A stretch of 64,000 nucleotides of DNA from contig CANGHW010000004.1 of the NCBI GenBank assembly GCA_947453695.1, positions 44,290 through 108,289 on the forward strand. Reading direction: 5' to 3'. This document shows positions 1 through 64,000 of the stretch, piece after piece. Source of the DNA: Opitutia bacterium (lineage in GTDB: Bacteria; Verrucomicrobiota; Verrucomicrobiia; Opitutales; Opitutaceae). The notes under the pieces were generated by a model. The model saw only the letters and a list, made by a program, of their open reading frames with translations. It did not search any database and was not told where the DNA came from. Within the stretch, counting starts at the first letter, position 1. The number at the start of each line of letters is the position of its first letter. The translations under genes were made by a program, and so were the position numbers.

Positions 1-906
1 CATGGCCGATTGCATGGCGGCCATACGGGCGGCACCGGCATCGGCGGATTGTCGGGCGGTGAGGGCGGCGTCGCGGGCGTGTTGGGCGTGTTCGGCGTTG
101 CGCAGCGTCATGCCGGACATCTCTTCGATCGCAGCAGCGGTCTCTTCGATCGAGGAAGCCTGTTCGGCGGCGCCACCGGCGAGGGAGTTGCCGTTGGCGG
201 AGACTTGGCTGGTGGTAGCAGCGACCTGCTCGCCGGCTTCGCGGATGGATTCGAGGGCGGCGAAGATGGGCCGCGAGATCGAATGGGCCGCGCGCAACGT
301 GACGAGGATAACGAGGCCGACGACGATGGCGCCACCGAGGAGGGCGATGCGGGCAAACTTGGAGCCGGCGGTGGTGACGCCCTCGACCACGGTGTTGAAC
401 TGACCGACCTGTTCCTCGACGAAGGATTCAAAGCTCGTCTGCAGGCGGTCCGAGATGTCGTCGACATCGTTCATGAGAGCCGTCCCTTCGGCCGTGCCCT
501 TTTGGATGTAGGCGAGGGTCATGCGCTGCCCGGCGGCGACGAAGGCGTCGATATCGGCATCGATGGCCTTAAGTTGGTCGAGTCGCTTGGAGTCGTTTTG
601 CGCGGTGTAGTGCGCCCGGAATTTTTCGACGTTTTTATGGAAGGCTGCGCGGGTTTTTCCGACGTAGGCGAAGACGTCCTTGACCTCACCGGCTTTGCGG
701 GTGGCGGACAGACCATTGAGCATTTCGCGGGTTTCGCGGACCTGCAGTTGCATGGTGCGGGCGAGGTCGGAGAAGACTGCCGACTGGGCGGCGCGTTGCA
801 GTTCCACGCGGTTGCGCTGGGCGCTCCAGACGGAGGCGCCAATGATCAAAATCAGGGCCAACGTCGGAATCGAGCAGACGAGGAAGAGCTTGGTTTGGAA
901 CTTCAT
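1..906 (-). CDS. Methyl-accepting chemotaxis protein (C-terminus beyond window edge)
   Basis: This gene is absent from the ORF track because it runs off the left edge. Reading the minus strand from the ATG at 906 gives 302 uninterrupted codons starting MKFQTKLFLVCSIP. A membrane segment spans residues about 7-25, a helical periplasmic region (four-helix-bundle-like) follows to about 180, and a second membrane segment lies at about 186-205. After that the protein enters a chemoreceptor signalling region with little room for a HAMP domain; the stretch EQASSIEETAAAIEEM is typical of methylation helices. The conserved hairpin tip lies outside the window. The start is 26 bases after the haem-binding gene stop on the same strand, so it may be the last gene of the cytochrome operon and could sense redox state or an electron acceptor (inference). 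Confidence 0.88.
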   Translation of the reverse strand, partial: MKFQTKLFLVCSIPTLALILIIGASVWSAQRNRVELQRAAQSAVFSDLARTMQLQVRETREMLNGLSATRKAGEVKDVFAYVGKTRAAFHKNVEKFRAHYTAQNDSKRLDQLKAIDADIDAFVAAGQRMTLAYIQKGTAEGTALMNDVDDISDRLQTSFESFVEEQVGQFNTVVEGVTTAGSKFARIALLGGAIVVGLVILVTLRAAHSISRPIFAALESIREAGEQVAATTSQVSANGNSLAGGAAEQASSIEETAAAIEEMSGMTLRNAEHAQHARDAALTARQSADAGAARMAAMQSAM

Positions 907-932
907 TGGTGCCGGTGGCAGCGGAGGGCGGC

Positions 933-1436
933 TTATTTAACAGACGAATTCGCCTCGGACTTGGCTGTGTTTTGCGCAGCCAAGGTCTCTTTCATCCAGC
1001 CCGTGATCGCGGCCATCTGTGTCGGGCTTGGCGGGGAATTGGGATTAAGCATACGGTAAGTCCAGAAGGGCATGTCGCCTTCGTTGGCCGCATCTAACAT
1101 GTATTCGAGGCGTTTGTTCTGGGCGCTTTTGGAGAGCGTGCTGAACTCGGAGAGATTGAGCGAGCGCTTGCCGTCGCGGATGTGGCCGGCCACGATCCAG
1201 CCGAAAGGTTGGACGTGGGCATACCATGGATAACGGGTGTGGTTGGAGTGGCAGTCGTAGCAGCCATCCCGCAGATAGCGGAGGACTTTTACCGGGGGAT
1301 TCATCGTGGCGGCAAAGGACTTGGGGCCTTCGGCCTCCTTGTCGTTGTCCATCGGCTTGCGGATCAGCTGAATGACCAAAAACAGGGCAAGGAGCCCTTG
1401 GGCGATACGAAGGAGAATGCGCCGGAGCGTGGGCAT
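933..1436 (-). CDS. Membrane-anchored haem-binding domain protein (Haem_bd type)
   Basis: This 167-residue protein has an N-terminal hydrophobic anchor (residues about 9-25) followed by one haem motif, CYDCH (residues 59-63), in the context CYDCHSNHTRYPWY. That context is characteristic of the Haem_bd family of small periplasmic cytochrome-like proteins. The track ORF starts further upstream at 1583, but those extra 49 residues overlap the preceding barrel gene and look out of frame. The ATG at 1436 lies 12 bases after the barrel stop and gives a proper signal anchor. It sits fourth in the cytochrome operon and probably passes electrons in the periplasm. The specific partner is not visible in the sequence. 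Confidence 0.8.
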   Translation of the reverse strand: MPTLRRILLRIAQGLLALFLVIQLIRKPMDNDKEAEGPKSFAATMNPPVKVLRYLRDGCYDCHSNHTRYPWYAHVQPFGWIVAGHIRDGKRSLNLSEFSTLSKSAQNKRLEYMLDAANEGDMPFWTYRMLNPNSPPSPTQMAAITGWMKETLAAQNTAKSEANSSVK

Positions 1437-1447
1437 CTGCGGGGCGG

Positions 1448-3499
1448 TCAAAATTTCAGCTGCACCTTGGCATAGAGCATATGCGCGGTGAAATCGTTCT
1501 GGCCGCCGTAGGAGCCGTCTCGGTTGGTGGCGTAGCCGTATTTGACGGTGTAGACGAGACGCTCGCTTTGGCGACGGACCCACGTGAGAAACGCGGTATT
1601 GAGGGTCAGGCCGGAGTTGAGCGGCAGGGTCACCTCGGGGTTGCTGGTGTAGTTATCGGCGCGGTAGTGGTAAACGTCGACGTAGATGTCGGTGACTTTG
1701 CCCAGAGCGTAACCGGCGCTGAGCGAGGCGCTCGCGTAGTTATTGTCCGAGTTGACGGTCAGTCGATGGGGCGGAATCCACAGCTGATCGAAGGTGACGT
1801 TGACCGTGCCGGTGACAAAGAGCTGCGGGATGGGCGTCCATGTGGCGCCCTGCGTGATGACATGGCGGGTGAGGCGGCCGTTCTCGATCTCGCCGAGGTT
1901 GTCGAAGGACGTCGTCACGGTGGACTTTTGGTAGGCGTAGCGCGTCGTGAAATTGAGATTGGCCGAGCGGCGCCACGAAAGACGCAGGGTCGTGTCGTGA
2001 CTGGCGATATCGTTGTCGACGATGAACTGCGGGTAACGGTCCTTCGAGGTGGTGAGATTGGACGTCGAGTCGCGGACGGCGCGGTAGTCGGCGAGTTTCA
2101 GGCGGTAGTTGTATTGGGCGCCGAAGGTGAGTCCGGGGCGGGCATACCACGTAGCCGAGGTGACATAGCGTTGGCCGTAGCGCTGGTAGTCTACATTGTG
2201 ATCGATCGCCGTGGTCGCGTTGGTGAGCAAAATACTTTGTTCCGCGAGGTTGCCGGTGCCCTGGTTCCACTGTCCGCGGGCGGAGAGGTGGAGATTGGGC
2301 CAGCGCTGATAACGCACCTCGAGGTCTTCGGTGACTTCATTCCATGAATCGTGGTTGGTGCCGTTGTAAGGGAGTTGGGAGGCTGGCACGGCGGTGCCGG
2401 TGAGAGAAGTGACGGTGTGCGTCTCGTAGCTTTCCTGGCCGAGATGTTCGAACTTAACGGCGGGCAGGACCGAGAGGTGTTTGGTGACTTGGTAATACAG
2501 ATTGGCGTTGCCGACATACTGTTTGAGTTGGCTGTTGCCATTCAGGTCGATGTAGCCGCCATCGCCGGACTGGCCGCCAGTGAACACGGGCAGGAAAGAC
2601 GCGTGGGGGGTGGTGCCGTAGATGCGGTTGCCGGACAGGTTGGTGTCGATCGTGGTGGCCAGGCCGCCCGCGGAGACACGGAGTTCCTCACTGACGATGC
2701 GCTCGTAGAACGCGTGGCCAGAGAAGAGATCGGTGGCCGCGCCTTCGTTTACGGTGAGGTAGCGGTCTTGAGGCTCGTTGGCGCGGCGGCGGGAGACGTC
2801 GGTGTTGTTAACTTTGGTGCGCTCGTAGCGGCCGGCCATTTTCCAATTAGCGGCTTCCGTGCGGTGGCTGGCCTCAAGCGTGACGATATCACGGGTCTCG
2901 TCGATCAAGGTGTAGGACGGGATGAAGGCGCGGGGAGAAAATTCGGGCGCCCCGAGATTGCTGTCACCCCAGCGCAACGAGTTTTTCGAGCCGGAGCGGG
3001 TGTTGCGATCGTAGCGCAGACGCCAGCGGATGCCGAGGCGGCTGATGTTGCCGAGTTCGACGGAAAAGTAACTGCGGTTGACGGCGAGGTCCTCGGGAAA
3101 CCAGGAAATGGCCAAATCGCGTGGCAGGAGCCGGCCGCCGGAGCCGTCATAGAAGATGCGGAATTTTTGGAAGTTGGCCTTGAGATAGAAAGTATCGGTT
3201 TTCTCCCACTGGAAGGCGAAGCGGTAGTCGCCGTTGCCGGGAATGGCGCGGGCGTCGAGGCGGACGACGTATTCGTCGCTGAGCTTGCCGATGGTGAAGT
3301 CTTCGACGCCGGCAAAACCGTCCTTATTCTGGCGCAGGGCTTTTTGGAAAGCAGCGCGGTCGCCGTCCAAGAAAGTGCCGCCGGCGGCAAAGGCGAGCGT
3401 GCCTTCGGTAACGACCTGGGCGGAGGCCGGGAGCGCGAGGGCGCAGGCCGTGAAGAGAATACCGCGGAAAGTAGAGTGCGAGAGGGAGCGCATGGGCAT
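1448..3499 (-). CDS. MtrB/PioB-like outer-membrane beta-barrel protein
   Basis: This 683-residue protein has a signal peptide ending near PASAQ, many alternating amphipathic strands rich in Tyr, Arg and Asn, and a C-terminal VQLKF, the terminal aromatic expected of an outer-membrane barrel. The length is close to that of MtrB-type porins, which hold a multihaem cytochrome inside the outer membrane. The gene directly follows a multihaem lipoprotein gene (11-base gap), the arrangement typical of porin-cytochrome conduits. I did not see an N-terminal CxxC pair. Family assignment rests on length, barrel character and neighbourhood, so another large cytochrome-associated barrel family remains possible. 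It is the third gene of a five-gene minus-strand operon. Confidence 0.68.
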   Translation of the reverse strand: MPMRSLSHSTFRGILFTACALALPASAQVVTEGTLAFAAGGTFLDGDRAAFQKALRQNKDGFAGVEDFTIGKLSDEYVVRLDARAIPGNGDYRFAFQWEKTDTFYLKANFQKFRIFYDGSGGRLLPRDLAISWFPEDLAVNRSYFSVELGNISRLGIRWRLRYDRNTRSGSKNSLRWGDSNLGAPEFSPRAFIPSYTLIDETRDIVTLEASHRTEAANWKMAGRYERTKVNNTDVSRRRANEPQDRYLTVNEGAATDLFSGHAFYERIVSEELRVSAGGLATTIDTNLSGNRIYGTTPHASFLPVFTGGQSGDGGYIDLNGNSQLKQYVGNANLYYQVTKHLSVLPAVKFEHLGQESYETHTVTSLTGTAVPASQLPYNGTNHDSWNEVTEDLEVRYQRWPNLHLSARGQWNQGTGNLAEQSILLTNATTAIDHNVDYQRYGQRYVTSATWYARPGLTFGAQYNYRLKLADYRAVRDSTSNLTTSKDRYPQFIVDNDIASHDTTLRLSWRRSANLNFTTRYAYQKSTVTTSFDNLGEIENGRLTRHVITQGATWTPIPQLFVTGTVNVTFDQLWIPPHRLTVNSDNNYASASLSAGYALGKVTDIYVDVYHYRADNYTSNPEVTLPLNSGLTLNTAFLTWVRRQSERLVYTVKYGYATNRDGSYGGQNDFTAHMLYAKVQLKF

Positions 3500-3510
3500 G
3501 GGGGGAAGGC

Positions 3511-4332
3511 TCAGTAACGGAGCGTAGAATTTACGTTCGAGCCGTGGATGGCGTTGTGGCAGCCGGCGGTCCAGCAGGTGCCGCGGATGACGTTCGGCGA
3601 GTGATCGACTCCCCCGTGCATGATGGCCGTGCTACTGGCTTGGGGCTGAAAGTGGCACTGGTAGCAGAGGCTCGTGCCGCGGGATTTGAGCATCTTGTCA
3701 TTCACCGAGCCGTGCGGTGAGTGGCAGGCGACGCAGCCATCGCGCATGACTTCATGGGGGAAGACATAGGGGCCGGTTTGGGCCGGGTGGCACTTGGCGC
3801 AGGTGGCGTTTGAGGCGGTGATGAGGGAGCGGGCCCCGGCGCCGGCCGCGTGGGCTTCGCCTTCGTGGGGGTTGTGGCAATTAATGCAGCTGATTTTGCC
3901 GGCGAGCACCGGGTGGGTGTGGGGAAGGCTGAACTCCGCCCGGGTATTCGTATGGCACTGGAGACAGGTCTCCGGGGCGTTACGCGGGTTTACGATGGTG
4001 CTGCGGGTGCCGGCCTTGATGTGCAGGCTGGCGGGACCGTGGCAGGCCTCGCAGGAAACATTTTTCGTGGAGCCATCTTCACCGGGAGCGACGACCCGGG
4101 AGTGAGTGGCGTCGTGGAAACTCCGCGTGATATCGGTATGGCAGCGGGCGCAGGCTTGGGCGCCGACGAATTTCGCGCCCGGAATCTGCGGCGGGAGGAC
4201 GATCGGCCGGCTGACGACGGTGCAGGAGACGATGAGAATCGCCCAGGCGGCTAGACCGACCGCGAGGAGGCGATGTCGGGTGAAATTGAAGAGACGCAGC
4301 ATGGCTTGAACGAAGGAGAATCCGATTTTCAC
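3511..4332 (-). CDS. Multihaem c-type cytochrome lipoprotein (DmsE/MtrA-like, 7 CxxCH + 1 CX4CH)
   Basis: The 273-residue product has an N-terminal membrane segment ending in a lipobox (IVSC, Cys about 37). It then carries seven canonical haem sites (CARCH, CEACH, CLQCH, CINCH, CAKCH, CVACH, CYQCH) and one wider site, CWTAGCH, near the C-terminus. CX4CH haem attachment is known from tetrahaem cytochrome c3, so eight haems are plausible. The start is GTG at 4332: AGGAA lies 9 bases upstream, and the GTG overlaps the cytochrome c stop (GTGA), indicating translational coupling. The haem spacing resembles the MtrA/DmsE family, usually decahaem, so this is a shorter member. It likely fills or abuts the downstream barrel to move electrons across the outer membrane. 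Confidence 0.85.
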   Translation of the reverse strand: MKIGFSFVQAMLRLFNFTRHRLLAVGLAAWAILIVSCTVVSRPIVLPPQIPGAKFVGAQACARCHTDITRSFHDATHSRVVAPGEDGSTKNVSCEACHGPASLHIKAGTRSTIVNPRNAPETCLQCHTNTRAEFSLPHTHPVLAGKISCINCHNPHEGEAHAAGAGARSLITASNATCAKCHPAQTGPYVFPHEVMRDGCVACHSPHGSVNDKMLKSRGTSLCYQCHFQPQASSTAIMHGGVDHSPNVIRGTCWTAGCHNAIHGSNVNSTLRY

Positions 4333-4661
4333 TTGGCAAAATTCCTGACGATTTGAATGAGCGCGGTGATTTCTGCGTCAGAAAGTCGGTCGCTGAATGA
4401 TTCCATCTTTTCTTCGCCCTTCGCGTTTATGCGGCCGCCTTTGACGAGTTTCATAATGTCGGCGTCGGTGAGCTTGGCCTGATTGGCCTTGTCGGTCAGG
4501 TCCTTGGCGCCGGCTTTGCGGCCGATCCGGGTCTGGGCTTTGCCATCGGCGCCATGGCAGCCGGCGCAGTGGGTCTCCCAATTTTCGGCTGGGGTGGCGG
4601 CCGAGGCGGTGCTGGCAACGAGCAGCGTGGCGAAGAAGAAAATACGAGAAGCGGAGATCAT
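4329..4661 (-). CDS. Class I cytochrome c, small periplasmic
   Basis: From the ATG at 4661 the product is 110 residues: a signal peptide (MISASRIFFFATLLVASTASA), one haem site CAGCH at residues 32-36, and a later Met in EEKMESFSDRLSDAEI positioned as the distal haem ligand. This is the usual layout of a soluble mono-haem cytochrome c. The longer track ORF adds 97 residues of proline-rich sequence with no signal peptide and runs into the neighbouring terminator, so it is rejected. It is the first gene of the operon and overlaps the multihaem lipoprotein gene by 3 bases. It probably delivers electrons to, or takes them from, the outer-membrane conduit. Confidence 0.88.
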   Translation of the reverse strand: MISASRIFFFATLLVASTASAATPAENWETHCAGCHGADGKAQTRIGRKAGAKDLTDKANQAKLTDADIMKLVKGGRINAKGEEKMESFSDRLSDAEITALIQIVRNFAK

Positions 4662-4952
4662 TGTGGGCTTAGGTCTCGGGGCACGTAGGTTAAAAATGGT
4701 CGCAAGGACGGAGCGGGAGGGCGTAGACGGAGCGGGAGGACTACTCAGAGCAGGTGGTAGCGGGACAGGCGGGTGGGAGGCTTCGGACGGAGGGAAACAT
4801 AGGTTCGGCTTATCGCTTATCGGCGCGATTTGCCGCGGCCTGATCACAAAATGGTCACGTTTTGATTTGTTCCCGTGTCTTAAGTCGCCGCCGCCGCAGG
4901 CAGATAGTCGTGCGCGCCCGGCGTGGGTGTAGCGCAGCGATCCATGGGGCAC
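4662..4952. other. Intergenic region upstream of the cytochrome operon
   Basis: This stretch of about 290 bases should contain the promoter of the minus-strand cytochrome operon. An AT-richer patch at about 4841-4875 carries TGATCAC and GGTCACG half-site-like words, but I could not define a convincing -35/-10 pair or operator. No small ORF with a credible start was seen. Confidence 0.4.
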
Positions 4953-4979
4953 AAAAAAGGCCGACCCGAAGGTCGGCCG
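4953..4979 (-). terminator. Rho-independent terminator of the S46 peptidase gene
   Basis: Read on the minus strand, an 8-bp perfect stem GGCCGACC / GGTCGGCC closes a TTCG tetraloop and is followed by TTTTTT. It lies about 25 bases after the S46 peptidase stop and separates it from the cytochrome operon. Confidence 0.93.
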
Positions 4980-5003
4980 GGGAATTGTCGGGGAACAAGC
5001 GGC

Positions 5004-7088
5004 TTAGCGCTTACCGTTGACGAGTTCGTTGGCGAGGGCAGGGACTTCGTAGACCTTGCGCAGGGCCTCGAGAATGCCGGCGCTGTGCACGCTGAGGGCG
5101 CGGGCCTGCTTGTCTTCGTAGCCGAAGTCGCCGGACAGGGACTGGATGTTGCCGTCGAAGATGATGCCGATGAATTCGCCCGCGGCATTGACGGTCGGGC
5201 TGCCAGAGTTGCCGCCGATGATGTCGCAGGTGCTCACGAAGTTGAACGGCGTGGCGAGGTTGAGGGCCGACTTCTTCTTCAGCCAGCGCTCGGGCAGCTC
5301 GAAGTCGCCCTTGTTGCCCTGCTTCGCGGCGCGCTCGTAGAGGCCGGCGTAGGTGGTGAGAGCGGGGACCTTCTGGCCATTCTCATCGTAGCCCTTCACG
5401 GGGCCGTAGCTGAGGCGGAGGGTGAAGGTGGCGTCGGGGTAGTTGCCGGCGCCTTCCAGGGCGAAGCGGGCTTTGCCGATGATGGCCTGGGCCTGCTGCT
5501 TGGTCTCGTCGGCGGCCTCGGAGATCTTGCGGAGCGAGCGGGCCTCGGCGTCGACCGCGCGGGCGACCTCGATCAACGGGTCTTTCGCCGCGGCAACGGC
5601 AGCGGCGCCGCCTTCGTAGAGTTTCTTCCGGAAAGCGACGTCGCGGACCTTCGTCGTGTTGATGAGCTCGGCGGCGCGGGCGCGGGGGGACTTGCCGGCG
5701 AGGACGGTTTTGACGACGGGGTCGTTTACGCCGAGCTGCTCGACCAGGTAGGTAAGCGAGTCGGCGAGGGTGACGATCTCGAGATCGGTGTAGATCGGCT
5801 TGTCAGAGAAGAGCTGCTGCTTGAAGGACTCGCGACGGGCATCGGAGTATTCGCGGAGACGCTCGCCATTGGGCTTGGGCGATTCGTCGGCCACGCGCAG
5901 GAGGGAGCGGGCGAGGCCGTAGGAATCGGCATTGAAGGCGACGGAGCCCTCGAGGAGACGCTGGCGGGTGACGATCGCGGCTACCTTCTTCTGGGCCTCC
6001 GCGATGCGGTCAAAGGCGGCGAGGGCTTCTTTACCGTCGGCGCGGTCGGCGAGCTGCTTTTTGAAAGCGGCCTCGGTGGCGACCTTGGCGCCGAAAAACT
6101 CCGGGTCCTGCAGCGCGGCGATGGCGCCATCGCGGGCCTTGCGGGTGTTTTGGATGCCGAAGAGCTCGTCCTTGGCGCGGCGGGCGTTTTCGGCGTCGCG
6201 ATTGCTCCAGTTGGAGAGGAGGACCTCACGGCGCTTCAAGAGCGCGAGCTGGTAGGGGAACTGGTTGTCGCGGATGTATTCGAGTTCCGGGATGGTGAGC
6301 AGGCGGCGGGTGGTGCCGGGGTGTCCGGAGACGAAGGAGAGCTCGCCGTCCTTGGCGCCCTCGGCCGACCACTTCAGGAAGTGCGGGGGCTTGATGGGCT
6401 GGCCGTTTTCATAGACGCGGAAGAAGCACACATCGAGGTTGTAGCGGGGATACTCGAAATTGTCGGGATCGCCGCCGAAGAACGCGACGCCCTGCTCGGG
6501 GGCGAAGACGAGGCGGATGTCGGTGTATTTCTTGAAGCGATAGAGATGATAGGCGCCGCCCTGATAGAGGGTGACGACATCGCTGCGGAGGCCGGTCTTG
6601 GCGAGCGACTCTTTCTCAATCTCGGCCGTGATCTTGCGGCGGGCGAGCACGGCGGCTTCGCCAGTGGCGCCGACCGGGATGGCGGCGTTGACGCGGAGGG
6701 TGACGTCTTCGATGGACTGGAGGACGTTGAGCTCGAGATCGACACACTTCTTTTCGTCGGCCTGTGTGGCGGCGTAGAGGCCGTCGCGGAGGTAGTTGTG
6801 TTTCTCGTCAGAGAGCTTCTGGAGATCGTCGGCGCCGACGTGGTGGTTGGTGATCACGAGGCCATCGCCGCTGACGAAGGAGGCGGAGCCGCCGCTGTTG
6901 AAGCGGACGGATGACTTCATGAGGTGCTCCAGCCAGGCGTCGGTGAGCTCGATGCCGTATTTCTTTTTGATCTGGTCGCGCGGCGGAGCGGAGTAGAGCC
7001 ACATGCCTTCGTCGGCACGGGCGACGGAGCCCGCGGACAGCGCGAGGAGCGCGGCGAGGGCCGGGGTGAGGAGGGAACGTAATTTCAT
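5004..7088 (-). CDS. S46 family serine dipeptidyl-peptidase (DPP7/DPP11 type)
   Basis: The 694-residue secreted protease has a signal peptide (residues 1-25, ending SVARA) followed by the family's mature start DEGMW. The chymotrypsin-like triad is visible: the NHH motif in GLVITNHHVG (about 81-83), Asp about 219 in YPRYNLDVCFF, and Ser about 628 in GGNSGSP. Length matches DPP7/DPP11 (about 700 residues). Such enzymes release dipeptides from peptide N-termini in the periplasm and feed peptide uptake. Specificity (hydrophobic versus acidic P1) cannot be assigned by eye. The gene stands alone with its own terminator; the 193 bases upstream show no clear promoter motif. Confidence 0.93.
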   Translation of the reverse strand: MKLRSLLTPALAALLALSAGSVARADEGMWLYSAPPRDQIKKKYGIELTDAWLEHLMKSSVRFNSGGSASFVSGDGLVITNHHVGADDLQKLSDEKHNYLRDGLYAATQADEKKCVDLELNVLQSIEDVTLRVNAAIPVGATGEAAVLARRKITAEIEKESLAKTGLRSDVVTLYQGGAYHLYRFKKYTDIRLVFAPEQGVAFFGGDPDNFEYPRYNLDVCFFRVYENGQPIKPPHFLKWSAEGAKDGELSFVSGHPGTTRRLLTIPELEYIRDNQFPYQLALLKRREVLLSNWSNRDAENARRAKDELFGIQNTRKARDGAIAALQDPEFFGAKVATEAAFKKQLADRADGKEALAAFDRIAEAQKKVAAIVTRQRLLEGSVAFNADSYGLARSLLRVADESPKPNGERLREYSDARRESFKQQLFSDKPIYTDLEIVTLADSLTYLVEQLGVNDPVVKTVLAGKSPRARAAELINTTKVRDVAFRKKLYEGGAAAVAAAKDPLIEVARAVDAEARSLRKISEAADETKQQAQAIIGKARFALEGAGNYPDATFTLRLSYGPVKGYDENGQKVPALTTYAGLYERAAKQGNKGDFELPERWLKKKSALNLATPFNFVSTCDIIGGNSGSPTVNAAGEFIGIIFDGNIQSLSGDFGYEDKQARALSVHSAGILEALRKVYEVPALANELVNGKR

Positions 7089-7281
7089 AGGGGGCGGACC
7101 GTGTCATAACGGCGCCGCGAGGCGAGTCGGAAGATGCTATCCGCCGTGGCGGGGCGGAGGGGGAATTCAAACCGGTTTTACCGGCCACAATGGGGGCCCT
7201 TTCGCGGGCCGACCACTGGCCGGGTGGTGGGGCCCATCGGGCGTCGCGGGGGGCAGCAGACTCCGGCTCGGCCGAAAAGGA

Positions 7282-8313
7282 TCAGCTCGCGAGCGGGGTG
7301 AGGAGATACCCGCGGGGTTGGCCCCGGTAGAGGCCGTGGCCGACGATGGTCCCACTGGCATTGACGGCGACGGCTTCCTCGATGTGCCAGTCGGTGCGGT
7401 CGTCGATCAGGTCCTCCAGCCGCACGAGTCCGTCCTCCGGGGTCCAGCGGAACGCCCGGCGCTCGCCGGCGGAGTCGATGAGGCGACCGACGACCGTGCG
7501 GTTATCATTGACGCCGAGAGCTTCGCTCGTGCACGCGCCACCCATGCTGAGGTCGGTCGTGTGGCCATCCTGCCAGAGAAACGCTCGGGTCGTGCCGGCG
7601 GCATCACGCGCGTGGCCCACGACGAGCCCTTTGGGACTGAGGGCGGTGGCCCAGGAGTGGGCACCGTTGAAGCCGGGGATGGGCGTGTAGGCGCCTTGGC
7701 GCATACACCAAGCCTGAGTCTCATCAGGCCCGGAGCCGAGCGGGGTGGCGTTGAAAATGATATCGCCGGCATCGTTGACGCCCGTGGTAAACGTCGTGCC
7801 GCCCTGCGGAGGCACGAGAAACCGAGCGGGAGTGCCCGGGGCCACGAAGAACGCTCGGCTGAGAGTGAACTCGCCGGCGTCGAACAGGACATTGCCGACG
7901 ACCAGGCCGTGGGCGTTGACGCCGCGGGCGATGCTCACGGAGTCGGGCCAATGCCGCTCGCCGAAGGTGCCGAGGTGGGAGGCCCACGCCCGCAGTTCCC
8001 GCGGGCCCTCGCCGGTGACACCCGCCATGAGACCGTTGGAACTCAGACCGAACAACGGGGCCTGCCCGGTGGCGACGCCGGCCGGCACGCGCAACGTGCC
8101 CGTCAGGCAAAAGCCCCGGGATGGATCTTCCGGAGCCAGACCGAAGGCGCACGCCGCGATGTCGCCATTGTCATTCAGCGCGACGGGACGGAGGGGTGAC
8201 CCATCGACGTGGGAGCCGAGGTGGGCGAGGGTATAGGCGCGCGGCGCGGGAAAGCTGGATGAATCGCCGGCAAAAAAAGGGTGGCGGGAGCCAGGCTGGA
8301 CAAGGGCGGGCAT
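7282..8313 (-). CDS. HAF-repeat protein, probable beta-propeller
   Basis: From the ATG at 8313 the protein has 343 residues. It is built of repeats with the pattern (A/V)xAxNxxGxxVG, for example VNDAGDIIF, VNAHGLVVG, LGVNDNRTVVG and VNASGTIVG, interleaved with RAFxW-type strands (TRAFLWQDG, RRAFRWTPEDG). This is the signature of HAF extracellular-repeat proteins, which probably fold as beta-propellers. No signal peptide is obvious at this start. The longer track ORF adds 111 Arg/Ala-rich residues that overlap the divergent topoisomerase promoter region and is less likely. Function unknown. It is divergent from the topoisomerase gene. Confidence 0.72.
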   Translation of the reverse strand: MPALVQPGSRHPFFAGDSSSFPAPRAYTLAHLGSHVDGSPLRPVALNDNGDIAACAFGLAPEDPSRGFCLTGTLRVPAGVATGQAPLFGLSSNGLMAGVTGEGPRELRAWASHLGTFGERHWPDSVSIARGVNAHGLVVGNVLFDAGEFTLSRAFFVAPGTPARFLVPPQGGTTFTTGVNDAGDIIFNATPLGSGPDETQAWCMRQGAYTPIPGFNGAHSWATALSPKGLVVGHARDAAGTTRAFLWQDGHTTDLSMGGACTSEALGVNDNRTVVGRLIDSAGERRAFRWTPEDGLVRLEDLIDDRTDWHIEEAVAVNASGTIVGHGLYRGQPRGYLLTPLAS

Positions 8314-8385
8314 GGGGGGAGCGGAGCGGGAGGACCGACGCAATAGCATCGATGCAGCGGGAGGCGGCCGGGCCGCGATGGCGGA

Positions 8386-8422
8386 TTGACGAGTGGCGGG
8401 GAATCGTTGACGAGCGGCGGGG
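8386..8422. repeat. Two direct repeats TTGACGAGyGGCGGGG, 21 bp apart
   Basis: Two 16-base near-identical copies (one C/T difference) start at 8386 and 8407. A third partial TTGACG word occurs at 8443. They lie in the divergent intergenic region between the HAF-repeat gene and the topoisomerase gene. They may be an operator or alternative -35 elements, but no matching -10 was identified. Confidence 0.5.
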
Positions 8423-8501
8423 CGTGGCGAAATCCCCGCCGCTTGACGCGGCGCGCGGGCGCGTGGCAGCCTGCGCGTTTTACCAATCTCTTCCGCGCGC
8501 G

Positions 8502-10670
8502 ATGCCCAAGAAACCCACTGCGAAAAACTCCGACCAACCCGAGCTGCCACTCGACAGCGCTGCGGCGCCCAAGGGTGAGACGCCCGTGCCCGCGGCGCCC
8601 GCACCGGCTGCGCCCGGTGGAGCCGAAGGCACGCCGCCCGCCGCACCCGCCGTCGATGCGGCGGCGCTCGCGGTGCCGGCCGATGGTCCCGCGGTCTTTA
8701 CGCCCGGCCCCCGCCGCGGCGGTGCGACCGTGCAGGAGGAAGACTCGCCGCTCGCGAAAAACTATCGCGGTTGGTTTCTCGAATACGCCAGCTACGTGAT
8801 CCTCGATCGCGCCGTCCCGCACATCGACGACGGCTTGAAGCCCGTGCAGCGCCGCATTCTCCATACGCTCTGGGACATGGACGACGGGCGTTTCCACAAG
8901 GTGGCCAATGTCGTCGGCCGCTCGATGTCGCTCCACCCGCACGGCGATGCCTCGATCGGCGCGGCGCTCGTCGCGATCGGCCAGCGCGCCTTCCTCATCG
9001 AGCCGCAGGGCAACTACGGCAACCTCCTCACCGGTGACGAAGCGGCGGCGCCGCGTTACATCGAGGCGCGTCTCACGAATTTCGCGAAGGATGTGCTCTT
9101 CAATCCGAAGACCACGGAATGGCAGTTGAGCTACGACGGCCGCGCGAAGGAGCCCGTCACGTTGCCCGCGAAGTTCCCCATCGTGCTCCTCGAGGGTGCT
9201 GAGGGCATCGCGGTCGGTCTCGCGACGAAGATTCTCCCGCACAATTTCAACGATCTCTGCCGGGCGGCGATCAATCACCTCCAGGGAAAAACCTTCCGCA
9301 TCTATCCCGATTTCGCCACGGGCGGCATTGCGGATTTCTCGGAATACAATGACGGCGAACGCGGCGGCAAAGTGAAGGTCCGCGCCAAGATCGAGCAGCG
9401 TTCAAAGTATCTCCTCGCGATCACCGAGCTGCCGTTTGGCTCGACGACGGAGACGCTCATCGAGTCGATCCTCTCCGCCAACGCGAAGGGCAAGATCAAG
9501 ATCAAGCACGTCGACGACAACACGGCCGACTCGGTCGAGATCCTCGTCCACCTCCCGCAAGGCGCGGAGCCGGACAAGGTGATCCAGCAGCTCTACGTTT
9601 TCACGAACTGCCAGATGCAGCTCTCGCCCGCCGCGTGCGTGATCGAGAACGACAAGCCGCAGTTCCTCGGCGTGAAGGAAATCCTCCGCCGCAGCGTCGA
9701 GCGCACGCGCGAACTCCTGAAGAAGGAACTAGAGATCAAGCTCGGCGAACTCGAGCAGCAGTGGCACTGGGATTCGCTCGAGCGCATTTTCATCGAGGAG
9801 CGCATCTACCGGAACATCGAGAAGTCGAAGACCTGGGAGAGCGTGCTTGAGGAAATCCGCGCGGGGTTGAAGCCGTTCATCAAGGACCTCCGTCGCGAGG
9901 TCACTGACGAGGACATCACCCGCCTCACCGAGATCCGCATCAAGCGCATCTCCGCCTACAACCGTTTCCAAGCCGACGAAGCCCTCAAGAAAATCGAAGA
10001 GGGGATGAAGGAGACGAAGGCACACCTGAAGAATCTCACCGGCTACACGATCGCGTGGTTCGAGATGCTCCAGGAAAAATATGGCAAGGGGCACAAGCGC
10101 CGCACGAGCTACGACGAGATCGAGCAGATCGACGCCTCGGCGGTCGTGTCGGCCAACCAGCGCCTCTACGTCAACAAAGACGACGGCTTCATCGGTCTAA
10201 ACTGGCGTCAGCACGAATACGTGCAGGACTGCACGATCCTCGACAGCGTGCTCACGATCATGCGCGACGGCTCGCTCAAGGTCGCGAAGGTGGCCGACAA
10301 GGTCTTCATGGGCCGCGACATCATCCACGTCGCGATCTTCCCGAAGGATGGCGACACGGCGTTCTACTCCATGGTCTACCAGGACAAGGAGAGCGGCAAA
10401 GCCTTCGCGAAGCGCTTCCAGATCGGCGGCCTCTCGCGCGACAAGCTCTACCCGCTCGTGAAGAACGAGGGCTCGAAGATCGTGTGGCTGCACGTCGCGA
10501 AGACGGAGAAGGAAATGCCCCGGCAGGTGAAGGTCTTCATCGACGGCCGCAGCGGTGCACGCGTGCGCGAAGTCGACTTCGACCTCGGCACGATTCCGGT
10601 GAGCACGCGTAGCGCCATCGGCGTCACCGTCTCGAAGTGGCCGGTGAAGGACGTGAAGCCCGTGGAGTGA
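8502..10670 (+). CDS. parC: Type IIA DNA topoisomerase subunit A (topoisomerase IV ParC / gyrase A family)
   Basis: The 722-residue product begins at the ATG at 8502 with an Ala/Pro-rich, probably disordered extension of about 85 residues. The breakage-reunion domain follows (YRGWFLEYASYVILDRAVP, DGLKPVQRRILH, HPHGDASIG), with the catalytic Tyr at about 186 in APRYIEARLT. A coiled-coil region lies at about 400-540, then a C-terminal beta-rich region. The track ORF start at 8121 would run through the divergent HAF gene and is rejected. The enzyme cuts and religates both DNA strands and needs a ParE/GyrB partner, which is not in the window. Whether it is ParC or GyrA by function is undecided; overall length and domain style suit a ParC-like protein. 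Confidence 0.9.
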   Translation: MPKKPTAKNSDQPELPLDSAAAPKGETPVPAAPAPAAPGGAEGTPPAAPAVDAAALAVPADGPAVFTPGPRRGGATVQEEDSPLAKNYRGWFLEYASYVILDRAVPHIDDGLKPVQRRILHTLWDMDDGRFHKVANVVGRSMSLHPHGDASIGAALVAIGQRAFLIEPQGNYGNLLTGDEAAAPRYIEARLTNFAKDVLFNPKTTEWQLSYDGRAKEPVTLPAKFPIVLLEGAEGIAVGLATKILPHNFNDLCRAAINHLQGKTFRIYPDFATGGIADFSEYNDGERGGKVKVRAKIEQRSKYLLAITELPFGSTTETLIESILSANAKGKIKIKHVDDNTADSVEILVHLPQGAEPDKVIQQLYVFTNCQMQLSPAACVIENDKPQFLGVKEILRRSVERTRELLKKELEIKLGELEQQWHWDSLERIFIEERIYRNIEKSKTWESVLEEIRAGLKPFIKDLRREVTDEDITRLTEIRIKRISAYNRFQADEALKKIEEGMKETKAHLKNLTGYTIAWFEMLQEKYGKGHKRRTSYDEIEQIDASAVVSANQRLYVNKDDGFIGLNWRQHEYVQDCTILDSVLTIMRDGSLKVAKVADKVFMGRDIIHVAIFPKDGDTAFYSMVYQDKESGKAFAKRFQIGGLSRDKLYPLVKNEGSKIVWLHVAKTEKEMPRQVKVFIDGRSGARVREVDFDLGTIPVSTRSAIGVTVSKWPVKDVKPVE

Positions 10671-10901
10671 GTCGACTAGGTTGACGCTTCCTTTGGCGGT
10701 GCGCCGCGTCGAGCAACGGGCTCGCGCGGCCTGGCGACCGGCACGAGGCGTGAAGCGCGTGCTGCGTTCAGCGAAGCCGGCACGCACGGGCGCCCTACCC
10801 ATCGCGCGCAAGCGGGCAACTGACGACGGTGTTAACTGGTGGCCGTGAAGCTTGGGTGGGGCTGCAACTGGCCAGGCGGCTGACCTCTCGGGGACGGTTC
10901 A
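10671..10901. other. Intergenic stretch after the topoisomerase gene
   Basis: I see no gene here: the overlapping minus-strand ORFs are shadows of the topoisomerase gene or low-complexity. No clear terminator follows the topoisomerase stop. The 21-bp repeat array begins at the right end. Confidence 0.5.
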
Positions 10902-11363
10902 GACGGCAAACGGAGTATCTCGGACGCTAAACGGAGGGTCGAAGACACTGGAAGGACGGTCTCAGACACAAAACGGTCACTCTCAGGGACAAAAAGGAGC
11001 GTCTTAGACACAAAACGGACCTTCTCCGACGTAAAACGGACGCCTTTAGACACAGAACGGAGTGTCTCAGACGCAAAACGGAGTGCCTCAGACGTAAAAC
11101 GGCGTGCCACAGATGCTAACCTGTGTCATAAAGATGTCGGCGGGAGTCATAAAGATGCTGGCAGGACCGTAAAAGATGCCCGCAGGGGTCATAAAGACAG
11201 CGGCAAGACCGCAAAAGATGTCCGCCGGAGCGATAAAGATGCCCGCAGGACCGCTAAGGCTGGCGGCAAGAGGGGCCCAGACCCTGACCAGAGCGCCTCA
11301 GACGGCGGCAAGAGCGACCCAGACCACGAAAAGCGCGACTATGGAGGCGGCAGGCCCGACTCG
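10902..11363. repeat. Phase-locked 21-bp degenerate tandem repeat array (about 22 units, two sequence classes)
   Basis: A GAC/GAT-like anchor recurs every 21 bases without slippage at 10902, 10923, 10944, 10965, (10986), 11007, 11028, 11049, 11070, 11091, 11112, 11133 and onward to about 11343. Class I units (10902-11111) follow GACRYAAAACGGAGTGTCTCA. Class II units (11133-11258) follow GATGCCCGCAGGA plus CATAAA or CGTAAA, with the two endings alternating to give a 42-bp higher-order period. The unit at 11112 is chimeric: class I first half, class II second half. Units decay from 11259. Because 21 is divisible by 3, reading frames through the array give heptapeptide repeats (RFVSETL-like on the minus strand). 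A repeated A-tract every two helical turns predicts intrinsic curvature in the class I part. Confidence 0.9.
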
Positions 11364-11566
11364 GGCGCGGCTCTGACCGCGCAAGGCGGGGGCGAGCGCG
11401 CGTTTCGGATCCGGCCGCACTTGGGTGACGCCGGACGCGCGGGAAATCTGGCGTGGCCTGAGGGATGGGCGAATTCGCGATTGACGGTGCGACGGGGTTT
11501 TCTTGTTTCCCGGGGACCCCGACGCCACCCCGCGTCTTACCCCCCACTTCCACCTGAGGCTTCGTC
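11364..11566. other. Intergenic stretch before the small membrane-protein gene
   Basis: This GC-rich sequence has no recognised gene. It should carry the promoter of the following gene. A TGAGG word at about 11550-11556, roughly ten bases before the ATG, is a plausible ribosome-binding site. Confidence 0.4.
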
Positions 11567-12067
11567 ATGAGCAGCTTTCGCATCCGCCCGCAATTCACCC
11601 ACACCGTGCAGGCGAACCTGGACGCCACGCGGGAACAAATTCTCCAAGCCCTCGCACAGAAGGCGCCAGGGTTCGAGGTGCGGGCGTTTCCCGAATTCAT
11701 CGCGATTCATTTTGCCGAGGGCGAGCGGCGCTACTGGTCGCCGCGGCTCTTTCTCAATCTCGGCACCACTGAGGCCGGCGTGACGCGTATCGAGGGCATT
11801 TACGGACCGGAAATGGAAATCTGGTCAGTCTTCGTCTATGGCTACCTCGCGACCGGACTGCTCGGGACTTTTGCCGGTATTTTGGGTTTCGCCCAGCGTT
11901 CGGTCGGGTCGGAGCCGTGGGGCTTGTGGGTCTTGGCGGCGATGCTCGTGGTCGCCCTGCTGCTCTTCGTCGGCGGGCAGATCGGAGAAAAACGGGGCGC
12001 GTGGCAGACTTCGGAGTTACATCGCGCCTACGAGGCCGCGGTGGGGCGTCCGACGGAATTTCACTGA
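11567..12067 (+). CDS. Small membrane protein of unknown function
   Basis: This 166-residue protein starts at an ATG preceded by a weak TGAGG ribosome-binding site. The N-terminal ~85 residues look like a soluble alpha/beta domain (VQANLDATREQILQAL, FPEFIAIHFAEGERRYWSPRLFLNL). Two hydrophobic segments follow at about 92-108 (FVYGYLATGLLGTFAGI) and 120-140 (WGLWVLAAMLVVALLLFVGG), then a short charged tail. The arrangement suggests a cytoplasmic domain tethered by a helical hairpin. I do not recognise a named family. It stands alone and is convergent with the GH3 gene 44 bases downstream. Confidence 0.75.
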   Translation: MSSFRIRPQFTHTVQANLDATREQILQALAQKAPGFEVRAFPEFIAIHFAEGERRYWSPRLFLNLGTTEAGVTRIEGIYGPEMEIWSVFVYGYLATGLLGTFAGILGFAQRSVGSEPWGLWVLAAMLVVALLLFVGGQIGEKRGAWQTSELHRAYEAAVGRPTEFH

Positions 12068-12111
12068 GCCGTGCACTGACCGGCGACACGGCGCCGGGGG
12101 GAGCGCGCGGG

Positions 12112-13752
12112 TTAGGTTCGCGGCGTGGCGGTGAGCTCGGTCAATGCGTCGGCGATGGCGCGGTCGCTGCGGCAGCGGGGCATTTTGTGCTGACCGCCCC
12201 ACTTACCCTGGCGGCGTTGCCAAAGCTCAAACGTGCCGGGCGGGACGAGTTGCACGGTCGGCGCGTCGAGTCCGCCGCCCTTGCGCTTGGCCTCATAGTC
12301 GTCGTTGAGCCGCTGCAGTTCGGTGTCCAATTCGAGGGAGAGCTGCGCGAGCGGGGGCGTCGCCCCGGGCTGGAGTTCGATCCACCATTCATGGCGGCCG
12401 CGGCTCGGGCCGCGAACGGAGTCGGCGAAAACCGGGGCCACGTGAAAATTGGCGATGGTGAGGCGGTGACGCTGGCACACGTGCGACAGGGTGTCGGTGA
12501 CTTCCTTCTCGATGACGTGTTCGCCGAAGGCGCTGAGCTGGAGTTTGGTGCGGCCGACGTAGACGAGGCGCGGCGGCTCGGTGGACGTGAAGCGCACGAT
12601 GTCGCCGATGACGTAGCGCACGAGGCCGGCGGGCGTGGTCATGACGAGTGCGTAGTCGACGCCGGTTTGCACGCCGGAGAGGGGCACGGCTTTTCCTCCG
12701 AGCTCGGTGAGGCGCGAATCATCGAAGTCGGCCAGCGGAATGAATTCGTAGAAGATCCCGGCGTGGGTGAGGAGCCGCAGACCGGCGCCCGACTCGGCGT
12801 CCTGCACGGCGATGAAGCCCTCCGAAGCCGGGTAGACCTCGTGGAAATTGACGGTCGGGCCGAGGGCGGCGCGGAGTTCGTCCTGAAACGGCCCGAGGGG
12901 GACGCCGCCGTGGACGAGGCACTCGAAATTCGGCCAGAGGTCCTGCAGGTGGGCGATTTTTCGTCGCTGGAGCGCGGCGTGGGAGCGCAGCGAGGCCGCG
13001 AGGATCAGCACCCAACTCGGGATGCCGGCGAGCATCGTGATATCGATCGAGGCGGTGCGGCGCACGATGGCGTCGAGTTTGGCAGGCCAGTCGGAGATCT
13101 GGGCGATGTCGCGTCCCGGCTCATAGAGGTGCTGCTCCACCCAGCGCGGGAGATTGAGGGCCGTGATGCCGCTCAGGTCGCCGGCAAAGGCGGCGTGCGG
13201 GAGCATCTCCGGCAACGGCGTGAGGGCGGTCGATCCGCCGAGGAAGAGGTGGCGTCCGCGAAAGACCGAAGCACGGCCGGTGCGCGCGGCGTAGTAGAGC
13301 AGCGAGTCGAGGCCCGTTTGCCGGAAATGTCCGAGCATGGCGGACGTGATCGGGAGAAACTTGGTGCGGCCGGCCGTGGTGCCCGAGGATACGGCGAAGT
13401 GATTGCACTGGCCGGGCCAGAGGACATCCGCCTCACCGCGCTTCATCCGCTCGATGGCGGGCGCGAGCGTCTCGTAGGTTTGCGGTGCGATCCGGGATTG
13501 GAAGGCCGCGTAGTTGAGCTGGCTGGTGAGCGCGGCGGCGCGCCAGTGCGACGTGTGGGAAAGTGGAGCGACCAAGCCGCGAAAGACGGCCTCCTGATCG
13601 CGCAAGGCGGTGTGCGGTCGGCGCAGACGCCGGCGGGTGCGGGCGGCGAGGACGCCGGCGCCGAGCACGGAGAGCTGCTTCGTCCACGGGAGACGGGCAG
13701 CAGGGGTGGGCTCGGCTGACATGGCAGGCGAAGGAGCGGTGGCAGTGTTCAC
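12112..13752 (-). CDS. GH3-family acyl-adenylating protein
   Basis: The 546-residue protein matches the GH3 auxin-responsive-promoter family, part of the ANL adenylating superfamily. An ATP-binding loop-like SSGTTAGRTKFLPIT lies at about 121-135, YPASEGF in the middle, YVIGDIVRF at about 372-380, and a small C-terminal lid domain follows. Plant GH3 enzymes join acyl acids to amino acids; the bacterial substrates are unknown. The GTG start at 13752 overlaps the TGA of the upstream hydrolase (GTGA), suggesting coupling; an ATG 10 codons downstream is the alternative. Pairing with an alpha/beta hydrolase suggests an amide or ester synthesis and turnover pair (inference). Confidence 0.88.
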   Translation of the reverse strand: MNTATAPSPAMSAEPTPAARLPWTKQLSVLGAGVLAARTRRRLRRPHTALRDQEAVFRGLVAPLSHTSHWRAAALTSQLNYAAFQSRIAPQTYETLAPAIERMKRGEADVLWPGQCNHFAVSSGTTAGRTKFLPITSAMLGHFRQTGLDSLLYYAARTGRASVFRGRHLFLGGSTALTPLPEMLPHAAFAGDLSGITALNLPRWVEQHLYEPGRDIAQISDWPAKLDAIVRRTASIDITMLAGIPSWVLILAASLRSHAALQRRKIAHLQDLWPNFECLVHGGVPLGPFQDELRAALGPTVNFHEVYPASEGFIAVQDAESGAGLRLLTHAGIFYEFIPLADFDDSRLTELGGKAVPLSGVQTGVDYALVMTTPAGLVRYVIGDIVRFTSTEPPRLVYVGRTKLQLSAFGEHVIEKEVTDTLSHVCQRHRLTIANFHVAPVFADSVRGPSRGRHEWWIELQPGATPPLAQLSLELDTELQRLNDDYEAKRKGGGLDAPTVQLVPPGTFELWQRRQGKWGGQHKMPRCRSDRAIADALTELTATPRT

Positions 13753-14870
13753 GCCGCGAGGGAGAGCCGGTTTGACTTCAAGCGGCGATAGAAGGCAGTC
13801 ACGTGCGGAAGAAATTGAAAGTAGTGGAAGATCAGCGACGCGTGTTGCACGGGATTCACGGTGTCCGTCTGACTGGAGACGGTCTTGAGTTCGCCCCGCG
13901 GGAAAAAGGCGGCGAGGGCCGTCTCGAAGGCGGCGCGAGTGGGGGAGCCGACGGCGATGACGGACGTTTCCTTTTCCGCGTAGAGCACGAGCGTCGGCGC
14001 CTCGGTCAGCGGCAATTGGTCGGCGACGGTCCAGGGCGACAGCGGTGGCATGTCGCGAAGGGCGCCGACCCGTTCACAGGCCCCGTGGGTGTCGATGTTT
14101 TGGATGGCGGCCAGCACACGATCGCGCAACTGGTGCAATTCCGGGAGCGTAAGGAGCACGCGCAGGGCCTCGCGATTTTGGGCACCAGCCTCGAACATCT
14201 TGGCGAAGATGGCCCGGGAGCGACTGATGACATCCTGGCTGACGGTGGCGCCGCTATCGAGATACGGCTTGAGTGCGCGACCGATGAGGGTCGAGGCCTT
14301 GACCTCGCCGGGAACGACGATGTCGGCGGCGCAGGCGACGGGGCTGACAAGCACAAGGCCGCCGATGTCGGGACTGCGTCCGGCGGCGCGGGCGCGGCGC
14401 AGCCAGTCGAGGGCGAGGCCGGCGCCAAAGCTCACGCCAAAAATCACGGGCCGCTGGCCGTGCGCGAGATTGAGCTCGGTAACCAAGTCATCGAGCTGCG
14501 CAGCGATCAGCTCGACGGAGAAGCCGCTGCGCGGATAGTTGAGATAGTAGACGCTGCCGCGGCGCAGCAGATAGCCGCGAAGCAAAAAGACCTGTTCGGT
14601 CGCATCCGGGACGAAGCCGCCGAGCACGATGGTCGGGACGGAGCCGAGCCGGCGCTCGCACAGCAACGTGGCGCCTTGGTGCACTCCGGCGGCGCCCCGC
14701 GCGATCACTTGGGTCTGCGCGGTCGTGTTCGCCGGGGTGTAGGGAATAGGGCGGGGTGGTCGCAACTTGTAACCGGTGGCGCGAAAAAACGTGTGGACTG
14801 GCCGGGCCGGGGAGAGGCGTGAAAACGCCGCGAGAAGGGAGAGGGCAGGAGCGAAGCTCAGGGCGGGCAT
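13749..14870 (-). CDS. Alpha/beta-fold hydrolase coupled to the GH3 gene
   Basis: The 373-residue protein has an alpha/beta-hydrolase core. The nucleophile elbow is GVSFGAG (Ser about 146), with an oxyanion-region GGFVPD upstream (about 85). The later VLYAEKE segment lies where the acid residue often sits, and a His in NPVQHASLIF (about 340) is the likely general base. An N-terminal hydrophobic stretch could be a membrane anchor or signal. It is the first gene of a two-gene minus-strand operon and its stop overlaps the GH3 start. Substrate unknown. Esterase, thioesterase or PHA-depolymerase-like activity are all compatible. Confidence 0.78.
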   Translation of the reverse strand: MPALSFAPALSLLAAFSRLSPARPVHTFFRATGYKLRPPRPIPYTPANTTAQTQVIARGAAGVHQGATLLCERRLGSVPTIVLGGFVPDATEQVFLLRGYLLRRGSVYYLNYPRSGFSVELIAAQLDDLVTELNLAHGQRPVIFGVSFGAGLALDWLRRARAAGRSPDIGGLVLVSPVACAADIVVPGEVKASTLIGRALKPYLDSGATVSQDVISRSRAIFAKMFEAGAQNREALRVLLTLPELHQLRDRVLAAIQNIDTHGACERVGALRDMPPLSPWTVADQLPLTEAPTLVLYAEKETSVIAVGSPTRAAFETALAAFFPRGELKTVSSQTDTVNPVQHASLIFHYFQFLPHVTAFYRRLKSNRLSLAA

Positions 14871-15147
14871 GCACTATGACGGCGCGCCGTGCCGCAGCCG
14901 TTGGCAAAACGAAAGCGGTGCTGTAACGAAAACGTTGCCAGCCTGAAACCGCGGCGTGACTTGGACAGCCGCCGGGACCGGTGCGGTGGAGTTTGCCGGA
15001 ATGTCACCCGGGGCGTTTGCGAGGGGAGGCCGGAGTGGGAGAAACTGCGGCGTGAATCTTCTGCTCCCGTCCATTGCCGCGACTCCGCTCTCCCGTGCCG
15101 GGTCCGCCGCCGGGCCTGCGGAAACTGCCGGCGAGGACGCCGGGTCC

Positions 15148-15918
15148 GTGGTGAACTACTTCGATTCGCATGAGGCCGCGGCCCGCTACGCGGGCAGCCG
15201 GCCGCAGAGCCATGGCCGCGTGCTGGAGATGCTGCGACGCATCCTCGGGGCGAATCTGCCGGTGGGCCGGGCGCTGGATGTCGGCTGCGGGACCGGGCAC
15301 TCCACGGTGGCGCTGCTGCCGATGGCGGGCACGGTGGTGGGCCTGGATGCCTCGCCCTTTATGCTGGCGCAGGCGTGCCGCATGCCGGGCGTCGAATATC
15401 GCTGCGGCTACGCCGAGGCGCTGCCCTTCGGCCGCGGGGAGTTTGACCTTCTTACCGTGTGCTCAGCGTATCACTGGTTTGACCAGGATCGATTCCTGCG
15501 CGAGGCAGGGAGGGTGTTGCGGACGGATGGCTGGCTCGTGCTGTATAAAGTCGGCTCCACGGGAAAAATCGCGCACCGCCCGGATTTTGAAACGTGGCGG
15601 CGAGAGGTGTTTCGGGCCCGCTATCCGAAGACGGCGCGCAATGACGAACAACCCTCGGAGGACAAAGCGACGGAAGCCGGGTTTCAAGAAGTGGCCCGCG
15701 AGCGGAGGAGTCATGCCGTGCGCCACACCCTCGATGCGTATGTCGACAATCTGCTGACGCACGGCTCGCTGATCCGCGCAATCGACAGCCAGCGCGAGCC
15801 GGTAGGTGCGGCGCGGGAATGGCTGAGGGGCGAGCTATCGCCCGTCTTCGAGGCGGGGACGGCTGAGTTTGTGCACGAAGACTGGTTGCACGTGCTACGC
15901 CGGAAATCGGCCAGCTGA
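15148..15918 (+). CDS. Class I SAM-dependent methyltransferase
   Basis: The protein carries the SAM-binding motif I ALDVGCGTGHST, motif II VVGLDASPFML, and the Methyltransf_11 features YAEALPFGRGEFDLLTV and HWFDQDRFLREAGRVLRTDGWLVLY. The track ORF begins at 14956, but its first 64 residues look like translated leader. GTG at 15148 (with GAGGA about 10 bases upstream) starts VNYFDSHEAAARYAGSRP, where such enzymes normally begin, giving about 256 residues. It is monocistronic, divergent from the hydrolase/GH3 pair and convergent with the small gene at 16 kb. Substrate cannot be predicted; a small molecule is usual for this subfamily. Confidence 0.82.
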   Translation: MVNYFDSHEAAARYAGSRPQSHGRVLEMLRRILGANLPVGRALDVGCGTGHSTVALLPMAGTVVGLDASPFMLAQACRMPGVEYRCGYAEALPFGRGEFDLLTVCSAYHWFDQDRFLREAGRVLRTDGWLVLYKVGSTGKIAHRPDFETWRREVFRARYPKTARNDEQPSEDKATEAGFQEVARERRSHAVRHTLDAYVDNLLTHGSLIRAIDSQREPVGAAREWLRGELSPVFEAGTAEFVHEDWLHVLRRKSAS

Positions 15919-16036
15919 GTGATATTCGGACGAGGACCAGTCCGCTGCCGCGGCACGATGGCCGGGAGGAGCAGGCGATCCAGAGACCGGGAAGTAAGCG
16001 CTGGTGTGATCGACCAGCGTGTATTGGTCGCCGCAA

Positions 16037-16312
16037 CTATTTCGCGCTGAGTCGGGCCACGACCGATTGCCAGCGCTTTTCCATCCACGTCTCGGCGATC
16101 GATCCTGAGCGCTCGAGTTTGAGCAGCAAATCGAACAAAGCGGGACCCTCGGCCTCGTAGTTTGCCCCGGATTCCACCCGTCGACGGAGCGTCTGCCATT
16201 GCGACGCTTCGGCACTGTCCGTGATCCGGCCGTCACAGGCGATGGCATCGACCAAGGCGAACAAGAGCCGGGACTCTGCCCTTACTCGTGAGAGTGAGAT
16301 CGTCGTGCTCAT
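16037..16312 (-). CDS. Small protein of unknown family (paralogue of the gene at 25.5 kb)
   Basis: From the ATG at 16312 the product is about 91 residues, predicted mainly helical with no signal peptide or membrane segment. It aligns by eye with the product at 25488-25781: both have RLL(F/Y)AL, a central GR(I/L), W..LR.R, and near the C-terminus TW(M/I)E..W at matching spacing. The match between two distant loci is the main argument that it is a real gene. A start 17 codons upstream is possible. No function can be assigned. Confidence 0.6.
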   Translation of the reverse strand: MSTTISLSRVRAESRLLFALVDAIACDGRITDSAEASQWQTLRRRVESGANYEAEGPALFDLLLKLERSGSIAETWMEKRWQSVVARLSAK

Positions 16313-16454
16313 GCCGTAGGGTGGAGCGGCAGGTGCGGCATTTCCATCTGAATTTCTCCGCATATCTTGGTGTTGAATTGTTCACGGATTGGCCTCGCCG
16401 GACGATGACCGAGGGCGGCGGCGTTGAGTTGATGGCGCGCCGGTGGCGCGGACA

Positions 16455-16491
16455 CAAAAAAGGCGGCGGGAACCACAACGATCCCGCCGCC
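16455..16491 (-). terminator. Rho-independent terminator of the alkaline phosphatase gene
   Basis: On the minus strand a perfect 10-bp stem GGCGGCGGGA / TCCCGCCGCC with a 10-base loop is followed by TTTTTTGTG. It lies about 70 bases after the alkaline phosphatase stop. Confidence 0.93.
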
Positions 16492-16558
16492 ACTGTTTGC
16501 TAATTTCTAAACCACACAACTAACCAAAGAACGACTGACAAAGGGGCGGAGCCGGGGC

Positions 16559-18559
16559 TCAGCGCTCGGCGATCGTGTTGTCGGCGCCGACGAGGGCGGC
16601 CTTCATCGCCTTGAAGAACACATCAGTGTTATCCATCGCGCCGGTGAAGAGCGCGGCGCCCCGACCGTAGGCGGAGAGCGGAATATCGGACGCGGTGTGG
16701 ACCGCGCTGGTGCCGAAGACCTGGCCTGCGATAAAATATCCGCCGGCGACTTTCCGTTTGGTCGGGTCGGCGGGATAGGTGTTGAGCGGGGCAGCGTTGT
16801 TAAACGGCTGCTGGGAATCCTGGAGCGGCCGTGGGCTGCTCTGCCAGTCTTCGTAGCGGTCCGACGCGGCGGCGTAGCCGATCAGCATCTTGCGATCGGG
16901 GTTGGTCGTCGCGGGATAGCCATCGGGCTGGATGCCGTAGATCGGGAAGCCGGCGAGATCGTAAGTGCCGACGACCGGGATGGCGCTGCCGGTGGCAGGA
17001 TCGCGCAGCTGGGCGGCACCGCCGCCGGAGTTGGCGCGGGCATTCAGGCTGGCCTGCGTGACGGTGGAGGCACCGATGATGTTGACGCCGGCGCACTCGT
17101 GGTCGGCGGTGATGAGCACGAGCGTATCGGGATTGGCGGAGGCGAAGGCCTTGGCGCGAGCCACGGCACGGTCGAACTCGATCGTCTCGAGGATCCAGCG
17201 TTCGCTGTCCATGTTGTGGGCCTGCTTGTCGATGGAGGCGCCCTCAATCATGAGGACGAAGCCGTTCGGATTCTTCGCGAGCACCTGGAGGGCCGCGTCG
17301 GTCATTTCATCGAGCATGGGCTGATCGGGAAAACCAAATTCATTGACGACGGCGGGATTGCCGCGGCGGCCGTCAATCTTGTCGGCGGCGACGTTCATAT
17401 TGGAGAAAGAATAGAGGCCGAGCAGCTTGGTGGTCGTGGCGGGGAGGGCTTTCAACTGCGTCGACGTGGCGGTGTAGGTGAAGCCGGCCTTTTGGAAATC
17501 CGAGATCAGATCGCGATTCGGGTCGAGTGCGCCAGCGGCGACGCCCCAGCCGGCGGCGAGTTCCGCCGGGAGAACGTAGTCCAGCGAGTTGACGCGCGAC
17601 GAACCGGGGGTCGTGGCGGGGAGAAACCATTTGCGGCCGCCGCCGAGGAGGACGGAGAGGTTGGCCTTGACGACGGATTCGTCGAGGTATTGATCGCAGA
17701 TGCCAGTGCCGTTGGCGCGATTCTGAGTGTGGACCGCCCAGGCAGCGGGCGTGGCGTCGAAGACATCGGCCGTGGTCACGATGCCGAGGGACTTGCCCTG
17801 AGTGCGGGCCAGGTATTCGCCCATGTATTCGGTGCGGGGATTGTCGAAGGCGTCGACCGTATCATCGGGGAAGACGCCCTCCTGATTGTTATTGTTTTTA
17901 TTGCCCGTCGAATAGCAGGAGGCGCCGGGAGCGGAGTCGGTGACGATGGAGTTGAGCGAGCAGGTCTGGATGAGGCCGGTGACCGGGAAGGTGTCCATCG
18001 CGAGCGGGGCGAGGGCTTTGCCCTGGCTCACCCCGTTGAGCACGAAGCGAGCGGCGGTGCGGTGGGCGATGCCCATGCCGTCGCCGATCATGACGATGAT
18101 GTTTTTCGCCTTGGCGGTGTTGCTCGCGGTGCCGAGGGAAACGATTTCGAAGTTGCCGGTGGCGATGACCGATTCGCGGTTGGGCAACTGGATCGCGCTC
18201 ACGATGAGGCGGTGCACACCTGGCGTCGCGAGGCTGTAGGCGCGCAGGGTGGCGACGACGGTATTGACCGGCAGGCCTGCAACGGTGGCGGGCACGAGCG
18301 TGACCGTGCCGGGCACTTCCGCATTATCGACGTAGAACTTTACGCCGGCGATGTTCTGAGCCGCGTCGGGCGAGATGGTGGCCTGGAGGTCGAAGCGTTG
18401 GCCGGGGAGAAAGCGCGAGATGTAGGGCGGCGCGGGATCCTTGAAGGAAAACAGGTCGCTCGGCGGAGTGAGGCGGGAGACCACGGGAGCGGCCGGGAGC
18501 ACGGAGGCAAAAGCGGTCGCGGCAGCGACGGCGAGGAGGAGGCGGTATCGTTGATGCAT
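16559..18559 (-). CDS. Secreted alkaline phosphatase with N-terminal Ig-like domain
   Basis: The 666-residue protein has a signal peptide ending near LPAAPV and an N-terminal beta-sandwich-like domain (about 30-145, KFYVDNAEVPG). The alkaline phosphatase domain carries the first metal site IVMIGDGMG, the nucleophile Ser in VTDSAPGASCYSTG, and the later metal ligands in IEGASIDKQAHNMD and ITADHECAGV. The enzyme should release phosphate from monoesters in the periplasm or outside the cell. Its start is 11 bases after the stop of the secreted partner gene, so the two form an operon ended by the terminator at 16455. I saw no unambiguous Pho box upstream. Confidence 0.92.
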   Translation of the reverse strand: MHQRYRLLLAVAAATAFASVLPAAPVVSRLTPPSDLFSFKDPAPPYISRFLPGQRFDLQATISPDAAQNIAGVKFYVDNAEVPGTVTLVPATVAGLPVNTVVATLRAYSLATPGVHRLIVSAIQLPNRESVIATGNFEIVSLGTASNTAKAKNIIVMIGDGMGIAHRTAARFVLNGVSQGKALAPLAMDTFPVTGLIQTCSLNSIVTDSAPGASCYSTGNKNNNNQEGVFPDDTVDAFDNPRTEYMGEYLARTQGKSLGIVTTADVFDATPAAWAVHTQNRANGTGICDQYLDESVVKANLSVLLGGGRKWFLPATTPGSSRVNSLDYVLPAELAAGWGVAAGALDPNRDLISDFQKAGFTYTATSTQLKALPATTTKLLGLYSFSNMNVAADKIDGRRGNPAVVNEFGFPDQPMLDEMTDAALQVLAKNPNGFVLMIEGASIDKQAHNMDSERWILETIEFDRAVARAKAFASANPDTLVLITADHECAGVNIIGASTVTQASLNARANSGGGAAQLRDPATGSAIPVVGTYDLAGFPIYGIQPDGYPATTNPDRKMLIGYAAASDRYEDWQSSPRPLQDSQQPFNNAAPLNTYPADPTKRKVAGGYFIAGQVFGTSAVHTASDIPLSAYGRGAALFTGAMDNTDVFFKAMKAALVGADNTIAER

Positions 18560-18570
18560 GGAAAGGAAAA

Positions 18571-19155
18571 TCAGGAGCGGGGAGAATCAGCAGCGGTGGC
18601 AGGCTCGGGCGTCGGATCGAGCACGAGGCGGAAAATGGAATTGCGGCCGTCGGACTCGACGCGGGCGCCGAGCTCGAGCGTGCCGGTCAAGAGGAGCTGT
18701 CCGGGCTGCCACGGGATTTTTTGCGTGGGTGAAGCGGTGACGATGTGCACGGTCGCGGGCGGCGTATCATCCGCGACGCAGAGGCCGTTGGCCTCCACCG
18801 TCACCGGCCAGGCGGTGAGACGATAGACGCCGGAGCTGCGTTCCGGTTCGCGCACCATGTAGCCCGCCAAGCGCACGCGCTGGCCGGCGAGCGAGCGGAG
18901 CTTGGGGGAGTATTCGAGGCCGCGGTCGCCGATCGGTCCGAAGAATTCAGAAAATTCCACATGACTCACCCCGGCGGGAGGCGGGGGCAGGGAGGTGGCA
19001 GGCGAAGCTTTCAGCTCGCCCAGTGCGGCTTGGGACTGCGCGAGGTAGCGTTGCCACGCGAGGGCCTCGGGACGAGCGGCCGGGCCACGCGGGGTGTGGG
19101 GAGTAGGTTGAGCCAGCAGGGGAGCCGCGGCAAGGCACAGAAACAGCACACGCAT
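18571..19155 (-). CDS. Secreted protein of unknown function, operon partner of alkaline phosphatase
   Basis: The 194-residue protein has a signal peptide (MRVLFLCLAAAPLLAQ), a proline-rich linker, and a beta-rich domain with LAGQRVRLAGYMVREPE and LLLTGTLELG, reminiscent of an OB-fold. One Cys occurs in the mature part (GLCVADD). The core resembles the DUF3299-type pattern of small secreted proteins, but I cannot assign it firmly. It begins an apparent operon with the alkaline phosphatase gene 11 bases downstream, so a role near phosphate acquisition or in assembly of the exported enzyme is possible. Confidence 0.7.
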   Translation of the reverse strand: MRVLFLCLAAAPLLAQPTPHTPRGPAARPEALAWQRYLAQSQAALGELKASPATSLPPPPAGVSHVEFSEFFGPIGDRGLEYSPKLRSLAGQRVRLAGYMVREPERSSGVYRLTAWPVTVEANGLCVADDTPPATVHIVTASPTQKIPWQPGQLLLTGTLELGARVESDGRNSIFRLVLDPTPEPATAADSPRS

Positions 19156-19211
19156 ACCCGCAGCCTAGCAGCCGATTGTGGCGAAACGGAGGCGGCGCGG
19201 TGACTTGCCGG

Positions 19212-21275
19212 TTACGGTGTGGCGAGCGGGAGGGGCTCCGGCGTAAACGCGAGATACGGGGCGCAGAGTTCGATGAAGCGCTCGACGCTGAACGGCTTCA
19301 TCAACACCGGCACGCCCCAGGCCGCGATCTCGTCCTCGAGGTGGCGTTCGCCGGCGTGTCCGGTGACGAAGACGAGCCGCCGCGCGAGGGCCGGCTGTGA
19401 CTCGCGCAGCCAGAGGAAGAGTTCGGTGCCATTCATACCCGCCATGCGTATGTCCGAAACGACGAAATTGTAGCGCTCGGCTGCGAGCAGCTCCAAGGCC
19501 TCGACTCCATTCGTCGCGACATCGACATGACAGCCGAGCTGGACCGTCAGGATTTCCTGCATCAGCCGCTGCTCGATGAGTTCATCATCGACGACGAGCA
19601 CCCGGGCGCCGGCGGGTTTGCGCGGGGCAGCAGGGGAGGAGGAAGGGAGATCGGATAGTTCGAGGGCCATGGGAGGAGAGCTGTCGAGAGGGAGGGAGAC
19701 GTGAAAAGTGGTGCCGTGGTTGAACGTGCTTTCGACGGAGATCTCGCCGCCGTGTTGCCGCACGATGCTGAAGCAAATACTGAGACCGAGCCCGGTGCCG
19801 CGTTCCGGCCCTTTGGTCGTGAAGAAGGGATCGAAGATCCGACCGAGATTCTCCGGCGGGATTCCACTGCCAGTATCGGTGACGATCAGCGTAGCCGTGC
19901 GGTGGTCGGAGCGAATCTCGAGGGAGAGTAGCGCCGGATTGCGTCCGACCATGGAATCGAGGGCGTTGAGGGACAGGTTGAGCACGACCTGTTTGAGTTG
20001 GGAGGCATCGGCGCGGACCCAAACGGGGTGAGTGGGCACCCGAGGTTGCAGGGTGCAGCGGGTCTCGCGCACTTTGAAACGCAGCATGGCGAGCGCCTCA
20101 TCGACGACTTTGCACAGGTCCACGAGCGTAACCGCCGTATGGACAGGCTTGGAGAGTTGGAGGAGTTGGCGGATGATGGTCGCGGCCTCGGCTACGCTCT
20201 TAGTGATAAGCTCGGCGTAGAATTGCGTCTGAGAATCGGCATTCAGACGGATGAGTTCGGCAAATCCCTGGACGGGTGTCAGTTTGTTGTTCAGCTCGTG
20301 GGCGATGCCGCCGACCAAGGTGTCGAGCAGGGTTTGCTTCTCCTGCCGCACGAGATGGCGCTCCATGGCGCGCTGTTCGGTGATGTCCTCGACGCAGAGG
20401 CAAATCTGCCCGGTTTCGCGAATCCAGCCGGGTGAAAGTCGAAACAAACGCACGCCGCGACCGGGGACCGAGAAACTACATTCGCTCGCCATCGGAGATC
20501 CCGGGGCGCCACTGGCGAGGCGGTGCAGCAGCGCTGCGAAGGTAACTCGGTCAACCTCGCTTACGCGGGAGCCGAGTGAGATCGGGGGAGACTTGTCGGT
20601 CGGCAGATTGAGCAGCTCGGTCAGGCGGCGATTGTGCTCATGGATCGTGCCATGGCGGTCCAACAGGGCAATGCCGAGAGGATGGGTGTCGAACAACCCC
20701 AGGTAGAGTCCCTGCGATTGACGCAGCGCGTGATTGGTCTGGAAGAGCTCGAGATGGCGCCGGCGCAACTCGGCCACCTGCTCCGTAACCAGCCGAGATT
20801 GTAGTCGCGCGAGAGCATCGATCGGGATCAAGCCGATGAGATGATGATGCTCGTCCACCAGCACGACGTCTTCACGAAATTCGTCGCCATAGCGGGCGAG
20901 CGACTGATCGAGCACGGCACGCACCGGGGTCTTCGGGGAGAATACCAGCGGATGCTCCACCTGTGCCAGATGGGCAGGACTGCGACTATGGAGGGCGAAG
21001 CCAAACCGCGAACCGAGCAGAATGCCCAAGCGCAGGCGCGAGCATAGGCCGACCACGCGGTCGCCGCGCACCAGGGCGAGGTATTCGAGGCCGGATTCGC
21101 TAAACTCGCGGTGCACCTGCTCCAGCGGCAAATCCTGCTCCACAAAGCGCCGGTGGTGCACCAGTGACTCAAGTGACGTCGTCTCGGCTCCCAGTAGTCC
21201 GTCCGGCCCGGCAGCATTCTCCCCCGTCGGCAGTGACGGTGAGATCAGGGCGAGGGGCGTCGGGCGAACATCCAT
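19212..21275 (-). CDS. Hybrid sensor histidine kinase (CBS pair - PAS - HisKA - HATPase - receiver)
   Basis: The 687-residue protein lacks a signal peptide or membrane segment, so it should be cytoplasmic. Residues about 35-165 form two CBS-like motifs (VVGLCSRLRLGILLG; VVLVDEHHHLIGLIPIDAL). A PAS domain follows at about 185-305 (LGIALLDRHGTIHEHNRRL). The kinase core has the phospho-His in GGIAHELNNKLTPVQG (about 325) and ATP-binding DTGSGIPPENLGRIFDPFFTTK. The C-terminal receiver (about 555-675) has the phospho-Asp in FVVSDIRMAGMNG. No separate DNA-binding response regulator adjoins it. CBS pairs often bind adenosyl nucleotides, so the kinase may read energy state (inference). AGAGG lies upstream of the ATG. 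Confidence 0.93.
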   Translation of the reverse strand: MDVRPTPLALISPSLPTGENAAGPDGLLGAETTSLESLVHHRRFVEQDLPLEQVHREFSESGLEYLALVRGDRVVGLCSRLRLGILLGSRFGFALHSRSPAHLAQVEHPLVFSPKTPVRAVLDQSLARYGDEFREDVVLVDEHHHLIGLIPIDALARLQSRLVTEQVAELRRRHLELFQTNHALRQSQGLYLGLFDTHPLGIALLDRHGTIHEHNRRLTELLNLPTDKSPPISLGSRVSEVDRVTFAALLHRLASGAPGSPMASECSFSVPGRGVRLFRLSPGWIRETGQICLCVEDITEQRAMERHLVRQEKQTLLDTLVGGIAHELNNKLTPVQGFAELIRLNADSQTQFYAELITKSVAEAATIIRQLLQLSKPVHTAVTLVDLCKVVDEALAMLRFKVRETRCTLQPRVPTHPVWVRADASQLKQVVLNLSLNALDSMVGRNPALLSLEIRSDHRTATLIVTDTGSGIPPENLGRIFDPFFTTKGPERGTGLGLSICFSIVRQHGGEISVESTFNHGTTFHVSLPLDSSPPMALELSDLPSSSPAAPRKPAGARVLVVDDELIEQRLMQEILTVQLGCHVDVATNGVEALELLAAERYNFVVSDIRMAGMNGTELFLWLRESQPALARRLVFVTGHAGERHLEDEIAAWGVPVLMKPFSVERFIELCAPYLAFTPEPLPLATP

Positions 21276-21364
21276 GGCAAGCGTCGCCTCTCTGTTCGGT
21301 CAGAAGTGGAGATTTCCGGTTACGAACGGTGAAATCGCAGCGGAGGGTGCATCCGGCTCTTTCC

Positions 21365-23245
21365 TCAGGGCAGTTCGTAAACTTCCAGCAGACTCACGCC
21401 GCTGGCCCCGCCGACCCCGTTGACCTGAGCGGTGTAAGCGCCGGGGTCGAGGGTGATCAGGAGTGCGGCATCTCGACTGCGCTCTCCCAGCGCAAAGGCG
21501 CCAGTGGCACTGGCGGCGCTGCGGATATCGGCGGCATTGGCATTGTCGCCCCACGTATCGTTGCTGGCGACGGTGGCGCCGGAGGAGTTGAACAGTGTCA
21601 AAATGGGGTCGTTCAGGGCGCCCGCGACGCCGAGATCACCGAGGGCCGCGCCCACGCCGCGAATGAGAAACGTCTTGGGGCGGGGGCCGCCGGCGACGAA
21701 ACCGATCACATGGGCTGATGATCCCGTGCCCGTTTGAGCGCGGCTGGAGAGGTTTAACAAGCGACCCGGCAGGCTAAGACGGTAGACGAGCAGCATCGAG
21801 TCGTTCTCCATGCCGGAGGGATGAGCGTAGGCGACGCCGTCTTGCAGGCCGCTTTGGGTGATGAAGTCGTTGTCGTTGCCGACGAACAGGAAGTAGTCGT
21901 TGGGCGTGGCGGGATCGAGGGCCGGCACGAGGGTCATCGCCTCCCACTTTTCATAGAGGTTGTTGTTGTCGTCAGTGGGGCCGTTGTGGAGGCCGAACTT
22001 GGCCAGCTGAGCGGAATCGTTGAGGTCGATGAATTCGGCGCGAGTCGCTGGTTTGATCGACGCATCGAGCACTCCGGCCGGTGCGATGGGATTGGCCGGA
22101 TCGTCGAACTTGGAGCCGGCGATATTCGTGGCGGCACTGATGTCGTAGATGAGGATTTTGCGGTAGGTCGACGTGGCGATCGGGTAGGTGTGGCCAAAGC
22201 CGGCATCGCGGGCGAGGACGAGAAACTGGGTGTTGTTGATCGCGAGAATCTCGCTCTGGGCGCAAACCAGCGTGGCCCCGGCCGCGGTTTTCGTGGTGGG
22301 GAGTTGGAGGACATACTCGCCCTTGAGGGTCGGCGTGGCGCCGGAAATATCGTAGGCGAGCAGGCGGGTATTGAACCGAATCAAACTGGCGCCACCCGTG
22401 CCGCCATCCTGACGAGCGGCGGATTGGAGGAGGGCGAAGAGCGTCTTGCCATCGGGTGAAAGAGTGAGGCCTTCGAGACCCTGATTGTTTTGGCGACCGA
22501 CGGTGGGATCGATCGGGTTGGGCGCCGGTTGGCCCGGTGCAGGATTGTTTGAGGCGAAGGAATCTGCCCCAGCCCGTTGAGGGACTAGTGCAGCGGGTGG
22601 GCGAATGGCGCTCTGGAGCACGCCGCCAGCGGAAAACTTATAGATGTAGGGACCGTATTCGTCGCTGACGAAGAAGCTGCCGTCGGGCAGCCGCACAATT
22701 CCCTCGGCATCGATCGACAGGCGGCCGTTGAAGGCCTGGGGCATCGCAGGCAAGGTTGCGGTAGCCGCGCGCACGCCGGCGGCTCCTGCGGCGGTATCCA
22801 AGGCGGTGAAGGGCGTGCCGTTGGCTTCGGTCAGCAAGGTGGTATCAGCCACCGTGAGGCCGACTTGGTTCTGCGTAGCCGCACCTGCCACGGTGGGCGA
22901 AAACGTCACTGACAGGGTGAAAAAACGGGCGCGCCAATTGGTGGTGCCGGGATTGTTATATCCGCGGTCGGGCTGCATGTAGAAGGTCCCCGCGTAGGTG
23001 CCGTCAGCGTTTCGGCGCCACGACTTCGCGTCGTGCGTCAGGGCGGAAAACGAGCCGATGGTCTCGCCGAATTTGTCGCGGGCGGAGGCCGGAATGCGGC
23101 CGACGCCCACCAGGCCGTGATTCACGAAATGGTGTCCGTTATGTAACACGGACACGGGAGCGGGTTGGGCCGGGGCGGTGGAAAAGAGCGCGCCTGAGAC
23201 CGAAGACACGAAGAGCGAGGCAGCCAAAGAGCGGGAGATTCTCAT
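21365..23245 (-). CDS. Secreted phytase-like esterase with C-terminal LEVYE module
   Basis: The 626-residue protein has a signal peptide (about 1-27) and a long beta-propeller-like domain of the 'esterase-like activity of phytase' type, recognised from GSFSALTHDAKSW, FYMQPDRGYNNPGTTNW, DAEGIVRLPDGSFFVSDEYGPYIYKFSAGG and NNQGLEGLTLSPDGKTLFALLQSA. A separate C-terminal domain (about 495-626: RLLNLSSRAQTGTG, RPKTFLIRGVGAALGDLGV, SLLEVYELP) belongs to a module seen on many secreted verrucomicrobial proteins, perhaps for surface attachment (recalled, not searched). It is 34 bases after the chemoreceptor stop. Phosphoester hydrolysis is suggested by family name only. Confidence 0.85.
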   Translation of the reverse strand: MRISRSLAASLFVSSVSGALFSTAPAQPAPVSVLHNGHHFVNHGLVGVGRIPASARDKFGETIGSFSALTHDAKSWRRNADGTYAGTFYMQPDRGYNNPGTTNWRARFFTLSVTFSPTVAGAATQNQVGLTVADTTLLTEANGTPFTALDTAAGAAGVRAATATLPAMPQAFNGRLSIDAEGIVRLPDGSFFVSDEYGPYIYKFSAGGVLQSAIRPPAALVPQRAGADSFASNNPAPGQPAPNPIDPTVGRQNNQGLEGLTLSPDGKTLFALLQSAARQDGGTGGASLIRFNTRLLAYDISGATPTLKGEYVLQLPTTKTAAGATLVCAQSEILAINNTQFLVLARDAGFGHTYPIATSTYRKILIYDISAATNIAGSKFDDPANPIAPAGVLDASIKPATRAEFIDLNDSAQLAKFGLHNGPTDDNNNLYEKWEAMTLVPALDPATPNDYFLFVGNDNDFITQSGLQDGVAYAHPSGMENDSMLLVYRLSLPGRLLNLSSRAQTGTGSSAHVIGFVAGGPRPKTFLIRGVGAALGDLGVAGALNDPILTLFNSSGATVASNDTWGDNANAADIRSAASATGAFALGERSRDAALLITLDPGAYTAQVNGVGGASGVSLLEVYELP

Positions 23246-23279
23246 AATCGAGAATCACACTACATCCCTCCGGTCACGA

Positions 23280-25184
23280 TCACGCGGCGGGAATGAAACG
23301 GTCCGGTGACACTTTCCGCCCCGACGCTCGGGGTGGTGGTTGGCTGGCGGATGGCGAAACGGGGCCAGGGACGTCCTGAGTCGCCGTTGCAGGCGGGGGC
23401 ACACCAAGAAATTGGCTCAATTCAACGGAGTCCCGGTTGAGTTCAGTGGCGCAACCGTTGAGGTCGCTGGCAAACCGGGCGCTGCGCGACGACTGCTCGG
23501 CGAGATTCGAGGTCCCGGACCGAAGTTCCAAGAGGGCAGTGCTGATGGACCCGATCTCTTCGGCCTGGCGATCCGAGACTGACTTGGTCTCTTCCACGAG
23601 TGCGCGAATCGCCGCGACGTCGCTGGTAATGGAGGCAAAATCCCGTTGAACCTTCTCGGCGGAGGCGACGCCCCGTTCGGTGGTGGACTGCGCTTCAGCG
23701 ACGACCTGTGCAGTCTCGTTCGCGGCGGAAGCACAGCGCTGCGCGAGGCGACGCACTTCCTCCGCGACGATGGCGAAACCGCGTCCGGCCTCTCCGGCAC
23801 GGGCGGCCTCGATGGCGGCGTTGAGGGCCAGAAGATTGGTTTGAAAGGCGATTTCGTTGATCGCCTGAACAGTCTCCCGGATGCGGCGGCTGCTCCCCGC
23901 AATATCGTTCATCGCCGTGTTCATACTGCGCACACTGTCCGTTCCGGCGTCAGCCCGGTCCGCCGCCTGTCTGGTCAGCACAGCAGCGCGAACCATATTA
24001 GAGAGGGTTTCCTTGGTTGTTTGGGCAACGGTTTGGGAGTTCGCGCTCAACAGCTCGATGGCAGACGATTGCTCCTCGACTGTGGCCGCCAAGGTGGCGG
24101 CGTCGGATTCAACTTGGCTCGTGCTCTGGGAAGTGCGGTGGGCAGCGCCCAGAACCCGCGCCGAAATCGGTCCGAGGCGGCGGCCTATTTTCCCGGCGAG
24201 ATTTCGACCCCAGAAGAGCGCGAGTGCGGGCATGACCAAGGCACCAATGCCCAACCCGACGAGCGTGCCGCGCAGGCGGCGATTTGCTTCGGCCGCCTGC
24301 ATCTTCGTATTGGCCATTACCTTTTGTCCGACGGAATCGAGTTCACGGAGCAACTTGTTCCCCGATTCGATCATGGTGGCTTGGGAGCGGTTGCGCTCGA
24401 TGATCGAGTCGCGCAGGCTGATCAGCTCGTCACGTAAATCCTTGGACTTGGAGTGGACATCTTCGATGAAGTCCCGGAGGTCGGATGGCGCAGTCGCCGC
24501 GAGAGCGGCCGCGACCGCGGTTACCACCGTGGCTTGTTGGGCTATGGCTTTATCGAGATAGGCCGGGTCATTGGAAGCGGACGTGGAGAGGACCAAGTTT
24601 TGAATCTCGCCGAGGCTGCCAAGTGCAGCCTCAAAACGCTTGCGATGGTCCGGAGGACGCTGGCCGGTGATCAAACGGCCATCGTCACTCAGGAGTTGAT
24701 AATAGAGAATATTGAGCATCGAGCTCTGAGCCGCCAGGCCGCGCACCGAGCGGTCGCACCGCTGAAACGATTCCGCAGTTTGTCGAAATGCGACGCCCCA
24801 CGCAGCGAGCAGAGGAAACGTCTGGCGCACGGTGGCGGCCGCGCCATCGGCACTTTCGGTGCCCGCCATTTCGACGCGCAAACGGCCAAAGTGCCGAACC
24901 GTTTGGGTGAATTCTTGCTCGGCAAGCTTGCGGTCTTCTTCCGCGTGCGTGCGCACATAAGTATTCAGCTTGAGTGCAACTTGGTTGGTTACGCGCATCA
25001 ACTCGGCGGTAGGCGCTGCCTGTTCGGAGATGTCGGCCAAGAGATTGGCCATGCCCCGGCCGGCCAGCAAAAGGGTAAAGATCGCGCCGGCGCAAAGGAC
25101 AAAGCAGGCTGCGCCCGCCACCAGCGATGCCCGGCGCATGCTGCGATGTAGTGTGCTAATGCGAGAAAAGATGCTTTGCCCCAT
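23280..25184 (-). CDS. Methyl-accepting chemotaxis protein
   Basis: The 634-residue chemoreceptor has a membrane segment at about 20-42, a periplasmic helical sensor region to about 300, and a second membrane segment at about 306-328. The complete signalling domain contains the conserved hairpin tip [38 protein letters not shown] (shown here in part as two adjoining motifs). The C-terminus is proline/serine-rich (PPPATATQ...) and lacks an obvious CheR-binding pentapeptide. A recognisable HAMP domain is weak or absent. A sigma-28-like promoter lies just upstream, leaving almost no leader; an alternative start is Met16 (25139). It transmits ligand binding to a CheA/CheW array not present in this window. 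Confidence 0.93.
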
Positions 25185-25193
25185 GCCCGCATA

Positions 25194-25220
25194 TTTTCGG
25201 ACTTCCGCCCCAAAAATTTA
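25194..25220 (-). promoter_or_regulatory. Sigma-28 (FliA)-like promoter of the chemoreceptor gene
   Basis: The minus strand reads TAAA-N15-TCCGAAAA, matching the FliA consensus TAAA-N15-GCCGATAA at all four -35 bases, the exact spacing, and six of eight -10 bases. It ends 9 bases before the chemoreceptor ATG, so the transcript would be leaderless or nearly so if translation begins there. Confidence 0.6.
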
Positions 25221-25487
25221 GATTTTGGGCCAAAATGTAACAAACGGGCTTTGATTCGACTGAGCGTCGGATCAAAGCGGAAGGAGAACTGCACTTGAAA
25301 ATCGACCAGCGGCACGCGCAGCACAGCGGGCTTTGGGCGGTTACGCTGTCTAACTCGCGTCTAGGGGAGAACTTACCGCCCAATTCCGGCACGCATGGCT
25401 CGGCCGGGAATACGTGCGTTACTCCAGAACTGAACCGCACTTCGACCCAAATGAGGCGATCAGTGGAGATTGAGTGCGAATTTCTGG
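25221..25487. other. Intergenic stretch between the chemoreceptor and the small-protein gene
   Basis: No supported gene: the 141-aa minus ORF at 25156-25581 overlaps both the small-protein gene and the promoter and has no family features. I see no clear terminator for the small gene. Confidence 0.45.
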
Positions 25488-25781
25488 CTAGGTGGAAGTT
25501 CGTCGCCCCGGGGTAGGCGATGACGGCGAAATACCTCGCGGAGAGGACGCCCGGGCCTTCCTCCAGTGGAATTCGATCCACGTTCCAACCAACACACCGG
25601 TGAGTTCCACGTCGCGAAAGAACGCGAGAAGCTCAGCATAGACTATCTCGGGGTGCGAAGCATTGAAGCGTTGCCGCAGATCGTCCCAGCGTTGTTCGGC
25701 AGAAATAGCCGAAAGGCGGCCTTCGTCTCGTGCGCTCTCAAGGAGCGCATAGAGCAAGCGTGCTTGTTCAGCCGCGGACAT
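25488..25781 (-). CDS. Small protein of unknown family (paralogue of the gene at 16 kb)
   Basis: This 97-residue protein is helical in its first 70 residues (MSAAEQARLLYALLESA) with a basic, proline/serine-rich tail (ASSPRGISPSSPTPGRR). It shares spaced motifs with the product at 16037-16312: RLLYAL, GRL, W..LRQR, TWIE.HW. There is no membrane segment or signal. It lies upstream of the chemoreceptor on the same strand, with a 300-base gap and an intervening promoter, so it is probably a separate transcript. Function unknown. Confidence 0.6.
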   Translation of the reverse strand: MSAAEQARLLYALLESARDEGRLSAISAEQRWDDLRQRFNASHPEIVYAELLAFFRDVELTGVLVGTWIEFHWRKARASSPRGISPSSPTPGRRTST

Positions 25782-26013
25782 GGTGATAATCGGTTCGAAA
25801 GATCAAACGAAGGGTATCCAGTGGCAGCCGAAACTTATCGAACACGGGATAACGCCGGGGAAAGTTTCATTAGGCTCCGTTTGATCGGTGCGAAGGCTGC
25901 GTCAAGCGGACGCATACGGAGCCACGATTTCTTCACCGTCCCGTAACATTGGGGCGGCGATTCGGAGCTACGCGTGGTGGGATGAGCCCGAATCGGCAGA
26001 CCGATCATTAAAG

Positions 26014-26040
26014 TCATGTGATCGTCACATGAGTGTCATG
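26014..26040 (+). promoter_or_regulatory. Nested palindromes before the TonB receptor gene (putative operator)
   Basis: CATGTGA-TCG-TCACATG (26014-26030) is a perfect 7-3-7 inverted repeat. It overlaps a second one, CATGA-GTG-TCATG (26028-26040). A related TCACGTGA palindrome follows at 26070-26077. The words resemble TGTGA/TCACA half sites of the CRP/FNR superfamily, but with 3 rather than 6 bases between them. Confidence 0.6.
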
Positions 26041-28389
26041 AAACTGTCGAAAAGTAGGTGCAGTATTCGTCACGTGATCTTTTCACCCAACACCTACCCT
26101 GGCATCGTCCGGATCGCCGCGACGTTTCTTGTGACTGCGGTCCTTGGCTTCAGCCAAGCCGCCTCGACCCCAACCGGCACGTCGGTGACCGACCGTGCCA
26201 TCCGACTCCAGGAGTTCGAAGTGACTGAGCCGCGCACTTCGGCCCAAAGTATGGCGCCGACCGAGGCGCGTCTCGAGGCGACGCAGCCCGAGTCGATTAT
26301 CAATCTCCAGACGATCCAGAACAGCATCGCCCCCACCGCCGACTACGCGATGATCGCGGCCCTGTCGCCGAGTGTGACCAATTTTTCGACGAACGGTCCG
26401 GGCCTCAACGAATCGAAGCCCACGCTCCGCGGGTTCAATGATGGAAGCTATAACGTGACGATCGACGGCATCCCGTTCGGCGACGGCAACGATTTCAATC
26501 ACCACACCACGAGCTATTTTCCGGCAAAGCTGCTCGGCCGGGTAACGGTCGACCGCGGTCCCGGCACGGCGAGCACGATCGGCATGGCGACGTTTGGCGG
26601 CACGATCGCGATGGAGACCAAGGATCCGCGCGACGTCGCTTCGTTTGTCCCCACGCTCAGCTACGGCAGCTGGAAGACCCGCCTCGCTCACTTCGAGGCC
26701 AACACCGGCATCATGCCGAAAACCAATGGAGGCTCCTTGATCGCGAGCTACCAATACATGGATTCGGACGGCTACAAGACCTTCGGCACGCTGCGCCGAA
26801 ATACCTATTTCTTCAAATATCTGCAGCCGATCGGCCGCAGTTCGACGCTCTCGTTCATGGGTGAATACAATAACATCAAGTTCAACAACCCGAACGCCTC
26901 GCCACTCACCGGTCTGCAGATTCAGACGCTCGGCCGCAATTTCGGCCAGGTGGCCGATCCCCTCGACCGCAACGGCAACTACTACGGCACCAACTATCAG
27001 GCTAAGTCCACGGATACCGCGTTCATCGCCCTCGACAGCGATCTCGGCGGCGGCTGGAAGTTGAATGACAAGGCCTACACGTTCTCCTACAGCAACAACA
27101 GCCATGAGTCCCCGGCGAACAATGGCGGCGCAACCATCGTGGCGGGCAAGGTCGTGGCGGGCACGGATCTGGCCGGTCGTTTCAAGGTCAACTTCGTCCG
27201 CGCCATCGGCAACACGCTGGCCGTGTCCCGGACCGACGACGTCGGCACCTTTAAGACCGGCGTATGGTATGACTACCAGTTCGGGCCCCGCTACCAATAC
27301 GCCCTCGACTACAATGTCGCCAATGCGCAGCGCCTCGGGATGGTCGCCATGCCGGCCGGCTACCTCGACCCCCTCGCACCCAGCACGAAGGGCGGCTACG
27401 TCTACAATATGCATTTCTACACGCGCACCTTCGAGCCCTACGTCGAATACGCGTGGCGTCCGGTGCAGGGGCTGACGTTCACGCCCGGCGTGAAATACAT
27501 GTCCGTCCAACGCAAGATCGACGCCCCGATCAATCAGACCGCGAATCTCCTGCCGGCCTACTACACCGAAACCTATTCGAAGGCCCTGCCGGTTGTTCTG
27601 GCGAACTATCGGCTCGCTCCGCAGTGGTCGGCCTACGGCCAGTTTGCTCAAGGCTTCCTGACCCCGCCGCTGGCGTTTTTCCAAGAGGATCACCCCGAAA
27701 ACAACGTGGTGAAGCCCCAGACCACGACCAACTACCAGCTCGGCACGGTCTACAAGACGAACCGTTTCAATGCCGACTTCGCCGGCTACTTCATCCGGTC
27801 GCACAATCTGCCGGTCTCGGTGGTAAATCCGAACCAGACTGGAATCATCAATCAGAACGACAAGGTTACGTTTACCGCCAAGGGGGCTTACTACTACGGC
27901 GTCGAAGCGCAGGGCACGTATTACGTGGGCAGTGGCCTGAGCGGTTTTGCCAACGCCTCCCGCAACTACGGCACGTATGAAAGCTCCAAGCGCCGGATCG
28001 ATGGCATTCCGCAGAGCACGGCGGGTTACGGTTTCATTTACGACCACGCCGGATTCTTCACGTCACTCATGTCGAAATACAGTGGTCCCTACACCACCTA
28101 TACGGCGTCCGCGGCCAGTCCCGATCTTCCGCTGCCCGCCGGCACGCTGTCTATCGTGCAAGGTGGCTACACCATGTATGACCTTTCGCTCGGCTATGGG
28201 GCCAAGCTGCGTCGGGGAGCGTTTCTCAAGAGCTTCAAGGCTCGGTTGCAGATCAACAACTTGTTTGATCGCGATGTGATCCTCCTGAAGTCCGCTAAGG
28301 CGACCGCCGGAGCGCTCAATAAGCTCACTAGCACTTACAACCCGCTCGTCACCCGCGGTTATTTCCTGACGGTGGCGACTGAGTTCTAA
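26038..28389 (+). CDS. TonB-dependent outer-membrane receptor
   Basis: The roughly 783-residue receptor has a signal peptide (VRIAATFLVTAVLGFSQA), a TonB-box-like region RLQEFEVTE, and a plug domain (ALSPSVTNFSTN, PTLRGFNDGSYNVTIDGIPFGDGND, VTVDRGPGTASTIG). A 22-strand-type barrel follows and ends VATEF. The start is uncertain: ATG at 26029 or 26038, or GTG at 26074, are all in frame, and the first two overlap the nested palindromes. The track start at 25888 adds an unlikely leader. No STN domain is present, so it should not signal directly to an anti-sigma factor. Substrate unknown. A strong terminator follows at 28427. Confidence 0.9.
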   Translation: MKLSKSRCSIRHVIFSPNTYPGIVRIAATFLVTAVLGFSQAASTPTGTSVTDRAIRLQEFEVTEPRTSAQSMAPTEARLEATQPESIINLQTIQNSIAPTADYAMIAALSPSVTNFSTNGPGLNESKPTLRGFNDGSYNVTIDGIPFGDGNDFNHHTTSYFPAKLLGRVTVDRGPGTASTIGMATFGGTIAMETKDPRDVASFVPTLSYGSWKTRLAHFEANTGIMPKTNGGSLIASYQYMDSDGYKTFGTLRRNTYFFKYLQPIGRSSTLSFMGEYNNIKFNNPNASPLTGLQIQTLGRNFGQVADPLDRNGNYYGTNYQAKSTDTAFIALDSDLGGGWKLNDKAYTFSYSNNSHESPANNGGATIVAGKVVAGTDLAGRFKVNFVRAIGNTLAVSRTDDVGTFKTGVWYDYQFGPRYQYALDYNVANAQRLGMVAMPAGYLDPLAPSTKGGYVYNMHFYTRTFEPYVEYAWRPVQGLTFTPGVKYMSVQRKIDAPINQTANLLPAYYTETYSKALPVVLANYRLAPQWSAYGQFAQGFLTPPLAFFQEDHPENNVVKPQTTTNYQLGTVYKTNRFNADFAGYFIRSHNLPVSVVNPNQTGIINQNDKVTFTAKGAYYYGVEAQGTYYVGSGLSGFANASRNYGTYESSKRRIDGIPQSTAGYGFIYDHAGFFTSLMSKYSGPYTTYTASAASPDLPLPAGTLSIVQGGYTMYDLSLGYGAKLRRGAFLKSFKARLQINNLFDRDVILLKSAKATAGALNKLTSTYNPLVTRGYFLTVATEF

Positions 28390-28426
28390 TTGAGAAGATT
28401 CGAACTGGCAGAGTAGCCGGAGAGCA

Positions 28427-28479
28427 GGCGGGTGAGTCCCTTCGACTTAAGCGAAGGGATCCTCACCCGCCACTTTTTT
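28427..28479 (+). terminator. Rho-independent terminator of the TonB receptor gene
   Basis: A long hairpin: GGCGGGTGAG pairs with CTCACCCGCC, extended by TCCCTTCG / CGAAGGGA with a 2-base bulge and a 7-base loop, followed by ACTTTTTT. Only the plus orientation has a T tract, so it serves the receptor gene and not the convergent lipid operon. Confidence 0.93.
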
Positions 28480-28597
28480 AGACGCTGAGGAGGTGCCGGC
28501 TGAAATGGGTGAACAATCGTTCAGGGGCGCGCGCACAGCGCCCCTTGGGCCACGCCGGGACTCATTCACACGCAGCGTGCGCTGGAAGTGTTCTCTA

Positions 28598-29428
28598 CTA
28601 CGCGGCGCCGACCGAGACTTCGCCGGCGGCCACCTCGGCGATCGCTTCGTCGTGGTTCGAGTCGGCGGTGAGGGGGAATTCGCGCACGAAGTCGGCGAAG
28701 TCGACCAATTCGAAACGACCGTCGTAGTGCTCTACAATGGCGGTGAGCGACTCGACCCAGTCGCCGCTGTTGAGGTAGTGGACATCGCCCATCTGCTTGT
28801 CGGCGGCGGTATGGATATGGCCGCACATCACGCCGGCGCAGCCGCGGGCGCGGGCGAGTTCGGTGATGTGGGCCTCGAAGTCTCCCACGTGGCTCACCGC
28901 CTGTTTGACGCGGGCTTTGATGGCCTTGCTGAGCGACCAATACTCCTTGCCACGCCAGGCGCGCCACAGGTTGTAGGCACGATTGAGTTTGAGCAGTAAC
29001 TGGTAACCCCAATCGCCCAGATGGGCGAGCCAGACGAAGTTTTTGGTGATCGTGTCGAACACATCGCCGTGGAGGACGAGGTAGCGGCCGCGTGGGGTCT
29101 CGTGGATGTAGTCTTCGACGATGCGGAGATTCTCGAAGTCGAGCGGGAGAAAACTCGCGAGGATGTCGTCGTGGTTACCACGGAGGTAGATGACCTCGGT
29201 GTCACGCTTCTCGAGTTTCTTGAGGACGATACGGATGAAGCGGGTGTGGGCCTTGGTCCACTGGCCGGAGCGGGTGAGCTGCCAGCCGTCGATAATATCG
29301 CCGTTAAGGATGAGTTTTTCCGAGCGGGTATGACGGAGAAAATGGTTCACCTCGTGAGCCTTGCTCTCGGCGGTGCCGAGGTGAACGTCCGAGAGAATGA
29401 CCGTGCGCACACGGAGAAGTTTTTTCAT
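28598..29428 (-). CDS. PlcP/LpxH-like metallophosphoesterase, probable phospholipase C of lipid remodelling
   Basis: The 276-residue calcineurin-like phosphoesterase has all metal motifs: SDVHLG (about 13-18), NGDIIDG (about 42-48), RGNHDD (about 85-90), LHGD and CGHIHT. It is often annotated as UDP-2,3-diacylglucosamine diphosphatase (LpxH). However, the HGD-F-D..-N..WLA.LGDWGY segment, YWSLSKAIKARVKQAV and the ending YLNSGDWVESLTAIVEHYDG match my recollection of PlcP-type phospholipase C. PlcP removes phospholipid headgroups to give diacylglycerol under phosphate limitation. Its operon with two glycosyltransferases supports PlcP over LpxH. The start overlaps the kinase-like gene stop (ATGA). 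No signal peptide; cytoplasmic face. Confidence 0.82.
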   Translation of the reverse strand: MKKLLRVRTVILSDVHLGTAESKAHEVNHFLRHTRSEKLILNGDIIDGWQLTRSGQWTKAHTRFIRIVLKKLEKRDTEVIYLRGNHDDILASFLPLDFENLRIVEDYIHETPRGRYLVLHGDVFDTITKNFVWLAHLGDWGYQLLLKLNRAYNLWRAWRGKEYWSLSKAIKARVKQAVSHVGDFEAHITELARARGCAGVMCGHIHTAADKQMGDVHYLNSGDWVESLTAIVEHYDGRFELVDFADFVREFPLTADSNHDEAIAEVAAGEVSVGAA

Positions 29429-30375
29429 GGCGTCGAAAACGCGAAACCGGCGGGAGCTAGGTCGTGGGCTTGGGCGACCGCACGGGTGGCGGCGGGCACG
29501 AGGAGATGAAGGCTACGCGGATGAACGGCGATCTCGAGCGTCGCCGGCAGGTGGTGCGTCTCGCCGTCGGTGTGAATCAGGCCGGGTGAGGACCGCTCGA
29601 TCTGGAAATGTGCGCCGCTCAGGCGGCGCACGTGACTGCTGCGGTCGAACCGGCCGAGGAAGAGTCGGGCGGCGAGGCCGACGGAACCGAGGACTCCGAC
29701 CGGCTGCACCGCGATGAGGTCGAGCAGGCCATCGTCGACGCGGGCGCCGGGTGCGATACGGGCGTTGTTGCCGTATTGGTCGGAGTTGGCGATCGCGACG
29801 AGGAGGATGTCGAGTGTCTGGCGCTGCCCGTGGCTGACGATCGTGACGCGCTCGGGGCGCAGTTCGCGCAGGGCGGCCACGGCGGTGCGGGCGTAGGCGG
29901 GGAGGCCGCGGCGGGTGAGGGTGTTGAAACGCAGGCTGACATCGGCGTCCAGCCCGAGCCCCATGGCATTGAAAAACGGGCGGCCGTTGACCGAGCCGGT
30001 ATCGAGGGCGGCGACGCGCGTGGGCGGGCCGGAATGAGCAATGAGTGCCAGGGCAGCAGGCAAGGAAGTCGGCAGGCCGAGGTGAAGAGCGAGACCGTTG
30101 CCGGAGCCGCAGGGGACGAGCGCGAGCGCCGTCGGCGTGTGCAGGAGGGCTTGGGCTACCTCGTTCATCGTGCCATCGCCACCGACCGCCACGACTTGGG
30201 CGCAGCCCGCCAGCGCGGAGGTGCGGGCGAGGGCGGTGGCGTGGCCGGGACCTTCGGTGAGAACGAGGTCGGCGTCGAGTGAGTGGGCGGAGATAAACCG
30301 GCGCAGATCGGCGGCGAGCGTGGGCCGGCGACGATTGCGACCGGAGGTGGGATTAAGAATGAAGCGGATCTTCAT
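29425..30375 (-). CDS. Diacylglycerol kinase-family lipid kinase (DagK/YegS type)
   Basis: The 316-residue protein has the DAGK catalytic signature: FILNPTSGR at the N-terminus, the ATP-binding VVAVGGDGTMNEVAQALL (about 62-79), LVPCGSGNGLALHLGLP (about 86-102), and the C-terminal DDGLLDLIAV and HTDGE motifs. It would phosphorylate diacylglycerol or a related lipid. It is the third gene of the operon and overlaps both neighbours by 4 bases (ATGA at 30372-30375 and 29425-29428). Here it may return surplus diacylglycerol from the PlcP-like step to phosphatidic acid (inference). Confidence 0.9.
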   Translation of the reverse strand: MKIRFILNPTSGRNRRRPTLAADLRRFISAHSLDADLVLTEGPGHATALARTSALAGCAQVVAVGGDGTMNEVAQALLHTPTALALVPCGSGNGLALHLGLPTSLPAALALIAHSGPPTRVAALDTGSVNGRPFFNAMGLGLDADVSLRFNTLTRRGLPAYARTAVAALRELRPERVTIVSHGQRQTLDILLVAIANSDQYGNNARIAPGARVDDGLLDLIAVQPVGVLGSVGLAARLFLGRFDRSSHVRRLSGAHFQIERSSPGLIHTDGETHHLPATLEIAVHPRSLHLLVPAATRAVAQAHDLAPAGFAFSTP

Positions 30376-31568
30376 GCGCTGGCTGGAGTGGGCGTGGGAC
30401 CGCGGAACGGCACGGGAACGGGCTCGCTCTCGGTTTCGGTCTCAGCGCTGGTGGCGACGAGGGTGGCGGGGCGCAGCAAGTGTTCGGCGATCGTGCGGGC
30501 GGCGGTCGGGCGTGCCAGCTGGTCGAGGGCGCGCCTCCACGTCTGCCAGACGGCCCCGCGGGCGTCGAAGGCGCGACACAGCGTGTCGATGACGGCAGAG
30601 GGCGTCTCGGCGAGTGCGCCGACATCGTGGCGGCGGAGTAACTCGTAGTTGCCCTCCTCCTGGCCGGGCACGACCTGATTGACGATCATCGGGCAGCGGG
30701 CGGCGATGGCCTCCTGAGTGGTGGCGCCACCGGCTTTCGAAACGACGACGTGATGCGTCATCAACAGGCGCGGAATCTCCTGGGTCCAGCCGAGCACCGT
30801 GGCCGGGCGCGTGCGGCCCGCGGCGAGTGCGGCGAGTTTACGCTGGAGCCGTTCATCGCGGCCGACGGCGATGGTGATTTCCCAGCCGGTCTCGGCCAGG
30901 AGCCGGCGGGCGGTTTCCTCGGCGTGACGGGTGCCGGAGTTGATGATGTAGAGAACGCGCGGGGCGCCACCGGTCGCGAGGTCAGGTGGCGCGAAGTCCG
31001 CAGCATGGTCGCTGAAGAAACTCGTGACGGGGAACCCCGTGGTGTGCAGCCGATCCGCGGCGATCCCGGCCCGGCGCAGGACCGCGGTGGAATCGGGGTT
31101 GGGGAGAAACCAGCCGGCGCACGGGACGCGCCACCAGAGGGAATTGATGCTGATCGAATCCGTGACGACGTAGTAATGCGCCGGCAGCACGCGGCCGCGG
31201 CGGGCGAGCTCGGCGAGAAAGTAAGCGTAGACCGGATAGGTGCTGCAGAGCACGGCCGGGCGCTCGCGGGCGATGATCGCGTCGACCACGCGCAGCTCGC
31301 GCTGGAGCAGCCACAGTGCCGCCGGAAAGGGCGACGAACGATCCAACCAGGCATAGAAGGCACTCCAGAGTCGCGGCGTGCGATTGATGAGGCCGACGTA
31401 GAAACGGCGCGCGTGGATATTGAGGCGCGGGGAGGCGAGGGCGAAGGCGTCGACCAGCAGGGCAGTGCCAGGGCCGTGGCGTTCGTCGCACGCGGCGGCG
31501 AGCGCGCGGGCGGCGGCGTTGTGGCCCTCGCCGAAGCCGGCGGTGAAGATGAGAATACGGGTGCTCAT
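30372..31568 (-). CDS. MGDG-synthase-type glycosyltransferase (GT28 family)
   Basis: From the ATG at 31568 the protein has 398 residues. It begins ILIFTAGFGEGHNAAARALAAAC, the diagnostic start of the MGDG synthase / diacylglycerol glucosyltransferase family, where GxGH contacts the lipid-side substrate. The C-terminal half carries the nucleotide-sugar site (VLYIINSGTRHAEE, VVVSKAGGATTQEAIAARCPMIVNQVVPGQEEGN). The track ORF extends 245 codons upstream through the neighbouring glycosyltransferase in the wrong frame and is rejected. The start overlaps the previous stop (ATGA), as does the end with the kinase-like gene. It likely transfers a sugar onto diacylglycerol; which sugar is unknown. Confidence 0.88.
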   Translation of the reverse strand: MSTRILIFTAGFGEGHNAAARALAAACDERHGPGTALLVDAFALASPRLNIHARRFYVGLINRTPRLWSAFYAWLDRSSPFPAALWLLQRELRVVDAIIARERPAVLCSTYPVYAYFLAELARRGRVLPAHYYVVTDSISINSLWWRVPCAGWFLPNPDSTAVLRRAGIAADRLHTTGFPVTSFFSDHAADFAPPDLATGGAPRVLYIINSGTRHAEETARRLLAETGWEITIAVGRDERLQRKLAALAAGRTRPATVLGWTQEIPRLLMTHHVVVSKAGGATTQEAIAARCPMIVNQVVPGQEEGNYELLRRHDVGALAETPSAVIDTLCRAFDARGAVWQTWRRALDQLARPTAARTIAEHLLRPATLVATSAETETESEPVPVPFRGPTPTPASA

Positions 31569-32725
31569 GCGACGGCAGGCTCGAGGGTGGCGACCGGAGT
31601 GCCGGCGACGGTGGCGAGGTCGGCCTCGAAGCGGGCGATCACGTGTTCCCACGATTGAGGTTCGACGGCGCTGCGCGCCGATTGGCGAAGGTGGGCGCGC
31701 AACGTAGTGTCGGTGGCGAGGCGGGTGGCGGCGTTGAGCAAGAGGTCCGAGCGGTCGGTGGGCACGGCCAGACCATTGTGGCCGTGCTGGATGAACTGGC
31801 GGGCGGCGGCGTAGTCGAAGCCGGCGACGGCCAGCCCGCTGGCGAGCGCCTCGGTGAGGACGTTGCCGAAAGTCTCGGTGAGGCTCGCGTGAATATAGAT
31901 GTCGGCCGAGGCGTAGTGGCGGGCGAGGTCGTCGCGGGAGACGAAACCGGTGAAAACGAAATCGGGTTGAGCTCGCTGGAGCTGGGCGCGCAGCGGGCCG
32001 TCGCCGACGAGAACGAAGCGACAGCGCGGATTGGCGGCGCGCATGGCGGAGAAAATCTCGAAGAGCAGCGGGTAGTTTTTCTCCGGGGCCATCCGACCGG
32101 CGTGGAGCACGACGGGATTTTCCGGAGTGGCATTCCACTTGAGCCGGAGATCCCCGGAACGGCGGGCGGGGTGAAACTGCCACGTGTCGACGCCGCGGGA
32201 CAGGACGGAAACATTCAGGAAGCCGAGAGCAGAGAGGTCGGCGCACAGGCTTTCTGTGGGGGCAAACGTGCGGGCGGTGCGATTGTGCACGCGGCGCAGC
32301 CACCAGAGCACGGCACGATGCAGGGAGGCGTAACCGTAGTGGGTGGTGTAGGCGTGGAAATTGGTATGAAAGCTCGATGTGACCGGAATGCCGAGCGCGC
32401 GAGCCGCCGTGATTGCGGAGGCGCCGAGCGGGCCTTCCGTGGCGACGTGGACGAGATCGGGGCGATCGGCGCGCCAGCGTCGGCGCAGAGCGGAGCCGGC
32501 CGGGAGTCCGAAGCGGAGCAGCGGGTAGCCGGGGACGGGTAGGCCGGGCAAGGGCACCTCGACGAACTCGGGGTGGGTAGCGTCGCCCGGCAGGTCGGCG
32601 CGACGGGGCCGATAAATTGTGACGGTATGGCCGCGGCGGCCGAGTTCACGGGCAATGACGCCAAACGTCATCGCGACCCCATTGATCTCCGGCGGGAAGG
32701 TTTCGGTGACGAGGGCGAGTTTCAC
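31565..32725 (-). CDS. Group 1 (GT4) glycosyltransferase, MgtA/SqdX-like
   Basis: The 386-residue enzyme starts at a GTG with the classic LVTETFPPEINGVA motif of lipid-directed GT4 enzymes such as MgtA and SqdX. It contains FHTNFHAYTTHYGY, then LHAGRMAPEKNYPLLFEIF and FGNVLTEALASGLAVAGFDY, the E-x7-E nucleotide-sugar site. It opens a four-gene minus-strand operon joined by ATGA overlaps. With an MGDG-synthase-like partner it may make a second glycolipid or extend the sugar head. Exact donor and acceptor cannot be read from the sequence. Confidence 0.9.
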   Translation of the reverse strand: MKLALVTETFPPEINGVAMTFGVIARELGRRGHTVTIYRPRRADLPGDATHPEFVEVPLPGLPVPGYPLLRFGLPAGSALRRRWRADRPDLVHVATEGPLGASAITAARALGIPVTSSFHTNFHAYTTHYGYASLHRAVLWWLRRVHNRTARTFAPTESLCADLSALGFLNVSVLSRGVDTWQFHPARRSGDLRLKWNATPENPVVLHAGRMAPEKNYPLLFEIFSAMRAANPRCRFVLVGDGPLRAQLQRAQPDFVFTGFVSRDDLARHYASADIYIHASLTETFGNVLTEALASGLAVAGFDYAAARQFIQHGHNGLAVPTDRSDLLLNAATRLATDTTLRAHLRQSARSAVEPQSWEHVIARFEADLATVAGTPVATLEPAVA

Positions 32726-32877
32726 GAGGTAAGGTGGCGATGGCGTGGAGCGGGAAGGAGGGCGGCAGTGGTGCGTTGGCCGGAAGCATGGGCGAGGTGC
32801 GTGTCGAATACGTGGCGGCCGCGTTACGTTTGCGGGAAATTGCCGGTCGCGGCCGGGAGTGGGTCCGGACCGGAGCG

Positions 32878-32917
32878 AAAAAAATGCCGGTCCCCGCGCA
32901 ATGAACGCAGAGACCGG
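32878..32917 (-). terminator. Rho-independent terminator of the TonB receptor at 33-36 kb
   Basis: On the minus strand a 12-bp stem (CCGGTCTCTGCG / CGCGGGGACCGG, two G-T pairs) with loop TTCATTG is followed by CATTTTTTT. It is 40 bases after the receptor stop and separates it from the lipid operon. Confidence 0.9.
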
Positions 32918-32956
32918 CGGAAGGAGGAGCGGGGCGGTAAGGCCGGGACCGACGAC

Positions 32957-35900
32957 TCAGAAGGAGCGGGTGAACTCGACTGACCACGTGCGGCCCGCGA
33001 GGAGATTCTGGCTCACGCCGGGGCTGTAACCGAAGCCGCCGGTGCCGATGGGCGGGGCCTTGTCCGTGAGATTGACGACGCCGACGTTCACGCGGGTATT
33101 GCGCAGCCACGGACTCTCGGTGCGGCCGAAGCGGTAGGCGACGGAGAGGTTGTAGCTGATGGTGGAGTCCGTGATGTAGCGGTAGACAAACGCGCCGGCG
33201 GTGAAGTGTTTGGCGATATAAGCGGGCTGACCGAGCGAGTCGTAGATGGCCGCGGTCGTAGAGGCGCCGGAATCCTGAGACGGGCCGACGTAGTAGGCGC
33301 CGAGGTTGGTCGTCCAGGACCCGCGTCGCCAGGTGAGGTTGGTCGTGCCGCGCCAACGGGAGGCGCCGTTGACGTTGAGGTCGTTGTTCTCGATCGCGGC
33401 CTGGTTGGCGGGGCGTTGGACCGAGCGGGATTTCACGAGGTAGGCCCATTCGGAGTTGAGCACGACGATGCCGAACGGAAGCTTCGGGAAGAGGTAGCGC
33501 ACGCCGAGGTCGACGCCTTCGTGATCGCTGGTGGCGAGGTTGATGAACGGTTGATTGACCGAGAACACCTTGCCAGCGATGCCCTGCTGGTTGTTGGGGT
33601 TGGCGGTGTTGTAGGGGACGAAGGCGGCGATGTCTTCCGGGGTAACCGCGTAGCGCACGACATCGGGGTCGCCCTTGTAGTTGGCGGTGCCGCTGCCGAG
33701 ATCGATGGCGGAGATAGGGCGGCCGGCGGCGAGCTGGGATTTTGTGTAAGCTTGGAGCAGCGCTACGTCGCTGGCGCGGATCTGCGCGGTGCTGCGCTGG
33801 CCGAGGAGGTTGGTGCGCTCGATGCGCCATTGATCGGCGGTGAGGCTCAGGCCTTTGATGCCGGGGACGTCGATTACGACGCCGTAGGTTTTGCCCTTGG
33901 ACTCGGAGGCCTTGAGGTTCGGGTTGCCGCCGAAATAGGTGCGCTGCACGTAGGCACCCTCGTTGGTGAGCGGGTTGCGATAGGTGTCGATGTCGCCGGC
34001 GCCGGCGGAGATTGACCAGCGTGGGCTGGTGAAGAGGGCGGCGAGGCTGGGGGCCATGAAGCCCTCGTTGTAGGAGCCGCGGAGCATGAGCCAGGAGAGC
34101 GGACGCCAGTTCACGCCGACCTTGGGCTTGGTGGTGTTGCCGAAATCGCTGTAGTTCTCGTGGCGGCCCGAGGCGGTGAGCTCGAGGGTGTTGATGAACG
34201 GCACGCGGCGCTCGGCACTGACGAGTGGCACCACGAACTCGGCGTAAAAGCTCGTGATGTTGCGATTGCCGATCACGTCGGGGCGCGGCGGGTGGAGGAG
34301 GTAGTCGTTGTCGGTAGTGTCGAGACCGGAGCTGGCGGGATTCTCACCGCTGAACGGAGGGCGGAGGTCGGCGAGTTTGTCTTTGCGATATTCGCCACCG
34401 AAGGACGACATGATGTCGCCGCCCCACCAGCGAAGCACGCGACCGGTGACGCGCAGATCGCCGCTGGCGATGGAGCTCGTGGCGTTGCGGGAATAAACGG
34501 AGGAGAACGAATTAACGACCGCGGCGGGATTGGTGTAGGGCTTGTCGGCGACAACGGCGCCGTTCAGCACCTTGAAGGTGTAGCCGAAGGGATTGTAGGC
34601 ATTAGCGTCGGTGCGCGCGAGGGCCTGCGTGAGGAAGCTTTCCCGGACATCGGGGTAGGCGTTGTCCTCGCCCTTCACGCGATTGTAGAAGCCGGAGGAT
34701 TCCCAGTTCCAGGTGTCGCCGAGTTTGCCTTTGAAGCCGGCGGCGATGCGAACGACGTCGGCTTTGGTGGAAATTTTTTCGACGCCGAGATCGGGCAGCG
34801 TAACAGAAACCAGACTCACTGTGCGTGGAGCGCCCGTGAGGCGGGCGGTGCCGTCGGCGTTGGCGGCGCCGGTCGCGCTGTAGAAGCGGGAACCGTAGGG
34901 GTTATAGGGATTGTCCACCGACATGACGGCTAGCTTGTCCGTCGTGGGCGCATTGAGTGCGAGCGGCTGGCGGACCATGGTGGAGTCGGCCTTGTAGTAG
35001 GAGAAGTCGGCGAAGGCGGTGACGGTTTTAGTCACGTCATACTCGGCGGAGAAGAACGAGTTCGCGCGAGCCATGCGAGGGGAGGCCATGCCGAACTCAT
35101 TGAGATCGAGATAGAATTCCGGATTGGCGGCGAAGGTCGGAGCGACCGTGGTAAGTGTGGGCGTGCCGGCGACGGGGCGGAAGTAGTTGCTGGCCGTGGC
35201 GGTGCCGAGGCGGAAGATCGGCCAGCGGCCGCGGGCGGTGCGGGCGTCGAAGGGGCCGCCGAGAGCGTTGAACGGGGCGGGCGCTTTCGCGGTGAGATTG
35301 GAGGTGCTGCTGAAGTCGCGGTCGCGGAGGAAAATCGCTTCTTTGTAGAGCGACTCGACGGTGCCGAAGAACCGGCCGCGGCGGCCGTCAAAGTTGGTGC
35401 CGAAAGTCAGGGCGACCTGCGTGCTCTGGCCGCCGCCGCCCTCGGTGAAACCTTGGCGAAGATTTACTTCGGTGCCGTTGAAGGAGCGCTTGAGAACGTA
35501 GTTGATGACGCCGCCGACGGCATCGGAGCCGTAAATGGCGGAAGCGCCGTCGCGCAGCACCTCGATGCGCTCGATGCCCTGCGTCGGGAGCTGGTTGACG
35601 TTCACGGCTTGGGAAAGGCCAGCGGTCATCGGGTTAATGGCCATGCGGCGACCGTTGACGAGAATGAGGGTGCCGGTGGCGCCGAGGTTGCGGAGATTGA
35701 TGTTGGCGTTGTCGCCACGAGCGCCGGAAGAGCCGAGGCGGGTTTCGTTTTCCGGGAGATTTACGACCGACGGGAGCGACGTTAGCATGTCGACCGGCAG
35801 GAGCGCCTGGCGGGCGATCATGGCGTCCTGGTCGATCACGGTGATCGGGACGACTTTCTCCATGTCGAGGCGCTGGATGTTGGAGCCGGTGACGACGAAA

Positions 35901-36043
35901 TTTTGCAGGGCAACGACGTCGGCGGGTGCGTTTGCCGAGGTGGGCTTTTCCGCCGCGGAGGCGGCGATAGATCCGAGGAGTATGGCCCCCATGTAGAGGA
36001 GCGGAGGGCGAGATGAGTGTGATGTGGGCGGCATAGTAGTCAT
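32957..36043 (-). CDS. TonB-dependent receptor (oar/SusC-independent, VTGSN-type plug)
   Basis: From the ATG at 36043 the receptor is about 1028 residues with a signal peptide ([17 protein letters not shown]). It has the [11 protein letters not shown] box, and a plug with [49 protein letters not shown] and [29 protein letters not shown]. The barrel ends WSVEFTRSF. This plug pattern is common in receptors for carbohydrates or peptides in xanthomonads and verrucomicrobia. The 85-residue extension in the track is an upstream leader reaching the divergent sigma factor and is rejected. It lacks STN. It is transcribed away from the FecI/FecR pair and could share regulation through the 174-base divergent region. 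Confidence 0.91.
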   Translation of the reverse strand: [1028 protein letters not shown]

Positions 36044-36217
36044 GGCGGGAGGTGCGGTTGGTTTAGCGCGGAGGTTGGCCATGCTACCGGGGGTTTGTGG
36101 CGAATGGGCGGCGTTGCGGTGACGGACGAGTGAAGATTCCGGCGGTGTATTTGAGCTCGGCGGAAGAATCTGAGCTTGAATTGCTCTCGGGCATCGCATC
36201 GCCTGCGCGCCGTCGCG

Positions 36218-36736
36218 ATGCCACCCCACACCGACCATGCCCGCTGGTTTGCTGAAGAAGTGCAGCCGCACGAAGCGGCACTGCGCGGATATCTTCACCG
36301 ACAGTTTCCCTCGGTCGAAGCCGACGACGTGGTGCAGGAGTCCTACCTCAAACTGTGGCGGATGGGTGCGAAGGTCGATTCGGCCAAGGCGTATTTTTTC
36401 TCCATCGCGCGTAACACTGCGCTGACGTTCTTTCGCCGCCGTCGGATCTTTTCTGATGTGCCGGTGAACGAACTGCCCGAGTGGCGGGTGGCTGATGTGG
36501 CGCCGGATGCAGCGGAAGTCGCTTACACCCGGGAACGCATGGAGCTGGCCGTCGAGGCACTGGATAGCTTGCCGCCGCGCTGCCGTGAAATCTGTGGGCT
36601 GGCCGCGTTGGAACAGCTCGCGCCCGCGGAGATTGCAGCCCGCCTAGGTCTCGCGGAGAGCACAGTTTATGTGCAACTAGCCCGTGGGGTGAAACATTGC
36701 GCACACTACCTGCGCGAACGGGGGGAAGGCCGATGA
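36218..36736 (+). CDS. ECF RNA polymerase sigma factor, FecI-like
   Basis: From the ATG at 36218 the protein has about 172 residues. Sigma region 2 is seen in LRGYLHRQFPSVEADDVVQESYLKLW and AYFFSIARNTALTFFRRRR. Region 4 is seen in ALDSLPPRCREICGLAALEQLAPAEIAARLGLAESTVYVQLARGVKHC. The TTG start at 36176 in the track is less likely. The stop overlaps the ATG of the FecR-like gene (ATGA), so both are made together. Downstream lies a receptor with an STN domain, completing a cell-surface signalling trio. Target promoters are probably the receptor genes to its right. Confidence 0.92.
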   Translation: MPPHTDHARWFAEEVQPHEAALRGYLHRQFPSVEADDVVQESYLKLWRMGAKVDSAKAYFFSIARNTALTFFRRRRIFSDVPVNELPEWRVADVAPDAAEVAYTRERMELAVEALDSLPPRCREICGLAALEQLAPAEIAARLGLAESTVYVQLARGVKHCAHYLRERGEGR

Positions 36737-37758
36737 CAGCGAACCGCACTATCTCGGCTGCGTCATGCGCGGCCTCGATCGAAGATACCGCTGCCTCGTG
36801 GTTGGTGCGGCGCAACGGCGGCCTAGCTCCGGAGGAGAACCTGAAATTCGAGGCGTGGCTGGCGGCCGACGCTAGGCATCGGGCCGCATGGGCAGAGATG
36901 GAAGCGGCGTGGGCCGCGCTGAGTTTTCCAGGTCAACGTGGGCGAGGCGATGAGGCCAAGCGGGCGCTCGCGGCCCGGGTTGCGCGGCGGGGCCGACGCC
37001 GGTGGGCGATGGCGGGAGCCGCATTGCTCTTCGTTGTGGTGGGGCTGGTGAGCTTTCGTTCCGGTCGCATCGCTTCCGCTCCACTGAACGTGGCTGGCAG
37101 CGTGACGGTCCGGCCCGATACCCAAACCCTGCCCGATGGGTCGACGGTGGAACTCAATGCGGGGGCCGAGATTTTGGTGGAGTTTTCGCCCGAGGTCCGC
37201 GCGGTGCGCCTCGTGCGGGGCGAAGCGTTGTTTGCGGTCGCGAAGAATCCCGCGCGGCCCTTCGTCGTCAGTGCCGGCGCCGTGAGCGTGCGGGCGGTGG
37301 GCACGGCCTTTGCCGTGCGCCAGGGCGAGGCGGAGGTGGGAGTATTGGTGACCGAGGGGAAGGTCGCGGTCGAGCGGGCGGGGAGTGCGGGGCGGGTCGG
37401 GAACCCGGCGGTAGAACCGATTTTCGTAACGGCAGGTGGTCGCGTGGCGATGCCGGCAGACGCCACGCCAACGCCGCCGATCAATGTGACGACCCTCTCG
37501 GCGGGGGAAATCGCTGAGGCGCTGGCGTGGCGTGGACGGCGCGTGGAGTTTACCCGCACCACGCTCGCGGAAGCGGTGGCGCTGCTAAACCGGCAGAACG
37601 ATGTGCAAATTGTCATCGCCGATGCGGCAGCCGCGCGACTGGCGATCAGCGGAATATTTTGGGCGGATGATCCCGAGAGCCTTGGGCGGTTGCTGGAGTC
37701 GGGTTTTGGCCTCGAGGCGACGCGGACCGACCGGACGATCACGTTGCGGGCGCGCTGA
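36733..37758 (+). CDS. FecR-like anti-sigma / sigma regulator
   Basis: The 341-residue protein has an N-terminal cytoplasmic anti-sigma domain (DTAASWLVRRNGGLAPEENLKFEAWLAADARHRAAWAEMEAAW), then one membrane segment (about 91-108, WAMAGAALLFVVVGLVSF). A periplasmic FecR domain follows (TLPDGSTVELNAGAEILVEF, VRLVRGEALFAVAKNPARPFVVSAGAVSVRAVGTAFAV), and a C-terminal STN-like part (LAEAVALLNRQNDVQIVIAD). The start overlaps the sigma stop, with GGGGGAAGG upstream as a good ribosome-binding site. It should hold or activate the ECF sigma factor in response to a loaded STN receptor. Confidence 0.92.
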   Translation: MTANRTISAASCAASIEDTAASWLVRRNGGLAPEENLKFEAWLAADARHRAAWAEMEAAWAALSFPGQRGRGDEAKRALAARVARRGRRRWAMAGAALLFVVVGLVSFRSGRIASAPLNVAGSVTVRPDTQTLPDGSTVELNAGAEILVEFSPEVRAVRLVRGEALFAVAKNPARPFVVSAGAVSVRAVGTAFAVRQGEAEVGVLVTEGKVAVERAGSAGRVGNPAVEPIFVTAGGRVAMPADATPTPPINVTTLSAGEIAEALAWRGRRVEFTRTTLAEAVALLNRQNDVQIVIADAAAARLAISGIFWADDPESLGRLLESGFGLEATRTDRTITLRAR

Positions 37759-37843
37759 GCAGCGGTGCGGGTGAGAAAATAGTTTCGCGGCACGTAAAGA
37801 TTCAGGCGGGTTGGTGAGTCTAACTTAGACCAGCTGACCACTC

Positions 37844-40800
37844 ATGATTCGAACTACCCCTCGATGGCTTGGACTCTTGTTGCTTGCATTGGCGCCGTGC
37901 GCCGCGCTTTCGGCCGAGTCCACGCGAACTTTTAATCTTCCGGCCGACCAGGCCGAGAAGACCCTAAAACTGTTTTCCGAGCAGTCGGGTCGCGGCCTGA
38001 TCATGGGGGCAGACGCGGTTGGGGCGACGCGCACCAATGATGTGCGGGGTGACTTTACCGCGCCCGAAGCACTGTCGCGCATGCTGGCCGGGACAGGCTT
38101 TGTCGCCACGCAGGATGAGAAGAGCGGTGCGTTTGTCGTGCACCGGGAGAAGCCCGGCCCAAACGGGGCCCGGGCGGCGCAATCCACGCCAAGCGACCGC
38201 CCGAAAACAGATCCGGCTCCTGATCCGACGGCTGTCCGTCCCGCCAACGCGGACGGCGTGATCGAACTCAGCCCCTTCCAAGTCGAAGCCGAGTCGGAGA
38301 CGGGCTACCGTGCGACGTCGACGCTGGCGGGCACACGGCTCAAGACCGACTTAAAGGACATCGGTGCGGCGGTGTCCGTCGTGACCGAGGAGATGATGCG
38401 TGACCTCGGTGCGGTGAATGCCGAGGACATCTTGGTTTATACGGCTGGCACCGAGGTCGGTGGCGTTTCAGGCAACTTCCTCGGCGACGGTCTCGACCGC
38501 AACGGCAGTAACAACGACTCCCGCACCAATCCTGCGGAGAACAACCGCGTCCGCGGTCTCGCGAAGATCACCAATACCCGTGACTACTTCGTCACCGACA
38601 TCCCGTTTAACCAATACAACTCTACCGCCCTCACACTCAGCCGCGGCCCCAACGCGATCCTCGCCGGTGCGGGGTCGCCGGGTGGCGTGCTCGATCGCTC
38701 GCTGAAGACCGCGGGGTTCAAGGATCGTAACGAAGTGACGGCCCGCGTCGGCTCCCACGGCGCCCACCGCGAGACCCTCGATATCACGCGGGTGCTTGTG
38801 CCCAACCGCCTGTCCGGTCGCCTCGTGTTGCTCAACGAGAACCTCGAATACGACCAGCGTCCGGCGGTGATGAAGGATCAGCGCCTCTTCGGCTCGCTCA
38901 CGTGGCGGGTGCAGCCCGGACGCAAGGACTCCTGGCTCGGTGCCACCACCGTGCGCGCAAACTACGAGGCCGGTGAGATCCAGGGCACGCCGCCCAACCC
39001 ACTGCCGCCGATCAACGGCTATGCCTCCTTCTTTCTCGACGGCCGCCCGCGGTTTAACGCCGTCACCAACGTCTACTCCAACGGCGCGGGTCAGACGGTC
39101 GCTGCGACGGCGGTCGTGCACACCAACGCCTACTTCAAGAACTTCACGGCTTTTCTCACGCAGCCCGATGCCCATACGCCGACGATGGGCTACACCGCGG
39201 CTGGTTTCACTGGTGTGCAGGGACTGGTGGGCACGATCAACGGCGCGGCCGGCACGCTCGTGCCTGTCAGCCGCACCTATCAGGCGACGAACTCGCTCCG
39301 CGGTTTCAACAATACCGTCAACCTGGTGCGCATGACTGACGAAGATCGCGCGACCTTCGACTTCCGCGAGAACCTGCTCACGGGCGCCTTCGACTTCGTG
39401 AAGCACAAATTTCACGCCAACAACGTCCGACTCGAGCAGCTCTTCTTGGACGGTCGGGCCGGCGTCGAACTCGTCGCCGACTACCAGCACTACACACGCC
39501 GCAATAACATCCCGTTCACCGGCTCTGACGTGCAGATCAAAATCGATATCACGCAGATCCACGCCAACGGGCAACCCAACCCGAACTTCGGGCGCCCGTT
39601 CATCGTGACCCAGGACATCAACGGCCTGCAAAATCTCGAAACCACCAATGCCTCGTGGCGCGCTACGGCGTTCTATACGCAGGACTTTCGTAAATCCCGC
39701 ACGTGGCTCGGACGAGCCCTTGGCACCCATACCTTCACCGGCCTAGTAACCGAGACGACGACCGACCGCGCTACGCGGGCCTACAATAGCCCGTGGGTCA
39801 CGACCGATCCCACGATCAACCTCGACAGCCTCCTCGCCAATCCGGGGCTCTTCGCCCGCAATGCCCGCGCTCTCATTTACCTCGGTGGCAGCGCCGACAC
39901 CCTGAGCAGCGCGACGCAGTTGAAACTCTCGCCCGTCACTGCGCGGCTCTCGGGCCCGGGCGATGTGGTGAATGTTTCCTTTTTCGATCCCGTCACGAAC
40001 TCCTTCCGCATCGCTCCCATGACGATCGGGCAGATCGTCAAGAGCGCCGGGAAGCGGCAGGAGAAACTCGAGTCGTCGGCGCTCAGCCTGCAGAGCCACT
40101 GGTTCGACCGCACACTCGTCACGCTCGCGGGTCTGCGGCGTGATCGCGACACCAACTACACGGCGGCCAACCCCGTCGTGCTCCGTGATGGCAACATCGA
40201 CCCGGCCACCCTCCTGTTACCCGTGGCGCCCTCTTCGATGAACGTCGCGACGAGTCCGTCGTTCAGTGTGGTCGGCGTGTTGCCGGAAAAATTGCGCGCC
40301 CTGCTGCCCTTCGATTCCAGCCTGCGCGCCTACTGGAACACCTCGAAAAATTTTACGCCTTCGGGCCAGCGTCGCAATGCCTTCAACGAAGAGATCGGCA
40401 CCCCTGACGGTAAGACCACCGAGCGCGGGCTCATGCTCACAACCTTCGGCGGAAAACTCGATTTGCGCCTCAACTGGTTCAAGTCCTCCGCTCGCAATGC
40501 GTCGGACTCGGCCGTCGCCGCCGCTTCCGCGATAAATTCGACCTACACGATCGTGGACTACCTGTTGCTCGCCGACACTAACCGGCTGGCGACCCGCGAT
40601 TGGGGCTACGGCAGTTTTCCGACCTTTACGGACGTGGCGCTGGCGCACTTCGCTGCGCTGCCGAAGCGCCTGAAGATCGGGGAGGCCAACAACTTCAACC
40701 CTCGCCTCGTGCGCGGTGCCAACGGCACCTACACGCTCGAGCGCGAGTCGATCACGAATATCGCCTCGACCACCGACTACGTCGCCAGCGGCCTGGAGCT

Positions 40801-41446
40801 GGAGGCGGCGCTCAATGTGACCAAGGCGTGGCGCCTCTCGTTCAATGTCGTGAAGACCGAGACCGTGAAGTCCAACGTCGGCACGGACCTCCGCGCCTAC
40901 GTCAACGAATACCTCGCCAACCTCCGCGCCGCGAATCCCCAGTTGCTCTCGGGCGCGCAGAACCCCGGCCAGCAGGCCGGTCCGTGGGGCGATGTGTTCA
41001 ACGGTTCTGTCGTCGTGCCACTGCAGATTGCTGAGCGGACCGCCGGCAGCGCCAGCCCGGAGCTCGTGAAATGGCGATGGAATCTAGTGAACCGTTACGA
41101 CTTCACCGCCCGTGCGCTCCGCGGCGTCTACGTGGGCGGCGCGCTGCGCTGGCAGGACAAGGCCGTCATTGGCTATCCGTATGTGACCGGCCCCGCCGGT
41201 TCCCAAGTCGCCGACCTCGCCCACCCGTTTTTCGGCTCAACGGATCTCCGCGGTGACGCCTTTGCCGGTTACCGCGCGGACAAATTTATCGGCCGCAAAC
41301 TCAAGTGGTCGCTGCAGCTGAACGTGCGCAACGTGATCGGCGACGACCGTCTGATCGTTGTTACTGCCAATCCCGATGGCACTCCCGGTGCCGTGCGCAT
41401 TCCGCCGGAGAAGGCTTGGTTTCTGACGAGCACCTTCCAGTTTTAG
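37844..41446 (+). CDS. TonB-dependent receptor with N-terminal STN signalling domain
   Basis: The 1200-residue receptor has a signal peptide (LLLLALAPCAALSAE) and an STN domain at about 27-105 (FNLPADQAEKTLKLFSEQSGRGLIMG, GDFTAPEALSRMLAGTGF). A Pro-rich linker leads to a TonB box region IELSPFQVEAESETGY, then the plug (TLAGTRLKTDLKDIGAAVSVVTEEMM, NNRVRGLAKITNTRDYFVTDIPF, LSRGPNAILAG) and a barrel ending TSTFQF. Position after a FecI/FecR pair plus the STN domain makes it a transducing receptor that both imports and signals. An 85-base gap separates it from FecR. Substrate unknown. Confidence 0.95.
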   Translation: MIRTTPRWLGLLLLALAPCAALSAESTRTFNLPADQAEKTLKLFSEQSGRGLIMGADAVGATRTNDVRGDFTAPEALSRMLAGTGFVATQDEKSGAFVVHREKPGPNGARAAQSTPSDRPKTDPAPDPTAVRPANADGVIELSPFQVEAESETGYRATSTLAGTRLKTDLKDIGAAVSVVTEEMMRDLGAVNAEDILVYTAGTEVGGVSGNFLGDGLDRNGSNNDSRTNPAENNRVRGLAKITNTRDYFVTDIPFNQYNSTALTLSRGPNAILAGAGSPGGVLDRSLKTAGFKDRNEVTARVGSHGAHRETLDITRVLVPNRLSGRLVLLNENLEYDQRPAVMKDQRLFGSLTWRVQPGRKDSWLGATTVRANYEAGEIQGTPPNPLPPINGYASFFLDGRPRFNAVTNVYSNGAGQTVAATAVVHTNAYFKNFTAFLTQPDAHTPTMGYTAAGFTGVQGLVGTINGAAGTLVPVSRTYQATNSLRGFNNTVNLVRMTDEDRATFDFRENLLTGAFDFVKHKFHANNVRLEQLFLDGRAGVELVADYQHYTRRNNIPFTGSDVQIKIDITQIHANGQPNPNFGRPFIVTQDINGLQNLETTNASWRATAFYTQDFRKSRTWLGRALGTHTFTGLVTETTTDRATRAYNSPWVTTDPTINLDSLLANPGLFARNARALIYLGGSADTLSSATQLKLSPVTARLSGPGDVVNVSFFDPVTNSFRIAPMTIGQIVKSAGKRQEKLESSALSLQSHWFDRTLVTLAGLRRDRDTNYTAANPVVLRDGNIDPATLLLPVAPSSMNVATSPSFSVVGVLPEKLRALLPFDSSLRAYWNTSKNFTPSGQRRNAFNEEIGTPDGKTTERGLMLTTFGGKLDLRLNWFKSSARNASDSAVAAASAINSTYTIVDYLLLADTNRLATRDWGYGSFPTFTDVALAHFAALPKRLKIGEANNFNPRLVRGANGTYTLERESITNIASTTDYVASGLELEAALNVTKAWRLSFNVVKTETVKSNVGTDLRAYVNEYLANLRAANPQLLSGAQNPGQQAGPWGDVFNGSVVVPLQIAERTAGSASPELVKWRWNLVNRYDFTARALRGVYVGGALRWQDKAVIGYPYVTGPAGSQVADLAHPFFGSTDLRGDAFAGYRADKFIGRKLKWSLQLNVRNVIGDDRLIVVTANPDGTPGAVRIPPEKAWFLTSTFQF

Positions 41447-41543
41447 TCGTGCGTGTCGATTCCCCCGGCGCGCACAACCCTGCTCCGCTCTTCACGGCCT
41501 GTAGTGCGACCGGAGATTCACTTCCAATTCAACCCTGACTATC

Positions 41544-44500
41544 GTGAAATATCGCCCCACCCCTATCGTCGTTGCTGGATGGCTGCTGGCCGCCAGTGCC
41601 TCATTCGGCCAGACCCCGAACGGTCCCGCCAAACCGACTCCGCCCCTCGCCGGCGCTGCGGCGGAGGAGGCTGTCGCCCTCAATCCCTTCGTCGTCAGCG
41701 AGGACGACAACGTGGGCTACGCCGCCACGAGCACACTCGCTGGCACGCGTATCAATACCGCGCTCCGCGACGTCGGCGCGGCCATCAGCATCGTCACGCC
41801 GGAGTTTCTTCGCGATACGGCTGCGACCAACCTCGGTGAGCTCCTCTCGCTCACAACCGGCACCGAGATCGGCGGCGTCTCGGGCAACTTCGCCGGTGGC
41901 GCGACGGCCAGCGGTCGGCCCGATCAGTCTGACAGCCGAGAGAATCCGCAGGGCAACAACCGCGTGCGCGGCATCGGCGCCGCCACCACCACGCGCGACT
42001 ATTTCATCACCGATATCCCGTTCGACGCCTACAACTCCTCCGGCGTCACTATCAGTCGCGGTCCAAACTCCCTGCTCTTCGGCATCGGCAATCCCGCCGG
42101 TGTGATCGAGGGCTCCCTCATCCATCCCCAGCTGCAGCGCAACCGCACCGAGATCGGCACACGTTACGGCTCGATGGATTCCTATCGCGGCACCGTCGAC
42201 ATTAACCGCGTGTTGGAGAAAGGCCGTGTGGCCTTCCGCATCGCCACGGTCAACGAGCAGAACAACTACCAGCAGGAGCCGGCCTTTGATCGCAAACGCC
42301 GCGCCTATGGCGCCCTCACGCTGGTCGTCCGCGACGGCAAGAAGTCCACCTGGCTCGGCAAGACCTCGGTCCGTTTCTCCGGCGAGGCCGGCGACAGCCA
42401 GTCGAATCCGGTGAACGTGATCCCGCCGGTCAATTCGATGACCAACTTTTTCTCCGCGCCTAATCCGGCCATCGCTGCGATCCCTGGCACCGGCATCGAC
42501 GCACGTCTCATCGCCGGCTCCCCGACGTTCTCCTATCGCCCGAAGGTTACCGTCGATAACCGCCAGAGCTCCTCCGCCCTCGTGGCCGCCACGCCCGGCA
42601 TTGGCGTGCCCTACTTCATCCAAATCCCCGTCGTCTTCGACACGCCCGGCCAGCAGAAGGCCGGTTTCGCCAGCTCGACCAACCCCGCCCTCGCCGGCAT
42701 CGCGGGCATCATGGGCCGCATTCGTTACGCCCAAAATCCCAACGGCCGCGAAGCCATCGATACCTTTTATAGCGGCAGCATCGTCCCCACTGGTTTCGTC
42801 GCGAGCACGCTTCAAAACACGGCGATCTTTGATTATCGGAAACACCTCTTGAGTGGTGGCCTGAACCACATCGACCAAGTTTTTCAGGACGGTAATGTCG
42901 CCTTTACGCAGGAACTCTTCGGCGGACGCGGTGGACTTGAGATCGCCTATGACCAGCAGCGCACCCGCTCGACCCGCCTGTTGCCGTTTTCGTTCGGCGA
43001 CAACGGCGGCGGCGCCCCGGGTGGCGGCATCGCCATCGATGTCGCGCAGTTTCTTTCCAACGATCAGCCCAATCCCAATGTTGGTCGGCCGTTCATCGAC
43101 CAGCAGGGCATCACGGATCGCACCACCATGGGTATGCGTGAAGCGTTTCGCGCCACGGCGTTCTATCGCCTCGATCTCGAAGACCGCGGGATGAAGCTCT
43201 TCGGGATCCCGCTCGGCAACCACGTCTTCACGGGACTCCAAACGCGCAATCGCAACGACGCCTCCACCTTCAGCTACGCCACCGGCTGGACCAGCGCGAC
43301 GCGCAACCTGAACACCGACGTATTTCAGAGCACCATCAGCGGCAACTTCCGCACCACACCCATCGTCGTCCAATATCTCGGGCCCTCCGTGATGAATGCG
43401 AATTCGCTCAACGACGTGCGCATCACCAACGTGATCGACGCCCGCGTCCCCAAGACCGGTGACACTTACAACGTCAGCTTCTTCGATTTCACCGGCAAGA
43501 AAATGGTCACCGAGCCGCTGTCTGTGCTGCGGTTCCTCAATGGCAACTCCAAGAGCCGCCAGCTCATCGACTCGCAGTCGTTCAGCCTTAAGAGTGACTT
43601 CTTCAAGAACAACATCGTGAGCGTCGTCGGCTGGCGCTGGGACCACCTGAAAACCTACTCGAGTCTCGGCAACACGCGTAACCCCGACGACTCGCTCAAC
43701 AACTCCGCCCTGCGCCTCGATTCGAAACCCAACCTCGATGAGCGCGGCCGTAATTTCACCTGGAGCACCGTGGGCCGCGTGCCGCGTTTCCTCACGAAAC
43801 GGCTGCCCCTCGGCATCGAACTCGGCGGATTTTTCAACGCCTCGGGCAATTTCAACCCCGTCAACATCCGCTCCAATCTCAATGGCGCCATCATCCCCGC
43901 GCCTGCCGGCACCACCCGCGAATATGGCGTGCTCATCGAGTTCCTCGATCGCCGCGTTTCGCTGCGCGTAAATGAATTCCACACGATCCAAACTAACAGC
44001 AGCAACGGCGCACAGGGCGCGACGGCCGGCGTGTTCAACTATCCGAGCTTTATGGTGGATCGCTATGTCACCGCGCAGACGCAGGGCATTGCCTTCAACA
44101 CGATTCCCGGTGTCACCGCCGCCGGCTACAATTCCTACCAGCAACTCTACGCTGCACTCTTCCAACTCCACCCCGAGCCTACGCGCACGCTGAAGAACAT
44201 GCGTCTCAATGCCGCCGGCACGGCCGTGCTTTCAGACGGCATCGCCGGCCTGACTGATACCAGCGACCTCGACGCCCGTGGTTTGGAAGCCGAGCTCGTC
44301 GGCAACATCACCAACCGTTGGCGCATGTCGTTCAACGTCGCGAAGCAGGAGACGGTCGTGAGCGGCTCAGCTCCGCTCACCAAGCAGGTCGCCGACGCCG
44401 TCTATGCCAATCTCGTGAAGTTCAATCTCCTCGGCATTGACCAAGGCCCCGCGCTCCCTGAGCGCCAGACCGCCGCCTCCCGTTTCTCCAGCAATGTCGG

Positions 44501-45011
44501 CAATGCCCTCGCCGCCACGCTCTCCCGCGATGGTGCGGTCTCACCCGAACAGCGGAAATGGCGCGCGAATTTCACCTCCTCCTACGATCTCCGCGACTTC
44601 CAGAATCCCATCTTGAAAGCCATGTCCGTCGGCACCTCCGTGCGCTGGCAGGATAAGATCGCCATCGGCGCGCCCTTCCTCACCGGCGAGGCCCTTAAGC
44701 AGAAAATTGTCGCGACTAACAAGCTCTACACCAGCACGAGCCAGATCGCGAACAGCGATCCCGTCATGCAAACCCAGTTCCCGGACCTCGCTCATCCATT
44801 CTACGGCAAAGAGGAACTCGCCGGCGATTGGTGGGTGAGCTACCGCCGCAAGATTTTCAAAAACATCGACTGGCGCCTGCAGCTCAACGTCCGCAACGCC
44901 TGGGGCAACGGCAACGACATTCCCGTCACGGCCAATCCCGACGGCTCCCTCGCCGTCGTCCGCATTCCCAACGAGACGCGCTGGACACTCTCAAGTTCGT
45001 TCAGCTTCTAA
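41544..45011 (+). CDS. TonB-dependent receptor, tandem paralogue without STN
   Basis: The 1155-residue receptor starts at a GTG. It has a signal peptide (VAGWLLAASASFGQ), the box VALNPFVVSEDDNVGYAATSTLAGTR, and a plug closely parallel to its upstream neighbour (DVGAAISIVTPEFLRDTAATNLGELLSLTTGTEIGGVSGNF, NNRVRG, TTRDYFITDIPFDAYNSSGVTISRGPN). The barrel ends LSSSFSF. The shared plug and barrel features, with STN missing here, indicate tandem duplication followed by loss or gain of STN. It ends 15 bases before the first sulfatase gene, so it may be co-transcribed with the catabolic block and import its products. Confidence 0.95.
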   Translation: MKYRPTPIVVAGWLLAASASFGQTPNGPAKPTPPLAGAAAEEAVALNPFVVSEDDNVGYAATSTLAGTRINTALRDVGAAISIVTPEFLRDTAATNLGELLSLTTGTEIGGVSGNFAGGATASGRPDQSDSRENPQGNNRVRGIGAATTTRDYFITDIPFDAYNSSGVTISRGPNSLLFGIGNPAGVIEGSLIHPQLQRNRTEIGTRYGSMDSYRGTVDINRVLEKGRVAFRIATVNEQNNYQQEPAFDRKRRAYGALTLVVRDGKKSTWLGKTSVRFSGEAGDSQSNPVNVIPPVNSMTNFFSAPNPAIAAIPGTGIDARLIAGSPTFSYRPKVTVDNRQSSSALVAATPGIGVPYFIQIPVVFDTPGQQKAGFASSTNPALAGIAGIMGRIRYAQNPNGREAIDTFYSGSIVPTGFVASTLQNTAIFDYRKHLLSGGLNHIDQVFQDGNVAFTQELFGGRGGLEIAYDQQRTRSTRLLPFSFGDNGGGAPGGGIAIDVAQFLSNDQPNPNVGRPFIDQQGITDRTTMGMREAFRATAFYRLDLEDRGMKLFGIPLGNHVFTGLQTRNRNDASTFSYATGWTSATRNLNTDVFQSTISGNFRTTPIVVQYLGPSVMNANSLNDVRITNVIDARVPKTGDTYNVSFFDFTGKKMVTEPLSVLRFLNGNSKSRQLIDSQSFSLKSDFFKNNIVSVVGWRWDHLKTYSSLGNTRNPDDSLNNSALRLDSKPNLDERGRNFTWSTVGRVPRFLTKRLPLGIELGGFFNASGNFNPVNIRSNLNGAIIPAPAGTTREYGVLIEFLDRRVSLRVNEFHTIQTNSSNGAQGATAGVFNYPSFMVDRYVTAQTQGIAFNTIPGVTAAGYNSYQQLYAALFQLHPEPTRTLKNMRLNAAGTAVLSDGIAGLTDTSDLDARGLEAELVGNITNRWRMSFNVAKQETVVSGSAPLTKQVADAVYANLVKFNLLGIDQGPALPERQTAASRFSSNVGNALAATLSRDGAVSPEQRKWRANFTSSYDLRDFQNPILKAMSVGTSVRWQDKIAIGAPFLTGEALKQKIVATNKLYTSTSQIANSDPVMQTQFPDLAHPFYGKEELAGDWWVSYRRKIFKNIDWRLQLNVRNAWGNGNDIPVTANPDGSLAVVRIPNETRWTLSSSFSF

Positions 45012-45026
45012 GTCGTCGCTCTGCTC

Positions 45027-46607
45027 ATGTTGCCCGCCACCCGCCTCGCCCTGTTAGCCCTGGCCGCCGTGGCCGGGGGACTCCTGCCCGTCGTCGCCGC
45101 GACCGCCGATCGCCCGCCCAACATCGTGCTCATCGTGGCCGACGACCTCGGCTACGGCGATCTCGGCTGCTACGGCGCGACGCGCATCAAGACGCCCCAC
45201 ATCGACCGTCTCGCCGCGCAGGGCGTGCGCTTCACCGCGGGCTACGCGCCGTCGTCGACGTGCACGCCCACCCGTTACTCCATCCTGACCGGCGAGTATG
45301 CGTGGCGGCAGCCGCCCAAGAAGACCGGCATCCTCGACGGCGATGCGCCGCTCTGCATCGAGCCGGGCCGGCTCACCTTGCCCGCGCTGCTGCGTGCAGC
45401 CGGCTACCACACTGGAGTCGTCGGCAAATGGCACCTCGGCCTTGGTGACGGTGTCGTCCCCGTGAATTTCAACGGCGAGATCAAACCGGGCCCGCAGGAA
45501 ATCGGCTTCGACTACAGCCACATCATCCCCGCGACGGTGGACCGCGTGCCGTCTGTGTGGATCGAAAACCGCCGCGTCGTCGGTCTCGATCCCGTCGATC
45601 CGATCACCGTGAGTTACGTAGCCGACCTTAAGGCCGAGCCCACCGGAATCGACCGGCCCGATCTACTGAAGCAGGGCGCCGACAAGCAGCACTCCGGCAC
45701 GATCATCAATGGCATCAGCCGCATCGGCTACATGAAGGGTGGGAAATCCGCGCGCTTCAAAGACGAGGAACTGACCAGCACTGTCGTCCGCAAATCCGTC
45801 GCCTACCTCGAGGCGCACCGGGCCGCGCCGTTTTTCCTCTACGTCGGGCTCTTCGAGCCGCACGTGCCGCGCGTGGCCGAGCCGCCGTTTGTCCGCACGA
45901 GCGAGACCGGCGTGCGCGGCGATGTCATCCAGCAGCTCGACTGGGCCACTGGCCAAATCCTCGCCGCCCTCGAGCGGCTCGGCGTGGCCGACAATACCCT
46001 CGTGCTCCTCACCTCTGACAACGGTCCGGTTTTGTTTGATGGTTACCGCGACGGTTCGGCCGAGGATGTCCGCGATCACCGCCCGGCCGGCCTGCTGCGG
46101 GGTTGGAAATACCTCGTCTACGAGGGCGCCTGCCGCGTGCCGCTCATCGCCCGCTGGCCGGCCCGGATCAAGCCGCGTGTCAGCGACCAGATGTTCGGTC
46201 TCGTCGATCTTCACGCCACGCTCGCGCGGCTCAGTGGCGGGAAATCCTCCTCCGCGGTCGCGCCCGATAGCCTCGATCTTTCCCGCGTGCTCCTCGGCGA
46301 AACGCAGGAAAATCTCCGCGACCACACCGTGCTCCACGGTCTCTCCAACACTCTCGCGCTCCGCGCCGGCCGTTGGAAATTTATCCCCGCCAACGCGACC
46401 GCGGCCGTCTCCGGCATCGGCAGCGGCGCGAATCCCTCCGACCCGCGTTTCGCGGAAAACCGCATCACCGCGCCGTTGCTCTTCGACCTCGACGCCGATC
46501 CCGGTGAGCGCACCAACGTCCTCGCGCAACACCCGCAGATCGCTGAGCAGCTGAAGCAGAAACTTCAGGCCCTCACCGGTGCCGGACCGGCCGGAGGCAC
46601 CCGGTGA
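45027..46607 (+). CDS. S1-family sulfatase
   Basis: The 526-residue secreted enzyme has a signal peptide (LALLALAAVAGGLLPVVAA), the metal-binding start PPNIVLIVADDLGYGDLGCYG, and the formylglycine motif CTPTR in SSTCTPTRYSILTGEY. GKWHLG and SDNGPVLFDG supply further active-site residues. The Cys of CTPTR must be oxidised by a formylglycine-generating enzyme, not in the window. It should hydrolyse sulfate esters, probably on a carbohydrate. Its stop overlaps the GTG of the beta-helix gene, so both are co-translated. The exact sulfatase subfamily is not determined. Confidence 0.93.
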   Translation: MLPATRLALLALAAVAGGLLPVVAATADRPPNIVLIVADDLGYGDLGCYGATRIKTPHIDRLAAQGVRFTAGYAPSSTCTPTRYSILTGEYAWRQPPKKTGILDGDAPLCIEPGRLTLPALLRAAGYHTGVVGKWHLGLGDGVVPVNFNGEIKPGPQEIGFDYSHIIPATVDRVPSVWIENRRVVGLDPVDPITVSYVADLKAEPTGIDRPDLLKQGADKQHSGTIINGISRIGYMKGGKSARFKDEELTSTVVRKSVAYLEAHRAAPFFLYVGLFEPHVPRVAEPPFVRTSETGVRGDVIQQLDWATGQILAALERLGVADNTLVLLTSDNGPVLFDGYRDGSAEDVRDHRPAGLLRGWKYLVYEGACRVPLIARWPARIKPRVSDQMFGLVDLHATLARLSGGKSSSAVAPDSLDLSRVLLGETQENLRDHTVLHGLSNTLALRAGRWKFIPANATAAVSGIGSGANPSDPRFAENRITAPLLFDLDADPGERTNVLAQHPQIAEQLKQKLQALTGAGPAGGTR

Positions 46608-48241
46608 TACGCTGGTCCCTTTGGGTGGCGGGCTTTGCGGGCCTCGCTGCGGCCGCCTCGGCGGCCACTTTCTACGTGCATCCCGCTGCCGGTGACGATG
46701 CGCGCGCCGGCACAACGGCCGAGGCTCCCTGGAAATCGCTGGAGCGGGTCAATGCCCAGCGCCTCCAGCCCGGTGATCGCGTGCTGTTGGCCGGCGGACA
46801 ACGCTTTGCCGGCCAACTCGCCCTGACGGGTCTCGCGGGCTCCGCCGAGGCGCCGATTGTGGTCGCCAGCTATCGCCCCGCCGGAGTGACCGCTGAGGCG
46901 CGCGCGACCGTCGACGGCCGCGGCTATGTGGCGGCGGTGCACGTTACCGACAGCCGTCATCTCGAAATCGCCGATCTGATCCTCACCGCCGACGGCGGCG
47001 GGCTCCTTCCCGGGCAACCACCCAAGGCCGACCAGCGCTGCGGCGTGCTCGTCGAGGCCGCCGCTGGAGTCACCTCCGGCCAGATCGTTCTGCGCGGCCT
47101 GCTCGTCCGGGATGTTTCTTTCGAGGCACCGGGCTTCGCGCGTCCAGCTGCCGACGTCAAAACCGCCAACGGCGCCGGTCGCTACGGCTGGGGCATCCGG
47201 TTCATCGTGCACGGCGCCGGCGCCGAACTGCGCGGCCTCACGGTGACGGATTGTCAGATCGAGAATGTTGACCACACCGGCCTCAAGTTCACCGCCCCGA
47301 CCGACGGCATTCGGGACGTGCGCGTCGAACGCGTGCGCGTGTCCCACTCGGGCGGTCCGGGCGTGCAGATGTCCGGCGTGCGTGGCGGCCGCTTCAGCAC
47401 GCTCCTCGTCGATCATTCTGGCAGCACTCGCGACACCCGCAACTGGGGCCGCGGCAGCGGACTCTGGACCTGGGGCACAAGCGACGTGGTCATTGAAAAA
47501 AGCGAGTTCCGCGACGCCCACGGGCCCGGCGACTCCGCTGGGGTTCACATCGACTACAACTGCCGCAACGTCGTCGTCCAATACAACCTCAGCGCCAACA
47601 ACGCCGGCGGCTTTTGCGAGGTGCTCGGAAACAATTTCAACTGCGCCTATCGCTACAATGTCAGCATCAACGACGGCCACCGCGTGAAGGGCCGCGACGG
47701 CGCGTTTCAGGAGGGAAAAACGTTTTGGCTGAGCGGCTACGTCGGCCGTGGTCCGCGCCGCGGTCCGTTCAACACCTACTTCTATAATAACACTATCTAC
47801 GTCGATGAATCCATCGTGGCCAAGATGGCCGTCGGCCCCACCGCGGAGGGCATATTGATCGCCAACAACATTTTCTATGTCAGGGGGCGCAGCCAGATGG
47901 TGGCCGGCGATCAATTCAGTGCCGATCACGCGGCCGACGGGCCCCTCCGGCGCGTGGTGTTTGAGAACAACCTATTCCTCCGCGCCGACAACTGGCCGGC
48001 TGGCGTCGGTCTCGCAGACCGCGCACCGCTGATCGGCGACCCCGGCTTCGCGCGCCCGTCGGGCCGCATGATTGCGGACCTCATGCCGGGCGATGGCGCG
48101 CTCGTGAAGAACCGCGGTGTGCGCGTCACCAAACTTCCCGGCGACGACGTCGGACTCACCCTCGGTCTTGAGGTCACGCACGACATTCTCGGCCATCCCA
48201 TTGTCGGTCTTCCCGATCTCGGCGCCATTGAGCTGCCCTGA
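46604..48241 (+). CDS. Secreted right-handed beta-helix protein
   Basis: The 545-residue protein has a signal peptide (LWVAGFAGLAAAASAATF), then FYVHPAAGDDARAGTTAEAPWKSLERVNA, the typical opening of secreted parallel beta-helix proteins. Repeating coils follow (VRVERVRVSHSGGPGVQMSGV, VVIEKSEFRDAHGPGDSAGVHIDYNCRNVVVQYN, FNTYFYNNTIYV). Such folds include polysaccharide lyases and hydrolases, but I could not single out catalytic residues. The GTG start overlaps the sulfatase stop (GTGA). In this block it is the best candidate for the backbone-cleaving enzyme on a sulfated polymer, although a binding role is possible. Confidence 0.85.
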   Translation: MIRWSLWVAGFAGLAAAASAATFYVHPAAGDDARAGTTAEAPWKSLERVNAQRLQPGDRVLLAGGQRFAGQLALTGLAGSAEAPIVVASYRPAGVTAEARATVDGRGYVAAVHVTDSRHLEIADLILTADGGGLLPGQPPKADQRCGVLVEAAAGVTSGQIVLRGLLVRDVSFEAPGFARPAADVKTANGAGRYGWGIRFIVHGAGAELRGLTVTDCQIENVDHTGLKFTAPTDGIRDVRVERVRVSHSGGPGVQMSGVRGGRFSTLLVDHSGSTRDTRNWGRGSGLWTWGTSDVVIEKSEFRDAHGPGDSAGVHIDYNCRNVVVQYNLSANNAGGFCEVLGNNFNCAYRYNVSINDGHRVKGRDGAFQEGKTFWLSGYVGRGPRRGPFNTYFYNNTIYVDESIVAKMAVGPTAEGILIANNIFYVRGRSQMVAGDQFSADHAADGPLRRVVFENNLFLRADNWPAGVGLADRAPLIGDPGFARPSGRMIADLMPGDGALVKNRGVRVTKLPGDDVGLTLGLEVTHDILGHPIVGLPDLGAIELP

Positions 48242-48259
48242 TCTGCCACCCTCTCGCCT

Positions 48260-49732
48260 ATGTCCCGCCATCTGTTGATTAGTGCCAGTCTCCTATTCTC
48301 GATCGTCGTCCCTGCTTTCGCGGCCGCCGGAGCAGCCGAGCCGCCGCCCAATATCGTCGTGATCCTCGCCGATGACATGGGCTACGGCGATCCTCACTGC
48401 TACAACCCGGCCTCGAAAATCCCGACGCCGAATATGGACCGCCTCGCGGCCGAGGGACTGCGGTTCACCGACGCGCATACCCCTGCCGCCGTTTGCACGC
48501 CCACGCGCTACGGTCTGCTCACCGGACGCTACTCGTGGCGCACGCGTCTCAAGAACATGGTGCTCTGGACCGAGTATGAGGAGCCGTTGATCGAGCCCAC
48601 GCGCGAGACGGTCGCACGGCTGCTCCAACGCGCTGGCTATCGCACCGCGGCCGTGGGCAAGTGGCACCTCGGCCTGAATTTCGCGAAACCCGGCGGCGGC
48701 TTTGTCCGCGGCAAGACCGACCACCTCAACGGCGCCGGTGGCACGCGCGAGGTCGATTTCACGCAGCCGGTGCAGGGCGGGCCGTTGGCGCTCGGCTTCG
48801 ATTCCAGTTTCCTGCTGCCCGGCGGCATCAACCTCGAGCCACATTGCTGGCTGGCCGATGATCGCGTTGTCGGCCAGCCGACCGTTTGGCGGGCCAAGGC
48901 TGCAGCGACGCGCCCCGGCACTTCCGGTCTCGAGGTTCACGAGGGCTGGATGACCCCCGACTGGAGCGACGAAGCCGTCGGCCCGACGCTCACTGCAAAG
49001 GCCGAGGCATTTCTGGCGGCGAGCGTCGCTGCGCGGAAGCCCTTCTTCCTCTACTTCGCGTCGCAGGCGCCGCACCGGAACTGCGTGCCCGCCGATTTCG
49101 CCCGCGGCAAAAGCCAGGCCGGCGTGCGCGGTGACATGGTCTACGAGTTCGACTGGGCCGTCGGCCGCGTGCTTGCGCAACTCGACGCTCTCGGTGTTGC
49201 GCAAAACACCCTCGTGATCGTCACGAGCGACAACGGCGCCGTGCCCAAGAGCGACGAAGGCGATGACTTCGGTCACCAGTCCAACGGCGAACTCCGCGGC
49301 TCCAAAGGCGGCCTCTTCGAAGGCGGCCACCGCGTCCCGTTCCTCGTGCGCTGGCCCGGCCACGCGCCGGCCGGCCGCACCAACGCCTCGCTCGTCGTGC
49401 TCACCGACCTGCTGGCAACCTTGGCTGAACTGGCTGGGATCAAACCGCCACCCGGCGCCGGTCCCGACAGTTTCAGCGTGCTGCCCGCCCTTCGCGGTGT
49501 CGCGATGGACGCCGCCGCGCGCCCCGCTGTCGTGCTGCATGCGGGCAACGGCCTCTTTGCCGTGCGCCAGGGACCGTGGAAACTGATCTTCGACGCGAAA
49601 CGCCAACCGGCCCAGCTCTTCAACCTTGAGCAGGATCCGCGGGAGGCTACGAACCAACTCGCCGCTGAACCCGCGCTAGCCGCCCGCCTCCGGGCAGAGT
49701 TTCTCCGCATCTACGACGCTCCTTCCCCATGA
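48260..49732 (+). CDS. S1-family sulfatase (arylsulfatase-like), second copy
   Basis: The 490-residue enzyme has a signal peptide (LLISASLLFSIVVPAFAAAG), PPNIVVILADDMGYGDPHCYNP for metal binding, the formylglycine motif CTPTR in AAVCTPTRYGLLTGRYSWR, then GKWHLGLNF, QAPHRNCVP and TSDNGAVPKSDEG. It is clearly different in sequence from the sulfatase at 45 kb, so the two probably attack different sulfate positions. The stop overlaps the next start (ATGA), tying it to the esterase. Confidence 0.94.
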   Translation: MSRHLLISASLLFSIVVPAFAAAGAAEPPPNIVVILADDMGYGDPHCYNPASKIPTPNMDRLAAEGLRFTDAHTPAAVCTPTRYGLLTGRYSWRTRLKNMVLWTEYEEPLIEPTRETVARLLQRAGYRTAAVGKWHLGLNFAKPGGGFVRGKTDHLNGAGGTREVDFTQPVQGGPLALGFDSSFLLPGGINLEPHCWLADDRVVGQPTVWRAKAAATRPGTSGLEVHEGWMTPDWSDEAVGPTLTAKAEAFLAASVAARKPFFLYFASQAPHRNCVPADFARGKSQAGVRGDMVYEFDWAVGRVLAQLDALGVAQNTLVIVTSDNGAVPKSDEGDDFGHQSNGELRGSKGGLFEGGHRVPFLVRWPGHAPAGRTNASLVVLTDLLATLAELAGIKPPPGAGPDSFSVLPALRGVAMDAAARPAVVLHAGNGLFAVRQGPWKLIFDAKRQPAQLFNLEQDPREATNQLAAEPALAARLRAEFLRIYDAPSP

Positions 49733-50592
49733 TCATTCGTAAATTTCTCTTCCTCTGCACCGCCGTGTGCGCCCTCGCGGGCCGCGCCGGCGCTGCGACC
49801 GAGACACTCACTTACAAGCAGGCTGGCGACCGCGCGCTGCAGCTTTTCATTGAGAAACCCGCCGACTGGAAAGCCACCGACCGCCGTCCCGCGGTCGTGT
49901 TCTTCTTCGGCGGTGGTTGGGTCGGCGGATCGCCGACCCAGTTTGCCCCGCAGAGCGCCTACTTCGCCACCCGCGGCCTCGTCGGCGTGCGCGTCGAGTA
50001 TCGCGTGATCCCCAAGGGCAACGATGGTCCTCCGATCGTCTGCGTGCAGGACGCCAAGTCTGCGCTGCGTTACGTGCGCGCCCACGCTGCCGAACTCGGC
50101 ATCGACCCGCAGCGGATTGCCGGCGCCGGCGGTTCGGCGGGTGGGCACCTCGCCGCGTTCACCGCTCTCGTCCCCGGCCTCGACGACCCAGCCGACGACC
50201 TCAAGGTCTCGTGCCGGCCCGACGCGCTCGTGCTCTTCAATCCCGTTTTCAACAACGGCCCCGGCCAGTGGGGCCACGGCCGGGTAGGGGAGCGCTATCG
50301 GGAATTTTCCCCGGCGCATCACATCGCGAAAACTGCTCCGCCCACGACCGTGTTTCTCGGCGACGCCGACAAACTCATCCCTGTAAGCGTGCTCACTGAG
50401 TTCGCCGCCGAGATGAAGAAAGCCGGCGTGCGCTGCGAAGCCCATGTCTACCCGCAGGCCGGTCACGGTTTCTTCAACAAGGACCCATATTACACGCTCA
50501 CCCTGATCGAGGCGGACAAGTTCCTCGCGTCCCTCGGTTGGCTCACGGGTGCGCCGACGCTGACCGCTCCGGCGATGCCAGCGCCGCATTGA
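49729..50592 (+). CDS. Secreted alpha/beta hydrolase, probable esterase (HSL-like)
   Basis: The 287-residue protein has a signal peptide (FLFLCTAVCALAGRAGA), an oxyanion motif FFFGGGWVGGSP (about 58-69), the nucleophile Ser in GAGGSAGGHLAAF (about 135-147), an acid in FLGDADKLIPV, and the general base His in YPQAGHGFFNKDP. This is the arrangement of hormone-sensitive-lipase-like esterases, including acetyl- and feruloyl-type enzymes. Translation overlap with the sulfatase suggests removal of acyl groups from the same polymer. Confidence 0.88.
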   Translation: MIIRKFLFLCTAVCALAGRAGAATETLTYKQAGDRALQLFIEKPADWKATDRRPAVVFFFGGGWVGGSPTQFAPQSAYFATRGLVGVRVEYRVIPKGNDGPPIVCVQDAKSALRYVRAHAAELGIDPQRIAGAGGSAGGHLAAFTALVPGLDDPADDLKVSCRPDALVLFNPVFNNGPGQWGHGRVGERYREFSPAHHIAKTAPPTTVFLGDADKLIPVSVLTEFAAEMKKAGVRCEAHVYPQAGHGFFNKDPYYTLTLIEADKFLASLGWLTGAPTLTAPAMPAPH

Positions 50593-50625
50593 CGAACCGG
50601 CGCGCCGACGCGAACACTCAGCCCG

Positions 50626-51165
50626 ATGAACCTCAAAACCATTCTCCTGACCGGCTGCCTCGCCGGCTTCGTCTCCGCTTCCTCCGCTGCCCGCGCCGAA
50701 AAGCCACTCGCGCTCGCCAACGGCGATTTTGAACAACAGCTCACCGGCTGGACGGCCACCGGTGACAACGGCATGAGCGCCGTCGTCGCCGAAGCCGCCC
50801 ACTCAGGGAAGTTCGGCCTGCGCGTGACCGACACTAGCGACACGCTCGGCTCCAGCCTCGCCGCCGCGAAGTTTCCTGCGACCCCGGGCAAGACCTACGA
50901 AGTGCGCTTCGCATCCCGCGTCATCAAGGGCAACGCCCTCGGCGTCTACGTCCGGTTCTACAACGCAAAGGGCGAATTCCTGAATACTCCCGAGAAGAAG
51001 AACCAAAATATCTTCCGCATGGCGGCGAAGGACACCGAGTGGAAACAGAACTCTCTCAAGGGTGTCGCCCCCGAAGGCGCCGTGCACGTCGAGGTCTGGA
51101 TCCACTCGTTCACCAAAGGCCAGGTCACCGCCGACTTCGACGGTTTCACCCTCGTCGAACTCTGA
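50626..51165 (+). CDS. Secreted jelly-roll (carbohydrate-binding-module-like) protein
   Basis: The 179-residue protein has a signal peptide (TILLTGCLAGFVSASSAARA) and a single beta-sandwich domain with the CBM4/9-like start LALANGDFEQQLTGWTATGDNG. SGKFGLRVTD, TPGKTYEVRFASRV and VHVEVWIHSFTKGQVTADFDGFTLVEL follow. It probably binds carbohydrate at the cell surface or periplasm. It is 33 bases after the esterase and is closed by a terminator at 51203. No enzyme domain is attached, which is unusual for a CBM and may point to a stand-alone binding protein. Confidence 0.75.
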   Translation: MNLKTILLTGCLAGFVSASSAARAEKPLALANGDFEQQLTGWTATGDNGMSAVVAEAAHSGKFGLRVTDTSDTLGSSLAAAKFPATPGKTYEVRFASRVIKGNALGVYVRFYNAKGEFLNTPEKKNQNIFRMAAKDTEWKQNSLKGVAPEGAVHVEVWIHSFTKGQVTADFDGFTLVEL

Positions 51166-51202
51166 AGCTAAAGCCGGGCGCCGTTCGCCTGTCCTGTTTT
51201 CT

Positions 51203-51234
51203 CGCCCGCAGCCGCTCCGGCCCGCGGGCGTTTT
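51203..51234 (+). terminator. Probable rho-independent terminator of the sulfatase block
   Basis: A 7-bp stem CGCCCGC / GCGGGCG with a GC-rich 14-base loop is followed by TTTT. It lies 38 bases after the jelly-roll gene stop and just before the convergent VOC gene. Confidence 0.7.
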
Positions 51235-51243
51235 GCTGTCGGC

Positions 51244-51639
51244 CTACTTGAGCTGCAGCAGATCCCACTTGTTGCCGTAGAGATCACGAAAAACTGCGAC
51301 GGTGCCGTAGTCCTCCTCGCGCGGCGTCTCGAGAAACTCCACGCCGCGCGCGCGGAAGGCGTGATAGTCGCGGTAAAAATCGTCGGTGTTGAGAAACAGG
51401 AAAACGCGTCCGCCCGTCTGGTGACCCACGGCAGCGAGTTCCGCTTCGTTCTTCGCCTGGGCCAGCAACAGCCGGCAGCCATCAGGTCCGATACCCGGTG
51501 GCGCCACCAGCACCCAGCGCTTGCCCGGTCCGCGCGGCGAATCCTCGACCAGCCGGAAGCCGAGCGCGCCCGTGTAGTAGGCGATGGCCTCATCGTAGTT
51601 TCGGACTACCAGAGAAACGGTGGCCAGGGATTGGTGCAT
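51244..51639 (-). CDS. VOC (glyoxalase/bleomycin-resistance fold) protein
   Basis: From the ATG at 51639 the protein has 131 residues with the VOC paired beta-alpha-beta modules: MHQSLATVSLVVRNYDEAIAYYTGALGFRLVED and FLFLNTDDFYRDYHAFRARGVEFLETPREEDYGTVAVFRDLYGNKWDLLQLK. The metal ligands are presumably the first His and the terminal Glu/Asp region. The 41-residue upstream extension in the track is not credible. It is on the opposite strand to the surrounding catabolic block and is likely unrelated housekeeping or detoxification. Substrate unknown. Confidence 0.88.
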   Translation of the reverse strand: MHQSLATVSLVVRNYDEAIAYYTGALGFRLVEDSPRGPGKRWVLVAPPGIGPDGCRLLLAQAKNEAELAAVGHQTGGRVFLFLNTDDFYRDYHAFRARGVEFLETPREEDYGTVAVFRDLYGNKWDLLQLK

Positions 51640-51804
51640 GGTGGTTACGCGCCGAGCACACCCACCGGAGACATGAAGTCGAGGGGATAGCCGGCACCGT
51701 GAGACATCGCTAAATTTCCCGCAGCTTTGGGTGGACAGCGCGGCCGGTTTTCCGAATGACATCTGCAGTCTCTTTCCCCTCCACCCCGAACCGCGTTAAT
51801 CACC

Positions 51805-52875
51805 ATGTCGTTTCCCTCGCTCCGCCTTGCCTCTCTGTTCTGTGCGTTGACCGCCTGCGCCGTCGCCCATCCCGACGATAACATGCCGGTGCGCAAGGTC
51901 GCCGCGGCGCCGCTGCCCAATGCCCCGCTCGGTTCCGGCGCGTGGCGCTTTGAAGTTGAGAGCGGCTGGGCCAAGGTCCCGGCTAACACCAACCTTGGGC
52001 CCACCCACGGCGGCATCGTCGTCGACAAGGCTGGCCTCATTTACATGAGCACGGACGGCCCGCTCGGCATTTTGGTGTTTCAACCGGACGGCAAATTCCT
52101 CCGCAGCATCGCGCCCGAGTTTTCCGGCATCCACGGCCTCATGATTCGGGAAGAAGGCGGTAAGGAGTTCATCTACGCCGCGCATGTCACCGCGAGCGAA
52201 GTCGTGAAACTCGACCTCACCGGTAAAGCCGTGTGGACGATCGGCGTGCCCAAGGAGAGCGGCCTCTACGATCAGCCAGCCGACACGAAGAAGAAGCCGC
52301 AGGCCTACAAGCCCACGGCCATCACCGTCGGACCAGACAACCGCATTTACGTCGCCGACGGTTACGGCGCGAGCGTCATCCATGTTTACAGCCCCGAGCG
52401 GAAATACCTGAAGACCATCGGCACCAAGGGCGAGGGCGACGGCCAGTTCAAGACCTGCCACGGCATCGCGCTCGACACGCGCTCTGGTAAACCTCTCCTC
52501 CTCGTATGCGACCGGGAAAATAAGCGCCTTGTGCACCTCGATCTCGAGGGCAACTTCGTCCGCACCCTCGCCACCGACCTGCGCCGGCCGTGTGCCGTCT
52601 CGATCAAGGGCGACTATGCCGCCGTCGCCGAACTCCAGGGCCGCGTCGTGATCACCGACAAGGAGGGCAAGATCGTCGCCACCCTCGGCGACAACCCCGA
52701 CCAGAAGCAGTGGGCTGCCTTCAAGCTCGCGCCCGAATTCTGGCAGGACGGCATCTTCATCGCGCCGCACGGCGTGGCCTTCGACGCCTCTGGCAATATC
52801 TTCGTGCAGGATTGGAACTACATCGGCCGCCTCACGAAGCTCCGCCGCGCCCCCGGTCTCGCGTTGGCGAACTGA
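51805..52875 (+). CDS. Secreted NHL-repeat beta-propeller protein
   Basis: The 356-residue protein has a signal peptide (LRLASLFCALTACAVA) and propeller repeats: GGIVVDKAGLIYMSTDGPLGILVFQPDGKFLRSI, YKPTAITVGPDNRIYVADGYGASVIHVYSPERKYLKTIGTKGEGDGQFKTCHGIALD, and HGVAFDASGNIFVQDWNYIGRLTKL. Such six-bladed NHL propellers often accompany DUF1549 or sulfatase genes in verrucomicrobia and planctomycetes. A binding or lyase role is possible; no catalytic residues are evident. It lies between the sulfatase block and the DUF1549/DUF1501 block. Confidence 0.87.
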   Translation: MSFPSLRLASLFCALTACAVAHPDDNMPVRKVAAAPLPNAPLGSGAWRFEVESGWAKVPANTNLGPTHGGIVVDKAGLIYMSTDGPLGILVFQPDGKFLRSIAPEFSGIHGLMIREEGGKEFIYAAHVTASEVVKLDLTGKAVWTIGVPKESGLYDQPADTKKKPQAYKPTAITVGPDNRIYVADGYGASVIHVYSPERKYLKTIGTKGEGDGQFKTCHGIALDTRSGKPLLLVCDRENKRLVHLDLEGNFVRTLATDLRRPCAVSIKGDYAAVAELQGRVVITDKEGKIVATLGDNPDQKQWAAFKLAPEFWQDGIFIAPHGVAFDASGNIFVQDWNYIGRLTKLRRAPGLALAN

Positions 52876-52947
52876 GTTTTCCCGATTTCGTGTTGGGCGT
52901 GCGATCGCAGGTCGCGCGCTCAACTGCTCGCCGCGCCGCGACCAAAG

Positions 52948-52966
52948 TTTGTCGCAGTCGTGCTAG
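52948..52966 (+). promoter_or_regulatory. Motif TTTGTCGCAGTCGTGCTAG shared with the third DUF1549 gene
   Basis: This 19-base word lies about 53 bases before the first DUF1549 gene and matches 16 of 19 bases at 61762 before the third. A second GTGCTAG follows at 52983, 23 bases after the first. It is either a promoter or a regulator site. Confidence 0.5.
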
Positions 52967-53019
52967 TGTCACCGCGAAGAGCGTGCTAGCGTCTCTGCGT
53001 TCCCTGGCATTTTCCCCGC

Positions 53020-56000
53020 ATGCTTTCTCTACCGTCCCGCGCAGTGTTCTCCGTCTTGGCTTTTGGCGCCGGTGGCGTCGCGTCCACCTGGGCCGCATCC
53101 TCCGCGCCTACGAAGCTCGAGTATAACACCCACATCCAGCCGATCCTCGCGGAAAACTGTTTCCACTGTCATGGCCCTGACTCCGGCACGCGCAAGGCCA
53201 AGCTTCGCTTGGACCGCGCGGAGTTCGCGACCGCCGTCCGCGGCACTCACGAGCCCGCCATCGTGCCGGGCAAGCCCAATGAGAGTCCGTTGATCGAGCG
53301 CATCGTGTCGAAGGACCCCGACGAGATCATGCCGCCGCCTGAGGCTCACAAGACCCTCAAGCCCGAAGAAATCGCGCTGCTGAAACGCTGGATCGCCGAG
53401 GGCGCCCAGTATCAAGAACACTGGTCGTTCCTGCCGCCCGTGCGCCCCTCGGTGCCGGTCGTCGCCGGGGCCGCCGCCAAATGGGCGCGCACACCGGTCG
53501 ATCGCTTCATTGCCGAGAAGATCACCGCCGCCGGCCTGACGCCCGCCCGCGACGAGGAGCCCGCCCGTTTGTTGCGCCGGGTGACTTTGGATCTCACCGG
53601 CCTTCCTCCGACGCCTGAAGATCTCGCGGCGTTTGTCCGCGATCCCTCGCCCGCCGCCTACGACCGTGCCATCGAGCGACTCCTTGCGAGCGATGCCTGT
53701 GCTGAGCAATTCGCCCGCCAGTGGCTCGACGCGGTGCGCTACGCCGACACCCACGGCATTCACATCGACAATTACCGTTCGATCTGGCCCTACCGCGACT
53801 GGGTCGTGAACGCGTTTCGGCAGAACCTCCCGTTTGACCAATTCACCGTCGAACAGATGGCTGGCGACCTCCTCCCAGACGCCACGATCGAGCAGAAGAT
53901 AGCGTCCGGCTTTAACCGCTGCCTGCCGACGACGAGCGAGGGCGGGGCCATCGCTGCCGAATACGAGGCCATCTACGCCAAAGACCGCGTCGAAACGATG
54001 TCCACCGTCTGGCTCGGACTCACGACCGGCTGCGCGGCGTGCCACGACCACAAATTCGATCCGGTCAGCACCAAGGACTTCTACTCTCTCACCGCTTTTT
54101 TCCGGAACAACACGATGCCCGCGATGGATGGCAACGTGTCTGATACTGCGCCGTCGCTCTTCGTCCCTGCCGTCTCCGACCGCACCCGTTGGACTGCACT
54201 GCAGGCCGAACTCACCGCGGCCCGCGCCGCGCTCGAAGTTCGCGGCAAGGAGGCCGATGCCGACTTTGAATCGTGGCTGGCCGCTGCCAAGTTGCTGGTG
54301 CCGCCGCCGGGCAACCGCCACGTCGCGCTGCACCTCCCGCTGATTGATACACCCCCGTCCGCCGCCCCTGCAGCTGCGGCTCCGACCGTCGATACGCCGG
54401 TGGCGGCCGTCGCTCCGGTGGTCGGACCGTATGGCCCCGCGACTCACCTCACCAGCGCGGATCGCGTGCTCGGCCCGAGCGTGCCCTTCCTCCGTGGCGG
54501 GGCGGAGAGTTTCGCTCTCCTCGTGCGAGTTGACCAGAAGCCCACGGGCACACTGCTCTCCTGTCTCGATGAGGAAGGGAAACAGGCCGGCTGGGAGCTC
54601 TTCCTTGAGAACGGCAAACTCGGTCTCCTCGTCACCGACGGCAAGGGCACCGTCAACGCCCGCGGCGTCGCCGGCGCCGCCCTCGCCCCCGGCAAGTGGC
54701 ACCATGTCGTCCTGAGTTTTGACACCGCCTCGCTCCGTAGCCGCACGATCGAAGTGCTGCTTGATGGTCGCGGCGTCGCCAACTCCGCCGTCTCCGCCCA
54801 TCTGCCCGTCGACATTATCCCCGCCGCTCCGCTCCGGCTCGGTTCCCGGCATTCCGCCACTGGCGCCGCCGCGGCTTCGTTTAAGGAAGGCGACGTGTGG
54901 GTGCAGGACCTCCGCCGCTATCGTCGCGGTATTCTCGCCGCAGAGGCCAAGCTACTTGCCGATGCCGCGCTCGACACCTCGGCCGCGCTGGCCGCCCTCC
55001 CTGAAAAACGCTCGGCCGCGCAGAAAAAACTCCTCCGCGCCCATTTCCTCGCTGCGGTGGATTCGCCCGCGATGAAACTCGCCGCCGACGTCGACCGCCT
55101 GCTCGTCGACGACGATGCGATTCGCGCCCGCGGCGGCGTCACGTTGGTGATGGAGGAAAAGAAAGACTCCGAGGCCTTCGCCCACGTTCTCACCCGCGGC
55201 GAGTATTCTCAGAAGGCGGAGAAGGTGGCCGCCGACACCCCGGCCGCATTGCCGCCGTTTCCGGCCGAAGCGCCGCGCAACCGCCTCGGCCTCGCCCGCT
55301 GGATCGTCGATCCGCGCAACCCCCTGGCCGCGCGCGTTACGGTAAACCGCGTTTGGCAGAACGTCTTCGGCACCGGCCTCGTCGAATCCGCCGGCGACTT
55401 CGGTGTCACGGGGGCGCATCCTTCGCACCCCGAGTTGCTCGACTGGCTCGCCGTCGAGTTTCGCGAGACCGGCTGGGATTACCGCCGGCTGGTGAAACTC
55501 CTCGTCACCAGCGCGACCTATCGCCAGTCCGCCGCCGCGACTCCCGCGCTCCTCGAGCGTGATCCGGCCAACCGCCTCCTCGCCCGTGGACCGCGCTATC
55601 GCCTCGATGCCGAGCAACTCCGCGACCAAGCCCTCGCCGCCTCTGGCCTGCTCGTCGCCAAACTCGGTGGCCGCCCCGTGCGCCCCTATCAGCCAGAAGG
55701 GATCTGGGAGGATGTCGCCATGAAGGAGTCGACCACGCGTTACTATCGCCAGGATTCTGGCGAAAACCTCTACCGCCGCTCGCTCTACACGCTGATCAAG
55801 CGCACCGCCTTCGCGCCAACGATGGAAATTCTTAACGCCCCGAATCGCGAGGTCTCCTGTGTGCGCCGCGACCGCACCAACACCCCGCTTCAGGCCCTCG
55901 TCACCCTCAATGATCCTCTCTTTGTCGAGTCCTCCCGCCAGCTTGCTGCCCGCGCCTTGCGCGCCGGTCCGGCCTTCGATGCGCGCCTCGATGCCGTGTC

Positions 56001-56223
56001 GCTGCGCCTCCTCGGCCGCACGTTCACGAAACCCGAGCGCGCCGTCGTCCGTCGCACCTTAGACCAAGCCTTGGCTACCTATCAGCGCGATCCCGCCGCC
56101 GCGCAGAAACTCCTCGCCATTGGTGAATCGCCCGCCGACGAAAAACTCCCCGCCCCTGAGCTCGCCGCGTGGACCCTCGTCGCGAGCCAAGTCATGAACC
56201 TCGACGAATCGCTCACGAAGTAA
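53020..56223 (+). CDS. Planctomycete-type cytochrome protein (PSCyt1-DUF1549-LamG-like-DUF1553)
   Basis: The 1067-residue secreted protein opens with a signal peptide and a PSCyt1 haem domain (IQPILAENCFHCHGPDSGTRKAKLRLD; MPPPEAHKTLKPEE). The DUF1549 domain follows (TPVDRFIAEKI, LTLDLTGLPPTPED-like, YADTHGIHIDNYRSIWPYRDW) with a second haem motif CAACHDHKFDP. A roughly 180-residue LamG/concanavalin-like insert (about 430-630, ESFALLVRVDQKPTG, KWHHVVLSFD) comes next, and then DUF1553 (NPLAARVTVNRVWQNVFGTGLVESAGDFG). The family role is unproven; it is thought to handle complex polymers with redox chemistry. It ends 5 bases before a DUF1501 gene and heads the operon. Confidence 0.93.
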   Translation: MLSLPSRAVFSVLAFGAGGVASTWAASSAPTKLEYNTHIQPILAENCFHCHGPDSGTRKAKLRLDRAEFATAVRGTHEPAIVPGKPNESPLIERIVSKDPDEIMPPPEAHKTLKPEEIALLKRWIAEGAQYQEHWSFLPPVRPSVPVVAGAAAKWARTPVDRFIAEKITAAGLTPARDEEPARLLRRVTLDLTGLPPTPEDLAAFVRDPSPAAYDRAIERLLASDACAEQFARQWLDAVRYADTHGIHIDNYRSIWPYRDWVVNAFRQNLPFDQFTVEQMAGDLLPDATIEQKIASGFNRCLPTTSEGGAIAAEYEAIYAKDRVETMSTVWLGLTTGCAACHDHKFDPVSTKDFYSLTAFFRNNTMPAMDGNVSDTAPSLFVPAVSDRTRWTALQAELTAARAALEVRGKEADADFESWLAAAKLLVPPPGNRHVALHLPLIDTPPSAAPAAAAPTVDTPVAAVAPVVGPYGPATHLTSADRVLGPSVPFLRGGAESFALLVRVDQKPTGTLLSCLDEEGKQAGWELFLENGKLGLLVTDGKGTVNARGVAGAALAPGKWHHVVLSFDTASLRSRTIEVLLDGRGVANSAVSAHLPVDIIPAAPLRLGSRHSATGAAAASFKEGDVWVQDLRRYRRGILAAEAKLLADAALDTSAALAALPEKRSAAQKKLLRAHFLAAVDSPAMKLAADVDRLLVDDDAIRARGGVTLVMEEKKDSEAFAHVLTRGEYSQKAEKVAADTPAALPPFPAEAPRNRLGLARWIVDPRNPLAARVTVNRVWQNVFGTGLVESAGDFGVTGAHPSHPELLDWLAVEFRETGWDYRRLVKLLVTSATYRQSAAATPALLERDPANRLLARGPRYRLDAEQLRDQALAASGLLVAKLGGRPVRPYQPEGIWEDVAMKESTTRYYRQDSGENLYRRSLYTLIKRTAFAPTMEILNAPNREVSCVRRDRTNTPLQALVTLNDPLFVESSRQLAARALRAGPAFDARLDAVSLRLLGRTFTKPERAVVRRTLDQALATYQRDPAAAQKLLAIGESPADEKLPAPELAAWTLVASQVMNLDESLTK

Positions 56224-56228
56224 CCGCC

Positions 56229-57725
<1,497 letters not shown>

Positions 57726-57747
57726 GCGGCCGGGGGCATTGCCGATC

Positions 57748-60237
57748 ATGTCTGCGGTGCGACTCCTCTGCGCTTTATTGTTCGGCGGGGCCGTCACCGC
57801 GGTGTGGTCGGCGGAGCTGCCGGTTCCTGCCCAGATCGAGTTCAACCGCGACGTCCGGCCGATTCTCGCGGACAATTGTTTTTCCTGTCACGGCCCCGAT
57901 GCCGCGCATCGCAAGGGCAAGCTGCGGCTCGATGTGCGCGCCGACGCGCTCGCCCGCGAGGCGTTCGTGCCGGGGAAACCGGCCGACAGCGAACTCGTCG
58001 CCCGCGTGCGTTCGCCGGATCCCGAAGAGGTCATGCCGCCGCCGGACGCTCACAAGACCCTGACCGCGCGGGAAAAACTCATACTCGAGAGATGGATCGC
58101 TCAGGGCGGGAATTACCAGCGGCACTGGGCTTACGAACCTCCGGTGAAGGCTACCATCCCCGCCGGCGCGCATGCGGTTGATGTGCTCGTGGCGCGACGG
58201 CTTGCCCAAGTCGGGCTGACCCCTGCGCCCTCGGCCGGCCGGCGCACGCTCATCCGGCGCCTGCATGCCGACCTCCTCGGCGTGCCGCCCACGCCGGCCG
58301 AGGTGACGGCGTTTGTCGACGATCCCGCGCCCGACTCCTACGAACGCCTCGTCGAGCGTCTCCTCGAGCGTCCGCAGTATGGCGAGCGCATGGCAATAGG
58401 CTGGCTCGATGGGGTGCGGTTTGCCGACACGATCGGCTATCACAGCGACAATCCCCGCAACGTCTGGCCCTACCGCGATTGGGTGATCGCGAGCTTCAAT
58501 GATAACAAGCGATTCGACCGTTTTACCCTCGAACAAATCGCCGGTGACCTCTTGCCCGATGTTTCGCAGGAGCCGCGCGTGGGCTCCGCATTCAACCGCC
58601 TGCTCCTCTCGACGGAGGAAGGTGGCGCCCAGCCGAAAGACTACGAGGCGCGCATGCTGGCCGACCGCGTGCGTGCCATCGGCACCGCCTGGCTCGGGCA
58701 GACGACCGGGTGCGCGCAGTGTCACGACCACAAGTTCGACCCAATCACGACGCGCGACTTCTACGCGCTCGGGGCATTTTTCGCCGATGTGAAGGAGGCT
58801 GCCATCGGCCGCCGGGAGGACGGCATGGTCGTGGCCACGCCCGAGCAGGCGGCCCGCCGTGCGGAGTTGCACGCGGCGGTTGTTGCTGCACGGTCCGCGG
58901 TGACGGCCCGGGCCGACGTTCTCGCCGCGGCCCAAGCCCAGTGGGAAGCCGCGCCGCCCGCCCCTAACACGCCCCGCCCGGTGCTGACGGTGTTGCAGAA
59001 AACAGCCGCGGCGCGCACGGCGCGCGAACGCCAGACCCTACAGGCGCACTTCCGCACCCATGTGAGCACCGTGGCCCGGACCGAACTCGCCGCGCTCGCG
59101 ACGGCCGAGGAGCAGGAGAAGGCCTATACCGAGTCGCTGCCGCATTGCCTCGTGACCGAAGCGACACCCGCGCGCCGCGCGGTCCGGGTGCTGCCGCGCG
59201 GCAACTGGATGGATGAGTCCGGCGAAATCGTGGCCCCGGCCATTCCGGCCTTTCTCGCGCCGCCCTCGACGGGGGCGTCCGCCGGCGATGCTACGCTCAC
59301 TCGCCTCGATCTCGCGCGCTGGCTGGTGTCGCGGGAGAACCCGCTCACGGCCCGCGCTTTCGCCAACCGCCTGTGGGCGCAGTTCTTCGGCCTGCCGCTC
59401 AGCCGCGTGCCCGGCGACCTCGGTGCCCAGGGCGAGCCGCCGCCCAACGGTCCCTTGCTCGACTGGCTCGCGTGCGAGTTCATGGATCACGGCTGGGACG
59501 TGAAACACCTCGTGCGCACGATCGTGACGAGTGCGACCTACCGGCAGACCTCGGTCGCCACGGCGGAGCAACTCGCCGTCGATCCCGCCAACCGCGAACA
59601 CGCCCGCCAGGGGCGATTCCGCCTCGAGGCGGAGCTGGTGCGTGACTACGCGCTTGCCGCCGCCAGCCTGCTTTCGCCGCGTGTAGGTGGGCCGAGCGTT
59701 AAACCCTACCAGCCCGACCACTACTGGGAGATGCTGAATTTCCCACCGCGTGACTACGTGCCCGACGGCGGTGAAGCGCAGTATCGGCGCGGCCTGTATG
59801 TCTGGTGGCAGCGTTCTTTTTTACACCCTAGCCTGCTCGCCTTCGATGCGCCGAGTCGTGAGGAGTGCGCGGCCGAGCGGGTCCGGTCCAATCTACCCCA
59901 GCAGGCGCTCGTGCTCCTCAATGACCCGACCTACGTCGAGGCCGCGCGCGCCTTCGCCGCCCGGATCGTCGCCGGCGGCCGCACGCCGGAGGAGCGGATC
60001 ACGTGGGCGTGGTCGGTCGCACTCCAGCGTGCTCCGCGCGCCGAGGAAATGAGCACGGCCGCCGCGCTGTGGGCCGAGCAACTCGCCGTTTACCGTGCGG
60101 ATCCGGGGGCGGTCGAGGTGCTGCTCGCGACCGGTGCATCGGCCGCGCCTGCCGGTGCCGACCGCGTCGAACTGGCCGCGTGGACGCACGTCGCTCGCGT
60201 GCTCCTGAACCTCCACGAATTCATCACCCGCGAGTAG
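57748..60237 (+). CDS. Planctomycete-type cytochrome protein (PSCyt1-DUF1549-DUF1553), no LamG insert
   Basis: From the ATG at 57748 the protein has about 829 residues: signal peptide, PSCyt1 with CFSCHGPD, DUF1549 (GWLDGVRFADTIGYHSDNPRNVWPYRDWVI) with CAQCHDHKFDP, a coiled-coil linker (about 360-450, rich in Ala/Arg/Glu) where the paralogues carry LamG, and DUF1553 (NPLTARAFANRLWAQFFGLPLSRVPGDLG). It is shorter than its neighbours because the LamG insert is missing. It starts 22 bases after the DUF1501 stop and ends 8 bases before the next DUF1501 gene, so all four genes form one operon. Confidence 0.92.
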   Translation: MSAVRLLCALLFGGAVTAVWSAELPVPAQIEFNRDVRPILADNCFSCHGPDAAHRKGKLRLDVRADALAREAFVPGKPADSELVARVRSPDPEEVMPPPDAHKTLTAREKLILERWIAQGGNYQRHWAYEPPVKATIPAGAHAVDVLVARRLAQVGLTPAPSAGRRTLIRRLHADLLGVPPTPAEVTAFVDDPAPDSYERLVERLLERPQYGERMAIGWLDGVRFADTIGYHSDNPRNVWPYRDWVIASFNDNKRFDRFTLEQIAGDLLPDVSQEPRVGSAFNRLLLSTEEGGAQPKDYEARMLADRVRAIGTAWLGQTTGCAQCHDHKFDPITTRDFYALGAFFADVKEAAIGRREDGMVVATPEQAARRAELHAAVVAARSAVTARADVLAAAQAQWEAAPPAPNTPRPVLTVLQKTAAARTARERQTLQAHFRTHVSTVARTELAALATAEEQEKAYTESLPHCLVTEATPARRAVRVLPRGNWMDESGEIVAPAIPAFLAPPSTGASAGDATLTRLDLARWLVSRENPLTARAFANRLWAQFFGLPLSRVPGDLGAQGEPPPNGPLLDWLACEFMDHGWDVKHLVRTIVTSATYRQTSVATAEQLAVDPANREHARQGRFRLEAELVRDYALAAASLLSPRVGGPSVKPYQPDHYWEMLNFPPRDYVPDGGEAQYRRGLYVWWQRSFLHPSLLAFDAPSREECAAERVRSNLPQQALVLLNDPTYVEAARAFAARIVAGGRTPEERITWAWSVALQRAPRAEEMSTAAALWAEQLAVYRADPGAVEVLLATGASAAPAGADRVELAAWTHVARVLLNLHEFITRE

Positions 60238-60245
60238 CCGCCGCC

Positions 60246-61691
60246 ATGAGCCTGTTCCCTGTCCTTCCTTCCACCCGCCGCGCCTTTCTCGGCCGCGTCT
60301 CGCAGGGCGTCGGTGCCGTCGCGCTCGCCACTCTGTTGGACCGAAGCACCGCATCGCTTGCGGCCGCCGCCGCGCCTGCCGGAAGCCGTGGCGCGGTTCA
60401 CCCGCTGCCATTGCCGCAAAAGGCCAAGCGCGTGATTTGGCTCACGATGGCCGGTGGGCCGTCTCAGTTCGAGACCTTCGATCCGAAGCCGAAGCTCGCG
60501 GCCATGCACGGTGAGGCGATGCCGGAGAGCCTCACGCAGGGGCAGCAACTCGCGCAGTTGCAGGGGCAGAAACTCGTGTGCTTCGCGCCGCAGTTTCCCT
60601 TCGCGAAATTCGGGAAGAATCAGACCGAGATATGCTCCCTCTTTCCGCACCTCGGCTCGGTGATCGACGATCTCTGCCTCGTGCGGTCCATGACGACCGA
60701 CGCCATCAACCACGATCCGGCGCATATGTTCATGAACACCGGCGCGCAGATCGCCGGCCGCCCCAGCATGGGGGCTTGGATCAACTACGGACTCGGCAGT
60801 GAGGCCGAGAATCTCCCCGGTTTCGTCGTCATGGTGTCGACCGGCCCGGGGCGCTCGCCGCAGCCGATCTCAGCGCGGCAGTGGAGCAGCGGTTTCCTGC
60901 CCAGCCGGTTTCAAGGCGTGCAACTCCAGGGGCGCGGCGATGCCGTGCACTATCTCGCCAATCCCGGCCGCGTGACGCGCGGCCAACAGGGGGCTGACAT
61001 CGCGGCGATCAACTCACTCAACCGCCAGCACGACTCTTTCGTGCATGATCCGGAGATTGCCACCCGGATCGCGCAATACGAGCTGGCGTTCCAGATGCAG
61101 GCCAGCGTGCCCGAGCTGACCGATCTCCGCGGGGAAAACGCCGCCACGCTCGCGCGCTACGGCTGCACGCCCGGCGACGGTTCGTTTGCATCGAACTGCT
61201 TGCTTGCCCGCCGGCTCGCCGAGCGCGGGGTGCGTTTCATCCAACTCTATCATCGCGACTGGGACCACCACAGCCAGTTGCGCGAGGAGCTGCCGCTGCG
61301 CGCCTTGGAGACGGATCGCGCCGCCGCTGCTCTCATCTCCGATCTCAAGGAACGCGGAATGCTCGACGACACACTCGTGGTCTGGACCGGCGAGTTCGGC
61401 CGCACTCCGATGTCGCAGGGCAATAAAGGCACCGTCGGCCGTGATCACCATAATAAGGCCATGTCCATGTGGCTCGCCGGTGGAGGCGTCCAGCGCGGGC
61501 TCGTCTACGGCGCCACCGACGACCTCGGCTACGCCGCCGTGGACAAGGTCTGCACCGTGCACGACCTGCACGCGACGATGCTGCACCAGCTCGGCATCCG
61601 CCACGATGCGTTCAGCGTGAAGTTTCAAGGCCTCGATGCGAAGCTCACTGGCGTCGAGGGCGCGCGCGTTCTCGCCGACATCCTCGCGTAA
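60246..61691 (+). CDS. DUF1501 protein, Tat-exported, second copy
   Basis: From the ATG at 60246 the protein has 481 residues. It has a Tat signal (STRRAFLGRVSQGVGAVALATLL) and the DUF1501 domain: VIWLTMAGGPSQFETFDPKP, CLVRSMTTDAINHDPAHMFMNTG, RFIQLYHRDWDHHSQLREEL, LVVWTGEFGRTPMSQGNKGTVGRDHHNKAMSMWLAGGGV. It differs clearly from the first copy (for example MAGGPSQFETFD versus LIGAPSQLDLFD), so each is probably matched to its own DUF1549 partner. The track start at 60003 lies inside the previous gene and is rejected. Confidence 0.93.
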   Translation: MSLFPVLPSTRRAFLGRVSQGVGAVALATLLDRSTASLAAAAAPAGSRGAVHPLPLPQKAKRVIWLTMAGGPSQFETFDPKPKLAAMHGEAMPESLTQGQQLAQLQGQKLVCFAPQFPFAKFGKNQTEICSLFPHLGSVIDDLCLVRSMTTDAINHDPAHMFMNTGAQIAGRPSMGAWINYGLGSEAENLPGFVVMVSTGPGRSPQPISARQWSSGFLPSRFQGVQLQGRGDAVHYLANPGRVTRGQQGADIAAINSLNRQHDSFVHDPEIATRIAQYELAFQMQASVPELTDLRGENAATLARYGCTPGDGSFASNCLLARRLAERGVRFIQLYHRDWDHHSQLREELPLRALETDRAAAALISDLKERGMLDDTLVVWTGEFGRTPMSQGNKGTVGRDHHNKAMSMWLAGGGVQRGLVYGATDDLGYAAVDKVCTVHDLHATMLHQLGIRHDAFSVKFQGLDAKLTGVEGARVLADILA

Positions 61692-61761
61692 GTCTGGCCG
61701 ACGCGGAGGGCAGGGGAGTGCGCCGAGTTAGCAGGCCGCCGCCGCCGCATCCCCACCACAA

Positions 61762-61780
61762 TTTGGCGTCGTCGTGCTAG
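61762..61780 (+). promoter_or_regulatory. Motif TTTGGCGTCGTCGTGCTAG shared with the first DUF1549 gene
   Basis: This 19-base word lies about 68 bases before the ATG of the third DUF1549 gene and matches the word at 52948. The intervening 57748 gene, which sits inside an operon, lacks it. Confidence 0.5.
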
Positions 61781-61848
61781 CCAAGCGCGCAGGCCTCCAC
61801 TACGGTTTGGTGATTCCCGTGGTCTCGATTCCAACCCCGTCCGCCCCG

Positions 61849-64000
61849 ATGCGCCGTTCACTCCTTCTTTGCGCCACCGCGTCATTGCTCGTCGCCGCGT
61901 CTTCGCGCGCCGCCGCGCCCGCCAAGGTCCAGTTCAATGACCAGATCCAGCCGATCCTCGCGGAAAACTGCTACGCCTGCCATGGCGCCGACCCCGGCTC
62001 ACGCAAGGCCGGCCTCCGCCTCGACCGCGCCGAGCACGCGTTCAAGCCGCTCGAGAAGACCGGCCCAGTCATGGTGCGCGGCAAACCGGATGAAAGCCCG
62101 CTCATCAAGCGCATCGAATCGAAGGACGAGAAGGAGGTCATGCCACCGCCCGAGTCGCACAAAACCCTCAAGCCCGCCGAGGTTGCGCTCCTCCGCCAAT
62201 GGATTGCCGAGGGCGCCGAGTATCAGGAGCACTGGGCCTTCCTTCCGCCGGCCCGCCCCGCGGTGCCTTCAATCGCAAATCGTAAGTCGCAGATCGGAAA
62301 TCCGGTCGACGCCTTCATCCTCGCCCGCCTTGCCAAAGAGAAACTCAGTCCCGCGCCCGAGGCTGATCGGCGCACGTTGCTGCGGCGCGTGACGTTTGAT
62401 CTCACCGGCCTCCCGCCGACACCCGCCGAGGTGGATGCGTTTCTCGCCGACACGAAGCCGGGCGCCTACGAGCGCGTGGTCGACCGCCTGCTCGCTAGTC
62501 CGCGCTATGGCGAGCACCGTGCGCGCTACTGGCTCGACTACGTGCGCTATGCCGACACCCACGGCATCCATTTCGACAACTACCGCTCAATCTGGCCCTA
62601 CCGCGATTACGTGATCCGGGCGTTCAACGCCAACAAGCCCTTCGATCGCTTCGTCCGCGAACAGCTCGCAGGCGATCTGCTCCCCGCGCGCAATCTCGAC
62701 GAACTCGCCGCCACGGGCTTCATGCGCTGCAACCTTACGACCAACGAAGGCGGCACTGTTACCGAAGAAGTGTTCGTCAACCAGACCCGTGACCGCGTCG
62801 AGGCGTTCGGCGCGACCTTCCTCGGTCTCACTACTGGCTGCGCGGCGTGCCACGATCACAAATTCGATCCCTTCTCCCAGCGCGATTTCTACGGCCTCGC
62901 CGCCTACCTCTCGAACACCGTCGAGAAACCGTGGGACCTTAACATCGCCGAGCCACTGCCTGTGCTCCGTCTACCGAAAGAAGAGAATCGTCCCGCAGCC
63001 GAAGCCGTTCTGGGTCACCGCGCCGATTTGCAGGCTAAGCTCGACACCCGACGCGCCCGCGCCACCGCCCTGATCGGCGAGTGGCTCGCCAGCGGCAACC
63101 GTCCCAAGCCCGTCGCCCCCGCCGCCCTCGAACTGCGCCTCAAGCTCGACGAAGGCAGTGGCGACACCGTGAAGAATTCCGCGCCAGGCGCGAAGGTCAC
63201 CGAGTTTAAGGCCGACACCAATCCCCTCGTCTGGGGCGAGAACACCTGGCTTTGGCCGTCCATGCGCATGGATATCTTCACGCGCCTGAATCTCGGCGAC
63301 CTCGGTGATGTAGATGCGGGAGAAAGTTTTTCCGCAGGCGCTTGGATTCATCTCCGAGCAAAACCCGGTGGCGGTGCTCGCACCGGCACGGGCAGTGGCA
63401 CGCTCCTCGCGCGTATGGGCGACGCGAAACGCAAAGGTGGCGCCGGCTGGGAGATTTACCAAGAGGGCGGCACGTTTACGGTGAACCTCGTCCCTGCGAC
63501 GGAGCCGCCGCCACCCGCGACCGCGACCACTGGAGACAAACCGCTCGTCGAGACCGTCGCGGCCGTTTCCGCTCCGGCTGCTGCCGCCGCAGCCCCCAAG
63601 AAAAAAGGCTCCGCGATTAAGGCGCCCGCACCCACTACGGCCGTCACCACGACCGCCGTGGCGCGTCGTGCTCTCTCCGTTGTCACGCGTGGCACCTTCC
63701 CGCGAGACGAGTGGCTCCACGTATTCTTCACCTACGATGGCTCGCGCAGCGGCTCCGGCATAAAGATCTACGTCAACGGCCAGTCCGTCCCCACCGAGAC
63801 CAAGGTCGATGCTTTCGGCGACAAAGACACGATTCGCACCGATGCCGCGATGCACGTCGGCCGGCGCGATGACTACAACCCCATGCGCGAGACCCGCTTT
63901 CAGGATGTGCGTTTTTACCGTCGCGCACTCGCCGCGGATGACGTTGCGCGCCTCCCCTTCGAGGAGATCGCGGCCGAGATCGTTGCGCGGCAGCCCGATC
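61849..64000 (+). CDS. Planctomycete-type cytochrome protein (PSCyt1-DUF1549-LamG-like), truncated by window end
   Basis: This gene is not in the ORF track because it has no stop inside the window. The plus strand is open from the ATG at 61849 for 717 codons. It has a signal peptide (LLLCATASLLVAASSRAAA) and PSCyt1 with CYACHGAD, a DUF1549 domain (YADTHGIHFDNYRSIWPYRDYV) with CAACHDHKFDP, and a LamG-like domain (ESFSAGAWIHLRAKPGGGA, EWLHVFFTYDG, KIYVNGQSV). The LamG part is split by an Ala/Pro/Thr-rich insertion (PPPPATATTGDK to APTTAVTTTAVARR). DUF1553 should follow outside. A heptanucleotide-repeat insertion lies in the linker at 62271. The shared upstream motif implies it starts its own transcript. 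Confidence 0.92.
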   Translation, partial: MRRSLLLCATASLLVAASSRAAAPAKVQFNDQIQPILAENCYACHGADPGSRKAGLRLDRAEHAFKPLEKTGPVMVRGKPDESPLIKRIESKDEKEVMPPPESHKTLKPAEVALLRQWIAEGAEYQEHWAFLPPARPAVPSIANRKSQIGNPVDAFILARLAKEKLSPAPEADRRTLLRRVTFDLTGLPPTPAEVDAFLADTKPGAYERVVDRLLASPRYGEHRARYWLDYVRYADTHGIHFDNYRSIWPYRDYVIRAFNANKPFDRFVREQLAGDLLPARNLDELAATGFMRCNLTTNEGGTVTEEVFVNQTRDRVEAFGATFLGLTTGCAACHDHKFDPFSQRDFYGLAAYLSNTVEKPWDLNIAEPLPVLRLPKEENRPAAEAVLGHRADLQAKLDTRRARATALIGEWLASGNRPKPVAPAALELRLKLDEGSGDTVKNSAPGAKVTEFKADTNPLVWGENTWLWPSMRMDIFTRLNLGDLGDVDAGESFSAGAWIHLRAKPGGGARTGTGSGTLLARMGDAKRKGGAGWEIYQEGGTFTVNLVPATEPPPPATATTGDKPLVETVAAVSAPAAAAAAPKKKGSAIKAPAPTTAVTTTAVARRALSVVTRGTFPRDEWLHVFFTYDGSRSGSGIKIYVNGQSVPTETKVDAFGDKDTIRTDAAMHVGRRDDYNPMRETRFQDVRFYRRALAADDVARLPFEEIAAEIVARQPD
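62271..62305 (+). repeat. Heptanucleotide repeat AATCGYA inside the DUF1549 gene
   Basis: Five 7-base units follow one another: AATCGCA, AATCGTA, AGTCGCA, GATCGGA, AATCCGG. They lie in the linker between PSCyt1 and DUF1549 and encode SIANRKSQIGN without breaking the frame. The paralogue at 53 kb has unrelated, alanine-rich sequence (VVAGAAAKWART) at this place. Confidence 0.8.

Follow-up and report, generated by a model that had tools for sequence, protein, structure and literature searches.

A Pho-linked four-gene plcP operon in the Opitutaceae, predicted to replace phospholipids with glycolipids

We found, in the draft genome of an Opitutus-like member of the Opitutaceae, a four-gene operon that is very probably a Pho operon for membrane lipid remodelling under phosphate starvation. 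We propose that, under phosphate shortage, 11-bp repeats upstream of the first gene, which encodes a GT4 glycosyltransferase, would be bound by a PhoB-type regulator and that all four genes would then be expressed in one transcript. The PlcP-type phosphoesterase would cut the phosphate-containing head group off phospholipids, and the diacylglycerol (DAG) would stay in the membrane. There, the Agt2-like GT4 and a UgtP/MGDG-synthase-like enzyme would put sugar on DAG, yielding phosphate-free glycolipids, and a lipid kinase would phosphorylate excess DAG to phosphatidic acid, preventing its buildup and letting it return to lipid synthesis.

The pathway itself is known (PMC4796936, PMC8528852, PMC9239053), and a PlcP homologue in a verrucomicrobium has already been noted (PMC4796936). 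Four features appear to be new: the Pho-linked operon of four genes in the Opitutaceae, the Agt2-type partner inside the plcP operon, the recurring kinase, and a gene fusion. In the searchable literature, we found no description of such a set of four genes that includes a lipid kinase and a second glycosyltransferase. Most of the documented cases of phosphate-driven replacement of phospholipids by glycolipids are from Proteobacteria and marine bacteria, and the evidence below carries a Pho-linked form to the Opitutaceae (Verrucomicrobiota) and gives a usable Pho-box model for this family.

Operon layout and recurrence

The operon was found on the minus strand of the window (the whole 64-kb stretch of DNA that was analyzed), running from 32725 to 28598. 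Its genes are joined by three ATGA overlaps, seen as TCAT on the plus strand at 31565-31568, 30372-30375, and 29425-29428. In transcription order, the operon and its upstream neighborhood comprise:

32957-36298, minus strand: TonB-dependent receptor gene upstream of the operon (Pfam)
32886-32918, minus strand: terminator-like hairpin in the interval between the TonB receptor gene and the operon, 14 pairs, then ATTTTTTTCG
31565-32725, minus strand: GT4 glycosyltransferase, Agt2-like, predicted DAG glycosyltransferase (GTG start, 386 aa)
30372-31568, minus strand: MGDG synthase/UgtP-like (MGD-like) glycosyltransferase of GT28 type, predicted second DAG glycosyltransferase (ATG start, 398 aa)
29425-30375, minus strand: YegS/BmrU/DgkB-family lipid kinase, predicted DAG kinase (ATG start, 316 aa)
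28598-29428, minus strand: PlcP-type phosphoesterase, predicted phospholipase C (ATG start, 276 aa)

The hairpin is terminator-like and would set the operon apart from the TonB receptor gene. Each product scored above the curated Pfam cutoff for its family: Glyco_transf_4 at 109.6 bits for the GT4, MGDG_synth (PF06925) at 41.5 bits (cutoff, 25) for the MGD-like enzyme, DAGK_cat at 92.8 and YegS_C at 91.8 bits for the kinase, and Metallophos at 46.0 bits for the phosphoesterase. The nearest PlcPs to that of the source organism came from an Opitutae metagenome bin (91% identity) and from a bin named Opitutus sp. GAS368 (88% identity).

The identical four genes, in the same order and again with three 4-bp overlaps, were found in another genus (g2) at locus L180 (3078-4268, 4265-5413, 5410-6354, and 6351-7160), and the GT4-MGD-DAGK-PlcP order was also present in L041, L087, L088, L089, L091, L093, and L094. 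A cultured member of the family, Geminisphaera colitermitum TAV2 (L092), carries GT4-MGD-PlcP. This recurrence of genes, order, and overlaps in L180, and of the order in the other loci, argues that the arrangement is not due to chance. The original prediction of a four-gene operon with three ATGA overlaps therefore agrees with the coordinates, the Pfam families, and the conservation in relatives, and its two glycosyltransferases do belong to different families, GT4 and the MGDG_synth type.

The lipid kinase and GT4-PlcP fusions

The kinase matched TIGR00147 at 124.6 bits (cutoff, 118.65) and contains the GGDGT motif. A DAGK_cat gene adjoined plcP, or lay one or two genes off, in 22 of the 125 loci examined, and only one further member of the kinase family was found elsewhere in these stretches. 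The linkage was seen in the Opitutaceae, in three Bacteroidota loci (with the order plcP-glycosyltransferase-kinase in two and a divergent arrangement in one), in four SAR11 loci (all divergent), and in one other alphaproteobacterium. The plcP-linked kinases may or may not have been recruited independently, as the kinase tree has very long branches. Since the linkage to plcP recurs in other phyla, it is plausible that the kinase recycles DAG.

YegS-family kinases act on varied lipid substrates. The enzyme might thus phosphorylate another lipid, such as phosphatidylglycerol or the glycolipid product; we consider this unlikely but far from negligible, and it concerns the kinase step only and is compatible with the main explanation. 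In its favor, the standard GGDGT motif is missing from the SAR11 homologues, and the source genome contains a free-standing paralogue (65% identity) that lacks the promoter element described below. Against a substrate other than DAG, the best PDB matches of the kinase are named DAG kinases, and making new phospholipid would run against phosphate saving.

In seven loci (L058, L061, L098, L099, L103, L104, and L107; L107 is a locus of Rubritalea marina DSM 17716), GT4 and PlcP were encoded by one open frame of ∼650 to 760 codons containing both domains and a short linker, and further genomes of the same family have frames of 640 to 760 codons around PlcP. The GT4 halves of the fusions formed one supported group (99%), which is consistent with a single origin. 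Such fusions would allow both coupled steps to be tested in one purified protein.

We suggest, tentatively, that PlcP-dependent remodelling is a regulated cycle and not a one-way swap, in which the dedicated kinase that neighbors plcP in Verrucomicrobiota, Bacteroidota, and SAR11 would limit free DAG and lead it back to phospholipid synthesis. In Akkermansiaceae-type bacteria, the fused GT4-PlcP protein would both cleave the phospholipid and glycosylate the resulting DAG before it could escape. The recurring kinase neighbor may then be an overlooked control step, the one that holds the DAG pool low during remodelling. Within the literature searched, which takes in few subscription papers, we found no account that brings PlcP and glycolipids together with a diacylglycerol kinase, nor any that pairs PlcP with a lipid kinase; PlcP was mentioned alongside Akkermansia only in one unrelated paper.

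Link to phosphate

We found a Pho-box-like element made of three 11-bp repeats 74 to 105 bp upstream of GT4. With a matrix trained on pst promoters, it was the third best site in the window, after those of an alkaline phosphatase operon and of the TonB receptor gene:

32799-32830, minus strand: Pho-box-like element upstream of GT4, AACGTAACGCGGCCGCCACGTATTCGACACGC (score 15.98)
16559-19155, minus strand: alkaline phosphatase operon, consisting of a PhoA-type gene at 16559-18559 (PF00245, 255.8 bits) and an open reading frame at 18571-19155
19176-19207, minus strand: Pho-box-like element of the alkaline phosphatase operon (score 23.9, best in the window)
36095-36126: Pho-box-like element of the TonB receptor gene (score 21.1, second best in the window)

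The best-scoring element lies 21 to 52 bp before the alkaline phosphatase operon, which apparently belongs to the same regulon as the lipid operon. The true start of the TonB receptor gene is probably near 36040-36082.

The matrix was built only from ten pst promoters of Opitutaceae relatives, nine of which stood out in a leave-one-out analysis, and the repeat pattern in the promoters reads GTCAC-N6-GCCAC-N6-GTAAC. The repeat was first spotted by eye in the pst and GT4 promoters together, so neither set is fully independent of the other; the matches to the alkaline phosphatase operon and to the agt2 promoter of Pseudomonas aeruginosa, for which a Pho box has been reported (PMC8528852), are independent of that initial view. 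A score of at least 10 was obtained for 26 of 32 distinct Opitutaceae GT4 promoters versus 6 of 220 other upstream regions (the Fisher value of 4e-24 is too strong, as the sequences are related), and the six included the window's alkaline phosphatase operon and a gene that immediately precedes pstS in L186. Shuffled windows contained a site scoring at least 16 in 2 cases out of 20, so the argument is carried by the position of the element and not by its score alone. The E. coli consensus Pho box (CTGTCATNNNNCTGTCAT) was also tried upstream of the operon and rejected, as its scores equaled those of shuffles and were weak even on known Pho promoters. Together, these data support the element at 32799-32830 as a Pho-box-like candidate site for regulation of the operon.

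Gene neighborhoods in relatives point the same way. Downstream of the operon in L180, and on its strand, come genes for a porin, PstS, PstC, PstA, PstB, PhoU, a PhoB-like regulator, and a PhoR-like kinase; a Pit transporter gene lies farther on. A helicase gene and a chloride-channel gene separate the operon from the same pst-pho block in L181 and L182, and PhoU and PstB are found ∼10 kb from GT4, behind a helicase gene, in L193. More widely, Pst, PhoU, or PhoR genes lie near PlcP clusters in L089, L096, L069, and SAR11, as well as in L105 and L106 (PhoU directly 3' of PlcP) and L066 (pst-phoU before PlcP).

The synteny in relatives and the common promoter element upstream of GT4 support the originally predicted link to phosphate stress, and they make it improbable that the same enzymes produce constitutive membrane glycolipids that do not respond to starvation. 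In favor of constitutive synthesis, PlcP homologues exist in gut Bacteroidota, and the pst-trained element was absent upstream of the Akkermansiaceae-type GT4-PlcP fusions, so regulation of the fusions may differ from that of the Opitutaceae operon. In addition, no PhoU and no PstB above the cutoff were found in the source draft genome, which is 93% complete. PhoU was present in 8/8 congeners searched, which makes an assembly gap the likely reason for its absence, loss of the gene being the alternative. Against constitutive synthesis, the element precedes the operon of the window and most Opitutaceae operons, and relatives carry the operon at their pst-pho locus.

The phosphoesterase, the glycosyltransferases, and known systems

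We then compared the phosphoesterase with PlcP and LpxH references, the PlcP references being identified by gene context. In L081, a LuxR-type regulator gene and an acyl-homoserine-lactone synthase gene adjoin a plcP-type gene, an order that we read as sinI-sinR-SMc00171 of Sinorhizobium meliloti; we take SMc00171, located beside sinR, to be plcP. PlcP of S. meliloti feeds betaine lipid synthesis. In L083, azoR3 is upstream of a plcP-type gene, and a glycosyltransferase gene and cyaB are downstream, which by gene order matches PA3219-PA3217 of P. aeruginosa, where PA3219 is PlcP and PA3218 is Agt1 (PMC8528852).

A tree of 71 sequences separated PlcP (60 rows) from LpxH (11 rows) by a branch with 100% SH-aLRT support and placed the phosphoesterase on the PlcP side, with the PlcPs of P. 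aeruginosa, S. meliloti, and SAR11. Against the LpxH model NF003743 (cutoff, 134 bits), it scored 36.9 bits, in the company of S. meliloti PlcP (38.1), SAR11 PlcP (53.7), and PA3219 (55.1), versus 364 for E. coli LpxH. The metal ligands (DxH, GDxxD, GNHD, H, and GHxH) are intact, with D14, H16, D44, N85, H86, H120, H204, and H206 invariant. The protein has the motifs GNHD and DWVES; GNHD was present in 125/125 PlcP-type sequences, and DWVES or DWVET in 119/125. The proteobacterial LpxH sequences have GNRD (7/7), but GNHD alone does not discriminate between PlcP and LpxH because Bacteroidota LpxH-like proteins also carry it. A PDB search with the phosphoesterase returned no match.

No LpxH above the NF003743 cutoff was found in the 93% complete source genome, which encodes LpxI (141.3 bits, a full-length frame of 309 aa), so the phosphoesterase would not be needed for lipid A. 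The outcome named beforehand as refuting the original prediction, a phosphoesterase within LpxH that is the sole LpxH of its genome, was thus not observed. LpxI was found in 53 of 57 relatives' genomes, including G069, a member of the family that has no PlcP match. It is extremely improbable that the phosphoesterase is an LpxH-like enzyme of the lipid A pathway that shares its operon by chance with glycosyltransferases of LPS or envelope synthesis: the protein belongs to the same metallophosphoesterase superfamily as LpxH and its relatives are publicly annotated as UDP-2,3-diacylglucosamine diphosphatase, but the full-support tree split, the low NF003743 score, GNHD in place of GNRD together with DWVES, LpxI in the source genome and in G069, and the pst-pho synteny speak against it, and we rejected this identity on the split and the score. 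As anticipated from the sequence alone, the annotation as LpxH is misleading, since public records give the same name even to characterized PlcPs. These results support a PlcP-type protein, predicted to be a phospholipase C, and in keeping with this role, glycosyltransferase genes share the operon with plcP, and GT4 is fused to PlcP in related families.

Over 99% of its length, the operon GT4 shares 45.0% identity with a protein of P. aeruginosa. The gene for that protein comes after cerN, the gene of a phosphocholine-specific phospholipase C, and plcR, and from this order we identified the protein as PA0842, the Agt2 of PMC8528852. A tree placed the operon GT4, whose EX7E motif reads ETFGNVLTE, in a 99% supported group with Agt2, apart from Agt1 and the SAR11 Agt; an Agt-type identity as in SAR11 was thus rejected for the first gene. 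Agt2 glycosylates DAG with UDP-glucuronic acid as the donor and uses UDP-glucose less well (PMC8528852). As no UDP-glucose dehydrogenase was found in the 93% complete draft, our guess is that the donor would be UDP-glucose and the product glucosyl-DAG rather than glucuronosyl-DAG. The MGD-like enzyme aligned over residues 4 to 360 with the plant MGD1 structure (4wyi; E = 5.6e-16) and scored 117.8 bits with PRK13609, the diglucosyl-DAG synthase model (cutoff, 500). We predict that it is a second DAG glycosyltransferase; it resembles the UgtP/MGDG synthase family in its MGDG_synth domain and in these two matches but differs in falling below the PRK13609 equivalog cutoff and in being encoded in a plcP operon.

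The closest known system is PlcP-Agt of P. aeruginosa (PA3219 plcP, PA3218 agt1, and PA0842 agt2), whose PlcP is 46% identical to the operon PlcP in the alignment and which, like the operon, has Pho-box-like promoters (PMC8528852). There, agt2 lies elsewhere, beside the phospholipase C gene and plcR, whereas here an Agt2-like gene is part of the plcP operon, which also adds the MGD-like glycosyltransferase and the lipid kinase. In SAR11 (Pelagibacter), plcP is followed by a GT4 gene and has PhoR- and Pst-like genes nearby, and a DAGK_cat gene lies directly upstream of plcP, though divergently, so that the kinase is on the opposite strand, unlike here; the SAR11 GT4 is of the Agt and not the Agt2 type, and no MGD-like gene was found in SAR11. 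S. meliloti SMc00171, named as a Pho-regulon phospholipase C in PMC3596328, shares the tree side of the operon PlcP, with 38 to 42% identity for rhizobial PlcP, but stands alone beside quorum-sensing genes.

Features around the lipid operon

The strongest Pho-box-like element of the whole window was located at the alkaline phosphatase operon, the first of the following features:

16559-19207, (-) strand: PhoA-type alkaline phosphatase (PF00245, 255.8 bits), preceded by an ORF of unknown function and a Pho-box-like element
21365-23245, (-) strand: phytase-like esterase (PF13449)
25888-28389, (+) strand: second TonB receptor, convergent with the lipid operon
32957-36298, (-) strand: TonB-dependent receptor
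36095-36126: Pho-box-like element of the TonB-dependent receptor gene at 32957-36298

The element at 36095-36126 lies immediately 5' of the probable true start of its receptor gene, and this receptor may import a phosphorus compound. Close to the start of the second receptor gene, we found 11-bp tandem repeats of the GTCAT/GTCAC type (25999-26052), with lower scores (9.5-11.6). The phytase-like esterase is possibly another phosphorus scavenger within the window.

Genes sought elsewhere in the draft genome

In the draft genome (93% complete), neither PhoU nor UDP-glucose dehydrogenase was found and PstB gave nothing above the cut-off, whereas PhoU was present in all congeners searched (8/8). 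The lipid kinase of the operon has a stand-alone paralogue in this genome (L167, 65% identical), at which the Pho-box-like element is absent:

G000:C84:12344-12679: lipid kinase paralogue

plcP loci in other genomes

A DAGK_cat lipid kinase gene lies next to or near plcP in eight loci from Bacteroidota and Alphaproteobacteria, SAR11 included (L108, L113, L132, L150, L151, L153, L156, and L161). In a betaproteobacterial bin (L152), plcP is convergent with another gene:

L152 6790-8262, (-) strand: probable UDP-glucose dehydrogenase

An Agt2-type GT4 gene is located ∼5 kb from this pair, and a glucuronosyl-DAG product would fit this gene context. Two records filed as plasmids contain plcP-glycosyltransferase pairs; that of Parabacteroides distasonis (L082) looks like a chromosomal fragment, given elongation factor G and hemW close by, and that of P. 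aeruginosa (L083) like a plasmid-borne chromosomal segment. In Akkermansiaceae-type and Rubritalea genomes, GT4 and PlcP are fused into a single protein (L058, L061, L098, L099, L103, L104, and L107).
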